DNA of 50,518 nucleotides, taken from positions 1 to 50,518 of IMG/VR virus record IMGVR_UViG_3300012683_000004. One strand, given 5' to 3'. A program made the position numbers and the translations under genes. The first letter of the stretch is position 1. Each line of letters opens with the position of its first letter. Positions 1 to 50,518 of this stretch are shown here, one piece after another. A model generated the notes under the pieces. The model searched no databases, was not told the DNA's origin, and saw only the letters and a list, made by a program, of their open reading frames with translations. The DNA comes from a virus.

Positions 1-123
1 GCCATCTTCCAGTCGCTAGCCACGGACAAGGCAGAGCGTATCTTGCGCGACTGGGTAGCCGGCAGGACTACCATCTGGCATGACTTCTCCGATAAATACG
101 CAGCTTCGTTAACGCTAGTTAGC
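1..123. repeat. Direct terminal repeat, left copy
   Basis: These 123 bases are identical to the last 123 bases of the window (50396-50518). The repeat lies inside one continuous reading frame, so the two ends join in phase. It is either a real terminal redundancy or, more likely, the overlap left when a circular or circularly permuted genome is assembled. Unique length would then be 50,395 bases. Confidence 0.97.
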
Positions 124-456
124 GATCATCCTGCGACCGGATGTCCCATCCTAGTTCCTGACAGCTTCCCTGAGTTCTTCTACCTATATCGTGGGTACTG
201 CGAGGCCTCCCGGCTGAAGATGGTAGAGGGGTGGCCCGAGATCGGATGCGTAACTGCAACGTCAAAAACAGTTGACGACGCAGCGCTGAAGTGCTTGAAG
301 CTCACGGAGTTCGTCACCTTCCCCAACAAGGGCTACCGCACGGATCTGGCCGAGACCTACCTGCCTACTCTCCCCGCTTCGCGGTACTACGCCCTAGCTC
401 GCCTTGGGACCTTTGGGCCAGTTGCGGATAAGCACCAGGGCCCAGAACACAGCTAG
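1..456 (+). CDS. ATP-grasp (PurD-like) ligase, C-terminal part continuing across the genome junction
   Basis: This is the tail end of the gene that begins at 49517. Frame 1 is open from the first base and stops with TAG at 454-456. Bases 1-123 duplicate 50396-50518, so the joined gene is 49517-50518 followed by 124-456, giving about 444 residues, close to the usual length of phosphoribosylamine-glycine ligases (about 430). The internal TTG at 43 is not a plausible start, because it interrupts a continuous conserved domain. This part should hold the C-terminal domain after the ATP-grasp core. It ends 35 bases before the convergent gene at 492-812; no hairpin terminator is obvious in that gap. 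Confidence 0.85.
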   Translation, partial: AIFQSLATDKAERILRDWVAGRTTIWHDFSDKYAASLTLVSDHPATGCPILVPDSFPEFFYLYRGYCEASRLKMVEGWPEIGCVTATSKTVDDAALKCLKLTEFVTFPNKGYRTDLAETYLPTLPASRYYALARLGTFGPVADKHQGPEHS

Positions 457-491
457 ACACAAGATCCCCCAGAAGACACGCTCGCCAGGAG

Positions 492-812
492 TCATGCGAG
501 GTTGATGTTGGCGCCGGGGAAGTGGTCTGCGACCCACTCCTTGTACATCTCCACCTCTCGCTCCATGCCGAGCGCTATCGTCGTTAGATACTCGTCTTTG
601 GTGATAACACCCTTGTGGATAAGCAGCTCCGCTAGTGCCGCGCCATCCACTAACGCAGAGTTGACTCCAACCCGGAGATGCTTCGGCTGCGTCTCTGTGC
701 CATCGTGCTCCATCTTGAGCGCTACTCCAGTCTGCATCGCGTGTGCGGCAGCGTGGTAGCGCCTTAGCGCCTCTGGCTCCGCTAGAAGCTTACTGAAGTC
801 AAGATGCTTCAT
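492..812 (-). CDS. Conserved-looking phage protein, unknown function
   Basis: A 106-residue soluble protein with no motif I recognise. It is mostly helical in appearance, with a charged N-terminus, a central hydrophobic stretch (ALVDGAALAELLIHKG) and an acidic C-terminal helix. The ATG start is supported by a very strong AAGGAGG ribosome binding site that is the right-hand end of a GTAC palindrome (821-840). It is the last gene of the leftward arm and converges on the end of the ATP-grasp gene. Confidence 0.75.
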   Translation of the reverse strand: MKHLDFSKLLAEPEALRRYHAAAHAMQTGVALKMEHDGTETQPKHLRVGVNSALVDGAALAELLIHKGVITKDEYLTTIALGMEREVEMYKEWVADHFPGANINLA

Positions 813-820
813 CCTTCCTC

Positions 821-840
821 CTTGTACTAATCCGTACCAG
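821..840. promoter_or_regulatory. GTAC palindrome, copy 1
   Basis: CTTGTACTAATCCGTACCAG. Two GTAC half-sites ten bases apart. Read on the minus strand it runs straight into the AAGGAGG ribosome binding site of the gene ending at 492, so a bound protein, or an RNA hairpin, could block its translation or transcription. Confidence 0.6.
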
Positions 841-997
841 TAAGGAAATCCCGAACTGCTTCCGCGTCCTCATCGCTCATCATAATCGCAGCCACCTGAT
901 GCGACGTCTCGAACCTCGGCCCAGCGGCCCATCTCTGGAGATCATAGGCCTCTAGCAGCCGAGCCATCACGCGCCGCAGAGCTCTTCTATACTCCAT
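827..997 (-). CDS. Small hypothetical protein
   Basis: A 56-residue protein of unknown function, basic at the N-terminus (EYRRALRRVMARLLEAYDLQRW) and acidic at the C-terminus. An in-frame ATG lies further upstream at 1018, but the ATG at 997 is preceded by AAGGAGG at ideal spacing and is preferred. Its end overlaps the GTAC palindrome that serves the next gene. Confidence 0.65.
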   Translation of the reverse strand: MEYRRALRRVMARLLEAYDLQRWAAGPRFETSHQVAAIMMSDEDAEAVRDFLTGTD

Positions 998-1097
998 CCA
1001 GACCTCCTTACTTTCCATCGGGTTACCGCCTTTGACTATGACGCTCGCCCGTCTCCGTAGCTCGGCGGAGCCGCGCTGGGGGGGGGCGGGGCTGATC

Positions 1098-1433
1098 CTA
1101 CTTGCCAGGGTTGCTTTGGCTCCACTTTACTATCTCATCAATGGAGTAGAACACAGGTATACCTACGACCTCTGCGAGTTTGCACTCCTCGTCAGCTCCC
1201 TTCGACTCCCCTGGCATCCTATAGACTGCCTGACACTGCTTGAGCCACTCGTTGTCCCACGCGGTCCATTCCTCGTACTCGTGTGGGGAGACGATGTCCC
1301 ACAGGCACGTCACGTGAGGAACGAACGGGGCGAAACCTCTCGACATCAGCAGGTCTCCTATCACTACGGCTCTATAGATGTTATGCATAGTGTTGCCCTT
1401 CGTGATAGGTCCGGCAACGTACACGCGTAGCAT
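1098..1433 (-). CDS. Nucleoside 2-deoxyribosyltransferase-like (DUF4406) protein
   Basis: The 111-residue protein starts with the family signature VYVAGPIT and continues through GFAPFVPH, LWD, WD..WL..C.AV.RMPGES.GAD.E and GIPVFYS, which is the DUF4406 / nucleoside deoxyribosyltransferase-like pattern common in phages. Members are thought to act on nucleotides or nucleosides; the reaction here is not known. ATG 1433 is chosen over GTG 1436 because GGAGG sits four bases upstream. The start overlaps the stop of the upstream ATPase gene, implying translational coupling. About 80 bases after its end hold a run of nine G residues and no gene. Confidence 0.85.
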   Translation of the reverse strand: MLRVYVAGPITKGNTMHNIYRAVVIGDLLMSRGFAPFVPHVTCLWDIVSPHEYEEWTAWDNEWLKQCQAVYRMPGESKGADEECKLAEVVGIPVFYSIDEIVKWSQSNPGK

Positions 1434-2596
1434 CACTCCTCCATGTCGAGTGGGTAGTATTGGGGACCCTTCTCCCCCTGTGCGACCTTGATGTGGCCTA
1501 TCGTCTGCAGCATGTTGATGACCTCGTCGAGCTCCTCCTTGCGAATGCTATGCTTGAACATGTCCATTAGCTTTGCGTACTTGATGCCAGGAGTCATGCT
1601 TACTACTTCTTGAACCTGCTGAAGATCGAGAGTCAGAGGGTTCTTCCCTACTGCGCTGAAGGTCTTAGCCATTGCCGGTTCTGCCTGCTCGAGTAGGCTG
1701 AGAGCTGTCTCGATATCCTTCATCGTTAGAACAGTATCATCCTTCCTCGAGGCGGAGATTAGCATGGCCACCTTTAGTAGATGCATCGGCTTCCGCTCGA
1801 AGTAGCCAGATAGCCTAGTGTCAGGCGTTGACTTGACTCCCTTCTGGTGCGTGTCTACGTACCACTTTCTATAGAAGTCCTCTGCTTCTTTATCTAGCGT
1901 GTATCGTCCAGAGATTAGTGAGATAGCATGCAGATCCTTAGCTAGCAGCTCTCCGAGATCGACCTGATCTTTAGATAGCTTCGGGAATGGGTCTCTAATT
2001 CTCGGAGTATCTTGATAGATAAAGACGATCCTCGACGTCAGGCCTATGCCGACGGTGTCAAGTGGTAGGCTCCTTGCAATCCAGTCTGGAGTAGTAGCTC
2101 CTTCAATGTTTAGATACGGTGCTCGAATCTTATTCGTCCCACCCATCTTTGTCTTGTGAGACCACTCATCAGGGCTGTCGTAGATATCCGTCAGGAAGAC
2201 TACCATATCCATGCCTGACGTAGTCAACAGGCTCGCAAACTCAGTTGAGTAGGCTGTCATGCTACTGTGCCCGTCTGCGTGAGCCTGAGTTAGGTCCAAG
2301 ATGAGCCGCTCTCTCGACGTCGAGTCGGTAGAGAAGTTGATGCCAGGAGTCTTAGCCAAGAATCCCCTTCCTACTCGCATGGCAGTAGACTTCTTACACC
2401 GGCCTGGTGGGCCGACTAGAACTACGTACAGATTAGGATACAGAAGAAAGTATCCCATATCGAAAAAGGCTTTTCTTCTTATCGCTCCAGCGATCGTCGA
2501 GAGCGCCGTCCATACGTGATACTCGTCAGGTGATTCCAGCTCAGCTGTATAGGCCATATACGCCTGAATCCAGTCAGGCAGTAGTCTATCTGGCAA
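1433..2596 (-). CDS. DUF3987-type P-loop ATPase, probable replicative helicase
   Basis: A 387-residue protein with an N-terminal helical segment (DWIQAYMAYTAELESPDEYHVW), a P-loop written GPPGRCKKS near residues 63-71, an acidic beta strand (VVFLTD) resembling Walker B near 130, and a C-terminal winged-helix-like region (YAKLMDMFKHSIRKEELDEVINML). This is the layout of DUF3987 phage ATPases that sit next to DNA polymerases and probably unwind DNA. TTG 2596 is the most upstream start, overlapping the previous stop; an ATG lies at about 2557. No separate DnaB- or DnaG-like gene is seen, so this may be the main replication ATPase. Confidence 0.75.
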   Translation of the reverse strand: MPDRLLPDWIQAYMAYTAELESPDEYHVWTALSTIAGAIRRKAFFDMGYFLLYPNLYVVLVGPPGRCKKSTAMRVGRGFLAKTPGINFSTDSTSRERLILDLTQAHADGHSSMTAYSTEFASLLTTSGMDMVVFLTDIYDSPDEWSHKTKMGGTNKIRAPYLNIEGATTPDWIARSLPLDTVGIGLTSRIVFIYQDTPRIRDPFPKLSKDQVDLGELLAKDLHAISLISGRYTLDKEAEDFYRKWYVDTHQKGVKSTPDTRLSGYFERKPMHLLKVAMLISASRKDDTVLTMKDIETALSLLEQAEPAMAKTFSAVGKNPLTLDLQQVQEVVSMTPGIKYAKLMDMFKHSIRKEELDEVINMLQTIGHIKVAQGEKGPQYYPLDMEE

Positions 2597-2780
2597 TTTC
2601 CGTCACCGTCCAGCCAAGGAGCTCAAGCTCATGTCTGACCCAGGACAGCTCACGGCCGTGAATTCTCTTATAGAGAATCGGCGCGCACCTTACCACGGCC
2701 TGCGTCATAGGATCTACTACAAATCCTACTACGCAGTTTTCGTTTTCAGCTCGGAAGAGTCTGAACTCGGGACCTTCCAT
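2586..2780 (-). CDS. Small hypothetical protein between polymerase and helicase genes
   Basis: A 64-residue protein starting at an ATG preceded by AAGGA, inside the last 52 bases of the polymerase gene in a different frame, and ending inside the start of the ATPase gene. It has alternating hydrophobic strands and an amphipathic C-terminal helix (HELELLGWTVTEI). Its position between two replication genes suggests a replication-associated role, but nothing in the sequence identifies one. Confidence 0.6.
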   Translation of the reverse strand: MEGPEFRLFRAENENCVVGFVVDPMTQAVVRCAPILYKRIHGRELSWVRHELELLGWTVTEIAR

Positions 2781-5101
2781 TTCCTCAGTCCTTCTGGGTT
2801 CTCGCCCGTTTTCTCGTTGAACTCGCCCCAGTTCTTCCCGACTTTCGCGTCGCTGGGGATTGTAAGAGTTCGTCCATGAATCTGGATAGGAATCTGCATA
2901 GCCTCCTGTACTGCTGGTACGACAGTTCCGACCTCAGATTCCTCGCACTGCCCCAGCACCGCGTCGTGCTCGTTAAGTAATATTTCCGCTCCTGGGACTT
3001 TAGAAGCAGCAAGCATTCCCATCTCACCGAGGATTCCGACAGTACACTGGGGCTGAAAGGCGATCGCTTCATTGAAGAAGTTGACGTTGTCCCACCTGCC
3101 GTAGAACTGCCTCCTCCACCCGAGCGGGGTTTCGAGGATCCTGTACTTGAGCGCTTGCCTGACTTCATTCCACCAGATCTCCTTGATCTCGGGATATAGC
3201 ATGAAATATGCCGTCTGCCCGTTTACGACGTCGCCGTACGCTAGTCTGATCCCGTCGGCAGCCGCAACTTTGATAATGCGATCCGGTCCCTCGCCGTAGT
3301 TCGAGCCGTGGACGATCCTCTTGACAGCGACACGCTTGTCCTCATCATAATAACCAAAGAAGCGAACTGAATTCTCTTTATGTATATCCCTCCCGCTCGC
3401 AAAGAGCTCGATAAGAGATTCGCATCTTGCCAGATATGCCACCACTCGTGCCTCGGCCTGAGAGAGATCGACGTAGAAGAGGACCTTTCCAGCGTCAGCA
3501 ATGAACATTCTGCGTAGCCTCGGCGGAATGTTCTGTAAGTTAGTCCCAGAACCGTATATGTTCGCTCGACTCGCCAGCCGCCCCGTTCGAGTACCTGTAG
3601 GATCGAACAGGCATCGCATTCTCCCGTCCGCGTCAATCTGAGCATCGAGATACCTCTCTATTAGGTCCCTTCTCTTCCGGATCTCCAGTATCGTCATGAG
3701 CACTGGATGATTGTACTTCCCAGCAAGTTCGACTATTGCGTCCTTATTGGCTGTGGGACGTTTAGTCTCGCGATGCAGCTTAACTGGCAACTTCAGCGTG
3801 TCATAGAGCAACTTGTGCATGTCAGGCGCCGACTTTACGTTCAGCGGCTTACCGGCCGACTTGTCGAGAAATGCCTGTAGATTAATGACCTCCTGAGTGT
3901 ATTGCTTCCTCAGCTCGTCTCGCAGTGGTAGGTCGATCTTGACGCCCCTTCTACTCATCTGTCTCAGCAGCGGCAAGATCGCCATCTCGTGCTCAAAGAC
4001 GTGGCGCACCTTGAAGGTGTCGAGCCCCTTCTCATGCGCGCTACGAATCTCTCCTGTGCAACAGGCGTCGTAGCCGTTGTATCTATAGAACATCGCCAGG
4101 TCGCCTGTCTCCTTCCACAGCTTCCCGTCGTCCTTGTAGAAGGGCTGCTTGGTATAGATGCTCACCTGGAAACCAAGGCCCTTCTTCAGCGGCGATGTCC
4201 CGCCCTGCTTCCCTCCTCTGAGCATCTTAACTTCGTCCCCACCTCCGGCCGCCTCCATAAGCAGCGCGTGATGCGAGAACATAATGTCCCACTGGAAGTT
4301 CACGACCTCGTAGCCGTTGTCCTCCAGTACTGTCAAGTCGTACTGTCCGAAGTTCTGCCCGCATTTCTTATTAGGAGAGGCGAGCAGCCTTCTGATAACA
4401 GCTTCTCCTCCAGGAGCGCTAGTAGGCACAACCAGAGCTCTTCCTGGATTATCGCTGAAGCCCACACATACAACTTCGTGTCTGTTTGTACCTGGTATCG
4501 TCTCGATATCGACTGAGAGCCACTCTGCATGGAACATCTCCTCGGCCCACTCTGCGGCTTCGGGCCACACTCGAATCTCGCGCTGTGGCAGAACGATCTC
4601 AGGAAACTTAACTTCCTCTGCCACTCGCTTCATGTCCAGCCGGATTAGAGCCCGGTTCTCATACTGCCTAAACACGCTGGCAGGATGGAACGTGGGCAGG
4701 ACTTTCTGGCCCTTGACTAGTGAGCACTCGAGCACCGACCCGCGATACTTGGTGATGCTGTGCTTATTGGTCAGAAATCTCAGCGGTACGTCACCAAGCG
4801 CCAGGACTAGGTTAGGTCTGATCTCCTCTATATCCTTCTTGAGCTGTACAATCCCGTACAGGAGGGCAGGATGCGGCTTCGGCTTGAGGAAGGTCTCGAA
4901 CTTGTTGGCGGGAGGGCGCTCGTGACAGACGTTCGTTACGAAGACGTCCGAGCGAGGGATGCCTACGGTGATAAGATAGTCATTGAGATCTTCACCCGAC
5001 GCACCAGAGAACGGCACGCCTGAGGCATCTTCCGTTGCCCCTGGGGCTTCGCCTACAACTAGTAGCTTAGCTGTCTTTGGGCCGGACTGTATTAGCCGCA
5101 C
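2729..5101 (-). CDS. Family A DNA polymerase with N-terminal uracil-DNA glycosylase domain
   Basis: A 790-residue multidomain enzyme that should copy the phage genome. Residues 1-165 are a family 4/5-type uracil-DNA glycosylase (VGEAPGATED, VTNVCHERPP, ALGDVPLRFL, PTFHPASVFR). Residues 190-370 are a DEDD 3'-5' exonuclease (LSVDIETIPG; NFGQYDLTVL; YNGYDACCT). Residues 380-790 are the PolI-type polymerase: motif A VDLSQAEARV near 542, O-helix KRIVHGSNYG near 594-603, motif C NEHDAVL near 708. A glycosylase-exonuclease-polymerase fusion is known from phages such as SPO1. The O-helix position equivalent to E. coli Phe762 is His, which is unusual. The upstream 18 bases separate it from the gene at 5120. 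Confidence 0.95.
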   Translation of the reverse strand: MRLIQSGPKTAKLLVVGEAPGATEDASGVPFSGASGEDLNDYLITVGIPRSDVFVTNVCHERPPANKFETFLKPKPHPALLYGIVQLKKDIEEIRPNLVLALGDVPLRFLTNKHSITKYRGSVLECSLVKGQKVLPTFHPASVFRQYENRALIRLDMKRVAEEVKFPEIVLPQREIRVWPEAAEWAEEMFHAEWLSVDIETIPGTNRHEVVCVGFSDNPGRALVVPTSAPGGEAVIRRLLASPNKKCGQNFGQYDLTVLEDNGYEVVNFQWDIMFSHHALLMEAAGGGDEVKMLRGGKQGGTSPLKKGLGFQVSIYTKQPFYKDDGKLWKETGDLAMFYRYNGYDACCTGEIRSAHEKGLDTFKVRHVFEHEMAILPLLRQMSRRGVKIDLPLRDELRKQYTQEVINLQAFLDKSAGKPLNVKSAPDMHKLLYDTLKLPVKLHRETKRPTANKDAIVELAGKYNHPVLMTILEIRKRRDLIERYLDAQIDADGRMRCLFDPTGTRTGRLASRANIYGSGTNLQNIPPRLRRMFIADAGKVLFYVDLSQAEARVVAYLARCESLIELFASGRDIHKENSVRFFGYYDEDKRVAVKRIVHGSNYGEGPDRIIKVAAADGIRLAYGDVVNGQTAYFMLYPEIKEIWWNEVRQALKYRILETPLGWRRQFYGRWDNVNFFNEAIAFQPQCTVGILGEMGMLAASKVPGAEILLNEHDAVLGQCEESEVGTVVPAVQEAMQIPIQIHGRTLTIPSDAKVGKNWGEFNEKTGENPEGLRKWKVPSSDSSELKTKTA

Positions 5102-5119
5102 TTAGGACCCCACTGGTCA

Positions 5120-5341
5120 TTAGCGGTCTTTATAGCCGTGAATGAGACTAATACCTGACTTGATGCCTAGTGTTGGGCCCTTTCGCTCAGTTGTTGCGGC
5201 ACAGATGATTAGCACGTCGCAGATCAGCTCAGTGAGCTTCTTCTCGATAACCTCCCCTTGGGCTTTCCATACTACCAGGTTCTCGCGCAAGGGTACTAGC
5301 AGTGCTTGTCTGATCTGTTCGTCACTTATCTCAATACTCAC
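5120..5341 (-). CDS. Small hypothetical protein
   Basis: A 73-residue protein, mainly one long helix (EQIRQALLVPLRENLVVWKAQGEVIEKKLTEL begins near residue 8 in pieces) followed by hydrophobic strands. GTG 5341 is chosen because it overlaps the TAG of the upstream micro-gene (ATAGTG). Longer versions of this frame upstream are less likely. Unknown function; it lies directly before the polymerase gene. Confidence 0.6.
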   Translation of the reverse strand: MSIEISDEQIRQALLVPLRENLVVWKAQGEVIEKKLTELICDVLIICAATTERKGPTLGIKSGISLIHGYKDR

Positions 5342-5436
5342 TATGGGCGCCGCCAGCCCCGGATCGCTGCCACGGCGAGCGGGAAGAAGATCGTAAACAG
5401 GATGCCACCGATGAAGCTGAGTAAGCAACGGATCAT
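5341..5436 (-). CDS. 31-residue single-pass membrane peptide
   Basis: The ATG at 5436 opens a 31-codon frame with one strongly hydrophobic segment (CLLSFIGGILFTIFFPLAV) flanked by an Arg near the start and RGWRR at the end. It ends with a stop that overlaps the next start. No clear ribosome binding site is visible, so the call is tentative. It would be an inner-membrane peptide of unknown role. Confidence 0.4.
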   Translation of the reverse strand: MIRCLLSFIGGILFTIFFPLAVAAIRGWRRP

Positions 5437-5446
5437 AGCATTCCGA

Positions 5447-5920
5447 TCATGCGGGCCCGTCCGACGCCTGCGCGAGCGCCGCCCGCAGATCAGAAGCAAT
5501 GATGTCCACTTGGCTCCATTCCACCGCACAGTCAGCGCCCCGACCTCCGCCCATGACCGCCGAGGAAAGCACGAAGAGGCGATTCACCATGGCGATCATC
5601 GCGTCCGTGGGAGCGAGCTGCGCCGCCGCCGGCGCCCCCGGAGACACGTAGCGCCGTTGGATCACCCACGCCAGGATGCCCCACCAGCCGAGCGACTCCC
5701 ACGCCGCGACAACGGTCGCCAATTCGCTCGGCGGGATTTCCTCCGCATCCGCCGCGGGCACAAAGAAGTCGTTGAGGCCCACGAGAAGCGCACCCGTCTC
5801 CTCGTCGCGCCACACCCGGCTGCGCGGGCTCGCCAGCATCTGCTCGATGCGCTCCGAGTCCGGCGCGGGCGGTCCGTCGACGTCGCGGCCCGCCGCGGGG
5901 CCCCGGGGGCCCGCACTCAT
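5447..5920 (-). CDS. Hypothetical protein in GC-rich patch
   Basis: 157 residues, Ala/Gly/Pro rich at the N-terminus, then an ordered domain with SRVWRDEETGALLVGLNDFFVP, a Trp-rich stretch (WESLGWWGILAWVIQRRYVSPG) and a C-terminal helix. No family recognised. ATG 5920 follows GAGGGG at about nine bases. Base composition here is visibly more GC-rich than in flanking genes, and the codons are nearly all G/C-ending, a sign of recent acquisition together with the two genes upstream (5933-6297). Confidence 0.65.
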   Translation of the reverse strand: MSAGPRGPAAGRDVDGPPAPDSERIEQMLASPRSRVWRDEETGALLVGLNDFFVPAADAEEIPPSELATVVAAWESLGWWGILAWVIQRRYVSPGAPAAAQLAPTDAMIAMVNRLFVLSSAVMGGGRGADCAVEWSQVDIIASDLRAALAQASDGPA

Positions 5921-5932
5921 GTCACGCACCCC

Positions 5933-6157
5933 TCACGGCACTTCACTGAAATCGACGTGATAGAACTTCCCGAGCACGAACTGCGCGAGCGCCGCAGGAT
6001 TGTCCACCTGCATTTCGATGCTGCCGCTCGGCGTCGCCTTCTGGAAACGCTGGTCCTCAGGAATCGTCGCGTCATACTGCGTCGTGAACTTTAGGGTCTT
6101 GCCGCCCCAGGTGTGCTCCGTGATACTCGTCAATGACAACTTGGCGCGCACGCTCAT
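5933..6157 (-). CDS. Small conserved phage protein (SVRAK..TEHTWGG type)
   Basis: 74 residues. The pattern VRAK-LSLTSITEHTWGG followed by KFTTQYD, EDQRFQKATPSG, IEMQVDNPAALAQFVLGKFYHVDF matches a small protein found in many unrelated phages, always compact and beta-rich; its function is not known. The start ATG overlaps the stop of the zinc-ribbon gene upstream. It sits in the GC-rich patch. Confidence 0.75.
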   Translation of the reverse strand: MSVRAKLSLTSITEHTWGGKTLKFTTQYDATIPEDQRFQKATPSGSIEMQVDNPAALAQFVLGKFYHVDFSEVP

Positions 6158-6297
6158 GCTGGTCTCCAGGCATCGGGAATGACACTCACATGCCCACACT
6201 TGCCGCAGCGCAACGCGGGCTCGCCGTCCTGCGATTCGCAGGGGTCGAAGTACGCCCAGCGATTGCAGACAGCGCAGAAAAAGTACGTGCGGCTCAT
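6154..6297 (-). CDS. 47-residue zinc-ribbon protein
   Basis: The ATG at 6297 opens a short frame with two CxxC pairs (FFCAVCNRW and LRCGKCGHV), the spacing of a zinc ribbon. It ends in an ATGA overlap with the following gene, which supports it being real. Probable metal-binding adaptor or nucleic-acid contact; role unknown. It is the first gene of the GC-rich patch. Confidence 0.65.
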   Translation of the reverse strand: MSRTYFFCAVCNRWAYFDPCESQDGEPALRCGKCGHVSVIPDAWRPA

Positions 6298-6322
6298 GGT
6301 CGGGTCTCCGCTGGGGGGCCGG

Positions 6323-7570
6323 TCACGCGGACCTCGCTTCGTCGTCTGGTGTCCATGCTTTCACCTTTTTGATGGCAACTGATCGTCTAGCTGGATCAAG
6401 CTCACACCCCCAATACTCCCGCTGAAGTGACGTAGCCGCTGCTGGAACTGAGCCAGATCCAACGAAGAAATCGGCCACAGTCTCGCCAGGTACTGTAAGT
6501 CGCCTGATAAGCTCTTGATAGAGTTCCACTGGACGTTCAACCAGTAGATCTCGCTCATCACCCGGTACGGGGGCGAAGCGTAGTACATTCGGCAATCCCC
6601 TCTGTATCATCTGCGGCTCGCCTTTCAGACAGTGGAGCGCCATGTCGTAGCCACGCGCAAAATACCTGTCTGGTCTTGCTGTATAACAGCGCCCGTCCGA
6701 GCGATCCCAGATGACAGGCATTTCGTCAACGACGAATCCAGCTGCGCGAAAAGCAATCTTAGCCCGTTCGTACCAGGTAGGACCAAGAAACCAAATGAGC
6801 CAGCCGTCGGACTTGAGAACTCTATATAGCTCCGGTGCCATTCCAAGTAGGCGGAGGTAAGACTTCTCGTCGTCCTGGTACGCTGTAACCGCTTGCTCAG
6901 TTCCTGCCTTTCGGCTGTCGTAGTCAATTCCGAACGGAGGGTCAGTAAGGACAAGACGAAACATTCCCTCAGGCAGTCGCTTAATGACTTCGACAGAGTC
7001 ACCGAGGAGTATCTTTTCCTCGATCTCTTTAAACTCAGCAGGATTGTCTTTGACGTCTTTGACTCTCGAGACACTTGCCACCTTAGCGAGAGCCCACGAC
7101 CTGGCTTGGTTAATGCTCTTGGCATCCTTCAGCTCCGGGAAGATGTCCATTAGATGAGACAGCTTGACTGCCTCCTGGACTCTCTCCCGTTCCGTGCTGG
7201 CGACCTGGGCAGTCATGGCAGTCGACCAGTTCGGGTCGATCTTCTTCTTGAGCTTGTCGAGTTCGGCAAGGGCCTTGACCCGCTCCTGCCAGGTCATCTG
7301 CTCGCGCTGGATGTTCTCCTCAAGCTCGATCTCTTTCTTCTGCAGGTCGGTCAGGTTCGATAGTCGCTCGAAGCGAATAGCTTTCCAGCCGAGTAGCTTT
7401 GCGGCCGTCAACCTCCGAAATCCTGCTACTAGCACGTCGAAGTCGTCGAGGATGATAGGCTGTAGCAGCCCGAACTTATCGAGCGATTGCTTCAACCCCT
7501 CCATATCGCCTGTCGCTCCGCGAAACCTTCCTGCTTCCACGGTGACGGCAGCCAGTTCGATCTCAGCCAC
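6323..7570 (-). CDS. ParB-like domain fused to N4/N6 DNA methyltransferase
   Basis: 415 residues. Residues 1-110 form a ParB/Srx-type domain (DKFGLLQPIIL, VLVAGFRRLTAAKLLGW, ELEENIQREQMTW). Residues 195-405 form a DNA adenine/cytosine-N4 methyltransferase with catalytic DPPF (LVLTDPPFGIDYD near 210) and a C-terminal S-adenosylmethionine site (DFFVGSGS near 372), an order typical of the beta class. It should methylate phage DNA, possibly to evade host restriction; no partner nuclease is seen, so it is likely an orphan. The target sequence cannot be read from the gene. The start overlaps the upstream gene by eight bases. Confidence 0.9.
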   Translation of the reverse strand: MAEIELAAVTVEAGRFRGATGDMEGLKQSLDKFGLLQPIILDDFDVLVAGFRRLTAAKLLGWKAIRFERLSNLTDLQKKEIELEENIQREQMTWQERVKALAELDKLKKKIDPNWSTAMTAQVASTERERVQEAVKLSHLMDIFPELKDAKSINQARSWALAKVASVSRVKDVKDNPAEFKEIEEKILLGDSVEVIKRLPEGMFRLVLTDPPFGIDYDSRKAGTEQAVTAYQDDEKSYLRLLGMAPELYRVLKSDGWLIWFLGPTWYERAKIAFRAAGFVVDEMPVIWDRSDGRCYTARPDRYFARGYDMALHCLKGEPQMIQRGLPNVLRFAPVPGDERDLLVERPVELYQELIRRLTVPGETVADFFVGSGSVPAAATSLQREYWGCELDPARRSVAIKKVKAWTPDDEARSA

Positions 7571-7880
7571 GACGGGGATCCTTGCCAGGAGCGAATCGAA
7601 GATCGACCGGAGTGATCTTACCGCTGGCCATCTTGACGACTATCAGTCCGCCAATCTCTGGCTGTCCGGCAGCAGACGGTCCTTCTGGTAGGAACCAGTG
7701 ATCGACTTGCTGCTCCAGCTCATCGACACCCTCGTAGTGGATGAGGTCCGCAACTCGCCCCTTGAACAGGTTGTTCAGAAGCTGATCACGGGTCTCGTAG
7801 GTGTGACTCTGTATTATCCCGAAGCTCCTTGTCATCACACGGACGATGAGTTTCTCCTTCGGCATCACGAGCTCTGTCAC
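7563..7880 (-). CDS. Hypothetical protein downstream of a GTAC palindrome
   Basis: 105 residues, alpha/beta in appearance (LIVRVMTRSFGIIQSHTY ... GGLIVVKMASGKITPVDL), no recognised motif. Starts with GTG at 7880, with AAGGAGG supplied by the end of a GTAC palindrome at 7889-7908. It overlaps the methyltransferase start, so the two are probably co-translated and share control by the palindrome. Confidence 0.7.
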   Translation of the reverse strand: MTELVMPKEKLIVRVMTRSFGIIQSHTYETRDQLLNNLFKGRVADLIHYEGVDELEQQVDHWFLPEGPSAAGQPEIGGLIVVKMASGKITPVDLRFAPGKDPRRG

Positions 7881-7888
7881 CTTTCCTC

Positions 7889-7908
7889 CTTGTACAGGTT
7901 TGTACCAG
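7889..7908. promoter_or_regulatory. GTAC palindrome, copy 2
   Basis: CTTGTACAGGTTTGTACCAG. It abuts the ribosome binding site of the gene ending at 7563 and so can control that gene and the methyltransferase. The gap from 7881 to 8076 otherwise holds no convincing gene, only a small palindrome (GGTCAGGTGACC on the minus strand) that may be part of a terminator for the gene upstream. Confidence 0.6.
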
Positions 7909-8076
7909 TTTCAATCCCCGTACCGGTAACGATCCGGTCTGCCACGCTAGTAACGGACAGGCTGGTCACCTGACCACGGGGAGTATTGGCAGGTCCACCC
8001 AGGTCGAACCGCTGACGTGCTCATCCTGCTACGATGCAAGCTCGGGCGATGGCTGGCTGCGCAACCTGCCATAGCA

Positions 8077-8490
8077 CTAGGCCCTGAGATATCCTGTCAG
8101 CTGATCCCGCTTCTGCTCCGGCCCAGTATCGGGCTTGTAGATGTTCTCCTCGACGACGACCATCACATCATGGCCCCTCAGCGAATCCGTGTCGAAGGGC
8201 GGCTTGGGCGAGACTGTCGGATCGCGGTACGCGTCCGCTAGGTCGTTCATCTTGCAGGCACGCAGCAGCTGGTCGAACCCCATGCTGCCTTCGCCGGAGA
8301 TGACGAGATGTGCCGTGCGAGTACGCTTCTTCCCGTCGACGTCCAGTTCGAACTTTGGCATGATCTTCTGGTTGCCAGCCTTCGACTTGCCGACTTCGAC
8401 GTCGATGATGTGAGCCTTGTACGTGCCCGGAGGAATCGGCGTGGAGAAGTCCTCCGCTGCCGACGTGTCGGGCTGCAGAACGGGTGACAT
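8077..8490 (-). CDS. DUF669-type protein, probable single-stranded DNA-binding partner
   Basis: 137 residues with the DUF669 hallmark IPPGTYKAHIIDVEVGKSKAGN, then KIMPKFELDV, a middle helix and GHDVMVVVEENIYKP. Family members are phage proteins found beside recombination ATPases and likely bind single-stranded DNA with an OB-like fold. The start has AAGGAG at five bases. It follows the Sak4-like ATPase gene nine bases away, forming a recombination pair. Confidence 0.8.
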   Translation of the reverse strand: MSPVLQPDTSAAEDFSTPIPPGTYKAHIIDVEVGKSKAGNQKIMPKFELDVDGKKRTRTAHLVISGEGSMGFDQLLRACKMNDLADAYRDPTVSPKPPFDTDSLRGHDVMVVVEENIYKPDTGPEQKRDQLTGYLRA

Positions 8491-8499
8491 GTGCGCTCC

Positions 8500-9417
8500 T
8501 TAGACCGCTTTAGCAGTCACTGGAGTGGTCGCGGCCGAGGACGGAGACGCTTTGTCGCCCGCCGTCTGTACCGCAGCGATTTGTTTCATAGACTCCGTTA
8601 CGCTAGCTTGAATCGCCTTCATGACTGACTCGAACTCCCAAGGAGTCTTGTCCGGCACTCCGTGTCTCGAGCCGACCTTCCTCAACCCATCGGGCTGAGT
8701 GATACACACTCGGTCCCACACCTGCTCGGTCTTGTTAGTGGCCTTGTCATACTTCAACTCACCCTTGTTGGCCTGGACGTTGTAGACCTCGTCGAAGCGC
8801 AAGGGTACAGCCTCCGCTGATTGCCCAATCAGATTTGGCACCAGCGAGATCAGATCGCCCTCCTTGTTTCGCACCTCCTTCTCATGGCAGATGAACACTA
8901 CGTGCTTCTCGCTACTCAGCACCATGTCTACAAACTGCTCGACCAGGCTTCGCTCCGCACCGTAGTCCTGAATCTTCGGCACCAGCAGCCCATGCCTTAG
9001 GGCCTCCTCCTGCGTCTTCGACATGAAGTGGTAGTCCTTCGTACCGAGTAGGATGACGGCCTTGTTCTGCGCGTCGCTGCTGAGCGTCGTTCCTGAGTCT
9101 ATCACCCAGGTGTCGAACCTGCCGCGGTTCGCTGTAGTCATCATCAGGTCGAAGAACTTGCACGCATCGTCGTAGGCGTTGTGCGCTGTGACGATCGCAC
9201 CCTTGAACGACCGCTCGTAGAACTCCTCCCAGATGAACTGCCTCACACCGTGCTTCCGTACGAAGTCGGGGCTGAGCAGGGTCGTCATTCCCCTGTCGAA
9301 GTCCAAGATGCAAGGTCGCGGGAAGGTTCCAGCGCCGAAAGTCTTTCCGACCTTGCTCCTTCCCCAAGCCAAGATCTTCAACTGCGCTCCTGGCTTCCAG
9401 TCTTTGGTCTCCTTCAT
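8500..9417 (-). CDS. Sak4-type AAA/RecA-like recombination ATPase
   Basis: 305 residues. Walker A GRSKVGKT at 19-26, a strand ending LDFDRG near 38-43, Walker B-like FDTWVIDSG near 103, and a strand with an HEKE motif (VVFICHEKE) near 177. This is the phage Sak4 / AAA_24 layout: RecA-like ATPases that promote single-strand annealing and exchange. The DUF669 gene immediately downstream and the PD-(D/E)XK nuclease at 11356-12279 complete a recombination module. The C-terminal 40 residues are Ala/Thr/Ser rich and probably disordered. The ATG overlaps the upstream stop. Confidence 0.85.
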   Translation of the reverse strand: MKETKDWKPGAQLKILAWGRSKVGKTFGAGTFPRPCILDFDRGMTTLLSPDFVRKHGVRQFIWEEFYERSFKGAIVTAHNAYDDACKFFDLMMTTANRGRFDTWVIDSGTTLSSDAQNKAVILLGTKDYHFMSKTQEEALRHGLLVPKIQDYGAERSLVEQFVDMVLSSEKHVVFICHEKEVRNKEGDLISLVPNLIGQSAEAVPLRFDEVYNVQANKGELKYDKATNKTEQVWDRVCITQPDGLRKVGSRHGVPDKTPWEFESVMKAIQASVTESMKQIAAVQTAGDKASPSSAATTPVTAKAV

Positions 9418-9665
9418 TCGGCTACCTCATAGGTCATAGCGAAGATGTCGGGCTTGCACGGGTAAAACTCGCCCTTCACACCTTTGATGATCCAGTCACC
9501 CGGCGATGCCGCCAACGGGCCTTCGATAGTCCGTACAGTGACGTGGCCTGCGCCGTCGAGAGTGAACGGCTGCGTGTGCTCGGGGTCCAGCTCCCAGAGT
9601 GGGTCGACGTGAATCCCGTCCCACACTGCGGCTTCGACCACGACCGGCTTCTTACGGTACTTCAT
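9414..9665 (-). CDS. Small conserved phage protein (GDWIIKGVKGEFYPCKPDIF type)
   Basis: 83 residues. It begins KYRKKPVVVEAAVWDG and ends with GDWIIKGVKGEFYPCKPDIF plus Y, a combination seen in a very widespread family of short phage proteins. Function unknown. It is in an ATGA-coupled series with genes on both sides. Confidence 0.85.
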   Translation of the reverse strand: MKYRKKPVVVEAAVWDGIHVDPLWELDPEHTQPFTLDGAGHVTVRTIEGPLAASPGDWIIKGVKGEFYPCKPDIFAMTYEVAE

Positions 9666-9868
9666 CGAGAAGGATCCCTGCGTGTCGTCGGGACCTCGGA
9701 CGGCGCCTCGTAGCCCTTCTCGAGAATCGGCCTGACCGTGTACCTAACGTCCTCTATGTAGCCGAACTGCTTTGCGAACTTCTGCTTCGCCAGCGTCAGC
9801 GCATCGGAATCGCTCTCTGCGTTGAACGTACCGACCCGCCTGATCTCCTGCGTTACCTCGAAGGTCAC
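9662..9868 (-). CDS. Small hypothetical protein
   Basis: 68 residues starting with GTG in a GTGA overlap with the upstream stop. The core TFEVTQEIRRVGTFNAES followed by DALTLAKQKFAKQF looks like a strand pair plus helix, resembling small phage proteins that modify sensory data-type folds, but no family is assigned. Basic C-terminus. Confidence 0.6.
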   Translation of the reverse strand: MTFEVTQEIRRVGTFNAESDSDALTLAKQKFAKQFGYIEDVRYTVRPILEKGYEAPSEVPTTRRDPSR

Positions 9869-10242
9869 GTTGCCCTCCCTAGTAGAATGTTCGCCCTGTC
9901 CATCACCCTGCCGTGGTCATAGCCGGTGACGTCGAATGTGTCCTCTTGTCGATGCTCAAGGATCCAGCCAGTTCTGTCTACCCACCCCGCTAGATCGTAG
10001 CACTGTACGATGCGAGTCTTGATGAGCAGATCGCGACACCGATAGAGCTGTTCGACCAGTTCGCTCGGCTCGACGTGCTCGCTAGCAGTCTCGATTGGGA
10101 TGACCTGGGTGACATCCACCGTGTCGTCCTCATCGAGCTGCTCTGCTACTGCCTCCTGAAGCTCGTTCGCTATCAGCCTCGCCTCTAGCGCGTCCTCTGC
10201 GTCGAACATGCTGCGAAGCGTTGCGATGAATTGCCTAGACAA
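9865..10242 (-). CDS. Hypothetical protein
   Basis: 125 residues, acidic in the middle (EQLDEDDTVDVTQVIP). No recognised motif. The first possible start is TTG 10242, preceded by GAGG at good spacing and overlapping the upstream stop; an in-frame ATG at 10209 lacks a ribosome binding site. Function unknown. Confidence 0.6.
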   Translation of the reverse strand: MSRQFIATLRSMFDAEDALEARLIANELQEAVAEQLDEDDTVDVTQVIPIETASEHVEPSELVEQLYRCRDLLIKTRIVQCYDLAGWVDRTGWILEHRQEDTFDVTGYDHGRVMDRANILLGRAT

Positions 10243-10879
10243 GTTCTACCTCACATTCGTATCGCCTAGATAGCGAGTTGGCGACAGCGTCGAGGAACCT
10301 CGCCGTATCGTTCTTGCTTCTGTGCCGTTCCCACTCGAACGACTTGCGTAGGTACAGCTTCTTGATCATGCAGACTTCTGCTCTGTAGCCCATCGTAAAC
10401 TGAGCTACTCTACCCCAGAGTAGCAGCTCCCCGAAGCAGCTGACGCCATAGCATCCAATGGCTTCCTCTGCCTGCTCCCGTGTCTTCCAGGCATGGATGC
10501 CGGCCACGCCGAAGACATGACGCAGCGCGTCTCTATCCTTGTCCCAGAGCTTCGGGTCTAGGGGCCTTGCGTCAGCGCGGAGCACCGGGCCTTCCCACTT
10601 GATGTCGGCCGTGACGGACGAGATGAACCACTCAGTGTGCTCCCCTACCTGCTCTCCCCCTACTCCCCAGATCCTCCATGCCTTAATAGGATGCTCAAGC
10701 CTAGTCGGCTGTCGCCTCCATATCGGCATCTCGTGTGTGTCAGGATACAGTACTGCCATTTCTTCCTCCCGTTTTACGTACTCCTCAAGCGGCAGACTCT
10801 CTTCATAGTAGGCAGCAGCTCTCATGGCCTTTATCAGACCGGGAGTCAGTAGCGAACTGAACGCGCCCCTTACTATCAC
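10235..10879 (-). CDS. Paralogue A of a phage family (GYRAE motif) with capsid-like N-terminus
   Basis: 214 residues. Residues about 70-180 (KAWRIWGV, WFISSVTADIKWEGPVL, GIHAWKT, GELLLWGRV, GYRAEVCMIKKLYLR) align with the protein at 14702-15283, so the two are paralogues. The motif GEL-LWG-V followed by GYRAE recurs in many phage and bacterial proteins without a known function. The first 16 residues (VRGAFSSLLTPGLIK) are strikingly like the start of the major capsid protein at 30590 (VRGAFSNLLAPGFRK); the paralogue lacks them. GTG start overlaps the stop of the 41-residue gene upstream. Confidence 0.75.
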   Translation of the reverse strand: MIVRGAFSSLLTPGLIKAMRAAAYYEESLPLEEYVKREEEMAVLYPDTHEMPIWRRQPTRLEHPIKAWRIWGVGGEQVGEHTEWFISSVTADIKWEGPVLRADARPLDPKLWDKDRDALRHVFGVAGIHAWKTREQAEEAIGCYGVSCFGELLLWGRVAQFTMGYRAEVCMIKKLYLRKSFEWERHRSKNDTARFLDAVANSLSRRYECEVELV

Positions 10880-11001
10880 TTCCCTGCAGGAACTGCCGGC
10901 TCAGGCGTCTCCGCCGAGTCGGGGTCTTCGATTCTCAGGGGGTCGATTGGCGTGCCCTCTGGGTCAGCCTCGAAGATCTCCTCTAGCTCTCCTAGCCTCA
11001 T
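10876..11001 (-). CDS. 41-residue acidic peptide, first member of duplicated gene pair
   Basis: The frame from ATG 11001 encodes a peptide starting MRLGELEEIFE and ending EPAVPAGK, acidic and proline-rich. A very similar arrangement (MKLGEVVREFE ... EPVPA) lies at 15280-15393, also directly upstream of, and overlapping, the paralogue of the next gene. That conservation of order and sequence supports this being translated. Overlaps the upstream gene by ATGA. Confidence 0.65.
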   Translation of the reverse strand: MRLGELEEIFEADPEGTPIDPLRIEDPDSAETPEPAVPAGK

Positions 11002-11201
11002 ACGACCTCGCCAGTTAGAGCGTTCACAAACGGGCCGAAGCTGTCCTCAGGCAGTCGAAGGTAGCCACAGTGTCCCTCGGCCACGTACACTTTGAATCCT
11101 ACGTCGTTCCCATGTCCTGCGTCGATCAGCTCCTGGCTAGGAGGAATGAGCGTTACCTCCTCAACGGAGAAGCCGTTACCTACGTAGCGATCCCTTAGCA
11201 T
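10998..11201 (-). CDS. Small hypothetical protein
   Basis: 67 residues, with a beta-rich look (FSVEEVTLIPPSQELIDAG, FKVYVAEGHCGYLRLP). No family recognised. The stop overlaps the start of the 41-residue peptide gene. Twelve bases separate it from the coiled-coil gene upstream. Confidence 0.6.
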   Translation of the reverse strand: MLRDRYVGNGFSVEEVTLIPPSQELIDAGHGNDVGFKVYVAEGHCGYLRLPEDSFGPFVNALTGEVV

Positions 11202-11213
11202 TCGATCCTCCAG

Positions 11214-11396
11214 TTAGGGTAGCTTCCCAGACAGCTTGTCATTGATAGCTCTTAACTCATCAAGAAGCTGCTGCTCCGCAAGACGAAGAATGTACACCTC
11301 GTCCTTTATCGCCTCTAGTCGCTGCCTAATAACTGCGGTCCTTGTCAGCAGCGCGCTAGTTGTCTCTGTTTTCGTAGTCCCAGGTCGATCGGACAT
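11214..11396 (-). CDS. Small coiled-coil protein
   Basis: 60 residues from ATG 11396. After a Thr-rich start, residues 18-55 form one long amphipathic helix (VIRQRLEAIKDEVYILRLAE and onward) with heptad-like leucines, consistent with a dimeric coiled coil. The start lies within the end of the nuclease gene. A longer frame from 11471 is less likely because it lies deeper within the nuclease. Function unknown. Confidence 0.55.
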   Translation of the reverse strand: MSDRPGTTKTETTSALLTRTAVIRQRLEAIKDEVYILRLAEQQLLDELRAINDKLSGKLP

Positions 11397-12279
11397 AGTC
11401 CTGTTCGACGCGCTTCGTGCGCGACACAGGGTCGTTGAGCACGTGAATGGAGTGGTAGTCGCACTGGCCATAGTTCATACACTGGCTAGTCTCGAGGCGC
11501 CATACGCCACTACGCTCTGCGCGCTTGATGAGATTGCAGCGCTCCCTTACGCCAACCAGCCACTCGTCGATCTCGTACTGGTTACGAGAGGTGATGCCCC
11601 TCTTGAACTTGACTTCGCCAGACTTGTATAGGCCAATAGCGTTGACTATGGCTCCGCCAAGGCGACGATTGGTCAGCTTACCTAGCGCCCAGGTATAGCC
11701 AGTCATCTGATTGTCGGGCTTGTACTGGAGGAAGTAGTAGGTACTATCGTCCTTGCCGAGAACAGTAGTGGTCTTGTGATCGACGACGTACACTGCGTCT
11801 CCCCACTCTGCTCCTACGTCGATGATGCCGCCGTAGTGAATCGGCTCGAGAAACGCGTCGCAGTTTGAGCACTTGCCTCTAGTCTCGTCACCTTCGGCCA
11901 TGTACGCTCCACAGTCTTGACACTCTATGTACATGCCAGTGTCAATCGTGAACGCTACTTCGACCAGTGGACCAGCGGCACCTTGGATCGGCTTCCAGAC
12001 TTCCTTCGGATACTCGGCAACGTAGGCGTGCATCACCTTGAGCGCGTACGCCTCCGTTCTGAAGTCGTCCGAAGGCATCACTTCTGGCCAGTGCGCGTGA
12101 ATCTCCTTAAGCGCTTTTGCCTCATTCCCGCTGCGATACCACTCAGCGAGGCCCTCGTGTAGAGCTCCGCCAAAGCTGAGCGATGGCTTCTTCCTGATCG
12201 GTACGATCCCCTGTCTGATTCGTAGATCGTACTTGGCGGGACAAGTAAATTGTTCGAGACTGAAATTGTCTACCTTCAC
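11356..12279 (-). CDS. PD-(D/E)XK nuclease (Cas4/RecB-like)
   Basis: 307 residues. The nuclease core is visible as SLSFGGALHEGLAEWY (motif I region), IIDVG near residue 155 and VYVVDHKTTT near 169, the D..DxK arrangement. Two cysteine pairs (CQDC and CSNC, residues 120-143) form an inserted zinc ribbon, and a C-terminal CMNYGQCDY recalls the cysteine of Cas4-like iron-sulfur enzymes, although only two Cys are seen there. It should trim DNA ends for the Sak4/DUF669 recombination pair. GTG start overlaps the upstream stop. Confidence 0.85.
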   Translation of the reverse strand: MKVDNFSLEQFTCPAKYDLRIRQGIVPIRKKPSLSFGGALHEGLAEWYRSGNEAKALKEIHAHWPEVMPSDDFRTEAYALKVMHAYVAEYPKEVWKPIQGAAGPLVEVAFTIDTGMYIECQDCGAYMAEGDETRGKCSNCDAFLEPIHYGGIIDVGAEWGDAVYVVDHKTTTVLGKDDSTYYFLQYKPDNQMTGYTWALGKLTNRRLGGAIVNAIGLYKSGEVKFKRGITSRNQYEIDEWLVGVRERCNLIKRAERSGVWRLETSQCMNYGQCDYHSIHVLNDPVSRTKRVEQDYVRSTWDYENRDN

Positions 12280-12509
12280 GGCTTGAACGCCTCCTTTGCG
12301 TTACGATTGTAGATAGACTGCAAGGTGAACGCCGCCTTAGCGCACGTTTCGCGAACCTCCTCGAGCTTCTTAGAAATCTCCTCGTTGTCAGTCAGAGGGA
12401 TGATACTGTTCACCATCCCCTCCACTTCTCGTACCCGACGTGCCCCGTCAACTAGACTCTGCATAGCGCCTTCCAGCACGCCGGGCTGTAGTTTCGGAAA
12501 GTCACTCAT
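12276..12509 (-). CDS. Small helical protein
   Basis: 77 residues, mostly two amphipathic helices (GVLEGAMQSLVDGARRVREV; DNEEISKKLEEVRETCAKAA). ATG 12509 has a GAGG upstream and overlaps the stop of the previous gene; GTG 12521 is an alternative. No function assigned; resembles small coiled-coil accessory proteins. Confidence 0.6.
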   Translation of the reverse strand: MSDFPKLQPGVLEGAMQSLVDGARRVREVEGMVNSIIPLTDNEEISKKLEEVRETCAKAAFTLQSIYNRNAKEAFKP

Positions 12510-12870
12510 CGTCGTCCTCACCTCTTGCTTTCTCTAGTTGGATGATGATGTCAGACTTTCTAATGACCCGCGAGGCATATCCGCGCTGGGACTTGTCGTA
12601 GAGGAGCGACTTGCACTCCTTATGGCGTTGTAGCCAGACAGCCAGGCAGATGCCTGCAATGAAGGAGGAGCCGCTAAAGAGCAGATAGTCGGTCTCCTCG
12701 CTCTGTGATAGTGAAGCTGCTATCTCCTCCAGCAGCCGGCCGGACTTGAAGACCGGGTAGTTGCCAGTGGTAATAGGCCTCAGCGCACCGTACACAGTGG
12801 CTGACTTGTAATCATGATCTGATGCCATGTTAGTAATAAACACGGTAGATCTGCTTGCGCCGTCTGTCAC
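12502..12870 (-). CDS. Hypothetical protein
   Basis: 122 residues from a GTG overlapping the upstream stop. The sequence YLLFSGSSFIAGICLAVWLQRH and CKSLLYDKSQRGYASRVIRKS suggests an alpha/beta fold with a buried hydrophobic helix, perhaps a nucleotide-binding fold, but no motif is clear. The tail is acidic (RGEDDDE). Unknown. Confidence 0.6.
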   Translation of the reverse strand: MTDGASRSTVFITNMASDHDYKSATVYGALRPITTGNYPVFKSGRLLEEIAASLSQSEETDYLLFSGSSFIAGICLAVWLQRHKECKSLLYDKSQRGYASRVIRKSDIIIQLEKARGEDDDE

Positions 12871-13154
12871 TTCATCTCGAGGTAAATGTTCAGATTATCA
12901 CGGATCTTGACCAGCCTGCGCTCAAGTTCCGCTGTGACAATAGCGATGGACAGTCTGAGAAATGGCTCTCGCTTCTGGCGGAGCTCAAATGAAATATCTT
13001 GACTGTTCATCGAGTTGTTCATGACGGTCTGGGCCCGGAACAAAGCGGCGGCCTCTGCAATATCATACTCGATATCTGTCTCGAGGTGCCGCTTGTCCGG
13101 ACCGGCGTTCGCCCTAACCTCTGTCAGGAGGCTAGCGAACTCCTGCTCGTTCAC
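12867..13154 (-). CDS. Hypothetical helical protein
   Basis: 95 residues beginning with GTG in an overlap with the upstream stop. Several amphipathic helices are apparent (EQEFASLLTEVRANAG; LRLSIAIVTAELERRLVKIR). Nothing specific is recognised. Confidence 0.6.
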   Translation of the reverse strand: MNEQEFASLLTEVRANAGPDKRHLETDIEYDIAEAAALFRAQTVMNNSMNSQDISFELRQKREPFLRLSIAIVTAELERRLVKIRDNLNIYLEMK

Positions 13155-13381
13155 GAGACTTCTTCGTGCGTCGCCAGCTGCACGCCCATGTCCTTGCGAT
13201 CCTTCTCCGCGACCACGTCCCAGCAGCTATTGCACAGCACCGGGAATCCGTGGGCCTCAGTGAAGTACACTCCGCACTCCGAGCACGCGGCGCCGTTGGC
13301 TGCGTCATCTGCCAGAGATGCTTCCTCCGGAGTATCGGGGCCAGTCTCCTCCCCCTCTAGCTCCTCGTTCTCCTCGAACAT
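13151..13381 (-). CDS. Acidic protein with C-terminal treble CxxC motif
   Basis: 76 residues. The N-terminal third is very acidic (EENEELEGEETGPDTPEE) and the middle carries CSECGVYF and CNSCWDVV, a zinc-binding pair. ATG 13381 is preferred over ATG 13435 because GGGAGG lies five bases upstream, whereas 13435 has none. This choice leaves 13382-13867 without a gene. Function unknown. Confidence 0.65.
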   Translation of the reverse strand: MFEENEELEGEETGPDTPEEASLADDAANGAACSECGVYFTEAHGFPVLCNSCWDVVAEKDRKDMGVQLATHEEVS

Positions 13382-13867
13382 GCGACCTCCCGCTTCAGGT
13401 TTAGGAAACGTGCGCTTACGACTTCCCCACTTCATAAAAGGTGTTTACAGGCTCCCAAGGACTGTTTTTTCGAGCAAGAGCATAAGTCACTTCGCACTCG
13501 TTGTCCTGGTACAAATTAGTACAAGGTGCCGTGACCGAGTTCCTTCGAGCGAGCCTTTGGCTATCGGCTGATTACGGGCATCTGTTTACCCGAATCCTCA
13601 GCTCGGCCATCGGTCCCCGGCGTCTTACCGCCTTCACACGGCACCCTACAAGGGGTGGAGAGGTCTCGAACCTCCCAGCGGCTCTGGCCTCAACTCGAGC
13701 CGTTTCCAGTTGCAGGCTCCAGAGAGTAAGACTCAACTCTCACCTGCTTTCACCCCGTGACGTGGCCTCGAGGGGAGTGATGCCGACAGGCTGTTCTATC
13801 CACGTCTTTGCCTATCGCCCGAGGGGTGAGGGTTTTATCCCCCACTTTTTGCTTCATCCTACCCCGA
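13382..13867 (-). ncRNA. Candidate large structured noncoding RNA
   Basis: A 486-base gene-free stretch inside an otherwise overlapping operon. On the minus strand it folds into many strong helices: GACGTGG with CCACGTC (13806-13800 / 13765-13759); a cloverleaf-like unit closed by GGGGTG with CACCCC (13756-13652) containing GCAGG/CCTGC, CGGCTC/GAGCCG and a five-pair arm with loop TTCGAGA; then GGTGCCGTG with CACGGCACC enclosing GGCG-GTAAGA-CGCC and further stems. Blocks resembling RNase P RNA occur in family order: CTGCAACTGGAAAC (about 13717), GTGAAGGCGGTAAGA (13637), GGTAAAC (13590), GAAGTGACTTAT (13493). The class is unproven: it could be a diverged RNase P RNA or another ornate phage RNA. 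A GTAC palindrome lies within it. Confidence 0.5.
13506..13525. promoter_or_regulatory. GTAC palindrome, copy 3
   Basis: CTGGTACAAATTAGTACAAG. Unlike most copies it is not next to a start codon: it falls inside the gene-free structured region, between two predicted helices. It may control transcription of or through that RNA. Confidence 0.55.
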
Positions 13868-14308
13868 TCAGTTGGAGGGCTGCATCGTGGCCAGCGCGGC
13901 CAGATCCTCCGGGCTGATCTCTCCCTTTGCGACGCGCTCCAGGAACGCTGCCAGCGTATCGCCGTCCACCTTCTCCGCAGCCTGCCTTGCCGCCCGTGTA
14001 GCGCGACTGACAGGTGTCGGTGCGCCGACCACGCGCTTGCCCGGTCGAAACTCCATCTGGGCAGTGGCGATTTCGTCGTCGGACTTGTTCTGCAACTTCA
14101 TCCGCCGAGCGATGCCCTGGTAAGATACCCTGGGCGACGTTCCGTCCAGAGAACTCACCACTCCTTCCTCGCCGAAGGCAGCCGTAACCGCTTCGAGCTT
14201 GTCCCAGACCAGAATGGGAACCTGGCCGAGCGACTTCGTGCCCTTCGCAGTCTTGACCTCCTCGAAGTCGAAGTGCGCGCCATCGGGGGCTTTCACCGTG
14301 AGTGTCAT
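13868..14308 (-). CDS. Hypothetical protein
   Basis: 146 residues. The N-terminal half is beta-rich (TLTVKAPDGAHFDFEEV, GQVPILVWDKLEAVTAAFGE), with a segment VSYQGIARRMKLQNKSDDEIATAQ that could be a helix-turn-helix; the C-terminus is helical (DTLAAFLERVAKGEISPEDL). The start overlaps the upstream stop (ATGA). A competing reading frame over the same bases looks like a GC-driven shadow. It is the last protein gene before the structured region. Confidence 0.65.
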   Translation of the reverse strand: MTLTVKAPDGAHFDFEEVKTAKGTKSLGQVPILVWDKLEAVTAAFGEEGVVSSLDGTSPRVSYQGIARRMKLQNKSDDEIATAQMEFRPGKRVVGAPTPVSRATRAARQAAEKVDGDTLAAFLERVAKGEISPEDLAALATMQPSN

Positions 14309-14709
14309 CCGTTATCACCTCCTTTCATAGGAAAAGGGTTATCCGTCGAGTAGTTCTTTACCTGCTCTCGACGGTACTCGCGATCAAAGTCGTCAATGTG
14401 ACTGCGAACAGAGCTGAGGAACTTCATGCCTTCTAGCTGGCCTGCAGCAGCGTCCTCGTTCCTGACTTGCTTGTTATGGTGCTTAGTGCACGGCACGCCG
14501 CAGAAGATTGCTGACTCGCAGGCAAGGTTCTCGCCGTCGTCTATGTCCAGGACCAGAACCAGCTTTGCATCTGGACCAATGCCCTTCATGGATAGACCAG
14601 TCTCGGGTCGAGCAGATTCGAGGACGAGCAGCGCTATCCCGAAAGCGGCGCCGACTATCTCAGCCTCGCGCTCGGTCATGACTAGCTGAAACACTCGCCG
14701 CTCAGACAC
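14305..14709 (-). CDS. Hypothetical protein
   Basis: 134 residues from a GTG that overlaps the upstream stop. The first half (VFQLVMTEREAEIVGAAFGIALLV) looks like a strand and long helix; CESAIFCGVPCTKHH contains three Cys and two His that could bind metal. C-terminal helix charged. Unknown family. Confidence 0.6.
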   Translation of the reverse strand: MSERRVFQLVMTEREAEIVGAAFGIALLVLESARPETGLSMKGIGPDAKLVLVLDIDDGENLACESAIFCGVPCTKHHNKQVRNEDAAAGQLEGMKFLSSVRSHIDDFDREYRREQVKNYSTDNPFPMKGGDNG

Positions 14710-15283
14710 CGAACTCTTTCAGGAGCTTCTCGAGATCGGCTACAGTGATCTGACCCATCTTGGCCTTCATGAGGAATAAGTCCAACCCCGTTCTGCCGTC
14801 GCTCACCGAGTCTATTATTACGTCGCACTGGTAGCGCGCTTCGAGAAGCTTTGCGACCACGGCGATCTGCTCCTGAAAGCCTATAGGTTCAGCAACGTAG
14901 CTCAGCGGCAGTCCGAAGGGGCGAAGCCAGATGCGCTTGACGAGCATGTGCTCTGCGCGCCAGCCGATATCGTGCTCGACGATGTGCCCAAACATAGCCA
15001 CTTCGCCGTACGCAGAAGCGCCTCGGTCGTAGTCCTTTGCGTTCTCGATAGTCTTCAGTGCGTACAAGCCGTTGCTGTTCCTTGGCCGGCAGCTAGGCTT
15101 TACGTCAGCGTGAACAATGGGGCCGTCCCAGAGCATATCAGAAGATAGCGACTTGAGCCGCAGCTTAGGCGGACCTTCTTCAGGTATCACTGTGTAGTCC
15201 GGCTGGCCGTAGTCCGATAGCTTTCGCTTATCGCGCTGGAACGTAATGTACCAGCACCGATAGCCGATCAGATCCGGTCTCAT
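14702..15283 (-). CDS. Paralogue B of the GYRAE-motif family
   Basis: 193 residues. Residues 5-125 (YRCWYITF, KSLSSDMLWDGPIVHADVKP, NGLYALKT, YGEVAMFGHIVEHDIGWRAE, LVKRIWLR) align with the middle of the protein at 10235-10879. It lacks the capsid-like N-terminal 15 residues of that paralogue and carries an extra C-terminal segment (SDGRTGLDLFLMKAKMGQITVADLEKLLKEFGV) that reads as two helices. Function unknown. It is coupled by ATGA to a short acidic peptide gene, exactly as its paralogue is. Confidence 0.75.
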   Translation of the reverse strand: MRPDLIGYRCWYITFQRDKRKLSDYGQPDYTVIPEEGPPKLRLKSLSSDMLWDGPIVHADVKPSCRPRNSNGLYALKTIENAKDYDRGASAYGEVAMFGHIVEHDIGWRAEHMLVKRIWLRPFGLPLSYVAEPIGFQEQIAVVAKLLEARYQCDVIIDSVSDGRTGLDLFLMKAKMGQITVADLEKLLKEFGV

Positions 15284-15393
15284 GCAGGTACCGGCTCTTC
15301 GATCGGCTTAGAGGGAACTACCTTCTCGTCGGGAATCTCAATCTGGTTCGGAGCAGGCTGCTCGAACTCTCGCACTACCTCGCCGAGTTTCAT
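15280..15393 (-). CDS. 37-residue acidic peptide, second member of duplicated gene pair
   Basis: ATG 15393 opens a short frame starting MKLGEVVREFE and ending PIEEPVPA. It matches the peptide at 10876-11001 in start, length, acidity, proline-rich tail and coupling to the next gene. It is the first gene after the promoter at 15438-15466; GGGAG lies upstream. Confidence 0.65.
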   Translation of the reverse strand: MKLGEVVREFEQPAPNQIEIPDEKVVPSKPIEEPVPA

Positions 15394-15437
15394 ACTCGTC
15401 GTCTCCCGGTTCATGGTGAGTCAATTGTAACCCAATC

Positions 15438-15466
15438 AATATAATGCCAGATTGCGAAGATGTCAA
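15438..15466 (-). promoter_or_regulatory. Leftward sigma70-type promoter
   Basis: On the minus strand TTGACA (15466-15461) and TATATT (15443-15438) are separated by 17 bases, near-consensus. It lies in the only gap of this part of the operon, 45 bases upstream of the 37-residue gene. Its hexamers and flanks (TTGACATCT, TTATATTNATT) match the promoter at 19847-19875. Confidence 0.8.
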
Positions 15467-15475
15467 CCCCCTACA

Positions 15476-16435
15476 TCATCTCTTATAGAACATCTTGTCG
15501 TTATGCGAGGCGATTACCTCAGCCCAGATGATCTTAGCCGCACTGTCTACGTTCACTATGATGCGCCAGGTGCGTTGTACACGAAAGTGGTAGAGCCGAC
15601 AGTTCGTGCGCTGCAGACCCTCAGTCTCACGTTGCGTAGCGAGGCGCTTGAAGCCGAGACTTGGATAGCGCATACCGAGAGTAGCCAGTTGGTCCATCGC
15701 CTTGGAGACCTGCCAGTGGAGGCCAGTGGGCATCCTCTTGTAGGACCTCCTGAATCGCTCAGTGTAGACTATCACTAGACCGTAGTTGGTCTTCTCCGCC
15801 ATCGGGAACTCAAAGTAGCGCTTGCTGGCCTCGGGGAGTGCTGCCTCCTCCTCTACGGGAATTACCGGAGGAGCTTTGGCAATGCCGCCTTGCGCCTCGA
15901 GACGATCCAGACGAGAAAAGACCTCCTGAAATATGCGCTCGTAGCTTCCGACGAGGTCCGAGAAGATCTTAGCGTGCGCCTCAGCCAGGACCCTGATAGG
16001 ATCTAGCTTAGTCTCCTCAACTGGCAGCGGAGGCGGAGGAGGCGGAGGTACCTCCTTCTCAGGTGCTGGCTGCGCTGAAGCTCTACCGTTGCCGGTGTAT
16101 GGAAACTGCTTATTCAGCCGCTCCCACAGATTCTTTGCGTAGCTGGGAGCTTCGCTCAGCGGGTGACGCTTGTCTGCCAAGTTGATCCACTTCCACGCGT
16201 AGCGGAGGTGCATCAAGTTGTGCGTGAGCCAGATCGTCTGATCACTGCCGATAGGCAGCCCTCCTGCACGGCATGCTGCAGCAGCAGTCTCGACAAACTG
16301 CTGAACAGTCTTGCCACCAGGGATCTCTGCGTCCTCCGTGAGGAGGCTACACAGGATCGTGCGGCGGCGCTCCGTCTCCGGCGTCCAACGGCCTGTCTTG
16401 CTGACCAAGTCGTACTTCTGGAAGATGTTCTCCAT
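15476..16435 (-). CDS. Protein with C-terminal RelE/ParE-like domain and proline-rich linker
   Basis: 319 residues in three parts. Residues 1-115 are an unassigned helical domain (TVQQFVETAAAACRAGGLPIG, NLMHLRYAWKWINLAD). Residues 118-185 hold a polyproline run (PPPPPPPLP) and a helix likely to form a coiled coil. Residues about 215-319 look like a RelE/ParE-type mRNA endonuclease or gyrase-toxin fold (LVIVYTERFRRSYKRMPTG, YPSLGFKRL, CRLYHFRVQRTWRIIVNVD). No separate antitoxin gene is apparent, so the N-terminus may regulate it or the domain may have a new role. ATG 16435 overlaps the previous gene by 89 bases. Confidence 0.7.
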   Translation of the reverse strand: MENIFQKYDLVSKTGRWTPETERRRTILCSLLTEDAEIPGGKTVQQFVETAAAACRAGGLPIGSDQTIWLTHNLMHLRYAWKWINLADKRHPLSEAPSYAKNLWERLNKQFPYTGNGRASAQPAPEKEVPPPPPPPLPVEETKLDPIRVLAEAHAKIFSDLVGSYERIFQEVFSRLDRLEAQGGIAKAPPVIPVEEEAALPEASKRYFEFPMAEKTNYGLVIVYTERFRRSYKRMPTGLHWQVSKAMDQLATLGMRYPSLGFKRLATQRETEGLQRTNCRLYHFRVQRTWRIIVNVDSAAKIIWAEVIASHNDKMFYKR

Positions 16436-16730
16436 CGTCGATCTCGGTTATGGTTCGCTCTGAGAAGGTTATTACATCTCGACCGTACTCCGTGATGCGG
16501 TACATTGCTAGTGTACCGCCCATAGACTTAAAGAACACAGCATCGGCCATCTTCTTGTCACAGAGCCTCAGGAGCGCTGCCTCGACGTCCGGAACGAGAT
16601 ACTCTGAGAGCTCGTACTTCACGAAGAGTCCAGCGCTCGAGGTCATACTCTCCTCAATGCTCAGGCAGTCGAGCAGGTCGAACTCGATCTCTGGTAGTAC
16701 CGAGGCAGCATAGACCGTGCGCTTAGCCAC
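16347..16730 (-). CDS. Hypothetical winged-helix-like protein
   Basis: 127 residues from a GTG. The middle (FVKYELSEYLVPDVEAALLRLCDKKMADAVFF, YRITEYGRDVIT) reads like a small winged helix with an ITEYGR wing, a pattern of DNA-binding proteins. The last 30 residues overlap the next gene in the +1 frame and are low-complexity, so they may be a read-through tail. Its start overlaps the stop of the 28-residue membrane peptide. Confidence 0.6.
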   Translation of the reverse strand: MAKRTVYAASVLPEIEFDLLDCLSIEESMTSSAGLFVKYELSEYLVPDVEAALLRLCDKKMADAVFFKSMGGTLAMYRITEYGRDVITFSERTITEIDDGEHLPEVRLGQQDRPLDAGDGAPPHDPV

Positions 16731-16809
16731 GAGTTTTGGCCTTTCCTAGGCCGCACATGAAGATCATGCCTATGATAAGGCCCAGTAGCAGGCCGTCGTC
16801 AAAAGTCAT
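16723..16809 (-). CDS. 28-residue membrane peptide
   Basis: ATG 16809 begins a 28-codon frame with one hydrophobic span (LLLGLIIGMIFMCGLG) and a basic tail (KAKTRG). It starts five bases after the previous stop and ends inside the next start, so it fills the operon gap exactly. Probable single-pass inner-membrane micro-protein, function unknown. Confidence 0.5.
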   Translation of the reverse strand: MTFDDGLLLGLIIGMIFMCGLGKAKTRG

Positions 16810-16813
16810 TGGG

Positions 16814-17074
16814 TCATCCTCCCATGTCGCCGTCGCCAGGCCTACTCTTCGACCTGGACCGTTCATCTTGCACACCGCGATTGTACGCATCTTCTGCTTC
16901 TATAACAAGCTTCCTCGCAATCAGTCTCGTTGCAACTGAGATGTCGTTGATCGCACAATGTAGCGCGTCTACTCCGGCAAGGCTTATGAAGTCGGAGTAC
17001 CTTATCTCTCTAAGAACCTGGTCAAGAGCCACGTCCAGATCCTCGAGACTCTGAACTGCTTGGTCGGCTGTCAC
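16814..17074 (-). CDS. Hypothetical helical protein
   Basis: 86 residues from GTG 17074 (GTGA overlap with the upstream stop). Two long helices are evident (SLEDLDVALDQVLREIRYSDF; DISVATRLIARKLVIEAEDAYNRG), and the C-terminus is charged and flexible. Unknown function. Confidence 0.6.
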   Translation of the reverse strand: MTADQAVQSLEDLDVALDQVLREIRYSDFISLAGVDALHCAINDISVATRLIARKLVIEAEDAYNRGVQDERSRSKSRPGDGDMGG

Positions 17075-17268
17075 GTTTCTCCTTTGAGCGTATCCCACTC
17101 CTCGTCAGTGATACCGCTCTTAATGAACTCTCTATCGCCAGGTGAGAGTTCTGGGAACACTACTTGGAGTAGCCCCCCGTCGTAGTAGGCCATCATCTGT
17201 TGCTCCGTGACGGGGAGTTCCTTGGTCCTGCGAACTCCTGTCAGCATCGAGGCCCGAGTGATCTTCAT
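17071..17268 (-). CDS. Small phage protein (REFI..GITDEEW type)
   Basis: 65 residues from ATG 17268, ATGA-coupled to the gene upstream. The C-terminal sequence FPELSPGDREFIKSGITDEEW is a recurrent motif in short phage proteins of unknown function. Nothing else assigns a role. Confidence 0.7.
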   Translation of the reverse strand: MKITRASMLTGVRRTKELPVTEQQMMAYYDGGLLQVVFPELSPGDREFIKSGITDEEWDTLKGET

Positions 17269-17429
17269 GGCTCGGTACCGACAATCGTCACTGTACCTTC
17301 TGTGTACGGCCTCCCATCTGGGGGCGCCTCCCATTCGACGCACTTGGCAGCGCCGCAGCCGCCGTCCAGATCCACCTGAGCGTCGACGTTGAACTTCAAC
17401 AGCTCGATGATTAGCTCTCGTACTGTCAT
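17265..17429 (-). CDS. 54-residue phage protein (TVRELI type)
   Basis: ATG 17429 starts a frame beginning MTVRELIIELLKFNVDAQV and ending VTIVGTEP, similar to a widespread class of very small phage proteins with an N-terminal helix and a strand pair. ATGA overlaps at both ends support it. Function unknown. Confidence 0.65.
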   Translation of the reverse strand: MTVRELIIELLKFNVDAQVDLDGGCGAAKCVEWEAPPDGRPYTEGTVTIVGTEP

Positions 17430-17605
17430 AGTATCTCCCGCTTCACGTTGAGCTGCGCTAGTTCGACGTCATCGGCAGAACAGGCTTCCTGCGCCTTCGC
17501 GAACGCCTCGGCCAGTTCGAGTGAGTCGAATGGGCCGTAGACGATTCTGATGCACGCCGGATGCAGGTCTCCGCCTTCCAGGACTACCCACTGGTTGGTG
17601 CTCAT
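17426..17605 (-). CDS. Small hypothetical protein
   Basis: 59 residues from ATG 17605 in an ATGA overlap. The sequence WVVLEGGDLHPACIRIVYGPF followed by a helix (ELAEAFAKAQEACS) looks like a compact alpha/beta protein. No family recognised. Confidence 0.65.
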   Translation of the reverse strand: MSTNQWVVLEGGDLHPACIRIVYGPFDSLELAEAFAKAQEACSADDVELAQLNVKREIL

Positions 17606-17967
17606 CTGTACTCGTCCCTCCATCCGTGCGGCAGATTGCAGTTGCTCGGCGCGTCGCGAAAGAGCGGAGCGATGGCTTCATCTCGATATCCTGCCAGTCC
17701 GCAGCCGACTCTTGTCACGTCGAACTCCAGCTCAGAATGATCTTGCGCGTAGCAGAGGAACCTGACGACTGCAACTTCTATCGCAGGTAGTGATCGAACG
17801 CGAACGTGGCTATCCTTCGTGGGTATGGCATAGCTACTGCCAGTCCGTCCTTCACCCACACCTTTCTCGGCTCCGTGGTATCTCGCCGCGTGTGCTGCTG
17901 CACCTGCACCGTGCATGCCGGCGAGATTAGACCCGAAGACGAAGATCCGACTATCTCGGTTGTGCAT
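17602..17967 (-). CDS. A1S_2505-type phage protein (macro-domain-like)
   Basis: 121 residues with a clear family signature: IFVFGSNLAGMHGAGAAAHAARYHGAEKG (in pieces), SSYAIPTKD, a helix, VTRVGCGLAGYRDEAIAPLF, and a closing LPHGW. This widespread phage family resembles macrodomain folds that bind ADP-ribose or related nucleotides. A role in countering host ADP-ribosylation or NAD-based defence is possible but not shown. Confidence 0.85.
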   Translation of the reverse strand: MHNRDSRIFVFGSNLAGMHGAGAAAHAARYHGAEKGVGEGRTGSSYAIPTKDSHVRVRSLPAIEVAVVRFLCYAQDHSELEFDVTRVGCGLAGYRDEAIAPLFRDAPSNCNLPHGWRDEYR

Positions 17968-18292
17968 GTTGAGGCTTAACCCCCAATCTTGTAGTCAGCG
18001 CGTCCAGGGCCAGGAAGTACTGTTGAGATGGCAGAGTGATGTGCAAGATGGTGTAGTTCTTTATCTGCCGCGTAGGAGGCAGTTCGCCTCGCATCGACTG
18101 AAGGAACCACTCCGTTTCGAGCCACAGCTGCTCTGCCCATAGCCTGGCTAGATGCACATGACTCGCAAAATACTGAGCCAGATTCACTGGCAGATCGTCT
18201 GCTCGTGCGCGTAGCGGAGCTTTCTCGGCTGGCGGCTGCGCCTTGCGCTGCGCGCGAGTCCACTTGGCACGGAGGAGATACTTATTTAGCAT
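17951..18292 (-). CDS. Hypothetical protein
   Basis: 113 residues from ATG 18292, which overlaps the upstream stop. A basic N-terminus (LRAKWTRAQRKAQPPAEKAPLRAR) precedes a helical domain (HLARLWAEQLWLETEWFL) and a C-terminal domain (YTILHITLPSQQYFLALDALTTRLG). No family recognised; the basic part could bind nucleic acid. Confidence 0.6.
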   Translation of the reverse strand: MLNKYLLRAKWTRAQRKAQPPAEKAPLRARADDLPVNLAQYFASHVHLARLWAEQLWLETEWFLQSMRGELPPTRQIKNYTILHITLPSQQYFLALDALTTRLGVKPQHAQPR

Positions 18293-18452
18293 CGTCCACC
18301 TCCTCGAAGCGCAGTCTGGCTCGCTTTGGTGGCTCCTCACCGACGTCCGACTTGGCAATGTAGAAGATGAACCCATTTTCGGAACCTGTAGAGTAGCTAT
18401 ATTTGTAGTAGTTCCGAGTCGTCCCGACGAGCCGCGCTTCGCGTTGGATCAT
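18282..18452 (-). CDS. Small hypothetical protein
   Basis: 56 residues from ATG 18452 (ATGA overlap). Beta-rich (RLVGTTRNYYKYSYSTGS, GFIFYIAKSD) with a basic then acidic C-terminus. Unknown. Confidence 0.55.
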   Translation of the reverse strand: MIQREARLVGTTRNYYKYSYSTGSENGFIFYIAKSDVGEEPPKRARLRFEEVDDAK

Positions 18453-18730
18453 GGCCAGGTGACAGGGCCTTCGTAGTCGCCCCATCCCTCCATGCTTCGC
18501 AAGCGTGACTCAGAGTCCCAAGCCTGGTCAGGAACATCTCCGTCTCGATGGTCGGCTGCGCCGAGGTCCGAGATAGGCTTGGAATAATCAGGGGAATCTT
18601 CTTCTACTTCGCCATCGCAGAACTGACAGTCCGCGTCGATCTCGGAGTTCGTCGATCTGCACACTCCACAGATCCACGTGCCGGGCTCGTAATCTCCTGG
18701 CCCTTCGATGTCGTCAAAGGATGTTGTCAT
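18449..18730 (-). CDS. Acidic protein with zinc-ribbon
   Basis: 93 residues from ATG 18730, chosen because GGGAG lies six bases upstream; ATG 18748 is alternative. The pattern WICGVCRSTN and CQFCDGEV (CxxC, 10 residues, CxxC) is a RanBP2-like zinc ribbon. The rest is acidic and probably disordered. Preceded by GTAC palindrome copy 4. Confidence 0.65.
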   Translation of the reverse strand: MTTSFDDIEGPGDYEPGTWICGVCRSTNSEIDADCQFCDGEVEEDSPDYSKPISDLGAADHRDGDVPDQAWDSESRLRSMEGWGDYEGPVTWP

Positions 18731-18750
18731 CTGACACTCCCATGTCATGA

Positions 18751-18770
18751 CTGGTACGGATTTGTACCAG
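18751..18770. promoter_or_regulatory. GTAC palindrome, copy 4
   Basis: CTGGTACGGATTTGTACCAG, symmetric in its outer bases. It lies 20 bases upstream of the zinc-ribbon gene start at 18730 and four bases after the end of the gene upstream. Confidence 0.6.
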
Positions 18771-18773
18771 TGG

Positions 18774-18902
18774 TTAGATCCTGCTCGGGTGATTCGCCTC
18801 CAGTCTGTCCGACTCCTCCAGCGCTTCAGCGATACGAGTCAGATTCTTCCGTATCGCTTGCATCTCGTCCAGGATCGCCCGGTCGTAGTCATTTGGGGGC
18901 AC
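18774..18902 (-). CDS. 42-residue helical peptide
   Basis: GTG 18902 follows GGGAGG at about six bases and opens a frame with one long amphipathic helix (YDRAILDEMQAIRKNLTRIA and on). The strong ribosome binding site and fit between neighbours support it. Function unknown, perhaps a coiled-coil partner. Confidence 0.6.
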   Translation of the reverse strand: MPPNDYDRAILDEMQAIRKNLTRIAEALEESDRLEANHPSRI

Positions 18903-18999
18903 TTGGAACCTCCCGGTTCAGTTGTTATGGGCCATACCTTTCCAATATGGAAAGATACATTGAGCGCAATCAACATGCAAGAGTAGTGCATTGCGTGCA
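18903..18999 (-). promoter_or_regulatory. Gap with possible promoter and operator-like palindrome
   Basis: No gene fits here. The minus strand has TTGCAT-17 bases-TATCTT, a plausible weak promoter, followed by a palindrome CTTTCC-AATAT-GGAAAG at 18937-18953. It may be a regulated internal start for the small-gene cluster. Confidence 0.35.
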
Positions 19000-19287
19000 T
19001 CAAACCACTAGCGTCACCTCAACCCAGCGCGCAGACATCCACTCCTCCATTGACTTTACCGGCACGCTGCCTCCAGTGAGATCAGCCTTCTCCTTCCTTC
19101 CCAGGAATGTCATCTTGGCTAGTTCCAGCTTCTGCTGGATCATCATCTTTGCGTCCTCCACCGTCTTCGAGAAAAGCAAGGGCCTTACGCTCGGCCTCGT
19201 TGAGTACACCAGCACCATGCTGATCTCGCTTCCTTGGGAGAGCGCCAGTGTCTGCTCTGGTGTCTCCCACTTCGGCTGATCCGGCAT
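19000..19287 (-). CDS. Hypothetical protein overlapping the HTH gene
   Basis: 95 residues. ATG 19287 has AAGGA at six bases. The sequence (ISMVLVYSTRPSVRPLLF, VEDAKMMIQQKLELAKMTFLG, WVEVTLVV) has good alpha/beta character. It overlaps the C-terminal third of the upstream gene in the +1 frame for 206 bases. Unknown function. Confidence 0.6.
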   Translation of the reverse strand: MPDQPKWETPEQTLALSQGSEISMVLVYSTRPSVRPLLFSKTVEDAKMMIQQKLELAKMTFLGRKEKADLTGGSVPVKSMEEWMSARWVEVTLVV

Positions 19288-19819
19288 CTGGTTCCTTTCT
19301 GCCGATGATTCGAGTGGCCGGCTCCATGTAGTCTGCTTCTGCTATATCCTTGGTCGTTGCGAGCATCCGTGCGGCGACCACGACTATGGGTAGGCGTAGC
19401 AGATCGTCGTCGCTGACAGCCGCTAGCATACCAGAGACGAGTGTGGGCTTCAGCTGAGCATCTCGTGACCTGCCCCGGCGCATGCGCTCATCAGCTATGC
19501 GTTGCCGAAGTCCGAGCGGGAGTTCCTTTGAGACTAGCGTGTGGATAGAGTTAGTAGTTACTTGCTCCAGCGTCGCGAGCTGATTGAGGCTGGCTCCGGC
19601 GAGATATGCTGCAGCGATCTTCTTTCTCCGTATGCGATAGGCCATCATCTTCTCGTTCCACGTAGGTGGATTCATCTGCTGCCTACGCTCGATCTCAGCT
19701 TCTAGCCAGTCGAGGTCACCTGGGTGAGAGCGAATCTCCTCCGGCGTCATACGGAGCGCTTTAGCGCGGAAGTATAGCTCCTTAAGTCTAGCGCTGAGCT
19801 CCGGAGTGATATCTTTCAC
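19082..19819 (-). CDS. Helix-turn-helix protein, first gene of leftward arm
   Basis: 245 residues from GTG 19819. Residues 60-105 (KKIAAAYLAGASLNQLATLEQVTTNSIHTLV) fit a helix-turn-helix, so this may be the early regulator, and a candidate to bind the GTAC palindromes. The final 70 residues are Gly/Asp/Lys-rich, overlap the next gene in another frame and are probably disordered. It follows the promoter at 19847-19875 by 28 bases. Confidence 0.65.
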   Translation of the reverse strand: MKDITPELSARLKELYFRAKALRMTPEEIRSHPGDLDWLEAEIERRQQMNPPTWNEKMMAYRIRRKKIAAAYLAGASLNQLATLEQVTTNSIHTLVSKELPLGLRQRIADERMRRGRSRDAQLKPTLVSGMLAAVSDDDLLRLPIVVVAARMLATTKDIAEADYMEPATRIIGRKEPDAGSAEVGDTRADTGALPRKRDQHGAGVLNEAERKALAFLEDGGGRKDDDPAEAGTSQDDIPGKEGEG

Positions 19820-19846
19820 TTCGCCCCCTCTCGCGAATGGGTAATT

Positions 19847-19875
19847 AATATAATAGTCCTACCCCGAGATGTCAA
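19847..19875 (-). promoter_or_regulatory. Leftward sigma70-type early promoter
   Basis: Minus strand TTGACA (19875-19870), 17-base spacer, TATATT (19852-19847). Nearly a twin of the promoter at 15438-15466. It lies immediately upstream of the HTH gene and likely drives the leftward arm. Confidence 0.8.
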
Positions 19876-19912
19876 TAGATGTCCAGCTGTGTGATGATCG
19901 CTGGCGAATTAT

Positions 19913-20104
19913 TTATACATCAGCTCACTATCTAGTATTGCGCCCATTGTTCTGTTCGCCAGAGGCGCGCCGCAGCGTCGAGCTTTGGTTGTTCTCTCTC
20001 TCTCTCTCTCTCTCACTCTCAAGAAGGAAAAACGGCGCGCTCGCGTCTCGCACTCTATGGCACAGAACAATGGGCACCTTATTTACTAGTGAGCTGATGT
20101 ATAA
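19913..20104. repeat. Interrupted inverted repeat around a CT tract
   Basis: Two 43-base arms (19913-19955 and 20062-20104) are reverse complements over an outer 18 bases (TTATACATCAGCTCACTA) and an inner 14 bases (GCCCATTGTTCTGT), with an unrelated 11-base middle. The 106-base loop has a CT-dinucleotide run (19992-20013) followed by a purine-rich stretch and GCGCGC blocks. No gene is visible. It could be a structural RNA, a replication or recombination signal, or a relic of a mobile element; no target duplication is seen. Confidence 0.8.
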
Positions 20105-20141
20105 GTAGGTCGTGAGTGGTTTCAGTGACCACTGCGCGCAC

Positions 20142-20194
20142 AAAAAGAGAGCACACCTCGACAGCTGTGTAAGCCTGCCAAGATGTGCTCTCTT
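20142..20194 (-). terminator. Rho-independent-type terminator
   Basis: An 11-base stem (AAGAGAGCACA with TGTGCTCTCTT) and a 28-base loop, followed on the minus strand by TTTTTG. It is about 50 bases downstream of the leftward gene ending at 20245, and should stop that transcript before the early promoter. A second small stem-loop (CGTAGC-G-GCTACG) sits between. Confidence 0.75.
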
Positions 20195-20244
20195 AATGTG
20201 TAGTCTGATCGGATCGCGTAGCGGCTACGTAGATGCTCCTCCTG

Positions 20245-20625
20245 CTACTGCGCCAGTGCCCACTCCACTGAGGCCTTGGCCGCTTCCTCCTGCGTCGCGT
20301 ACGCCTTACCATCCGCAGCGACGTACCTCGCAGGTGCTTCCTCGATGCCAAGCAGGTAGTTGACCAGCAACGTCTGCAGTTGGCCCGTGTCCTTCACGCC
20401 ACGATCAGCGGACGCATCGCGCACTATGCGCTGACCAATGACTCTGATCGAGGACCCGTCGAGTGCTTTCCTGATCACTCCGGGAAAAGCCTCCTCGAAC
20501 TTGGGAATGTTAGTGACCCTGAGCAGCGGGACCACGAATCCCTTTCCGTACTTGTGTACCGTCTCCGTCAGGAACTCGAACCCGAAATCTTCGGGCTTCG
20601 CGAGAATTGCGTTTTTCTCAGGCAT
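20245..20625 (-). CDS. Isolated leftward protein of unknown function
   Basis: 126 residues from ATG 20625 with AAAGGAG upstream. It is the only gene in the arm-separating region. It has DFGFEFLTETVHKYGKGFVVPLLRV, EEAFPGVIRKALDGSSIRVIG and a C-terminal alpha/beta repeat (ARYVAADGKAYATQEEAAKAS). No family recognised. With its own upstream repeat-rich region and terminator it is a monocistronic unit, a candidate regulator or initiator protein; this is inference only. Confidence 0.65.
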   Translation of the reverse strand: MPEKNAILAKPEDFGFEFLTETVHKYGKGFVVPLLRVTNIPKFEEAFPGVIRKALDGSSIRVIGQRIVRDASADRGVKDTGQLQTLLVNYLLGIEEAPARYVAADGKAYATQEEAAKASVEWALAQ

Positions 20626-21263
20626 GGTGAAAGTGCTCCTTTTCTGGGTTAGAAAGGTGGACGCTTCCGCCACGCGTTCCGGTTCAGATTCCACCGCATG
20701 GTCGAGGGCCGAAGGGGCTCGCGTGTCGTGTGTCGAACAATCGACGTTTTCACACGATAGGGGTCGTACCCGTTCGTTGCATCCCCGCATGTTGCCATGC
20801 GTGTATGTTGATGGCCCACCACGTCGGTGGGTTCGACGACATGTAATGCACGTTCAGTGCCACGGTGTTAACATGTTGTGTGGCAACATGTTGCGATATT
20901 AGCGATATGCCATTTCTGACACATTTGGCATACAACTTTCCGTAACATGTTGCATGACATCATGTTGCGATGTTACAACTTTGTATCATTGCCGCAGCGT
21001 GCAAGATATTGCATGTTGGCATGGCGGCGACTGACATCATCGCGACTGTGTCACGACATCGTGGCCACGCCACCCAGCTGTCACGACGCCGTCGCGATGA
21101 TGTCGCTAATGGCGATCGACTGGCACCGTCACGACGGTGTCGCCACCAACATGTGGGCATGGGCAGCGAATGCCCATGTGAAGGTACCCCCCATAGCCCC
21201 GAAGTCAGCTGCCAGGAAAGGGAAAGCTGCTCTCAACAATCCGCGAGAAAGAAAAACTCTCCT

Positions 21264-21283
21264 CTTGTACAAACCCGTACTAG
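21264..21283. promoter_or_regulatory. GTAC palindrome, copy 5
   Basis: CTTGTACAAACCCGTACTAG. It lies 31 bases upstream of the predicted rightward promoter's -35 box, an activator-like position, before the terminase small-subunit gene. Confidence 0.6.
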
Positions 21284-21314
21284 TGGCACTTCGCGCCGAG
21301 GGACCATTCCCCTA

Positions 21315-21343
21315 TTGTGTCTTTGATAGAAAAGTGTTATATT
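21315..21343 (+). promoter_or_regulatory. Rightward (late) promoter candidate
   Basis: TTGTGT (21315-21320), 17-base spacer, TATATT (21338-21343). The -10 box matches the leftward promoters, but the -35 is weak, so it may need an activator at the GTAC palindrome upstream. It precedes the terminase operon by about 115 bases. Confidence 0.5.
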
Positions 21344-21457
21344 GGGGCGAATGCGAGAGAAGCGGACAACTGCCGACACTCAACGTGTGGTAGATAAGTA
21401 GTGAGTACGCCCAGACGCTGATAGCGATGGCGGTATATCTAAAGGAGAGGTCTTAGT

Positions 21458-22147
21458 GTGGCATGCGAGCGTGCATCCCGTCGAGAGATCTTTCGACAGA
21501 TCCGTCCCGGACCTCGGGCGCGCCTTGCGGCGAGACTATACGCCAGTGGCGCGGTGCCTACCAAGCGCGCAGCCTGCGAAGCAGTCGGACTCCACCCTAG
21601 CTACCTCACTATCTTGAGCTCCTCCGGGAACGAGACGATCAATCGTCTCATGGCCGAGGTCGATGAGCAGATCGGCGACGAGACGATAGCGACAGCTGTG
21701 GTGATACAGAAACTGTCGCGTAAGGCCCTGATGACAATCAAGGACCTTATGACCTCCTCCAACGAGCACATATCGCTCAAAGCCGCATCAGATATCCTGG
21801 ACCGCAACACTGAGACGTCGAAGACTCTGAAGGCCCAAGTCACCACCTTCCACATCGACTCCGAAGATGCCAAGGCCCTCGCAGCGGCGCTCGTAGAAGG
21901 CGCCAAGGCGAAGGAGAAGTTCGCTGGCCAGGCACTAGGAGATGTGGTCACAAAGGAGCTCACCGATGGCGAGCCGACGCGGTCGCAAGCACAAGACGGG
22001 AGCAACGGGAGCGAGCATCACGAGGAACATCATGAAGGCGGCGAAGAGCAAGGGCGGGGGAATGGGAGCAGGGGCTTCGCCGAGAGAGGGCAGACGCCGT
22101 CCAAAGGGGATGAACCGCTCCGGGACGATACCAGGGTACTGACATGA
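21458..22147 (+). CDS. terS: Terminase small subunit
   Basis: 229 residues. The N-terminal domain (ARLAARLYASGAVPTKRAACEAVGLHPSYL) is a helix-turn-helix that would recognise packaging sites; the central helices (KALMTIKDLMTSSNEHISLKAASDILDRN, in pieces) fit TerS oligomerisation. The last 70 residues are Gly/Glu/His-rich and overlap another possible gene in the +1 frame. GTG 21458 has AAAGGAGAGG seven bases upstream. Its stop forms ATGA with the next gene, and the large subunit follows. Confidence 0.8.
   Translation: MACERASRREIFRQIRPGPRARLAARLYASGAVPTKRAACEAVGLHPSYLTILSSSGNETINRLMAEVDEQIGDETIATAVVIQKLSRKALMTIKDLMTSSNEHISLKAASDILDRNTETSKTLKAQVTTFHIDSEDAKALAAALVEGAKAKEKFAGQALGDVVTKELTDGEPTRSQAQDGSNGSEHHEEHHEGGEEQGRGNGSRGFAERGQTPSKGDEPLRDDTRVLT
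21966..22142 (+). CDS. Overlapping basic peptide within the terS tail
   Basis: ATG 21966 has AAAGGAG at seven-base spacing and opens a 58-codon frame, +1 to the terminase small subunit. It encodes a very basic, glycine-rich peptide (SRRGRKHKTGATG, REGRRRPKGMNRSG) that could bind DNA. It ends two bases before the next gene. Either it or the terS tail, or both, are real. Confidence 0.35.
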   Translation: MASRRGRKHKTGATGASITRNIMKAAKSKGGGMGAGASPREGRRRPKGMNRSGTIPGY

Positions 22148-22341
22148 ACCCAACAGGCGGAGTAGTACTCTTCACGGCGATCGAGGTCGTGACAATGGTT
22201 GGCTGGCTAGCGCTAGCGCTACGTGGCCATTCGTTCGCCGCGATCGTAGTCCTCATCGTCGGACTCTTCCTCGAACATCTCGTCTCCTACAACGTCGGCA
22301 CAGGGCAGCCCTCATTCCGGTTTCCGCTGAGGCGGCCCTAG
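22144..22341 (+). CDS. Small membrane protein
   Basis: 65 residues with two hydrophobic spans (VVLFTAIEVVTMVGWLALAL and FAAIVVLIVGLFLEHLVSY) separated by RGHS, so a two-pass inner-membrane protein. ATGA overlap with terS. Its place between terminase genes is unusual; role unknown. Confidence 0.65.
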   Translation: MNPTGGVVLFTAIEVVTMVGWLALALRGHSFAAIVVLIVGLFLEHLVSYNVGTGQPSFRFPLRRP

Positions 22342-22344
22342 CAG

Positions 22345-23970
22345 GTGCTCAACCCGGAGAAGGACCTGCCTCGTCTGGATGACGCCCTGGTGCGTAGCAC
22401 CTCGGAGGACATCCGTCGTGACCTGGCCGAGGCTGCGTCGCGCAACCTGTACATGTTCTGTAAGGGCGTCCTAGGCTACTCGGACCTGACCGAGAACTGC
22501 CACGGGGCGCTCTGCACCTGGCACGATCAGAACGCTTCGCGATTCAAGCTGACATTGATGCCGCGTGGCCACCTCAAGACCACCTGCATTACCATCGGCA
22601 AGAACATGCAGAAGGTAGTGCAGAACGCTGAGGCGAGGATACTGATAGCCAACGAAACTGCCACTAACGCGCAGCGATTCCTGTCCTCGATCCGTGCTCA
22701 CGCTGAGTCGAATCGAAAGTTCCGCACGCTCTACTCGTACCTGATCCCTACCGATCCGAAGCAGTGGAGCCTAGAAGCCCTGACCTTCGCGCGCCGAGGC
22801 GTCTACGCGTCTCCCACATTCGATGCTATCGGGATGACAGGCGCGATGACCTCGCGACACTACACGCACCTCTCGCTAGACGACCTGATCTCGGAAGAGG
22901 CCGCGAAATCTAAGCTGATCATGGACGACGTCATTACCCGTATCTCCAAGTTGATGTCGCTCATGGATCGGCCGGGAGTAGACACTGTCGATATCACCGG
23001 GACTCGATGGGCCTTCTACGACGTCTACTCCTACTTCATGGAGCGCTTCGGCGCGAAGATCTCTCGCTACATCCGCGCAGCGATCGAAGAGGACGAGCCA
23101 ATCTGGCCAGAGCGCTTCTCGCTCGACACCCTCGCAGAGATCCGTAACGATCCGCATATGGGAGAGTACATGTTCAGTTGCTTGTACATGAACTCCCCTC
23201 GCAACGCGGAGGTCCAGGACTTCAATGTGCAGGACCTCAAGTTCTGGCGCTGGTCGGACAACGAAGAGTCTATAGTTCTGTACGACCGGAACGGCGACGT
23301 TGAAGAAGTAGTGGAGCTCACGGACCTCGACATTACCACCACTGTCGACGTGCGCTACGGCGAGAAACTCGACACGGACCGGGACGCGATCGTAACCTGT
23401 GGCACGACCGAAGGCGGCAAGGCCATTGTCCTCGATGCATGGGGCAAGAGGAGCAATCCTCTCGAGGTGGTATCACACCTCATTTGGACCATCCGGCGTT
23501 TCACGCCGCGCTGCATCGGTATCCAGAAGGTCGGCTACGAGATGTCGCTAAAGTATCATCTCCAAGCAGAGTGCGAGCGTCAGGGAGTCTACTGTCGAGT
23601 CGTCCCAGTCAAGCCTGGCGGGCCAGCGAAGAGTCACATCAGGGGCCTTCAGCCCGTAGCTGCGACGGGACGATTCTACGTGTCCCCAACTCAGCACCTG
23701 CTCCGTAACGAGCTCTCCGAGTTCCCGCTGGGCCAGTTCGACGACGTCGCGGACACGGCTGCTCTGCAGCTGCAGCTCTGGCGTGGCATCCTCTCTCCAG
23801 AGCGCATGACGCGCTACGCGGAGTCGGAGGCCAAGGTCCTGCGGGGCCTCTCAGGTGGCCGGCTCGATCGTGCAGCTATCGCCTCTATGACGCCGTCCGA
23901 GCTAGAAGACGCCGGTATCGACGTGGAGGACATGCGCTATGGAGAGATCACTGGAGTCGAGATCTCGTGA
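22345..23970 (+). CDS. terL: Terminase large subunit
   Basis: 541 residues. ATPase: P-loop variant MPRGHLKTT at 72-80, Walker B LSLDDLI near 176, followed by GTRWAFYD (coupling motif region). Nuclease: VDVRYGEKLDTDRDAIV near 331 and DDVADTAAL near 471 supply acidic metal ligands. It would power DNA packaging into the prohead and cut concatemers. The start GTG 22345 follows the membrane gene by three bases. The stop overlaps the start of the HNH gene. Confidence 0.93.
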   Translation: MLNPEKDLPRLDDALVRSTSEDIRRDLAEAASRNLYMFCKGVLGYSDLTENCHGALCTWHDQNASRFKLTLMPRGHLKTTCITIGKNMQKVVQNAEARILIANETATNAQRFLSSIRAHAESNRKFRTLYSYLIPTDPKQWSLEALTFARRGVYASPTFDAIGMTGAMTSRHYTHLSLDDLISEEAAKSKLIMDDVITRISKLMSLMDRPGVDTVDITGTRWAFYDVYSYFMERFGAKISRYIRAAIEEDEPIWPERFSLDTLAEIRNDPHMGEYMFSCLYMNSPRNAEVQDFNVQDLKFWRWSDNEESIVLYDRNGDVEEVVELTDLDITTTVDVRYGEKLDTDRDAIVTCGTTEGGKAIVLDAWGKRSNPLEVVSHLIWTIRRFTPRCIGIQKVGYEMSLKYHLQAECERQGVYCRVVPVKPGGPAKSHIRGLQPVAATGRFYVSPTQHLLRNELSEFPLGQFDDVADTAALQLQLWRGILSPERMTRYAESEAKVLRGLSGGRLDRAAIASMTPSELEDAGIDVEDMRYGEITGVEIS

Positions 23971-24350
23971 TCGTGACGCCTCGTACAAATTTGTACAAGG
24001 CACACGCGCCGCAGGTGCTTGCCCAAATGGCGGCGCTATTGCGGAAGAGGAGGAGGCTGAAGATCTCTCGGACGGCGTTCCTGGTTGCGTGGTCCGTAGC
24101 CCGGAGGATGCTTGAGCGTACTCCAGAGTATCAAGCGTTTCGTCAGGCGGTTCTGGTACGAGACAGGTTCCTATGCAAGTCTTGTCATCGCCCTGCTCAT
24201 ACTGTGCATCATCGTAGGCCTGTGGTGCGTTTTCTTTCTCTCGCTCTTTGTCCGTCAAACGGCGAGGTGAAATGCCATGAGTGCCATGCCCTCATTCACC
24301 CGCACCTACGAAAAGCGGGCGAGATGGTGAACCTGGCTGCGACTGCCTAG
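23967..24350 (+). CDS. HNH endonuclease
   Basis: 127 residues from GTG 23967, or 107 from ATG 24027. The HNH core reads YQAFRQAVLVRDRFLCKSCHRPAHTVHH (in pieces), then CPSNGEVKCHECHALIHPHLR: two CxxC zinc pairs and HH/H ligands. Such nucleases beside terminase genes often take part in DNA packaging cleavage. A GTAC palindrome lies in the first 33 bases of the longer version, favouring the shorter start. Confidence 0.8.
   Translation: MIVTPRTNLYKAHAPQVLAQMAALLRKRRRLKISRTAFLVAWSVARRMLERTPEYQAFRQAVLVRDRFLCKSCHRPAHTVHHRRPVVRFLSLALCPSNGEVKCHECHALIHPHLRKAGEMVNLAATA
23980..23999. promoter_or_regulatory. GTAC palindrome, copy 6
   Basis: CTCGTACAAATTTGTACAAG, the most symmetric core (AAATTT). It sits at the terL-HNH junction, 27 bases before the ATG of the shorter HNH protein. 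Confidence 0.6.
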
Positions 24351-24368
24351 GCTAGGCAGGAGGAATAG

Positions 24369-24539
24369 ATGCCCCTAAAGAAGGGACGCTCTCGGAAGAC
24401 AATATCTTCCAATATCCGAGAGCTCCACAAAGGGCCGCGCTATGCGGCCACGCGATCTGAGCACGGGAAAGACACGGCCAACGCACAGGCCATCGCTATA
24501 GCACTCAAGACGGCCCGAAAGGCCAGGAGGAAGAGATGA
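24369..24539 (+). CDS. DUF6496-type small phage protein
   Basis: 56 residues from ATG 24369, with GGAGGAA upstream. Starts MPLKKGRSRKTISSNIREL and continues with AQAIAIALKTARKARRKR, the recognisable pattern of DUF6496, a very basic small protein found in many phages. It may bind nucleic acid; function unknown. ATGA overlap with the next gene. Confidence 0.85.
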   Translation: MPLKKGRSRKTISSNIRELHKGPRYAATRSEHGKDTANAQAIAIALKTARKARRKR

Positions 24540-24886
24540 GATCACTGCTAGTGCTGGTGCTATTGCAGATCGGCGCTCCCAGCGCAGTCTCGCTACTCAT
24601 CCAGGCCGCGGTAGCGATAGTAGTGCCTGCCCTCGCCGCTTACATCCTGACGGCGGTCTCAAAGACCTACGCGCCCGTCGCCAAGTGGGCCGACTGGGAG
24701 AAGCGTCTGCTCGCCACCGTCTACGCCATCTGCATGGCCGGCCTTGGCCACGCTCTCGGCCTCCATCTTCCAGACGCATGGGGCACGCTGAGCTCTGTCG
24801 ACGTCCAGGCAATCCTGAACGCCGGCGTAGCGATGCTGCTCCACCGTATCTTCAAGGGGCCGGCGCTGCCGGGATCAGTAGCATGA
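24536..24886 (+). CDS. Small membrane protein, possible holin
   Basis: 116 residues with hydrophobic segments at about 1-14, 16-40, 57-78 and 89-106, the second ending in AAYILTAVS and the third LLATVYAICMAGLGHALGL. Size and topology would suit a holin, but the endolysin is far away (39796), so this assignment is uncertain. Coupled by ATGA to genes on both sides. Confidence 0.5.
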   Translation: MRSLLVLVLLQIGAPSAVSLLIQAAVAIVVPALAAYILTAVSKTYAPVAKWADWEKRLLATVYAICMAGLGHALGLHLPDAWGTLSSVDVQAILNAGVAMLLHRIFKGPALPGSVA

Positions 24887-26376
24887 TCAGGCCCGTCTTG
24901 GGGTGGGGGGGAGGGGTGGCTGCCCTCGCGCTACTAATTCTACCCGGGCAGCCTGTTTTTCACAGTCGCCTAGGGGCTGCTCCTGGCACTGTTAGCGACC
25001 TGGCTATCGTGGCTCCGGTCGCCGATACGTTCGTCACGCTTGCGTGGACAGGAGTAGCTTCTGGTGACTCTACGATCGCACGCTACGATGTACGGCAGGC
25101 TATTGGCACATTCACTGGGGCGAACTTTCCTTGGGGCGGAGGCGGAGCGTCAGTAAAGAGTGGGACCTGCTTTGGCAATCGAGTAACGGGTACGAGTAGC
25201 ACAGGCGGGGAGCGTATTACCTGCACAGTAGGGCGCCTAACGGCTAGTACCGGCTACAGCTTCGAGCTAGTTGCCTATACGGGGACCTTGAACTCCAATG
25301 CCGTATTTGGCCCACTCTCGAACGTAGCGACAGGGATCACAGCGCCTAGCACCGTGCCGCCAGTGGCTCGAGTTGTCGTCTCGCTCACTCAGGTGACCCT
25401 ATTCGCCACGCAGACAGTTAAGCTCGGTGCTCAGCTTCAGGACGCTAGCGGAGCGATACTCTCTGGAACGGTAACATGGAGTGCCTCTCCCGCTAGTGTA
25501 GTAACTGTCTCTAGCACCGGCCTCGTCACTGCAGTCGCAGTGGGCTCCGGCACGATCACAGCTCGTAGCGCGAACGGTATCACTGGCACCTGTGCGGTAA
25601 CGGTAGTACTTGTGCCCGTGAGGACTCTCTCTATATCCCCGGCACCAGATACTCTCGTTGTGGGACAGAGTATTCAGCTCGTCGCTTCTGCATTCGACTC
25701 TGCTGGACATCTACTAACGGGACGCCCAATCACCTGGACAGACTCGACGCCGAGTATCATCTCCGTATCTCCGATCGGGCTCGTCGGTGCTCTAGCTCCT
25801 GGTATAGGGATTGTCAAAGCAACAAGCGGGAGCATTATTCAGACTGCTACTGTGGTAGTGCTCTCGCCTCCGCCTCCTCCTCAGCCCGCGAGTACGACCT
25901 TCGTGGCCGTCTTACCGCGGGTCAAGACGTTCAAGTTCGTGCCGCCGATCGTATTATCTATCGGCATGGGGCAGTATGCGATGGCGTCGGCCGTGCCTGT
26001 AGATTCAGCGGGTGATCTCTTAGGGGACGTGGTTACGTGGACAGTCGCGGACTCGACCGTAGTGAAGGTAACTGTCCCGTTCCAAGGAGTGTCGAATGCG
26101 GCCGAGATCGTCGCCGTCGCGCCCGGCACGACTGTAGTGACTGCTAGCGTAGGCACGGTGGCAACCCGCGCGACTGTGACAGTCACGCCGGCGGACACGA
26201 CGCTGCTCTCATGGCTTGTTGGCGGGGTGCAGGTGCCAAGTCAGCCGCTGCTCCGTCACTTCACCTTGCCGATTACCCTGACGCTGTTCAACCGGCCCTG
26301 CTACACGGTGAACTTCACTGCGCCGGGGATCGACTCGGTAGTGGCGACGACGCTGGCGTGCATCCGGAAGCCATGA
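24883..26376 (+). CDS. Secreted-type protein with Fn3-like and BIG2-like domains
   Basis: 497 residues from ATG 24883, ATGA-coupled. N-terminal hydrophobic stretch (VAALALLILPGQPVF) looks like a signal or anchor. Residues 38-155 resemble a fibronectin type III fold (VSDLAIVAPVADTFVTLAW). Then repeated bacterial Ig-like group 2 domains near 168-245, 250-325 and 345-435 (VTWSASPASVVTVSSTGLVTA; ITWTDSTPSIISVSP). Such domains decorate virions or bind carbohydrates. Position between terminase and portal suggests a head decoration, but a signal peptide would be odd for that. Confidence 0.75.
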   Translation: MIRPVLGWGGGVAALALLILPGQPVFHSRLGAAPGTVSDLAIVAPVADTFVTLAWTGVASGDSTIARYDVRQAIGTFTGANFPWGGGGASVKSGTCFGNRVTGTSSTGGERITCTVGRLTASTGYSFELVAYTGTLNSNAVFGPLSNVATGITAPSTVPPVARVVVSLTQVTLFATQTVKLGAQLQDASGAILSGTVTWSASPASVVTVSSTGLVTAVAVGSGTITARSANGITGTCAVTVVLVPVRTLSISPAPDTLVVGQSIQLVASAFDSAGHLLTGRPITWTDSTPSIISVSPIGLVGALAPGIGIVKATSGSIIQTATVVVLSPPPPPQPASTTFVAVLPRVKTFKFVPPIVLSIGMGQYAMASAVPVDSAGDLLGDVVTWTVADSTVVKVTVPFQGVSNAAEIVAVAPGTTVVTASVGTVATRATVTVTPADTTLLSWLVGGVQVPSQPLLRHFTLPITLTLFNRPCYTVNFTAPGIDSVVATTLACIRKP

Positions 26377-26567
26377 GAGGAATCGACACTTCGCTAGTAG
26401 ATCGTAGTATGAGTCGGCAAGATGCTACGATGGAGGTAGAGCGTATGGCGGGTTGGCTATACGATATGAAGATCGTTCCGCCGATGACGGAAGCGGCGAC
26501 GTTCTTCATTCATAGGAGACGTCTTGCCTTCTACGCGCGTGACCCACGTCAGAGGGACGTCGAGTGA
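26373..26567 (+). CDS. Small hypothetical protein
   Basis: 64 residues from ATG 26373 in an ATGA overlap with the previous stop. Helical with several Met and Arg residues (SRQDATMEVERMAGWLYDMK; FFIHRRRLAFYARDPRQ). Located right before the portal gene, whose GTG overlaps its stop. Unknown. Confidence 0.6.
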   Translation: MRGIDTSLVDRSMSRQDATMEVERMAGWLYDMKIVPPMTEAATFFIHRRRLAFYARDPRQRDVE

Positions 26568-28654
26568 CGACGCCACTGCATCCGGACTCTGAGTTCGAGT
26601 TCCGTGGAGCGGAGCCTCCTCAGCCGCCCGAGTCGGTAGATGTAGACCGAACAGGGGCAGAGAAGCCTGCTGAGACTACTCAGCGGCCGGACTTTCCTCC
26701 CTCAATTCTAGACGTCTCTCAAGAGCAGAAGGACAAGCTCCTAATCTGGCTCGATCAGTGGATTCGAGATCTCGAGAGCGCACAGTCTGATAAGATGACT
26801 GACTGGGCGGCACAGGAAGACGACTACCGTGCGCTGACGCCAGGTGCTCTAGAATTCGAGCCCTTTAAGGGTGCGTGCAGGGATGTAATCCCTGTAGGCG
26901 CAATGGCAGTAGATCCCATCCACGCTCGGCTGAGTATCGGCATCTTCAAGCAAGACCCGGTCTTCACGTTCAAGGCGCTAAAGAAGGAATACGCTTCCGA
27001 GATCAACTCGGTAGAGAAGTTTGTGGAGTTCTATCAGAAACACTACCTCAAACTCCGCAAGGTCTCCAGCCCTCGGCTTCTCGAAGAATGTAAGCTAGGC
27101 ACGTGCGTCTTCAAGACTGTGTACGACGTAGACGAGTACCCAGTCCTGAAGTACGACGCAGCCTTCAAGCCCATTAAGGGTAAGGAGATTCGCTTCCGTG
27201 GGCCAAGGGTATTTGGGGTAAGTCTAGGAGATCTGCTTTTCCCGCCCAACTACGAGGACCTGCAAGACTGTCCCATCGTTGCTGAGCGACAGCGGACGAC
27301 GTACGAGAAGCTCAAGGTCCGCGAAGCGGCCGGCAAGTTGGCGAACGTAGATGCGGTTAAGAATCAGCAGACGATCGGTATTCGTACTGATCTCGAATCT
27401 GCTCGAGAGCGCGCAGGCCGTCATGCGCTCCGCACTACGTTCGCCAATGAAGTTACAGTATACGAGGCGTGGTGCGACTACGATATCAACGGTGATGGAC
27501 TGCCGGAGCATCTAGTCATCACGTATCATAAGGACAACCGCGCTATCCTGCAGCTTCGCTACAACTGGTACTTCCATCAGCGTAAGCCGTACACGCTGAT
27601 TCCTTATACCACGACGAACGACTCACTCTACGGCTTGGGCATTCTCGAGATGACCAAGCCCTTCCAGGACGCGATCACGAGGTTGCATCGTCTCGCTTCC
27701 GACAATGCATATCTGGCCAACGTCAGAATGTTCATTGTCAGGCGAAACTCGGGAATAGAGAAGGTTCCTCGTCTCTACACCGGCCGATGCTTCTTTGTCG
27801 ATGAGCCAAGTAAGGACTTCATTCCGTTTGCGGTGAGCGACATCTATCCATCAACGCTAGCGGAACGGCAGAATCTCTTCGGTATGCTAGAGAAGCGCAC
27901 CGGTGTCAGCGACTATCTCACTGGACGAGAGTCTCCTGTTATTGGCACTCGCGCAACGGCGACGAGCACGCTAGCTCTGATTCAGGAAGCCAAGGCGCGG
28001 GTCGAAGAGGTGCTGCAGAATATCCGAGACGGCTACGAAGAGATCGTTCAGAACTGCATCTCGATCTGGATTCAGTTTGGCACGGGCGGAGTTGAGGATC
28101 TCATCTTTGGCGGCGATCAGGTTGCACAGGATGTGAAGAAGTTCTTCAACTCTGTAACGCAGGAGAACGTGAACGGGCTCTTCGCGGTTGGCCTAACCGT
28201 CACCGAAGCTGCCACTTCTAAGCAGGCTCAGCAGCAGATGCAGCTGGCGCTTATCCAGATCATGATGCAGTATCTCGAGAAGGTGCTGCAGGCTGGCGAA
28301 GCTGCGCTGATGGCAATGAAGCAGGGCTTGCCCGAGTACACGGAAATGGTCAAGGAGGTGATGAAGGCGGCGAGGGCGATGTTCCTCGATCTGACGAAGA
28401 AGTACGACGTGGCGAACCCGGAGGACTACATTCCAGATCTGGAGAAATACCTTGAGAATGCCGGACAAGGAGGGCAGCCTCCCGTTGGACCAGGAGGAGG
28501 CAATGGAGCTACGGGACAGCCTGGAGGAGCTACAGACGCATCCGGCGTACCTCTGGGTCGTGGCCCGTTTAGGGGACCAGCTGTCCCAAACCCTGCGACG
28601 CCTGGAGGGGGAGCAGGATCTGGGCCTGCTGCGGCAGTTGCAGGGGCAGGCTAG
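26564..28654 (+). CDS. Portal protein
   Basis: 696 residues. Portal features: N-terminal region with DWAAQEDDYRAL, GACRDVIPVGAMAVDPIHARL, then YEAWCDYDINGDGLPEHLVIT and a long crown/stem region (GTRATATSTLALIQEAKARVEEVLQNIRDG in pieces). It would form the 12-mer at the head vertex, holding the terminase and tail. The last 60 residues are Gly/Pro-rich, probably disordered, and overlap the next gene in the +1 frame. GTG start in an overlap with the previous gene. Confidence 0.9.
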   Translation: MTTPLHPDSEFEFRGAEPPQPPESVDVDRTGAEKPAETTQRPDFPPSILDVSQEQKDKLLIWLDQWIRDLESAQSDKMTDWAAQEDDYRALTPGALEFEPFKGACRDVIPVGAMAVDPIHARLSIGIFKQDPVFTFKALKKEYASEINSVEKFVEFYQKHYLKLRKVSSPRLLEECKLGTCVFKTVYDVDEYPVLKYDAAFKPIKGKEIRFRGPRVFGVSLGDLLFPPNYEDLQDCPIVAERQRTTYEKLKVREAAGKLANVDAVKNQQTIGIRTDLESARERAGRHALRTTFANEVTVYEAWCDYDINGDGLPEHLVITYHKDNRAILQLRYNWYFHQRKPYTLIPYTTTNDSLYGLGILEMTKPFQDAITRLHRLASDNAYLANVRMFIVRRNSGIEKVPRLYTGRCFFVDEPSKDFIPFAVSDIYPSTLAERQNLFGMLEKRTGVSDYLTGRESPVIGTRATATSTLALIQEAKARVEEVLQNIRDGYEEIVQNCISIWIQFGTGGVEDLIFGGDQVAQDVKKFFNSVTQENVNGLFAVGLTVTEAATSKQAQQQMQLALIQIMMQYLEKVLQAGEAALMAMKQGLPEYTEMVKEVMKAARAMFLDLTKKYDVANPEDYIPDLEKYLENAGQGGQPPVGPGGGNGATGQPGGATDASGVPLGRGPFRGPAVPNPATPGGGAGSGPAAAVAGAG

Positions 28655-28787
28655 GGCAATACGCGAAACGCTGGACATGCCGGAAAAGTTGATGCAAGAG
28701 ATCGACAACACTGACTTCCAGACAGCCCGGAGAGTGACCCGTGGGAGCGACAGCGACGCCAGAGAAGAGCGAGCAGCAGCCAGTTAG
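28503..28787 (+). CDS. Small helical protein overlapping the portal tail
   Basis: 94 residues from ATG 28503, where AGGAGGAGG gives an excellent ribosome binding site. Helical and charged (MELRDSLEELQTHPAYLWVV, QLQGQARAIRETLDMPEKLM). Similar small proteins follow portals in many phages. The first 152 bases lie within the portal gene in the +1 frame. Confidence 0.75.
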   Translation: MELRDSLEELQTHPAYLWVVARLGDQLSQTLRRLEGEQDLGLLRQLQGQARAIRETLDMPEKLMQEIDNTDFQTARRVTRGSDSDAREERAAAS

Positions 28788-29556
28788 GGTAGACGTCATG
28801 CTAGACGACGTTGGGGATGCGCTCAAAGCGGAAGAACAGAGGCAGAGCGAAGAAGCTGATGCAGCGAAGAAGAAGAAGGAGCGCGAAGATGCTGCTGCAG
28901 AGCGCGATGCTGACCCGAGGGTCAAGGCGCTAGAGCAGGCGCTACGGATCAGTGAGGAGTCGCGGAAGCGGACGGAGATGTTCGCTGCGCCTCCGACGGA
29001 GAGGAGAGAAGAGGTTGTCGCTCCGAAGGAGCTAAGTAGAGAAGAGCTAGAGGAGCTGCACAAGACGAATCCCCTCGGGGCGATTGAGTACATGCAGACG
29101 AAGGCCATCCGTGTGGCAGAGGAGAATCTTGCCAGACGACTAGGCCCCTTGTCTGCAGGTGCTGCAACGTCGGCGAGGCAGCTTGCAGAGCAGAAGTACC
29201 CGGACGAGTTTCAGATTCTTCGAGACGACATCGACACAGTCTTGAAGAACCCGGCAGTTGATCAGAACGCAATGGGCAACGCCAAGGCGTGGGACGATCT
29301 GATCTCGTACGTGCGAGGGAAGCCCGGCAACTTCGAGAAGATGCTCGACCACCGGGCAAGCAAGAAACAGGAAGTTGAGCGTACGGCTGCGAGAGAGCAC
29401 GAGGTGGCCGCTGCAGGAGTGCATACGCGCAGCGAGGTGCGCAGTCCGCCACCGGCGAAGGGTAGCTCGCTCGACGCGACGGAGAGGGAGATTGCCAAAG
29501 CGATGGGCATGACGGACTCGGACTACATCAAGTGGAGGAACATCGGCAATGGCTGA
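28741..29556 (+). CDS. Probable head scaffolding protein
   Basis: 271 residues, very charged, with long helices and Lys/Glu/Ala runs (KAEEQRQSEEADAAKKKKE), a central region (SREELEELHKTNPLGAIEYM) and a C-terminal motif region (DATEREIAKAMGMTDSDYIKW). Position between portal and capsid, and the coiled composition, fit a scaffold that templates the prohead. GTG start with GGAG upstream. Confidence 0.7.
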   Translation: MGATATPEKSEQQPVRVDVMLDDVGDALKAEEQRQSEEADAAKKKKEREDAAAERDADPRVKALEQALRISEESRKRTEMFAAPPTERREEVVAPKELSREELEELHKTNPLGAIEYMQTKAIRVAEENLARRLGPLSAGAATSARQLAEQKYPDEFQILRDDIDTVLKNPAVDQNAMGNAKAWDDLISYVRGKPGNFEKMLDHRASKKQEVERTAAREHEVAAAGVHTRSEVRSPPPAKGSSLDATEREIAKAMGMTDSDYIKWRNIGNG

Positions 29557-30064
29557 CAAGGAAGCACTGGAGACAACTCCGCCGGTGGCCGAAGAGGCGA
29601 TCGCTGCTCCGAAGACCAAGTCGGAAGCGAAGGCGATCATCAACAAGATGCTCGAGAAGTTGCAGAAGATGGACGATCAAAAGCACGGCGGCGCGAGATC
29701 GCGACTGCCGAAGGCGAGGATGCTCGACGCGTCGGCTCTGGAGAGTAAGGATCCGGAGCATCACTACTGCTACGTGAACACCGAGGATGAGGGTAATCTA
29801 CAAGGTCACGCAGATGATGGGTACGTGGCAGTGCCAGAGAAGGAAGCGGAAGCGGCTGGAGTGAGAGTTCACGTCGGGGAGACCCGATTGATGAGGGTTC
29901 CTCGTAAGATCTACGAGGAGAAGATGGACGAGTCGAAGAGACTCAACGACAGTCGCCTGAGGGCTCACCGGGCAGAGGTCCGAGAAGCAGTTGCAGCCGT
30001 GCATCGTGAGCTACAGAAGAGGGGATACGACATCCCTCTCGAACGGCTGCTGGTGGACGAGTAG
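29549..30064 (+). CDS. Charged head-region protein
   Basis: 171 residues, highly charged. N-terminal Ala/Lys-rich helix (SEAKAIINKMLEKLQKMDDQ), a central section (HHYCYVNTEDEGNLQGHADDGYVAVPE) that may be a small fold, and a C-terminal helix (HRAEVREAVAAVHRELQKRGYD). Between scaffold and decoration-like protein, so probably a head morphogenesis factor. No family recognised. Confidence 0.65.
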   Translation: MADKEALETTPPVAEEAIAAPKTKSEAKAIINKMLEKLQKMDDQKHGGARSRLPKARMLDASALESKDPEHHYCYVNTEDEGNLQGHADDGYVAVPEKEAEAAGVRVHVGETRLMRVPRKIYEEKMDESKRLNDSRLRAHRAEVREAVAAVHRELQKRGYDIPLERLLVDE

Positions 30065-30079
30065 AACGCTGGAGGAAAA

Positions 30080-30571
30080 GTGGCAAGTTCATTTCCAGCC
30101 TTCGTCGCCCATGCTGGCGTAATCGACGAGCCAAAGCAGTACGAGGCTACGTTCCTGAGCACGGACACGTCGCAGACTGCCGAGTTCGTGTTCTTTGACA
30201 CAGCCGACAACAACGTGAAGGTGTGTGGAGCAGACCCCGCGCTCATTCTCGGGCTGTGCACAGGTAGTGGGCCAGCTTCGACGTTGCAGCAGAAGCCGAG
30301 TCCCTACGCGCTGAACAAGTCTCCAGTAGCGGTTCTGTCGAGCGACATCATCATCGGGCTGAGCAGTACCACGACTCCGTCACTAGCTTTCGTGACGAGA
30401 AAGGGTGGGCTCACGAAGGTCACGACAGGTGGTAGGAACATCTGGCAGTGCGACACATCGAAGACCGCTGGCACGGCGAGGTTCGTTATCATCGACGTGG
30501 ACATCGTCAACGGCATCTTCTACGTTCGCTTCCTGCCGGCCAACCTACAAGGTCAGGCAGTCGTCAGTTAA
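30080..30571 (+). CDS. Head decoration-like protein
   Basis: 163 residues, beta-rich (QTAEFVFFDTADNNVKVCG, TPSLAFVTRKGGLTKVT, TARFVIIDVDIVNG). Starts with GTG preceded by GGAGG. Its place directly before the capsid gene and its size suggest a capsid-stabilising or decoration protein; no strict family hit can be claimed. Confidence 0.6.
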   Translation: MASSFPAFVAHAGVIDEPKQYEATFLSTDTSQTAEFVFFDTADNNVKVCGADPALILGLCTGSGPASTLQQKPSPYALNKSPVAVLSSDIIIGLSSTTTPSLAFVTRKGGLTKVTTGGRNIWQCDTSKTAGTARFVIIDVDIVNGIFYVRFLPANLQGQAVVS

Positions 30572-30589
30572 CCGGAAAGGAGCTACAGC

Positions 30590-31489
30590 ATGGTTATGGT
30601 ACGTGGCGCCTTTTCCAACCTACTGGCGCCTGGGTTCCGAAAGATCGTCTTCGAGACGTACAAGGAAAGACCCACTGAAGGCGATCGCTGGATCAACATG
30701 GGCAGTAGCCAGCGAGCGTACGAAGAAGATTTCCCGATCGCCGGCTTCGGCACCTTGCTCCCAAAGGGCGAGGGCGCTCCGATCACCTACCAGGACGCAA
30801 TCCAGGGGATTCTCAAGAGGTACATCTGGACGACGTTCGGGCTGGGCTTCAGAATCACGGAAGAGATGATGGAAGACGACCTGTACGGCATCATGGGAGC
30901 GAAGATGTCGAAGGCGCTCGGTCGTTCGGCCAGGAACAACTTCGAGGTGGTAACGCACGCGGTTCTGAACAGCGCGTTCGACACGGCTGTGAACGGGTTC
31001 ACCTCTGGTGAGTCCCTGATCAGCACGAGCCATGTGACCTTGAGGGGTCTCACGCAGAGCAACAGGCCGGCGACGGACACGAACATGTCGCTGCCGGCGC
31101 TACAAGCTGCCATCGAGGCATTCCACGCCTTGAACGACGAGGCGGGGATTCCGGCGATGTTCATTCCGAAGTGGGTGATCTACGACGTTTCGAACCACTG
31201 GATCGTCAACCAGATCCTCAAGACGGAGAAGCTGCCTGGCGGCAATCAGAACGACATCAACCAGCTGGCTCGCGAGGGGATGACAGGGTTTCTGGACCAC
31301 TACCTCACGAACCCGAAGGCATGGTACGTGCTGGCTGACAACCACGACCTGAACTACTTCGACCGGCGGAAGCCTCGTCTGACAAACACGGACGACTTCG
31401 AGACGGGCGACGCGAAGTTCAAGCTGACTCGCCGCAACGGCGCCGGCTTCGGCGACTGGCGTGGCGTGTACGGCTCACCTGGCATATAG
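30590..31489 (+). CDS. Major capsid protein
   Basis: 299 residues. The start VRGAFSNLLAPGFRKIVFETYKERP, then QRAYEEDFPIAGFG, KRYIWTTFGLGFRITEEMMEDDLYGIM (in pieces), SARNNFEVVTHAVLN and the AWYVLADNHDLNYFDRRKPR end match a large group of HK97-fold phage major head proteins. It forms the shell around the DNA; no protease gene is seen. AAAGGAG upstream of ATG. An early protein at 10235 shares its first 15 residues. Confidence 0.92.
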   Translation: MVMVRGAFSNLLAPGFRKIVFETYKERPTEGDRWINMGSSQRAYEEDFPIAGFGTLLPKGEGAPITYQDAIQGILKRYIWTTFGLGFRITEEMMEDDLYGIMGAKMSKALGRSARNNFEVVTHAVLNSAFDTAVNGFTSGESLISTSHVTLRGLTQSNRPATDTNMSLPALQAAIEAFHALNDEAGIPAMFIPKWVIYDVSNHWIVNQILKTEKLPGGNQNDINQLAREGMTGFLDHYLTNPKAWYVLADNHDLNYFDRRKPRLTNTDDFETGDAKFKLTRRNGAGFGDWRGVYGSPGI

Positions 31490-31498
31490 GGGGTCACG

Positions 31499-32242
31499 AT
31501 GCCTCTCGTAGGAACCCAAGGGTCCGCTTACCCCTATCCATCTACTCGTAGCATCACTACGAGTGGGCGTAGGGGTGTCATGCGCGGCATGTCTGCTGCG
31601 TATCACCAGACGTGGGCGGCTCCGACTGCTGTGGTGACTAACGGTTTGATCACCGCAACGCCGGGGCCGAACACGGCAACGTTCACGTACGTTCCGGGAA
31701 CGGCACCTTTCACAGGTACGCTGGTCTCGGGGAACAAGGCAGTCCTGCTTCCGACGTACGGACCGTGGACAGGAAGTAGAAACGTCGTGATCACGGTCAC
31801 TCACGGGTCAGCAGTCGTGGCCCTGAGTGGCTTGATCACAGGGGTCGATGTGTACGGAAACACCATCGTCGAGGCCTGGTCGGTCACGGCTGGTGGGACG
31901 ACGAAGACATTCACTGGAGTCAAGGCGTTCAAGAACATCACTAGTATCACGGCGGTGGCGGCGGCAGACGCAACACTCGACACCATCATTGCCGGCGACG
32001 GCAACGTGCTGGGACTGGACGTGAGGAACGAGACTCCGGGTGCTGGAGCAGCACTGAAGGAACTGGTGGACGGAGCGCTGGTGACAACGGGTACGCTAAC
32101 CGCGATTGGCGTAACGTCGGGCTATTCTTCGGCGTTTGCCGCTGATCCGCGGGGCACGTACGCACCAGCGACGGCCCCTAACGGGGCGCACAACTACGAC
32201 GTCTGGGTTCTCTCAGACGATCCAGAGTTCAGCGCAAGCTGA
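31499..32242 (+). CDS. Virion structural protein, Ala/Thr-rich beta protein
   Basis: 247 residues, rich in Gly, Thr and Ala, with repeated strands (NTATFTYVPGTAPFTGTLV, VVITVTHGSAVVALSGLI, AWSVTAGGTTKTFTGVK). Composition of head or neck decoration proteins. Position after the capsid supports a structural role; exact job unknown. Confidence 0.6.
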   Translation: MPLVGTQGSAYPYPSTRSITTSGRRGVMRGMSAAYHQTWAAPTAVVTNGLITATPGPNTATFTYVPGTAPFTGTLVSGNKAVLLPTYGPWTGSRNVVITVTHGSAVVALSGLITGVDVYGNTIVEAWSVTAGGTTKTFTGVKAFKNITSITAVAAADATLDTIIAGDGNVLGLDVRNETPGAGAALKELVDGALVTTGTLTAIGVTSGYSSAFAADPRGTYAPATAPNGAHNYDVWVLSDDPEFSAS

Positions 32243-32246
32243 TCAT

Positions 32247-32266
32247 CTGGTACAGGTTTGTACAAG
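32247..32266. promoter_or_regulatory. GTAC palindrome, copy 7
   Basis: CTGGTACAGGTTTGTACAAG, ending directly at the ATG (32267) of the next gene. The gene would be almost leaderless from the site. Confidence 0.6.
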
Positions 32267-32563
32267 ATGCGACGAATGATCGCTGTAGGTGTAGTGGGTT
32301 CGTGGGCAGGCGACTGGCAGATCGTTCAGGGTAACGAACGCGCTGCCGTCGCCTCGCCCATAGGGGACGGAGAAAAGGTCTGGTTGGAGGGAGAGGGAGA
32401 TGACGTCTGTGATGTCGTCAATCTAGGCCCTATTCCTATCATACTGGACGTGACCTTCTGGCGTCGCTACCGAGTCATTAAGGACGGTAGTAGGGCAAAG
32501 CACGAGCTACCTACCACTGTGGAGATAATACTTAATGTCTCGGCACCTGCACCGCACGATTGA
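32267..32563 (+). CDS. Small virion-region protein
   Basis: 98 residues from ATG 32267 (ATG 32276 is possible). Beta-rich with a V-G-W-A-G-D-W start (VGVVGSWAGDWQIVQGNER) and DVTFWRRYRVIKDGS. Unknown; lies between structural genes and overlaps the next start. Confidence 0.6.
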   Translation: MRRMIAVGVVGSWAGDWQIVQGNERAAVASPIGDGEKVWLEGEGDDVCDVVNLGPIPIILDVTFWRRYRVIKDGSRAKHELPTTVEIILNVSAPAPHD

Positions 32564-32888
32564 TCTCACGATCGCCAACGGTGGAACGGATAGCAACATA
32601 GTCGTAGGTACCGATGGACGAGTCGGATTCGGCTCGTCGCACGGTATCACGATCTGGGCACCAGCGGCACTGACAGGTGTCATTACCGTGCTAGTGTCTT
32701 ACCTGCTTACTCCCACGGTAGAGTTCGATACACTCCAGCTGACTCCTGGAACTGACGTGACGATAGCTGCCGGTAAGGCTGTCGTCATTCCACATCCCGG
32801 CTTCTATGCTCTGCGGCTTCACAGTGCGAGTGCTGAAGGCGCACAGCGAGTGTTCCAGCTGGTCTCCCAGGTAGACGGATCGTTGTGA
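32535..32888 (+). CDS. Small virion-region protein
   Basis: 117 residues, strand-rich (ITIWAPAALTGVITVLVSYLL, LQLTPGTDVTIAAGKAVVIPH). Composition suggests a tail or decoration protein. The stop overlaps the start of the next membrane protein. Confidence 0.6.
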   Translation: MSRHLHRTIDLTIANGGTDSNIVVGTDGRVGFGSSHGITIWAPAALTGVITVLVSYLLTPTVEFDTLQLTPGTDVTIAAGKAVVIPHPGFYALRLHSASAEGAQRVFQLVSQVDGSL

Positions 32889-33064
32889 GTGAGCCGATAG
32901 TAGCGGGGATAGCGGCCCTGATACTGACGTTACTCGTTCACACCGGGGCGCTATTTTATTGGGGCGGCACGGTGAAGCAGATGCTAAGAGATCACGATAA
33001 GAGAATTGAGAATCTGGAGCGACGAGCGTACCCGCGTCGGGAAGACTCGAGACAACACCAGTAA
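32885..33064 (+). CDS. Small membrane protein with cytoplasmic helix
   Basis: 59 residues from GTG 32885. One membrane span (VAGIAALILTLLVHTGALFYW) is followed by a charged helix (KQMLRDHDKRIENLERRAYP) that can form a coiled coil. Size and topology recall small phage holin-associated or hemolysin-type proteins; role uncertain. Confidence 0.65.
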   Translation: MSEPIVAGIAALILTLLVHTGALFYWGGTVKQMLRDHDKRIENLERRAYPRREDSRQHQ

Positions 33065-33079
33065 AGGAGCGCCGTACAC

Positions 33080-33523
33080 ATGGCTGAGCGGTATCGCTGG
33101 ACTAAGGCGGACATCGCGCTAGCGGCGACTGTGGCAAAAACAGTCGCAGAGCTGCAGACAGCCGCAACGAGGCGTGCGTGGATCGCCGGCTGGTGGATCA
33201 GCTTTGACGGGGCGACGGCGACGAACACTCCTGTGCTAGTGGAGCTGCTTCGCGCTTCGGCGGGCATCACGGGAACGACGCTTGCGGCGAACCCGGTGGA
33301 CGTGGCGGGCGTAGCGGCGGTCAGCACTGTTAAGCACACGGCCACCGCCGAGGGGACGGGAACCACGGTGCTCGACACCTGGAGATTGCCCCCGACGAGC
33401 GGGATTCAGATACCGTTCGAGCAGAGAGACTACGTGCTCGTCGGCGTCAGCGCCTTCTGGCGTATCCGGTGCACTGCACCGCAGAACGTCAACACCACGG
33501 TCGGCTTCTGGTTTGAGGAGTAA
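33080..33523 (+). CDS. Virion structural protein
   Basis: 147 residues, Ala/Thr-rich, beta (AWIAGWWISFDGATATNTPVL, VLVGVSAFWRIRCTAPQNV). Likely a virion component by position; no family recognised. AAAGGAG upstream. Confidence 0.6.
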   Translation: MAERYRWTKADIALAATVAKTVAELQTAATRRAWIAGWWISFDGATATNTPVLVELLRASAGITGTTLAANPVDVAGVAAVSTVKHTATAEGTGTTVLDTWRLPPTSGIQIPFEQRDYVLVGVSAFWRIRCTAPQNVNTTVGFWFEE

Positions 33524-33528
33524 TCCTC

Positions 33529-34653
33529 ATGTACTGTGATATTGACGAGGTAGCTCGCTCGTTAGCTCGAATCGGCAAGATGGCTCGCGACATGCCACCG
33601 TCCTGGGATGGTGCTAAGTGTCGCACGCTAGTTGCTGGTCCGAGCTTCGAGCATGTTGGCTACATGCTACCGGGTAGGGGACTACAGCTCGACTGCGATC
33701 TCAAGTATCTCGGAATCAAGAAGCCGCTTCCGTTTGTGTATCAAGATACGCTTCGACGGAGGCTGTTCGAGATACTTCGTAGCGAGCGCGGAGCCATAGC
33801 CACGTACGACGGCATCATCAACGCTCGTGCTAGTGGGCAGTTCAACGACGTTCCGTTCACCAAAAATACGCTGACCACGGTAGCTAACCAGTGGTCATCG
33901 CTACTACGAGCTGGCGGGCAGCCGGCAGCGATGGTCGTCAACGCGACTACTGCTCCGACAGAGACGGCTACCGATCGCACGACAACTGGTGCGCTGTCAG
34001 TTGGGTTAGTGAATCCTGGCGGCTCCAATCGTAAGTATCTACTTACGTTTGGCTTTGGCTCCAGTTCCACTATCAACTTTGCGCTGCTTCTAGACGTGCA
34101 CGTTCAAGGCGGCGCATTTAGGCTGACCGTTTCCACTGCCGAGACAGTTGCCTCTCCGGTGGCAGTCGTAAGAAATTACGGGAATGCCGCCACTGGCGCA
34201 GGAAACTGCATTAGCTTCATTGAAACAACTGCTAGCAGTGCGACGGCGCATACCCTTACAGTATCGTACAAGAATCAGGTCGGCTCGTCTACTTCTGTTG
34301 TCTTTTCTGCTCCTGCCACTGCCGGAACTATCGACGGAATATACCCTGTCGCGTCGACTAACTGGTTCATTCCGCTGGCTAGCGGCGACTTTGGCGTGCA
34401 GAGCGTGTCACAGACACAGAGCAACACGATACTGGCTGCTGGAGTGCTAGCGCTGATACTACACTATCCGTTGATGCTAGTTCCTGGCATTACGGCTAAC
34501 GTATACATCGAGCGAGACTCTACTGTTCAGATCGACGCGCTCACTGAGCTAGCGAATAGCTCTCAGGTTTTGGGCTGTTTAGGCGTGTTTGTGTTCACTA
34601 ACGGCACGACGTCTGGACAGTTTACTGGAATGTACAGGACCTGTGAGGGGTGA
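33529..34653 (+). CDS. Virion structural protein
   Basis: 374 residues. N-terminal domain (DIDEVARSLARIGKMARDM, PLPFVYQDTLRRRLFEILRS) is helical; the rest is Thr/Ser/Ala-rich beta (LLTFGFGSSSTINFALLLD, SSTSVVFSAPATAG). Composition and location before the giant tail protein suggest a neck or tail component. Unknown family. Confidence 0.6.
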   Translation: MYCDIDEVARSLARIGKMARDMPPSWDGAKCRTLVAGPSFEHVGYMLPGRGLQLDCDLKYLGIKKPLPFVYQDTLRRRLFEILRSERGAIATYDGIINARASGQFNDVPFTKNTLTTVANQWSSLLRAGGQPAAMVVNATTAPTETATDRTTTGALSVGLVNPGGSNRKYLLTFGFGSSSTINFALLLDVHVQGGAFRLTVSTAETVASPVAVVRNYGNAATGAGNCISFIETTASSATAHTLTVSYKNQVGSSTSVVFSAPATAGTIDGIYPVASTNWFIPLASGDFGVQSVSQTQSNTILAAGVLALILHYPLMLVPGITANVYIERDSTVQIDALTELANSSQVLGCLGVFVFTNGTTSGQFTGMYRTCEG

Positions 34654-34883
34654 TGCTAGTAGCTAACAACATAGGTCCGGGAGGAACGTTCTTAGGCGGC
34701 GGTATCATGGCTCGCGGTTCATTGTTGCTTGGAATCAGCAATACCATGATAATCGCGGGCTTTAGCGCATCTGCCCATATCATGCAGTGCATGGAGGGCG
34801 TCGGCGCATTTGCGCTACGTCGGCATAGAGGCAAGTTCGGTGGTACTCAGCCGCAACTGGCGTTTGACAGAGAGAGGCAGTAG
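34650..34883 (+). CDS. Small glycine-rich protein
   Basis: 77 residues from GTG 34650 or ATG 34653. Gly/Met/Ala-rich with possible short hydrophobic spans (GSLLLGISNTMIIAGFSASA) and a basic C-terminus. It overlaps genes on both sides. Unknown. Confidence 0.5.
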   Translation: MMLVANNIGPGGTFLGGGIMARGSLLLGISNTMIIAGFSASAHIMQCMEGVGAFALRRHRGKFGGTQPQLAFDRERQ

Positions 34884-37800
34884 TGCCCTCTAAGTATCAG
34901 ATACCGATTCGATTCAAGTCACTGGTTACGCCACTGTTTCCAGTGTCTATCGTGGTATTTGCGCTACCGATAGCAGCAACACAACTCCCTCCGAATGTAA
35001 TAAGCGTTGCTCCTATTGCCGCTCCGTCGGCAGCAGTAGCTGCTCCAGTCGTATACAGCTATCCAGCTCAGCTGGAAGAAAAGTCTCCGTTTAGGCCGAT
35101 CTTCGTTCGAGTGCTGGCGCCTGGTGTCAGCTTCATTGTTCCGCGGCCGATCATATACAGCTATCCACCATTCGTAAGCACGGCTTCGCCTATCTTCGTG
35201 CGAGCTGTGCCGCCAGTGCAACAGCTGACGCCGAATGCGCCTCCGATAAGGGTGTACGGCTATCCAGCGCCACTAGTTAATAGGGCTGCATTTGACGTTA
35301 AGATAGTGCAACCTGTACCGTTGCCGCCGGTATTCGTACCGACTGTCAACGTTGTGAACGTAGCTATACCGACGACTGCTATCAACACGACGTTCCAGGT
35401 CGCGCACGGGCTATCGCAGATTCCTCAGATTGTGCTGGCTACGCTATCGGGACGGACAGAGGGCGCTAACACGAACGGGAGGCAGCATACCAAGAAGGGC
35501 TTCGGCGCTGCGGTTCTACCACGAGGTGGGGTACTGAAGCAGTACTGCGTAGGTAGCGACTCGGATGACAATAACTCCGTGACGCTAGCAAGCTCCTCGT
35601 TCGAGCCGAACATAGCGTGCGTCATGGCACCTGGAAAGGACCCGAACAGCAAGACGATTGCTGGGGCGTGCGCCATTCAGTCGATAGACGCCACGAACAT
35701 CACGTTCGTTATCAAGACACAGTTCGACCAGAGCTACGAGCTGTTCTTGCAGGTGTTCTCCGGCGACTTGAATATCACCTGGCTAAAGATACAAGACTAT
35801 CAGGCTCCTCTAGCAACAGGCACCCAGGCCATTACAGGAGTCGGGTTCAAGCCAGATTTTGTTCTGTTCTTTGGCCCACATCTGAGCCAGGGTGCTACGC
35901 AAGTCGACCTTGAGGGCGGTAGCGGGATGTTCCTCGGGGCGTGTGACAAGAATCTGAACCAGTGGACGCTAGCTAGTGGCGTGAACGACAACGGTGGCGG
36001 TAGTGCGCCGTCGTCGGCAGGACGAGCTAGAAGTTACATGAGAAGTGGCCAGGCACTCGGTATACTGAGTCGCGATCATAGTGCGTTCAACTCGATAGGG
36101 TCAGTTCAGAGCCTAGACGCAGACGGCTTCACGCTTAACTGGACTATCAGTCTGGACTCTGGACAGTTGACAGGACGCGAGTTCGTTGCGCTATGTGTGC
36201 AGGGGCCAGTGTTCGTGGTGGGTAACTACCTATCCCAGACGGATACGGCTGAGCACCAGGTCGTGAGTGGCATAACTCCTCCAGAGGGGCTACTCATAGC
36301 TAGCGCGAATAAGCCAGCTTCGGCGCTCAACGTACTCGACAGTAACGAGAACTGGTCAGTCGCATTCTGTAAGGACAAGACAGTTCAGCTAGCGCAGTAC
36401 GTTGGACAGAAGGATACCCCGTGGGCTCCGAACACGGTAGCCTACACCGGTATTGAGTATGATGGTAGCTACTTGAATCTCGACACGGCCGGTGCGGTAG
36501 TTGGCAAGGCGGCCGTCTCGACTATCGCCGCGGACGGATTCAAGATCACACATAGCGTAGCCGATGCTGCACAGAACTTTGTTGGCTACGTGGCCTATGC
36601 ACATCCTACACCTCCGGCGATTAGGACGACTGTTATCAAGACAGTCAAGCCTAACGGTGGTGGAGACTATCTCAATCTGAACACAGGAATTCAGACTGAG
36701 GTGCTTAGTCATAAGAATCTGTATCTCGAGAACATCATCCTAGAGTTCGACTGCTATGCCGGTACGGACTCTATGGCGGTTAAGTTCCCGAGCGCCAGCG
36801 ACGCGACGACGGCCGGAAAGGGCTTCATCTCTAGTCCATCTAACTACGTCTACGTGAAAGCTGTTCAAGGTCACGTGGGGTTGATGGACTACAGTGGGAG
36901 TACGTATCTACTCGACCTTGTGAGCACACATAGCTCGAGACCGTTCCAGATGAACATGGAGAACATCTTCCTCGAGCAGCTCCAGATTCGTCTGACGGTC
37001 AGCGACGGTACCGAGGGCGCAGCCTACTCGATGGCGACGTTTGGCCTTGTCGCACCGACGCTGTGGATAATGAAGAACTGCATTGCCAAGGCAGTGCTCT
37101 CGAACAACTCAACTGCGTTCGGCTTCGAGCCACCTAATATACAGTTCGACGTGGCAGGAGTTAAGGCGTACCATATCAACTGTATTGCATACGACTTCTT
37201 GAGTCGTGACAACCAGTTCAGTGGGTTCCAGACGTACAACTGCGGCAACCAGCTGATAGTCCATCTGAACTGCACAGCTGTGAACTGTCAGCAGGGATAC
37301 CAGGACCACGCTGATGTGATAGATCTGAACTGTGCTGCGCTAGGATGCGATAACGGCTGGAACACGGCGCTTGCAGCTACGCACCCTGGGCCGAACCCGC
37401 TAAGCGATTACAACTTTAGCACGACTGGCCCGCCGTCAATAGGAGAAGTGGGTCTACCTGGCACTGATCTCGAGGTCGCTGTCGATCCACACGGTCCGCA
37501 TAGCGGAGGCGGACAGGCTGCGTACTTGCAGGATCTACTCAACGGAGTGCCGATACCCCTACCTGGTGACACCGGCCTTATCGGAAAGGGCGTTAACCTA
37601 TCGGCCAATCCGTACTTCCCATTCAATGTGGACGTACGAAACACAGTACGCACTGTGCCGTGGACAATAGGCGCTTTCCATGTTAGCGCTGCCGCTCCAG
37701 TAGTGCAGGGTGTGTGGTGGGCGTGGGTAGGAGGCGTTACTGATACGCAGGCGACGGTAAAGATTAGGCTGAACGCGGCCTCTGGAGCTGTCAGACTGCG

Positions 37801-39124
37801 AGTTTCGCCGAATCCAACCCTTGTAGGATACACAGAGTACGGTGACGTGGCCACTAATGCCAATAAAGTAGCCACTTTCATTGTCCTTGTAGGCCACGAT
37901 ACACAGTATTACTACCAAGTCTTCATTGGCGGCCTAGCAGTCGGCCCCATTGGGACCTTTAAGAGCTTCCCGCTACTGTCGCAGCCGGCTTCTTTCGTAT
38001 TCGCATGCGGAGGTTGCGCTGAAACTGGCTCGAATACGAATCTTTACACGACTTTGAAGAACCAGAATCCGCTGCTCTACCTAGTTTACGGCGATCTTCA
38101 CTACTGGAACATACTAAACAACGACGTAACGCTGTTCCGTGGAGCGTTCGACGCTGCGATGATCGCCAAAAGGCGTGCTTTGTTCCTGTCTTGCTCGTCA
38201 GATTACGTCTGGGACGACCACGACTTCGGAGCGGATAACACGAGCGGCACCAGTCCGGCCAAACCAGCAGCGCAGGCGGCATATCGAGAGAACTTCCCGG
38301 CCTACGCGCTACCATCGGTAGACGGATCTATCTACCACTCGTTCATAGTGGGTCGCTGTCGGTTTGTCGTGACAGATTTGCGCTCAAATCGCGATGCAGA
38401 CTTCAATCCAGATGGACCTACGCACGTGATGATGGGCGCGACTCAGTTACAGTGGTTCAAGGACCAGCTGATGGCGGCAAAGAGCGCTAAGCAGCTAGTG
38501 TTCTGGTTCTCGACAGTGCCCTGGATAGCGCCGGTGGGCGACAACTTCTCTGACGACTGGGGCGGGTTCGCAACTGAGCGGAAGAATATCAGCGATTTCA
38601 TACAGGCGAACGGTCTTGCGAGTACTCTTATCATCGTGTGTGGTGATATGCACTCGGCAGCGATAGATAACGGCACGCACGATGTCTATACGACTGACGG
38701 CCTAGGCAATCACTGTACAGTGTTCTTGCCGTTCCCCGAGAACCAGACGACACAGATCTACGGCGGCGTGTATACTCAGGGCCCGCTAGCTCACGTTGGC
38801 GCGAGGCTAATGGGCTTTGCGGGGCTAGTGCACGTCACTGACGATAGCCACGTGATCACTGTCACTATGGAGGTCTGGAACGAACTCGGACCTCAGCTAA
38901 CGTTTACGAAGGCGTTTAGCCTCGAGGCTTGCTTCCCAGTAGTAACGTGGCAGATAGACCCTGTCACAGCAGGAGTAAGTGGCGTAGCCTCGTCGTTCAC
39001 AAAGCTCTCAGCCGGCGCTGTGCCCGCATTCACACCGGTTGGCCTATCAGTTCCAGTAAAAACTAAGATCACCCCAGCAGGCACGACGTTCACGCACGTC
39101 ACTGGAGTTGATCCATGTCTATGA
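34883..39124 (+). CDS. Giant tail/receptor protein with beta-helix and PhoD-like phosphatase domain
   Basis: 1413 residues. Residues 1-165: Pro/Val-rich repeats with YSYP-type motifs (VVYSYPAQL, IIYSYPPFV, RVYGYPAPL). Residues 170-580: three related beta domains (FQVAHGLSQIPQIVLAT, ITGVGFKPDFVLFFGP, VVSGITPPEGLLIAS). Residues 583-900: right-handed beta-helix (KTVKPNGGGDYLNLNTG, LNCTAVNCQQGYQDH). Residues 938-1350: Fn3/PhoD_N-like beta domain (GVWWAWVGGVTDTQATVKIRL) then a PhoD-type metallophosphatase with FACGGCAE, VYGDLHYWN, VWDDHDFGAD and CGDMHSA. It likely binds the host surface and hydrolyses phosphodiester or phosphomonoester bonds there, such as in teichoic acid or surface polysaccharide. 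Ends in a nine-base overlap with the adaptor gene. Confidence 0.85.
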   Translation: MPSKYQIPIRFKSLVTPLFPVSIVVFALPIAATQLPPNVISVAPIAAPSAAVAAPVVYSYPAQLEEKSPFRPIFVRVLAPGVSFIVPRPIIYSYPPFVSTASPIFVRAVPPVQQLTPNAPPIRVYGYPAPLVNRAAFDVKIVQPVPLPPVFVPTVNVVNVAIPTTAINTTFQVAHGLSQIPQIVLATLSGRTEGANTNGRQHTKKGFGAAVLPRGGVLKQYCVGSDSDDNNSVTLASSSFEPNIACVMAPGKDPNSKTIAGACAIQSIDATNITFVIKTQFDQSYELFLQVFSGDLNITWLKIQDYQAPLATGTQAITGVGFKPDFVLFFGPHLSQGATQVDLEGGSGMFLGACDKNLNQWTLASGVNDNGGGSAPSSAGRARSYMRSGQALGILSRDHSAFNSIGSVQSLDADGFTLNWTISLDSGQLTGREFVALCVQGPVFVVGNYLSQTDTAEHQVVSGITPPEGLLIASANKPASALNVLDSNENWSVAFCKDKTVQLAQYVGQKDTPWAPNTVAYTGIEYDGSYLNLDTAGAVVGKAAVSTIAADGFKITHSVADAAQNFVGYVAYAHPTPPAIRTTVIKTVKPNGGGDYLNLNTGIQTEVLSHKNLYLENIILEFDCYAGTDSMAVKFPSASDATTAGKGFISSPSNYVYVKAVQGHVGLMDYSGSTYLLDLVSTHSSRPFQMNMENIFLEQLQIRLTVSDGTEGAAYSMATFGLVAPTLWIMKNCIAKAVLSNNSTAFGFEPPNIQFDVAGVKAYHINCIAYDFLSRDNQFSGFQTYNCGNQLIVHLNCTAVNCQQGYQDHADVIDLNCAALGCDNGWNTALAATHPGPNPLSDYNFSTTGPPSIGEVGLPGTDLEVAVDPHGPHSGGGQAAYLQDLLNGVPIPLPGDTGLIGKGVNLSANPYFPFNVDVRNTVRTVPWTIGAFHVSAAAPVVQGVWWAWVGGVTDTQATVKIRLNAASGAVRLRVSPNPTLVGYTEYGDVATNANKVATFIVLVGHDTQYYYQVFIGGLAVGPIGTFKSFPLLSQPASFVFACGGCAETGSNTNLYTTLKNQNPLLYLVYGDLHYWNILNNDVTLFRGAFDAAMIAKRRALFLSCSSDYVWDDHDFGADNTSGTSPAKPAAQAAYRENFPAYALPSVDGSIYHSFIVGRCRFVVTDLRSNRDADFNPDGPTHVMMGATQLQWFKDQLMAAKSAKQLVFWFSTVPWIAPVGDNFSDDWGGFATERKNISDFIQANGLASTLIIVCGDMHSAAIDNGTHDVYTTDGLGNHCTVFLPFPENQTTQIYGGVYTQGPLAHVGARLMGFAGLVHVTDDSHVITVTMEVWNELGPQLTFTKAFSLEACFPVVTWQIDPVTAGVSGVASSFTKLSAGAVPAFTPVGLSVPVKTKITPAGTTFTHVTGVDPCL

Positions 39125-39786
39125 CGTTGACGCTGCTTCAGCAATACGTGCGAAGGCGGATAGGTAACCCATCTGCTACGGACGTGACTGATGCGACTCT
39201 TGCAGGTCATGTCAACGACGCCTACGAGGAGATTCGAGACAAGTATAAGCACACTCGCGGTCGCGCCAGGGCAACGTTCTCGACAGTGCTCGGGACTGAT
39301 AAGTACCGAATCACTGACGTCACGGAGGTGCTCTACAAGGCGTGGGACAGGACGAACGATCAGGAGCTAGAAGTGGTAGGGATCAATTACCTAGTCGAGA
39401 ACGACTTTATCGACTCGGTACAGGGCAAGCCGGTGAAGGTTGGACGCTTTGAGGACTATATTCAGCTACTTCCCGTCCCAAATGGCGTCTACCAGATTGA
39501 GCTGTACTACAAGGAGAAGTTCACTGCACTGGTGAATAGTAGCGATATTCCTGATCTACCAGATGCGTGGCACAGGGGCATTGGTATTCTCGCGTCGTTT
39601 AACTACTACGATGTAGATGGAAGAGATGCCGCCAAGGCTACGTACCAGATGCAGGTGTACAAGAACTGGCTGACAGACAAGCCAGTCGAGTCGCATGAGG
39701 AGACGGAGGCTATCGACTCTGGGGTCGAGATGCCGTCTCTAGCGAGACAGACAGACAAACGTCTCGACTTCGACCATTCGTCATGA
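39115..39786 (+). CDS. Head-tail adaptor-like protein
   Basis: 223 residues. Begins LTLLQQYVRRRIGNPSATDVTDATLAGHVNDAYEEIRDKY (in pieces), which is typical of phage adaptor proteins that attach below the portal, and has YYKEKFTALVNSSDIPDLPDAWH. ATG 39115 is preferred: GGAG lies seven bases before it. Position fits a head-to-tail joining role. Confidence 0.75.
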   Translation: MSMTLTLLQQYVRRRIGNPSATDVTDATLAGHVNDAYEEIRDKYKHTRGRARATFSTVLGTDKYRITDVTEVLYKAWDRTNDQELEVVGINYLVENDFIDSVQGKPVKVGRFEDYIQLLPVPNGVYQIELYYKEKFTALVNSSDIPDLPDAWHRGIGILASFNYYDVDGRDAAKATYQMQVYKNWLTDKPVESHEETEAIDSGVEMPSLARQTDKRLDFDHSS

Positions 39787-39795
39787 GAGGCTGCG

Positions 39796-40239
39796 ATGCC
39801 GTCGTTCGGCATGACTTCTATCAAGGTGCTAGATACTTGCCACCCTATGCTACAGTCGTTGTTTCTAGAGGTGGTGAAGGAATACGACTGCCAGGCGCTC
39901 GTAGGTGCGAGAACGGTGGCCGAGGAGCTCCAAGCAATCAAAGACGGTCGGTCGAAGCTGAGCGATCCGATGACGTCGAGACACGTAATAGGTCCGGGGC
40001 GCACCGTGTCAATGGCGCTAGATGCAGCCCCGTATCCGGTCGTGTGGCCGAGCCTTTTACACATGAAGCTGAACGAGTACACGCACGCAGTGGGAAGATT
40101 CTACCACTTTGCTGGCTACGTGCTTCATGTGGCCCACTCGATGTCGATGCCGATAAGATGGGGTGGAGACTGGAACGGGGACCTGATCTTTACAGATCAG
40201 ACGTTCGATGACCTGGACCACTTTGAGCTGATAGTATGA
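39796..40239 (+). CDS. M15-type endolysin (D-Ala/L-Ala endopeptidase)
   Basis: 147 residues with the metallopeptidase M15 signature: SRHVIGPGRTVSMALDAAPY (His63, Asp76 are probable zinc ligands), then MPIRWGGDWNGD and FDDLDHFEL (His142 third ligand). Such enzymes cut the peptide of peptidoglycan during host lysis. It precedes a probable spanin-like gene, forming a small lysis block. Confidence 0.9.
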   Translation: MPSFGMTSIKVLDTCHPMLQSLFLEVVKEYDCQALVGARTVAEELQAIKDGRSKLSDPMTSRHVIGPGRTVSMALDAAPYPVVWPSLLHMKLNEYTHAVGRFYHFAGYVLHVAHSMSMPIRWGGDWNGDLIFTDQTFDDLDHFELIV

Positions 40240-40766
40240 CGAATCTGGGACCTGTGGAGGTTCGACCGGGACCGTGGCCGTACTTGATAGCGCTACTCGC
40301 TGGAGGGGCGCTAACATACCTGGTCTTCTGCGTTCAGCGACCGGGCAAGCCGGTTCCTCAGATCGTAACGGTGTACAATACCGTGCACGACACGGTTAGA
40401 TTAGAGGGTCCGAGTATCGTCACCACGGATACGTTGCAGATCGTGGAGCAGGTTACTTTGCACGACACCGTGCAGATACTGATTCCGGCTGATACAGCAA
40501 GGAGGCCAATGCTATGGCCCGTGCTAAACGTTCAAGTTGGGCGATCGAGAGGGGATACTACAACCTCGACCACCTTCAGCTTGCGCTCTGGCCGGTCGGT
40601 AGTGAGCCGGATCTGGACACCAGGGCCCCTGAAGAGCCTATGGGCAGACAGCAGCGGGACGCCGAGGATGGACTTCTACCCGTCCGTCGAGCCAAAAGGG
40701 ATAAGCGCCGCTACTAAGGGATTGTGGGCGGCGATAGGTTTCGGAGTCTGCAAGCTCGCTAAGTAG
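40236..40766 (+). CDS. Membrane-anchored protein, possible spanin-like
   Basis: 176 residues. N-terminal membrane span (YLIALLAGGALTYLVFCV) follows a short cytoplasmic tail, then an extracytoplasmic domain rich in strands (VTVYNTVHDTVRLEGPSIVTT), and a C-terminal hydrophobic segment (TKGLWAAIGFGVCK). Immediately after the endolysin, so an i-spanin-like or other lysis accessory role is possible, although the coiled coil typical of Rz is lacking. Overlaps the previous stop. Confidence 0.55.
   Translation: MTNLGPVEVRPGPWPYLIALLAGGALTYLVFCVQRPGKPVPQIVTVYNTVHDTVRLEGPSIVTTDTLQIVEQVTLHDTVQILIPADTARRPMLWPVLNVQVGRSRGDTTTSTTFSLRSGRSVVSRIWTPGPLKSLWADSSGTPRMDFYPSVEPKGISAATKGLWAAIGFGVCKLAK
40514..40717 (+). 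CDS. Nested frame inside the spanin-like gene (tentative)
   Basis: 67 codons from ATG 40514 with AAGGAGG eight bases upstream, fully inside the gene at 40236-40766 in another frame. Rz1-type o-spanins are often nested in Rz, but this product (MARAKRSSWAIERGYYNLD...) has no signal peptide or lipobox, so it does not fit that model. Kept only for its strong ribosome binding site. Confidence 0.2.
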   Translation: MARAKRSSWAIERGYYNLDHLQLALWPVGSEPDLDTRAPEEPMGRQQRDAEDGLLPVRRAKRDKRRY

Positions 40767-40782
40767 TACGAATTTGTACAAG
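40763..40782. promoter_or_regulatory. GTAC palindrome, copy 8
   Basis: GTAGTACGAATTTGTACAAG. The 3' end merges into AAGGGGG, the ribosome binding site of the gene starting at 40790. Confidence 0.6.
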
Positions 40783-40789
40783 GGGGCGT

Positions 40790-41308
40790 ATGGGTTACTC
40801 TGCGACATGGAATGAGGCGGCGCCAGTAGGTAGCGTAGCGCTGGCGAGCGATCTCGATACCGTCATCCAGCAGCTAAAGCGGGACATTCGAGAGCGGATG
40901 GACCCGCTGTTCAGAATCGCGAACCTGAACACGACGAGTACTTCAGACGTCAGCCTCGCTACGTTCTCGCTACCTGCTAACACGTTGCAGGACGATGGAG
41001 CACAGATCCGCATAGTCGCCGTAGTTCGCGCCGCTACGCAGAACTGTGTGTTCCATAGCAAGTTCGGTGCGACTGACATTGGCAACAGGACCGTTCTTCT
41101 AAACACAGCTATTGTACTTGAGGACGTTGTGGTACGGACCAGTGTCAACACTCAGCGAGCAGCAGCTGTCGGAGCTGCGAATGCCTCCGTAGCGCCAGCA
41201 GAACTTCTATCTGGTGCGGTAACATTAGACTTCCGCGGATCAGTAACTGCTGGAGGTACGCTGACTATTGACAGCATCGAGGTTTGGCAGAGAGGAGTGA
41301 GACCGTAG
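40790..41308 (+). CDS. Tail-region structural protein
   Basis: 172 residues. N-terminal helix (SDLDTVIQQLKRDIRERMD) then beta segments (TVLLNTAIVLEDVVVRTSV, LSGAVTLDFRGSVTAGGTLTI). Resembles small tail proteins in composition. Unknown function; a GTAC palindrome controls its start. Confidence 0.6.
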   Translation: MGYSATWNEAAPVGSVALASDLDTVIQQLKRDIRERMDPLFRIANLNTTSTSDVSLATFSLPANTLQDDGAQIRIVAVVRAATQNCVFHSKFGATDIGNRTVLLNTAIVLEDVVVRTSVNTQRAAAVGAANASVAPAELLSGAVTLDFRGSVTAGGTLTIDSIEVWQRGVRP

Positions 41309-42960
41309 TGGCTAGGTCAATAGGTAACGCGAGACCGATTCAGAGCGACCCGCTACCGGCGCCTTTTCGACCGCCAGTAACACCGGAGACGGCACCTCAG
41401 CCACTAACGTTCTTTTCGCCTGGAAAGGGGCTGAATACCAATCTGCCTCTGAATCAGGTCCCCAAGGAGCAGGCGATCTTCATGAAGAATCTGCTCATGG
41501 ATAGGGGACATCTTGCGACAAGAAAGTCAGTCGGGCCGCTAGGCGGCGTGTTTGTTCAGCCGTGCATGGATGCCTTCGATTTCGTTATTGGCTCCGGCAC
41601 TGTCATACCTTTACGATTCACAATAGTTGGCATGGAGAAGTTCGACGGCACCAACTGGGTCGCGATTGCGGGAGTCACGTTCACGGGCAACGCGAACAAC
41701 TATATTGCCGTGACGTCCTTCGGCGAGTCGCTAATGTTCAGCAACGGTGTAGACGGACTCTACATATTCGACCCAACTCTTGGGGCTGCGACGAAGATCA
41801 CAGGCGCCAATGTCCCGAGCGCTCAACATCTGACGACGTTCGGAAACAGGGTCATTGCCACGAACGTCATTGACGACTCGGGTGCTCACCAAACACGGCT
41901 ACGTTGGTCTGTGAAAGACAACAGTCTGTTATGGGATGAAACTGACCCTATCAACCTGGGAGCCGGCTTTGAAGATGTAACGGCGTCTCCAGGGCCGGTA
42001 GTAGATATCTGTCAGGCAACGTTTCCCTTTACAGACCAGTTGGCGCTACTGTTCCGGCTGCGTAGTGTCTGGCTGATCTCTCAGACCGGCGACGTGGACG
42101 CACCGTTCAGGTTCAGTTTGCAGTTTGACGAGATCGGCACGGAATCGCCGTACAGCCTAGCAAGGATACCTGGCGGTGTCATTGGCTGGCTGAGAGACAA
42201 CTTCTATCTGATCTCGCCTCAGGGGCCTACGCAGGTGGGAACAGATATAGCGGATCGGCTATTCTCCGTCATTCAACATCCACTACAGCTATTCGGCCGC
42301 TACGATCCAGTCAGGCAGGAGTACCGCTGCGTCGTGCCGGACGACAACGCAATATATCGCTACTCTCTTCGCGAGAAGGGATGGACTAAAGACGTATATC
42401 CCTTTACTCCAAGAGCTGTAGCACCAACGCGATTTAGGGCGCCTGGTGGCCTGACGATAGATCAGCTGATAGGTACGATAGATGCCCAGGTGGGCACTAT
42501 TGACGACCTGAGTGGAACTGGACTCGTAGACGGGATGTACGTAGTTCAAGGCCCTAGTCAGGGCTACGTCACGCGAGAAGATCCAGCGCAGACGTCCGAC
42601 ATAAACACGCTCGGCAATCCCGTGATAGAGCAGTTTGAGATAGATACGGGGATGATCTCTACAGACACGTACTTGAAGAAGATCCAAGTGAACGAGGTCC
42701 AGATAGAGTATGTGTCTCCAGTCTTCGACGTCACGGTGATTGTAGAGTACTCAACGGACGGGGGAGCGAACTGGTTATCGTTCTCGTCCGTCTTACTAAC
42801 TGCGAGCACGTTTCCGGATATACAATCTATCCGGAAGACGATCGAGGCAAGGCAGCTGCAGTTCAGGTTGCTGAGCTCCTCGCTAGCTGCGCTACCTGAT
42901 AGGTTCCAGCTACTAGGCGTGCATATCTTCACCGAGGTGGGAGCGCTGAAGGAGCCGTGA
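41308..42960 (+). CDS. Tail hub / stabilisation protein (P22 gp10-like)
   Basis: 550 residues from GTG 41308 (TAGTG overlap). A beta-propeller-like pattern is visible (FFSPGKGLNTNLPLNQVPKEQ, FVIGSGTVIPLRFTIVGME, AVTSFGESLMFSNGVDGLYIF, LFRLRSVWLISQTGD, NFYLISPQGPTQVGTD, YRCVVPDDNAIYRYSLREKG). This is the character of P22 gp10-type tail hub proteins that close the portal vertex. Ends in a GTGA overlap. Confidence 0.7.
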   Translation: MARSIGNARPIQSDPLPAPFRPPVTPETAPQPLTFFSPGKGLNTNLPLNQVPKEQAIFMKNLLMDRGHLATRKSVGPLGGVFVQPCMDAFDFVIGSGTVIPLRFTIVGMEKFDGTNWVAIAGVTFTGNANNYIAVTSFGESLMFSNGVDGLYIFDPTLGAATKITGANVPSAQHLTTFGNRVIATNVIDDSGAHQTRLRWSVKDNSLLWDETDPINLGAGFEDVTASPGPVVDICQATFPFTDQLALLFRLRSVWLISQTGDVDAPFRFSLQFDEIGTESPYSLARIPGGVIGWLRDNFYLISPQGPTQVGTDIADRLFSVIQHPLQLFGRYDPVRQEYRCVVPDDNAIYRYSLREKGWTKDVYPFTPRAVAPTRFRAPGGLTIDQLIGTIDAQVGTIDDLSGTGLVDGMYVVQGPSQGYVTREDPAQTSDINTLGNPVIEQFEIDTGMISTDTYLKKIQVNEVQIEYVSPVFDVTVIVEYSTDGGANWLSFSSVLLTASTFPDIQSIRKTIEARQLQFRLLSSSLAALPDRFQLLGVHIFTEVGALKEP

Positions 42961-43262
42961 GAGTTGACCGAGTCATTGACAACACTACCCAGTCGCTCGG
43001 GAGAGTTCTCGACGCACTGGCGAACAACCTCACGCCGGCAGATAACTGGCGTGCAAGGCTCGCGGGACCGATAGTCACACCAGGAGTAGCTGACACGGAG
43101 TTCACGGTAGAGCATAGACTAGGGATCGTTCCTACGCACTACATCTGGAACGTGGATAAGGGCGCAGTAGTTTACGACTCGAGGCGAAACCAGTGGACAG
43201 AATCGCAGCTGTTTCTAAAGTGCAGCTTAGCGACGGCGACAGTCTATCTAATAATCTTGTAA
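42957..43262 (+). CDS. Small tail-fibre-like protein
   Basis: 101 residues from GTG 42957. Has a helical N-terminus (NTTQSLGRVLDALANNLTPAD) and a beta C-terminus (TEFTVEHRLGIVPTHYIWNVD, LATATVYLIIL) typical of short tail-tip domains. Function inferred only by location. Confidence 0.55.
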   Translation: MRVDRVIDNTTQSLGRVLDALANNLTPADNWRARLAGPIVTPGVADTEFTVEHRLGIVPTHYIWNVDKGAVVYDSRRNQWTESQLFLKCSLATATVYLIIL

Positions 43263-43285
43263 CTGTCGGTCGCTATCGGCTGAAG

Positions 43286-43762
43286 ATGATGACGTTGTCG
43301 TGGGAGAAGCTACTCCTTATATGGGAACAGATGAAGAGATTCCGTACGCTCTTCAGTGACCTAACGAGAGGTGACCTCGACAACTTCATTCGGTATATCA
43401 CGAACGACGATACGCTATGGCTCGAGATCTGGAAGGATCGGGAGCTCGTGGGGATAGTGACTCTCGAAGATCTCCACCGGATCATAGACTTCGAGACGCA
43501 TATCCTGTTCCTCGACCGCGACATGACAGATAAGCTACCGATCGTGAAGGCTGGAGTGCTGTGGGTCTTCGACAACTTTCCGATCCAGCGGATGAGCGTA
43601 ACGTTGCCGCCGATGTACTTCGCGACGATCAGGCTAGTGAATGAGATAGGATTCAAGCAAGAAGGCAGAAAGAGGGAATCGCTGCTGCTCAACGGCAAGT
43701 GGATCGACCAGTACCTATTCGGACTGACCAGGCGGGAGGCCTACGCAAAGTGTCGTTCCTAA
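43286..43762 (+). CDS. GNAT-like protein
   Basis: 158 residues from ATG 43286. The pattern TLWLEIWKDRELVGIVTLEDL, IDFETHILFLDRDM, KAGVLWVFDNFPIQRMSVTLPPMYFATIRLVNEIGFKQEG (in pieces) follows the GCN5 N-acetyltransferase fold, with a probable acetyl-CoA region at the IRLVNEIGFK helix. A phage GNAT protein between tail genes is common; its substrate is unknown. Confidence 0.65.
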   Translation: MMTLSWEKLLLIWEQMKRFRTLFSDLTRGDLDNFIRYITNDDTLWLEIWKDRELVGIVTLEDLHRIIDFETHILFLDRDMTDKLPIVKAGVLWVFDNFPIQRMSVTLPPMYFATIRLVNEIGFKQEGRKRESLLLNGKWIDQYLFGLTRREAYAKCRS

Positions 43763-44244
43763 CAGGGAAGCAGAAGTCAGGTCCGTCGATGCCCCCGGAC
43801 ATCGGCCAACTTCGCCAGAGCTTTGCAGATTTCCTGTCGCAGCAGGGATTCAGCACAGCGATCAACGGCCCGATGGGAGGGCCGACTCTCGACACGTCGC
43901 CGTACAAGGCAATGTTCGCTCAGAACCGAGCGGAGGCGCTAGCCGGTGCGAAGGAGTCGGCAGGCAACTTAACTGGCTCGGGCCTGGGCAACACCATCGG
44001 AGCTGCTGCAGGCCGGAGTGTCGCAGGGGAGAACGCCTTCCTCGCGAACCTACTCAACGCCAATCAGCAGGCAGCGGCAGAGCGGTACACTCGGCTACTC
44101 GGCGGCTTCGCGACTGCAGGCGTCAGCACGCCGCAGACGTACTACCAGCCGGGGTTCCTAGACTATCTATTCCAAGGCGCCGGGAATACAGCTCAAGGCG
44201 CCGGAAATCTCGGCTGGCAACCGTTCGCTGCTGCGGCAGCATAG
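43750..44244 (+). CDS. Internal virion/tail-needle-region protein
   Basis: 164 residues from GTG 43750, with GGGAGG upstream. Gly/Ala/Asn-rich (NLTGSGLGNTIGAAAGRSVAG, ENAFLANLLNANQQAAAERY). Composition and position just before the large ejection proteins suggest an internal virion protein. Overlaps the GNAT gene. Confidence 0.6.
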   Translation: MSFLTGKQKSGPSMPPDIGQLRQSFADFLSQQGFSTAINGPMGGPTLDTSPYKAMFAQNRAEALAGAKESAGNLTGSGLGNTIGAAAGRSVAGENAFLANLLNANQQAAAERYTRLLGGFATAGVSTPQTYYQPGFLDYLFQGAGNTAQGAGNLGWQPFAAAAA

Positions 44245-44253
44245 GGAGACGAC

Positions 44254-45462
44254 ATGACAGTACCGATTATTCCGGGGCCGTTCTCCTTTCTGGCTACTGC
44301 CGGCCAGCAGTTCAAGGAGTTTGGAGAGACTGTGCAGGAGCACAGGAAGTTCGCGCAGGAGCAAGCGAGAAAGGGAATAGAGCATCTCGAGAACCTAGTT
44401 CAGCTAGGGATATTTCCTGCCGAGGCGCTGTCGTCTAAGGAGGCCATGCACCTCTACAAGATCGCAGGCATCGGGATGGCGCCTGGGGCTCAAGCGATAC
44501 CTCAACTCGCGGCAGCGAAGAATAGGATCACTAGCCAGGAGCTGAGTCGCGTTCAGCCTGGCACTCCACAAGCTGCAGCTGTGGCGCAGATACCGACTCC
44601 GAAGCAGGCGCAGGCAGTTGAGGGAAAAGCGGCTGCGGATGTGGCAACTCAGGCGAACGTGCAGAAGCGAGCTGAGACTGCTGGCGCAGCCGGGGCTCCA
44701 CAAGCGGAAGGAACGGCAGAAGCAGCTGAAGCGCAACAGAAGTTAGCAGAGACGGAACTGCAGAACCAGGTAACGGAGGGAGCGAAGCGGCTGATCGGTG
44801 ACAGCCCGGAGTCGGCTAGGCTGGCAGAGGAAGCGGCGCTAGGGATCCTGCCCTATCGCATTCACAAGCTTCTAGCGGATCGACAGTATCTAGGTATCGA
44901 GCGACAGGTCATGGCTGACAATGCCAGACTCATGCTCGCAGGCCTGAACAACATCACCAAGGCCTATCACGACGCTGTTGGGGCGCACGAAGTCAGACGT
45001 CGCGCTGACATGTTCGCAGCGAGCTTAGACCCGACGGATCAGGACCAGATCGACAAGTGGGAGAAGCTGAACCCTGCTCCCACGTACGACCAGATCGCGG
45101 AAGACTACATCAAGGCGAACTTCGGCATGACGAAGGAGGAGTTCCAGCGCAAGCTGAAGGAAGGCCTGACAGGGTCAGTACGAGAGAAGATTACCATAAA
45201 GGGCGGCCCGGCTGTGAAGTCAGAAACTCCCGTATCGCCACCAGCCGTGGATCCTCAGGAGCAGAAGATTGGCGGCGCGATACAGATAGTATCTGGCGCT
45301 CAGGACATGGCAGCCGTAGCCGGGCAGCTAGCTGACGCGTACAAGCGCGGTCTGTTCTCCGACGTTGAGATCGGTTTCATTAAGGCTCAGTTGAAGAAGA
45401 AGTTAACTGCTGTGCAGTACGAGCAGTTCGAGAACGCGTTCGGCATCGGACAGATGAAATGA
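44254..45462 (+). CDS. Ejection-type internal virion protein
   Basis: 402 residues, mostly helical and Ala/Gln/Glu-rich (QFKEFGETVQEHRKFAQEQAR, AQAVEGKAAADVATQANVQKR), with a later ordered part (YRIHKLLADRQYLGIERQVMA) and a C-terminal helix (AIQIVSGAQDMAAVAGQLADA). The composition suits a DNA-injection protein stored in the head. ATGA overlap with the next gene. Confidence 0.65.
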   Translation: MTVPIIPGPFSFLATAGQQFKEFGETVQEHRKFAQEQARKGIEHLENLVQLGIFPAEALSSKEAMHLYKIAGIGMAPGAQAIPQLAAAKNRITSQELSRVQPGTPQAAAVAQIPTPKQAQAVEGKAAADVATQANVQKRAETAGAAGAPQAEGTAEAAEAQQKLAETELQNQVTEGAKRLIGDSPESARLAEEAALGILPYRIHKLLADRQYLGIERQVMADNARLMLAGLNNITKAYHDAVGAHEVRRRADMFAASLDPTDQDQIDKWEKLNPAPTYDQIAEDYIKANFGMTKEEFQRKLKEGLTGSVREKITIKGGPAVKSETPVSPPAVDPQEQKIGGAIQIVSGAQDMAAVAGQLADAYKRGLFSDVEIGFIKAQLKKKLTAVQYEQFENAFGIGQMK

Positions 45463-48400
45463 GCAACGGAAAACAGAATCCCTTCGACGCTCTGGCAGAG
45501 CAGGGGAAGACACCTGTAACGGCAGAGCAGCACGTCGCTGAGCAAGGCGGCAACCCATTTGACGAGTTAGCGCATAAGACGTCGCCCAATCCCTTTGATT
45601 CGCTCGTGTCACCGCCAGAGTCGTTGAGTAGACGGGTAGCAGCAGGAGAGTCGGTGCCGCCAAGGAGCTTTGCGGAGCAGCATCCGCTCATCCAGAATCT
45701 GCTCGTCAGGCCCTTCCAAGGCGTCGCTGAGGGTGTCTATACGTTCCTTCGCGACATGACAGATCGCTCAGTGCGGGCACAGTTCGAGGGCATCCCTACT
45801 GGCGCGACGCAGCCTAAGGGCCCGATAGACATGACGAAGCCGATCAGAACTCCCGACTACTACGAGTCGTACGGGGAGTTCCTAAACAGGCGCGCTAGCG
45901 AAGGGGACATGGAGTCGAGAGAGAAACTCAATCTCTCTCTTGAAGGCGCAGCGTTCATGGGATCGTTCCTTGGCGCATCGGCGCTGAAGCTGATCCCAGG
46001 CGCGCCGCGAGTGATGGGCCGAGCAGCGTCGTTCCTGACAGGCGAGTTCCTAGGCGGGAATATCTACGGCGCCATCCGCCCTCTTCAGCCTGGTGAGTCT
46101 CGGCCTGCGGCGATACTGAGCGATGGCGCTACCTTTGCCGTTGCCGGCGGTGTCATACAGGGCTCAGCGTGGGCGTTCAAGCGTTACATCATGGCGCTAC
46201 CGCGTGCGCGCAGAATTGCGGCGTTGCGCTACGCAAAGGGCGAGTTCGATAAGCTCAATGAGAACTTGGCTCCACACGGCACCAGTCTCGAATCTCTGCC
46301 ACCGGATAAGATCGAACCTATCGAGGCAACAATCCTCGGTCAGGCTATCCATGAGGCAGAGCCAGGGGCTATCAATCTCGATGAGATCGTACGGGCTGAG
46401 ACTGACAGGGCAATTGAGCCGACTCCACGGCTAGAGGCGGAGCGCGGTGCGCTCGTCGATGAGCCGTCCCCTGGAGAGAGGGCGCTGAAGCTGCCAGAAG
46501 TGTCGTTCCGTGAGGCGCTCCAGCAGGTCGAGCCGCTACGGGGGCCGCAGAAGGTCGAGCCAGTAGTTCCTCCCAAGGGCTTCCAGGCTGGGGCGCCGTC
46601 CGAGGGGCAGCCAACGCTGGAGACGACACAGGACAGGATCAAGGAGACTGCAGAGCAGGCCTTCACCGTAGGCGAGCCGCGCAAGGTGACACTCCCCGAA
46701 CCTCCAGTGAAGGGCCTAGAGCCTACGGAGATCGGAGCAGAGGCGAAAGGCGTTCCCGGCGACATCGCAGAGCTGGCCCTCACTGATGCTGCGGTGGACG
46801 ACGCAGTCGAAAGGATAGACCCACTTGACGTATCATCTCCAGAGGTGCGCGGGGACGCGACGCTTACACAGCTGCTTGTTGGAGATCCTGTCGAGCCAGG
46901 TCGCGGGTCTGAAGTTGTCCGCAAGGCGCTCGACCGTGCGCTTACGCGTGAAGGATCGGCGGCAGAGGAGAGCGTGGTTCTGGACCTATCACATCCTCAG
47001 CCTTGGGAGGTTGATCTAGGAAAGAAGAAGTCTGCAAAAGAGATTGAGCAAGTCAGGAAGGGCCTCAAGTCGGCGCTGGCGCGGGAGCGGGCACCTATCG
47101 AAGTCCAGCCGCATGAGCAGGTTGGCGCACCCTGGAACGATCCCCCAGACGTTGCCGAGTCGCTAGTGAACCCGATGAAGATGGACGGCTTCCAGATTGG
47201 CGCGTACCTGGACGATAAGGAACTAGAGGAACTCACAAAGAAGATCAAGAGTCAAGCGGGTCACGTATCAGGGCGTCTGCTACTCGGCGTCGGCGGCGCA
47301 GGGCTCGACTGGCTGTCGTTCGATGAGAACCTGCCGCCGTCCGCGCGAGCTGGCCTATTCGCAGTCGGCACCTTCATGCTCGCTGGAGCAGCCTCTCCAA
47401 GAATCGCAGAGTGGATGAAGAACACGAACTTCACCAAGAAGCTCATCGCACTCTACAATCCTACGAAGATGATGTCCGATCCGCATAGTGTCGAAGCGTT
47501 CAGGCAATACGTAGACGCAATGACGTACTCGCGAACATTAGCCAAGACCCACGGCGACATGCTAGCGAAGACCTTCCCCGACGCCGCTTCGCAACGAGCA
47601 GCGATGTTCGTAGTCGAGGAGGGCGCGCAGGCGCCAGAGTGGGCCATACTGAGACCAGATCAGCAGCAGGCTGCGCTGGCGCTAAACCAGATGAACCTTC
47701 GACTCGGCGTCCTACTGAAACAGAACGGGGTGCTAGACGAGTACATAGAGAACTATATCACTCACCGGCTACCTCCCGAATCGTTTCAGCGGTGGAAGGT
47801 TAACGGCTTCCGTACCTTCCCGACGGGTGGGCCACTGACTCAGCGGCGAAAGATTCTGGGCCTTCGAGAGCTCGAGCAGTGGACTCAGTCGAACGGCCTA
47901 GAGGGACCGATCTTCGACTTGCCCAAGGTTCAAGGATCGCATATCGCTGAAGCCTACAAGGCCATTGGAGCGGCACGGCTTCGCGGAGCACTAGAGCGGA
48001 TAGGGATGATAACTGATGCTCCCACGACCGGCATGACAGTCATCCCTGATAATTGGCGTCAGATCCGTATCGCTAACATGGGGAAGAAGATCGCGCCAAA
48101 CGAAGTCGCTCAGGCCCTTGAGAACATCTCCAACCCTGCGTTGTCCGATCGAGAGTGGGTCAACTCGCTCGACACCGCCAAGGGGTTGTGGATGCGAGGC
48201 GTCATGTTCTGGTTCTGGGAGCATGGGCTGAACGTACTACGGAGCCTACCGGCGGTAGCTACCAATCCCTTCGGCTACGGCGAGGCGCTGCGAGCTATTA
48301 AGGCCAACGATCCTGGTATCATGGAAGCAGCGAAGCACGGGCTGGATCTATTCAGTCGTCCCGACTTCGGCGTGCGAGCACATGAAGGATGGCAGAGAAC

Positions 48401-49517
48401 ACTAGGGCGGATTGGCTACAAAGACGCTCGTCCCCTTAGCGGCCTTGCGGCAAGGATGGATCGGCTACAGGAGATTCAGGACAAGATCCTGTGGGACAAG
48501 ATCGTCCCATCTCTCCAGTACTTTGCCTACTCCACGAAGATGCACGAGTGGGCTGAGGCAACGAAGGGAGTGCACCTTCCCGGCTCCATCGAGTACAAGA
48601 CCGCGGCTAGAAAAGCGGCCGATTTCGGAAACTTAGTGGCTGGTCGCATCCCACAGGAGTTAGTCGATCCGACGCTAGCACGACGTCTGCGACTCATCTT
48701 ATTCAGCCCACAGTGGACAGCAAGTCGGATCGCGCTCACGGCTAACGCTGCAGGCGAGCTAGGTGAGATCGCATCTGGTCGGCTGAACCACAGAGACGCA
48801 ATGTATCTGCCGTTCAAGATGCGGCAGCTACTCTGGGGCGCAGCTATCACGTACGTAGGCAGTAAGATCCTGTCAGGGAAGGAACCCGAGTTCAATCCGA
48901 ACACGTCTAAGTTCTACATGAGAACTGGGCTCCACGGAGCGAATGGTAAGGAGGTCGGCCTCGACATGCTGGGCTGGTGGCAGACAGACCTCCAGGTTCT
49001 CAACCACCCCCTCAACTTCATCGCCAACAGGCTGAATCCAGCCATCAAGACCGGCTACGAGACAGTCTCTGGCCGAGACAGCTTTGGCCGCTCGATGTCG
49101 CCTAGTCAGAACATCGCCAATATCTTCTCAAGCCTAGGACCTCTCCCCGAGGCGTTCAGCATGGCAGCGCGGGTGTTACGTCCAGGGCCGAAGATCAGCA
49201 AGGGCGAGATGCTACAGGCTGGGAGTCGGCTGCTAGCCACTGGCAATGTGGCTTCACTGCCCAGGCCGATGGACGTGGTTATAGACAGGATGGCGCGTAA
49301 GCTGCTACGTGGCCAGAAGCTCCCTCAGAACGATGAGAACGTGTTCGATCTGAGCCGTATCCTGCGAAGCAACCTCCTGAATGGCAAGGAGCTGTTCGAC
49401 AACAGGGTAATTACGCTACTGGCATATAAGAAGCGCGGCTTTCGTGCCTCTCAGCCCGGCGCAGCCGCACTCGAGTCGCTCTGGCAGACCACTCGCAGGG
49501 CCTTCGCGGAGTACTAA
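45459..49517 (+). CDS. Large internal virion/ejection protein
   Basis: 1352 residues. N-terminus has repeated NPFD motifs (NPFDALAEQG, NPFDELAHK, NPFDSLV), then a segment with a hydrophobic stretch (AAFMGSFLGASALKLIPGAP), a low-complexity acidic Pro/Glu region (about 310-550), and a long helical C-terminal half (FSPQWTASRIALTANAAGELG; MRQLLWGAAITYVGSK). Similar large proteins are ejected to build a trans-envelope channel in short-tailed phages. Followed by a TAATG overlap with the ATP-grasp gene. Confidence 0.75.
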   Translation: MSNGKQNPFDALAEQGKTPVTAEQHVAEQGGNPFDELAHKTSPNPFDSLVSPPESLSRRVAAGESVPPRSFAEQHPLIQNLLVRPFQGVAEGVYTFLRDMTDRSVRAQFEGIPTGATQPKGPIDMTKPIRTPDYYESYGEFLNRRASEGDMESREKLNLSLEGAAFMGSFLGASALKLIPGAPRVMGRAASFLTGEFLGGNIYGAIRPLQPGESRPAAILSDGATFAVAGGVIQGSAWAFKRYIMALPRARRIAALRYAKGEFDKLNENLAPHGTSLESLPPDKIEPIEATILGQAIHEAEPGAINLDEIVRAETDRAIEPTPRLEAERGALVDEPSPGERALKLPEVSFREALQQVEPLRGPQKVEPVVPPKGFQAGAPSEGQPTLETTQDRIKETAEQAFTVGEPRKVTLPEPPVKGLEPTEIGAEAKGVPGDIAELALTDAAVDDAVERIDPLDVSSPEVRGDATLTQLLVGDPVEPGRGSEVVRKALDRALTREGSAAEESVVLDLSHPQPWEVDLGKKKSAKEIEQVRKGLKSALARERAPIEVQPHEQVGAPWNDPPDVAESLVNPMKMDGFQIGAYLDDKELEELTKKIKSQAGHVSGRLLLGVGGAGLDWLSFDENLPPSARAGLFAVGTFMLAGAASPRIAEWMKNTNFTKKLIALYNPTKMMSDPHSVEAFRQYVDAMTYSRTLAKTHGDMLAKTFPDAASQRAAMFVVEEGAQAPEWAILRPDQQQAALALNQMNLRLGVLLKQNGVLDEYIENYITHRLPPESFQRWKVNGFRTFPTGGPLTQRRKILGLRELEQWTQSNGLEGPIFDLPKVQGSHIAEAYKAIGAARLRGALERIGMITDAPTTGMTVIPDNWRQIRIANMGKKIAPNEVAQALENISNPALSDREWVNSLDTAKGLWMRGVMFWFWEHGLNVLRSLPAVATNPFGYGEALRAIKANDPGIMEAAKHGLDLFSRPDFGVRAHEGWQRTLGRIGYKDARPLSGLAARMDRLQEIQDKILWDKIVPSLQYFAYSTKMHEWAEATKGVHLPGSIEYKTAARKAADFGNLVAGRIPQELVDPTLARRLRLILFSPQWTASRIALTANAAGELGEIASGRLNHRDAMYLPFKMRQLLWGAAITYVGSKILSGKEPEFNPNTSKFYMRTGLHGANGKEVGLDMLGWWQTDLQVLNHPLNFIANRLNPAIKTGYETVSGRDSFGRSMSPSQNIANIFSSLGPLPEAFSMAARVLRPGPKISKGEMLQAGSRLLATGNVASLPRPMDVVIDRMARKLLRGQKLPQNDENVFDLSRILRSNLLNGKELFDNRVITLLAYKKRGFRASQPGAAALESLWQTTRRAFAEY

Positions 49518-50518
49518 TGCCGAAAGTAGTCATCGTCACTAACGACTGGTCAGGTCTGGGCCTCGGACTGCTGATGATCTATCAGGGTTCGGACGTCGTC
49601 TTCGCGTTCGACATGAAGGATGTTGAGCCAAAGGACCGCGAAGCGATGGAGACTCTCGGTAACGGCTTGGTGAAGAAAATGCCTCTTGCAGAGGCGACCC
49701 GTCAGTTGCTGATGCAAAAGACACTGTGGGTGTTTGACAGCAACAACCTCTCCAAGACTGCGGATAAGCTCCGGGAGGCCGGAGAGCTGGTAATCGGAAC
49801 GTCTGCGATATCCGAGAAGCTCGAGAATGACAGGGACTATGCAGCGGGCATAGCAGAGGCGGTAGGTCTCAAACTCCCCGAGACCGAGAAGTTCACAGAC
49901 TACCCTGCGGCGCTCAAGTTCCTGGAGCGCAATCGCAACAAGGCTTACGTCTACAAGCCCTACAAGTCTGACCCGACAGCTACTTTCGTACCACAAGAAG
50001 CCAACGATCCCAAGCTTGCGAACGAAGAGCTTCGCGAATACATCGGCGGACTGACGGCTAAAGGCAAGCCTCAGTTCATCCTCCAGCGCATGGTAGAAGG
50101 TATCGAAGTTGACTTCGACCTTTGGCTTAGAGACGGTAAGCCGAAGATGGCCTTTTGCGACCTGGAGTCCAAACGCAAACTCACTGGTGATCTGGGAGAG
50201 AATATCGGCTGTGCTGGGGGAGTAGTTTTCAGAGTGCCACTCACGTGCCCAGGCATAGTGGACACCGTCGGGAAGTATCTGAAATGGAAGGATCTCGCGC
50301 ACTACACGGGCTCAGTAGATGTGAACGTGATGTACACGAGCGAGGGTATCCTATTTCTCGAGAACTGCTTTCGCTTTGGGTACAACGCGTATCCAGCCAT
50401 CTTCCAGTCGCTAGCCACGGACAAGGCAGAGCGTATCTTGCGCGACTGGGTAGCCGGCAGGACTACCATCTGGCATGACTTCTCCGATAAATACGCAGCT
50501 TCGTTAACGCTAGTTAGC
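49517..50518 (+). CDS. ATP-grasp (PurD/GARS-like) ligase, N-terminal part crossing the genome junction
   Basis: 334 codons to the window end; continues at 124-456. About 444 residues in all. N-terminal Rossmann-like domain (KVVIVTNDWSGLGLGLLMIYQGSDVVFAFD), a middle helix and a glycinamide ribonucleotide synthetase-like ATP-grasp core: VYKPYKSD, GKPQFILQRMVEGIEVDFDLWLRDGKP (in pieces), MAFCDLESKRKLTGDLGENIGC and ENCFRFGYNA. ATP-grasp ligases join carboxylates to amines. It may act on a nucleotide precursor or on DNA-linked groups; the substrate is unknown. ATG overlaps the previous stop. Confidence 0.85.
   Translation, partial: MPKVVIVTNDWSGLGLGLLMIYQGSDVVFAFDMKDVEPKDREAMETLGNGLVKKMPLAEATRQLLMQKTLWVFDSNNLSKTADKLREAGELVIGTSAISEKLENDRDYAAGIAEAVGLKLPETEKFTDYPAALKFLERNRNKAYVYKPYKSDPTATFVPQEANDPKLANEELREYIGGLTAKGKPQFILQRMVEGIEVDFDLWLRDGKPKMAFCDLESKRKLTGDLGENIGCAGGVVFRVPLTCPGIVDTVGKYLKWKDLAHYTGSVDVNVMYTSEGILFLENCFRFGYNAYPAIFQSLATDKAERILRDWVAGRTTIWHDFSDKYAASLTLVS
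50396..50518. repeat. Direct terminal repeat, right copy
   Basis: Identical to bases 1-123. See the left copy. It ends inside CGCTAGTTAGCG-like symmetry that continues at position 124. Confidence 0.97.

Follow-up and report, generated by a model that had tools for sequence, protein, structure and literature searches.

What would a phage do with a PhoD-type phosphatase built into the end of a very long protein that is encoded among its structural genes? The question arises in the window, by which we mean the whole stretch of DNA analysed here, a 50,518-base IMG/VR virus record. Its reading frame 34883-39124 (+) is complete and uninterrupted, starts with GTG and encodes 1413 amino acids. An initial annotation had called the product a tail protein that joins a beta-helix to a PhoD-like phosphatase, and had proposed a fused receptor-binding depolymerase for a phosphate-linked surface polymer. 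A fused receptor-binding and phosphate-ester-cleaving protein is also the best reading of the analysis reported here, with a substrate, an activity and a location in the virion that we infer.

Genome setting and layout of the protein

Terminase, portal and major capsid matches lie upstream of the frame, and a tail/structural protein is encoded directly downstream. After it comes a virion structural protein with a single phage hit, to a protein described as a stabilization protein. Judged from these matches the operon is structural and podovirus-like. Since head genes precede the PhoD gene and tail genes follow it, it sits at the head-tail boundary; the earlier label "tail protein" is therefore tentative, and the product could be either a spike or a head fibre. 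This gene order is kept in the two homologous loci L013 and L003. DNA-level comparison with cultured phages gave no close relative, and the terminase and portal matches are too distant to name a host. Elsewhere in the window, on the minus strand, 2729-5101 encodes a DNA polymerase A whose N-terminal domain belongs to the uracil-DNA glycosylase superfamily (UDG 6-149, PolA 396-760), and 6323-7570 encodes an N6/N4 DNA methylase fused to a ParB_N domain.

The record is metagenome-derived and has no cultured close relative, as might be expected if assembly or gene calling had joined unrelated genes. However, homologues from other metagenomes, L002 (95% identical), L013 (1402 amino acids, full-length, 66% identical over residues 1-1397) and L003 (47%), share the architecture, and the frames are open throughout. 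Compared with L002, omega is 0.036 over the whole frame and 0.048 over the catalytic core, and all ligands are the same; by this measure the frame is under strong purifying selection. Because independent contigs show the same architecture, an artefact is refuted for that architecture, and we regard it as extremely improbable. L013 starts MPSKYQIPIRFK at the point that matches the window's VPSKYQIPIRFK, which supports the GTG start.

Table 1. Features of the PhoD-containing reading frame, in window coordinates (BsPhoD, Bacillus subtilis PhoD).
Feature	Position	Strand	Basis
Whole frame, spike/fibre-like with C-terminal PhoD domain	34883..39124	+	Homologues L013, L003; omega vs L002
Residues 1-160, Pro-rich hydrophobic N-terminal region	34883..35362	+	Common to L013, L003; missing in L004, L112
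Residues 161-575, beta-rich domain(s)	35363..36607	+	PhoD-less copy in podovirus ctptF532; model 1 strands
Residues 576-937, probable right-handed beta-helix, capped N-terminally by a helix	36608..37693	+	Strand pattern; Pme8A match
Residues 938-1032, FN3-like PhoD_N / purple-acid-phosphatase N-terminal domain	37694..37978	+	Models; PhoD_N hits in homologues
Residues 1033-1353, PhoD-type metallophosphoesterase catalytic domain	37979..38941	+	Pfam, PHROG, PDB profile, AlphaFold2, Foldseek
Cys1045, equivalent of BsPhoD Fe3+ ligand Cys180; Asp in L006	38015..38017	+	Alignment
Asp1071 and Tyr1074, equivalents of BsPhoD Asp207 and Tyr210	38093..38104	+	Alignment
Asp1111-Asp1112, equivalents of BsPhoD Asp265-Asp266	38213..38218	+	Conserved 39/39
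Asp1118-Asn1119, probable Ca ligands (Asn271-Asn272)	38234..38239	+	One-residue loop shift; alignment register uncertain by one
Residues 1144-1148, insertion loop	38312..38326	+	Alignment to L004/L005, L112
Asp1255 and His1257 (GDMH), equivalents of BsPhoD Asp436 and His438	38645..38653	+	Conserved 39/39
Residues 1354-1413, C-terminal tail, outside model	38942..39121	+	

The N-terminal region (Table 1) is a possible virion anchor, or it may be a leader; its maximum 12-residue Kyte-Doolittle mean within the first 60 residues is 2.6, which scores like a leader by a simple hydrophobicity rule. The beta-rich part that follows recurs (26.6%, 5e-22) in an 886-amino-acid protein of podovirus ctptF532, which has no PhoD domain and carries its own N-terminal beta-helix, with Pfam hits, ahead of the shared domain. 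Profile comparison found no internal repeat within residues 161-575, and FAP42_B3 and DUF7654, weak Pfam hits under their cut-offs in the middle part of the protein, were dismissed.

The beta-helix proposed by the initial annotation is upheld in part. In the model residues 576-937 have an N-cap helix and short strands at regular spacing, and a Foldseek search with the model of residues 576-1353 matched the pectin methylesterase Pme8A (probability 0.85, E 0.05; the covered residues are not displayed); against this, Pfam finds nothing in the helix regions of window-family proteins, and the pLDDT of residues 576-937 is mostly 45-69, lower in places and below 50 after about residue 828. We conclude that this region is probably a right-handed beta-helix, a prediction with moderate support. 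It was recovered in one of ten other viral records tested, that of L112. With such a body the window protein, itself large and encoded in a structural operon, would resemble beta-helical tailspike depolymerases. It differs from them in having a metallophosphoesterase as its catalytic domain, and a known signature of a glycosidase or lyase was not found in it.

The PhoD domain and its active site

The identity of the last third of the protein is much clearer, since profile, structural and active-site comparisons agree on residues 938-1353 being a PhoD-family metallophosphoesterase. Pfam PhoD (PF09423) covers residues 1107-1267 (3.5e-15, 56.4 bits against a cut-off of 27 bits), PHROG 24476 "phosphodiesterase" covers residues 944-1269 (7.8e-53), and the best PDB relative, found with a profile of five phage homologues, is B. 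subtilis PhoD (2YEQ, 9.4e-20). An AlphaFold2 model of residues 576-1353, built on 39 sequences, has a pLDDT mostly above 85 in the PhoD domain, with block means of 82-98 across most of 945-1353 that fall to 72-76 in a few blocks towards the end. Its best Foldseek match is 2YEQ (E 3.5e-20, probability 1.00), with plant purple acid phosphatases next, which bears out the fold that had been predicted. A longer model (model 1; residues 160-1353, 8 sequences, mean pLDDT 55) was used for its matches to PAP-like and FN3-like folds only. The beta domain ahead of the catalytic core, which had been likened to PhoD_N, is indeed FN3-like as in PhoD_N (FN3 hits, probability 1.00).

The four motifs on which the earlier assignment had been based are present as described, GGC at residue 1043, YGDLHYW at 1069, WDDHD at 1110 and GDMHS at 1254, and alignment finds equivalents of all BsPhoD ligand positions: C1045, D1071, Y1074 and H1257 for the Fe3+ site, and D1111, D1112, D1118/N1119 (register uncertain by one) and D1255 for the Ca2+ site. 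Y1074 and H1257, the equivalents of Tyr210 and His438, we take to be metal ligands from the alignment and from general knowledge of the PAP/PhoD site. D1071, D1111, D1112, D1255 and H1257 are invariant among the 39 aligned proteins; position 1045 is Cys in 32 of the 39 and Asp in four, including the phage homologue L006. Substitution of C180, D207, D265, D266, N271, N272 or D436 abolished or strongly reduced the activity of BsPhoD, and two PhoD subfamilies with Cys or Asp at the Fe site have been described (PMC4223295). The Asp of L006 is in itself a natural switch between the two subfamilies inside one phage clade.

The window protein and BsPhoD share the fold, the FN3-like N-terminal domain, the positions of the Fe3+ and Ca2+ ligands and the Cys at the Fe site; they differ in that the window protein has one extra residue in the DDHD loop, a spike-like phage fusion and no BsPhoD-like capping helix in the modelled part (576-1353), so its active site would be left open. 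As far as sequence and model can tell, the PhoD domain is apparently intact as a predicted enzyme.

Three related classes of enzyme were considered and set aside. A true purple acid phosphatase (PAP) is ruled out, as WDDHD replaces the PAP His/Asn second-metal set and the ligands follow PhoD. GDPD is likewise ruled out, as there is no Pfam GDPD hit and the fold is that of a metallophosphatase rather than a TIM-barrel; the tail-associated GDPD lysins of enterococcal phages (PMC10194240) are a functional parallel, virion phosphodiesterases predicted to attack teichoic acid, but their fold and catalytic residues differ and the window protein is not a member of that group. Finally, the calcineurin-type anti-defence phosphoesterase of mycobacteriophages (Gp48, PMC12287305) belongs to another metallophosphoesterase branch, and no link to it was found.

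An intact fold could still have been kept as a binding module. The protein would then be an adhesin or a head fibre, recognising phosphorylated glycans with no need to turn them over. Relative to the tail genes, its gene lies on the head side, the phage YongM homologue adjoins a "capsid fiber" gene and the Hortus1 homologue lies between major capsid and head-to-tail genes, all of which would suit such a role. However, every catalytic ligand is kept, including the Cys/Asp alternatives, and purifying selection is strong, and we consider a pure binding role improbable.

Relatives and a nested insertion

PhoD proteins of phages are already known; what is new is the beta-helix spike architecture of the window family. 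The initial annotation had considered the fusion unusual for a virion protein, and this holds for the fusion rather than for its enzyme: PhoD/PAP-like domains occur in Streptomyces, Microbacterium and Thermobifida phages, in cyanophages and in at least 64 non-redundant IMG/VR proteins, whereas the beta-helix fusion is found in one small family, with the nested insertion described below in its relatives. Proteins annotated as PhoD, "purple acid phosphatase" or "phosphodiesterase" (YongM, Dfl-JY23, Elbi, P1312, Tomas, Microbacterium EK/EG; PHROG 24476, 13624, 25497) have the same PhoD domain and, like the window protein, are large and often encoded beside tail or head genes; they are usually leaderless. 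They are only 26-34% identical to it, fall in separate tree clades and had no beta-helix that we could find, and in P1312-type proteins PhoD is N-terminal rather than C-terminal.

In a maximum-likelihood tree the PhoD domains of the window family and of L006, a homologue with helix and PhoD only, form one clade (100/99) apart from those of cyanophages, actinophages and Streptomyces/Microbacterium phages, and such separate clades fit several separate captures. The nearest chromosomal homologues (about 35-38% identical) are from Verrucomicrobiota, Zixibacteria and Acidobacteriota. Among the relatives found, sequence comparison confines the beta-helix and PhoD fusion to this one small phage family.

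Two more distant members, L004=L005 (about 50% identical to the window protein; 1739 amino acids, L004/L110) and the divergent L112 (about 42%; 1713 amino acids), carry a segment of about 520 residues inside the PhoD domain. It falls exactly between window residues 1144 and 1148 and leaves both PhoD halves intact. The two inserts, recovered from different metagenomes, are clear homologues of one another and thus do not reflect a single misassembly. By eye the insert opens with a beta-rich-looking stretch, and a later segment resembles the DUF1565-type helix of ctptF532 ("FYVSPTGG...DPWSL...RGGTY"). Since Pfam gives no hit on the insert, we infer its beta-helical nature from this resemblance; the nested second module is apparently beta-helical.

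Phage PhoD proteins and the likely role of the enzyme

Published work on soil phages treats phoD as an auxiliary gene for phosphorus acquisition, the most numerous such gene in the survey, whose product is modelled as expressed and released; one such protein, PhoD22, is active on pNPP (PMC10987575). Scanning viral contigs yielded 76 loci, and these, together with a small number of earlier loci, reduced to 64 non-redundant PhoD proteins, which were compared (viral loci L108-L179, chromosomal loci L028-L107) with 78 chromosomal proteins collected with a closely similar pattern, after removal of prophage L047. Median length is 812 amino acids in the viral set and 471 in the chromosomal set. A leader-like segment, called by the simple hydrophobicity rule in place of a signal-peptide predictor, is present in 6 of 64 viral and 63 of 78 chromosomal proteins. 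The chromosomal count takes in PhoD on membrane domains, so that there the term covers any hydrophobic export or membrane segment; the window family is itself part of the viral counts, and its long members L013 and L003 score leader-like. L004, L112 and most phage homologues have no such segment. C-terminal extensions of at least 150 residues (45/64 viral, 3/78 chromosomal) and a PhoD domain no more than 15 residues from the longest possible start (33/64 and 2/78) separate the sets as well, and all the differences survive clustering at 50% identity (Fisher p 0.003, 6e-8, 7e-6). Among the 50 immediate upstream neighbours the commonest family is PHROG 5313 (15 members, no description), and many of the other families that recur are those of tail fibres, collagen-like minor tail proteins or virion structural proteins. 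Phage PhoD proteins are thus long, mostly leaderless and commonly encoded beside tail or virion genes, which argues against a secreted phosphorus-acquisition enzyme and for a virion-borne one.

These findings bear directly on the auxiliary-gene idea, in which the window PhoD would be made during infection and exported or released to free phosphate from organic phosphorus for the infected host. The published model, the pNPP activity, the abundance of phoD in the survey and the hydrophobic N-terminus of the window protein all agree with it; however, the window gene has a spike-like domain fusion and a structural-operon position, most phage PhoDs are leaderless, long and multidomain, unlike the chromosomal ones, and many of their neighbours are tail genes. 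For the window gene we think it unlikely.

Work on cultured phages bears on the location of the protein as well. When a YongM phage preparation was analysed by LC-MS/MS, the "alkaline phosphatase D" had the seventh-highest score, but the sample was a concentrated lysate in which non-virion proteins were detected too (PMC8875764). In P1312 the PhoD gene directly follows those for the tape measure and a tail protein; the excerpted P1312 virion table gives no mass-spectrometry coverage for the homologue, nor for the neighbouring tail protein (PMC4569894). The authors of that study predicted a signal peptide and suggested DNA degradation or teichoic-acid cleavage, as well as cell-wall anchoring with superinfection exclusion (PMC4569894); the signal peptide is doubtful, because the PhoD fold is already under way by about residue 6. 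Their last suggestion is one form of a late role, in which the enzyme would act at the end of infection, in superinfection exclusion or in freeing progeny from phosphorylated debris, and not at entry. The general lack of leaders among the homologues and the structural-operon position speak against this, and we consider it quite improbable. EK1 phages have a PAP or a phosphoesterase at the corresponding place, or lack the region (PMC13014141), as for a swappable host-contact module. A one-base deletion (frameshift) in a cyanophage alkaline phosphatase D gene is tolerated (PMC11356776), and the authors of the Rowlf study call the function of such a gene in phage unknown (PMC12352085). Among the open-licence literature we found no paper on PhoD together with phage, virion and tail.

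With a probability of roughly 0.6, we favour the reading that the window protein is a virion-borne spike or fibre, the last third of which would be a working PhoD-type Fe3+/Ca2+ phosphoesterase that cuts phosphoesters of an envelope polymer at adsorption. The N-terminal and beta-rich parts would attach it to the particle, the probable beta-helix would form a shaft or a body that binds glycans, and the enzyme at the C-terminus, positioned at the host surface, would hydrolyse phosphoester or phosphodiester groups of a teichoic-acid-like polymer, a phosphorylated capsule or LPS. This reading is favoured because fold and ligands are kept, the Cys-to-Asp change matches known PhoD subfamilies and omega is low; because the gene has head genes (portal, major capsid protein) on one side and tail genes on the other, with synteny kept in L013 and L003; because a podovirus protein has the 161-575 domain too, there preceded by a different beta-helix; and because of the differences between viral and chromosomal proteins, the upstream neighbour families, the YongM LC-MS/MS, the EK1 variation and the PhoD22 activity. 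Against it stand the P1312 homologue, without coverage in the excerpted table, the lysate nature of the YongM sample, the tolerated cyanophage deletion, the leader-like hydrophobic N-terminus of the window protein and the low confidence of its helix.

More broadly, we see about an even chance that phage phoD genes mainly encode virion-associated enzymes that attack the envelope, built here into a beta-helix spike and in some members holding a nested, apparently beta-helical module in the catalytic domain, which would make a two-module spike around one active site. From the approximately 60 related phage proteins compared, many "phosphorus-scavenging" phage phoD genes may be virus-particle parts. 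Soil virome studies count phage phoD as evidence of viral help in host phosphorus gain; if most phage PhoDs are particle parts, that ecological conclusion needs revision as far as this gene is concerned, and phosphorylated surface polymers would be receptors or barriers for many uncultured phages. This wider point, that phage phoD genes resemble virion rather than nutrient genes, is the more valuable result and is directly testable. A phosphoesterase fused to, and interrupted by, spike-like modules could also serve as an envelope-modifying tool.

Several other unusual PhoD proteins were seen in the course of the comparison. In four Actinomycetota (L037, L042, L044, L049) a chromosomal PhoD domain is joined to membrane domains of the PAP2 type, to give an apparent double phosphatase; three of these four proteins also have DUF7670. 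A Verrucomicrobiales MAG (L032:2322-6335) has prolyl oligopeptidase and PhoD in one 1338-amino-acid frame, and a Zixibacteria MAG (L030:4296-6413) has a PhoD with a weak C-terminal dockerin match. The Nocardiopsis lucentensis contig L047 and the IMG/VR record L150 apparently hold the same prophage-like stretch, with a PhoD protein that carries a carbohydrate-binding domain.
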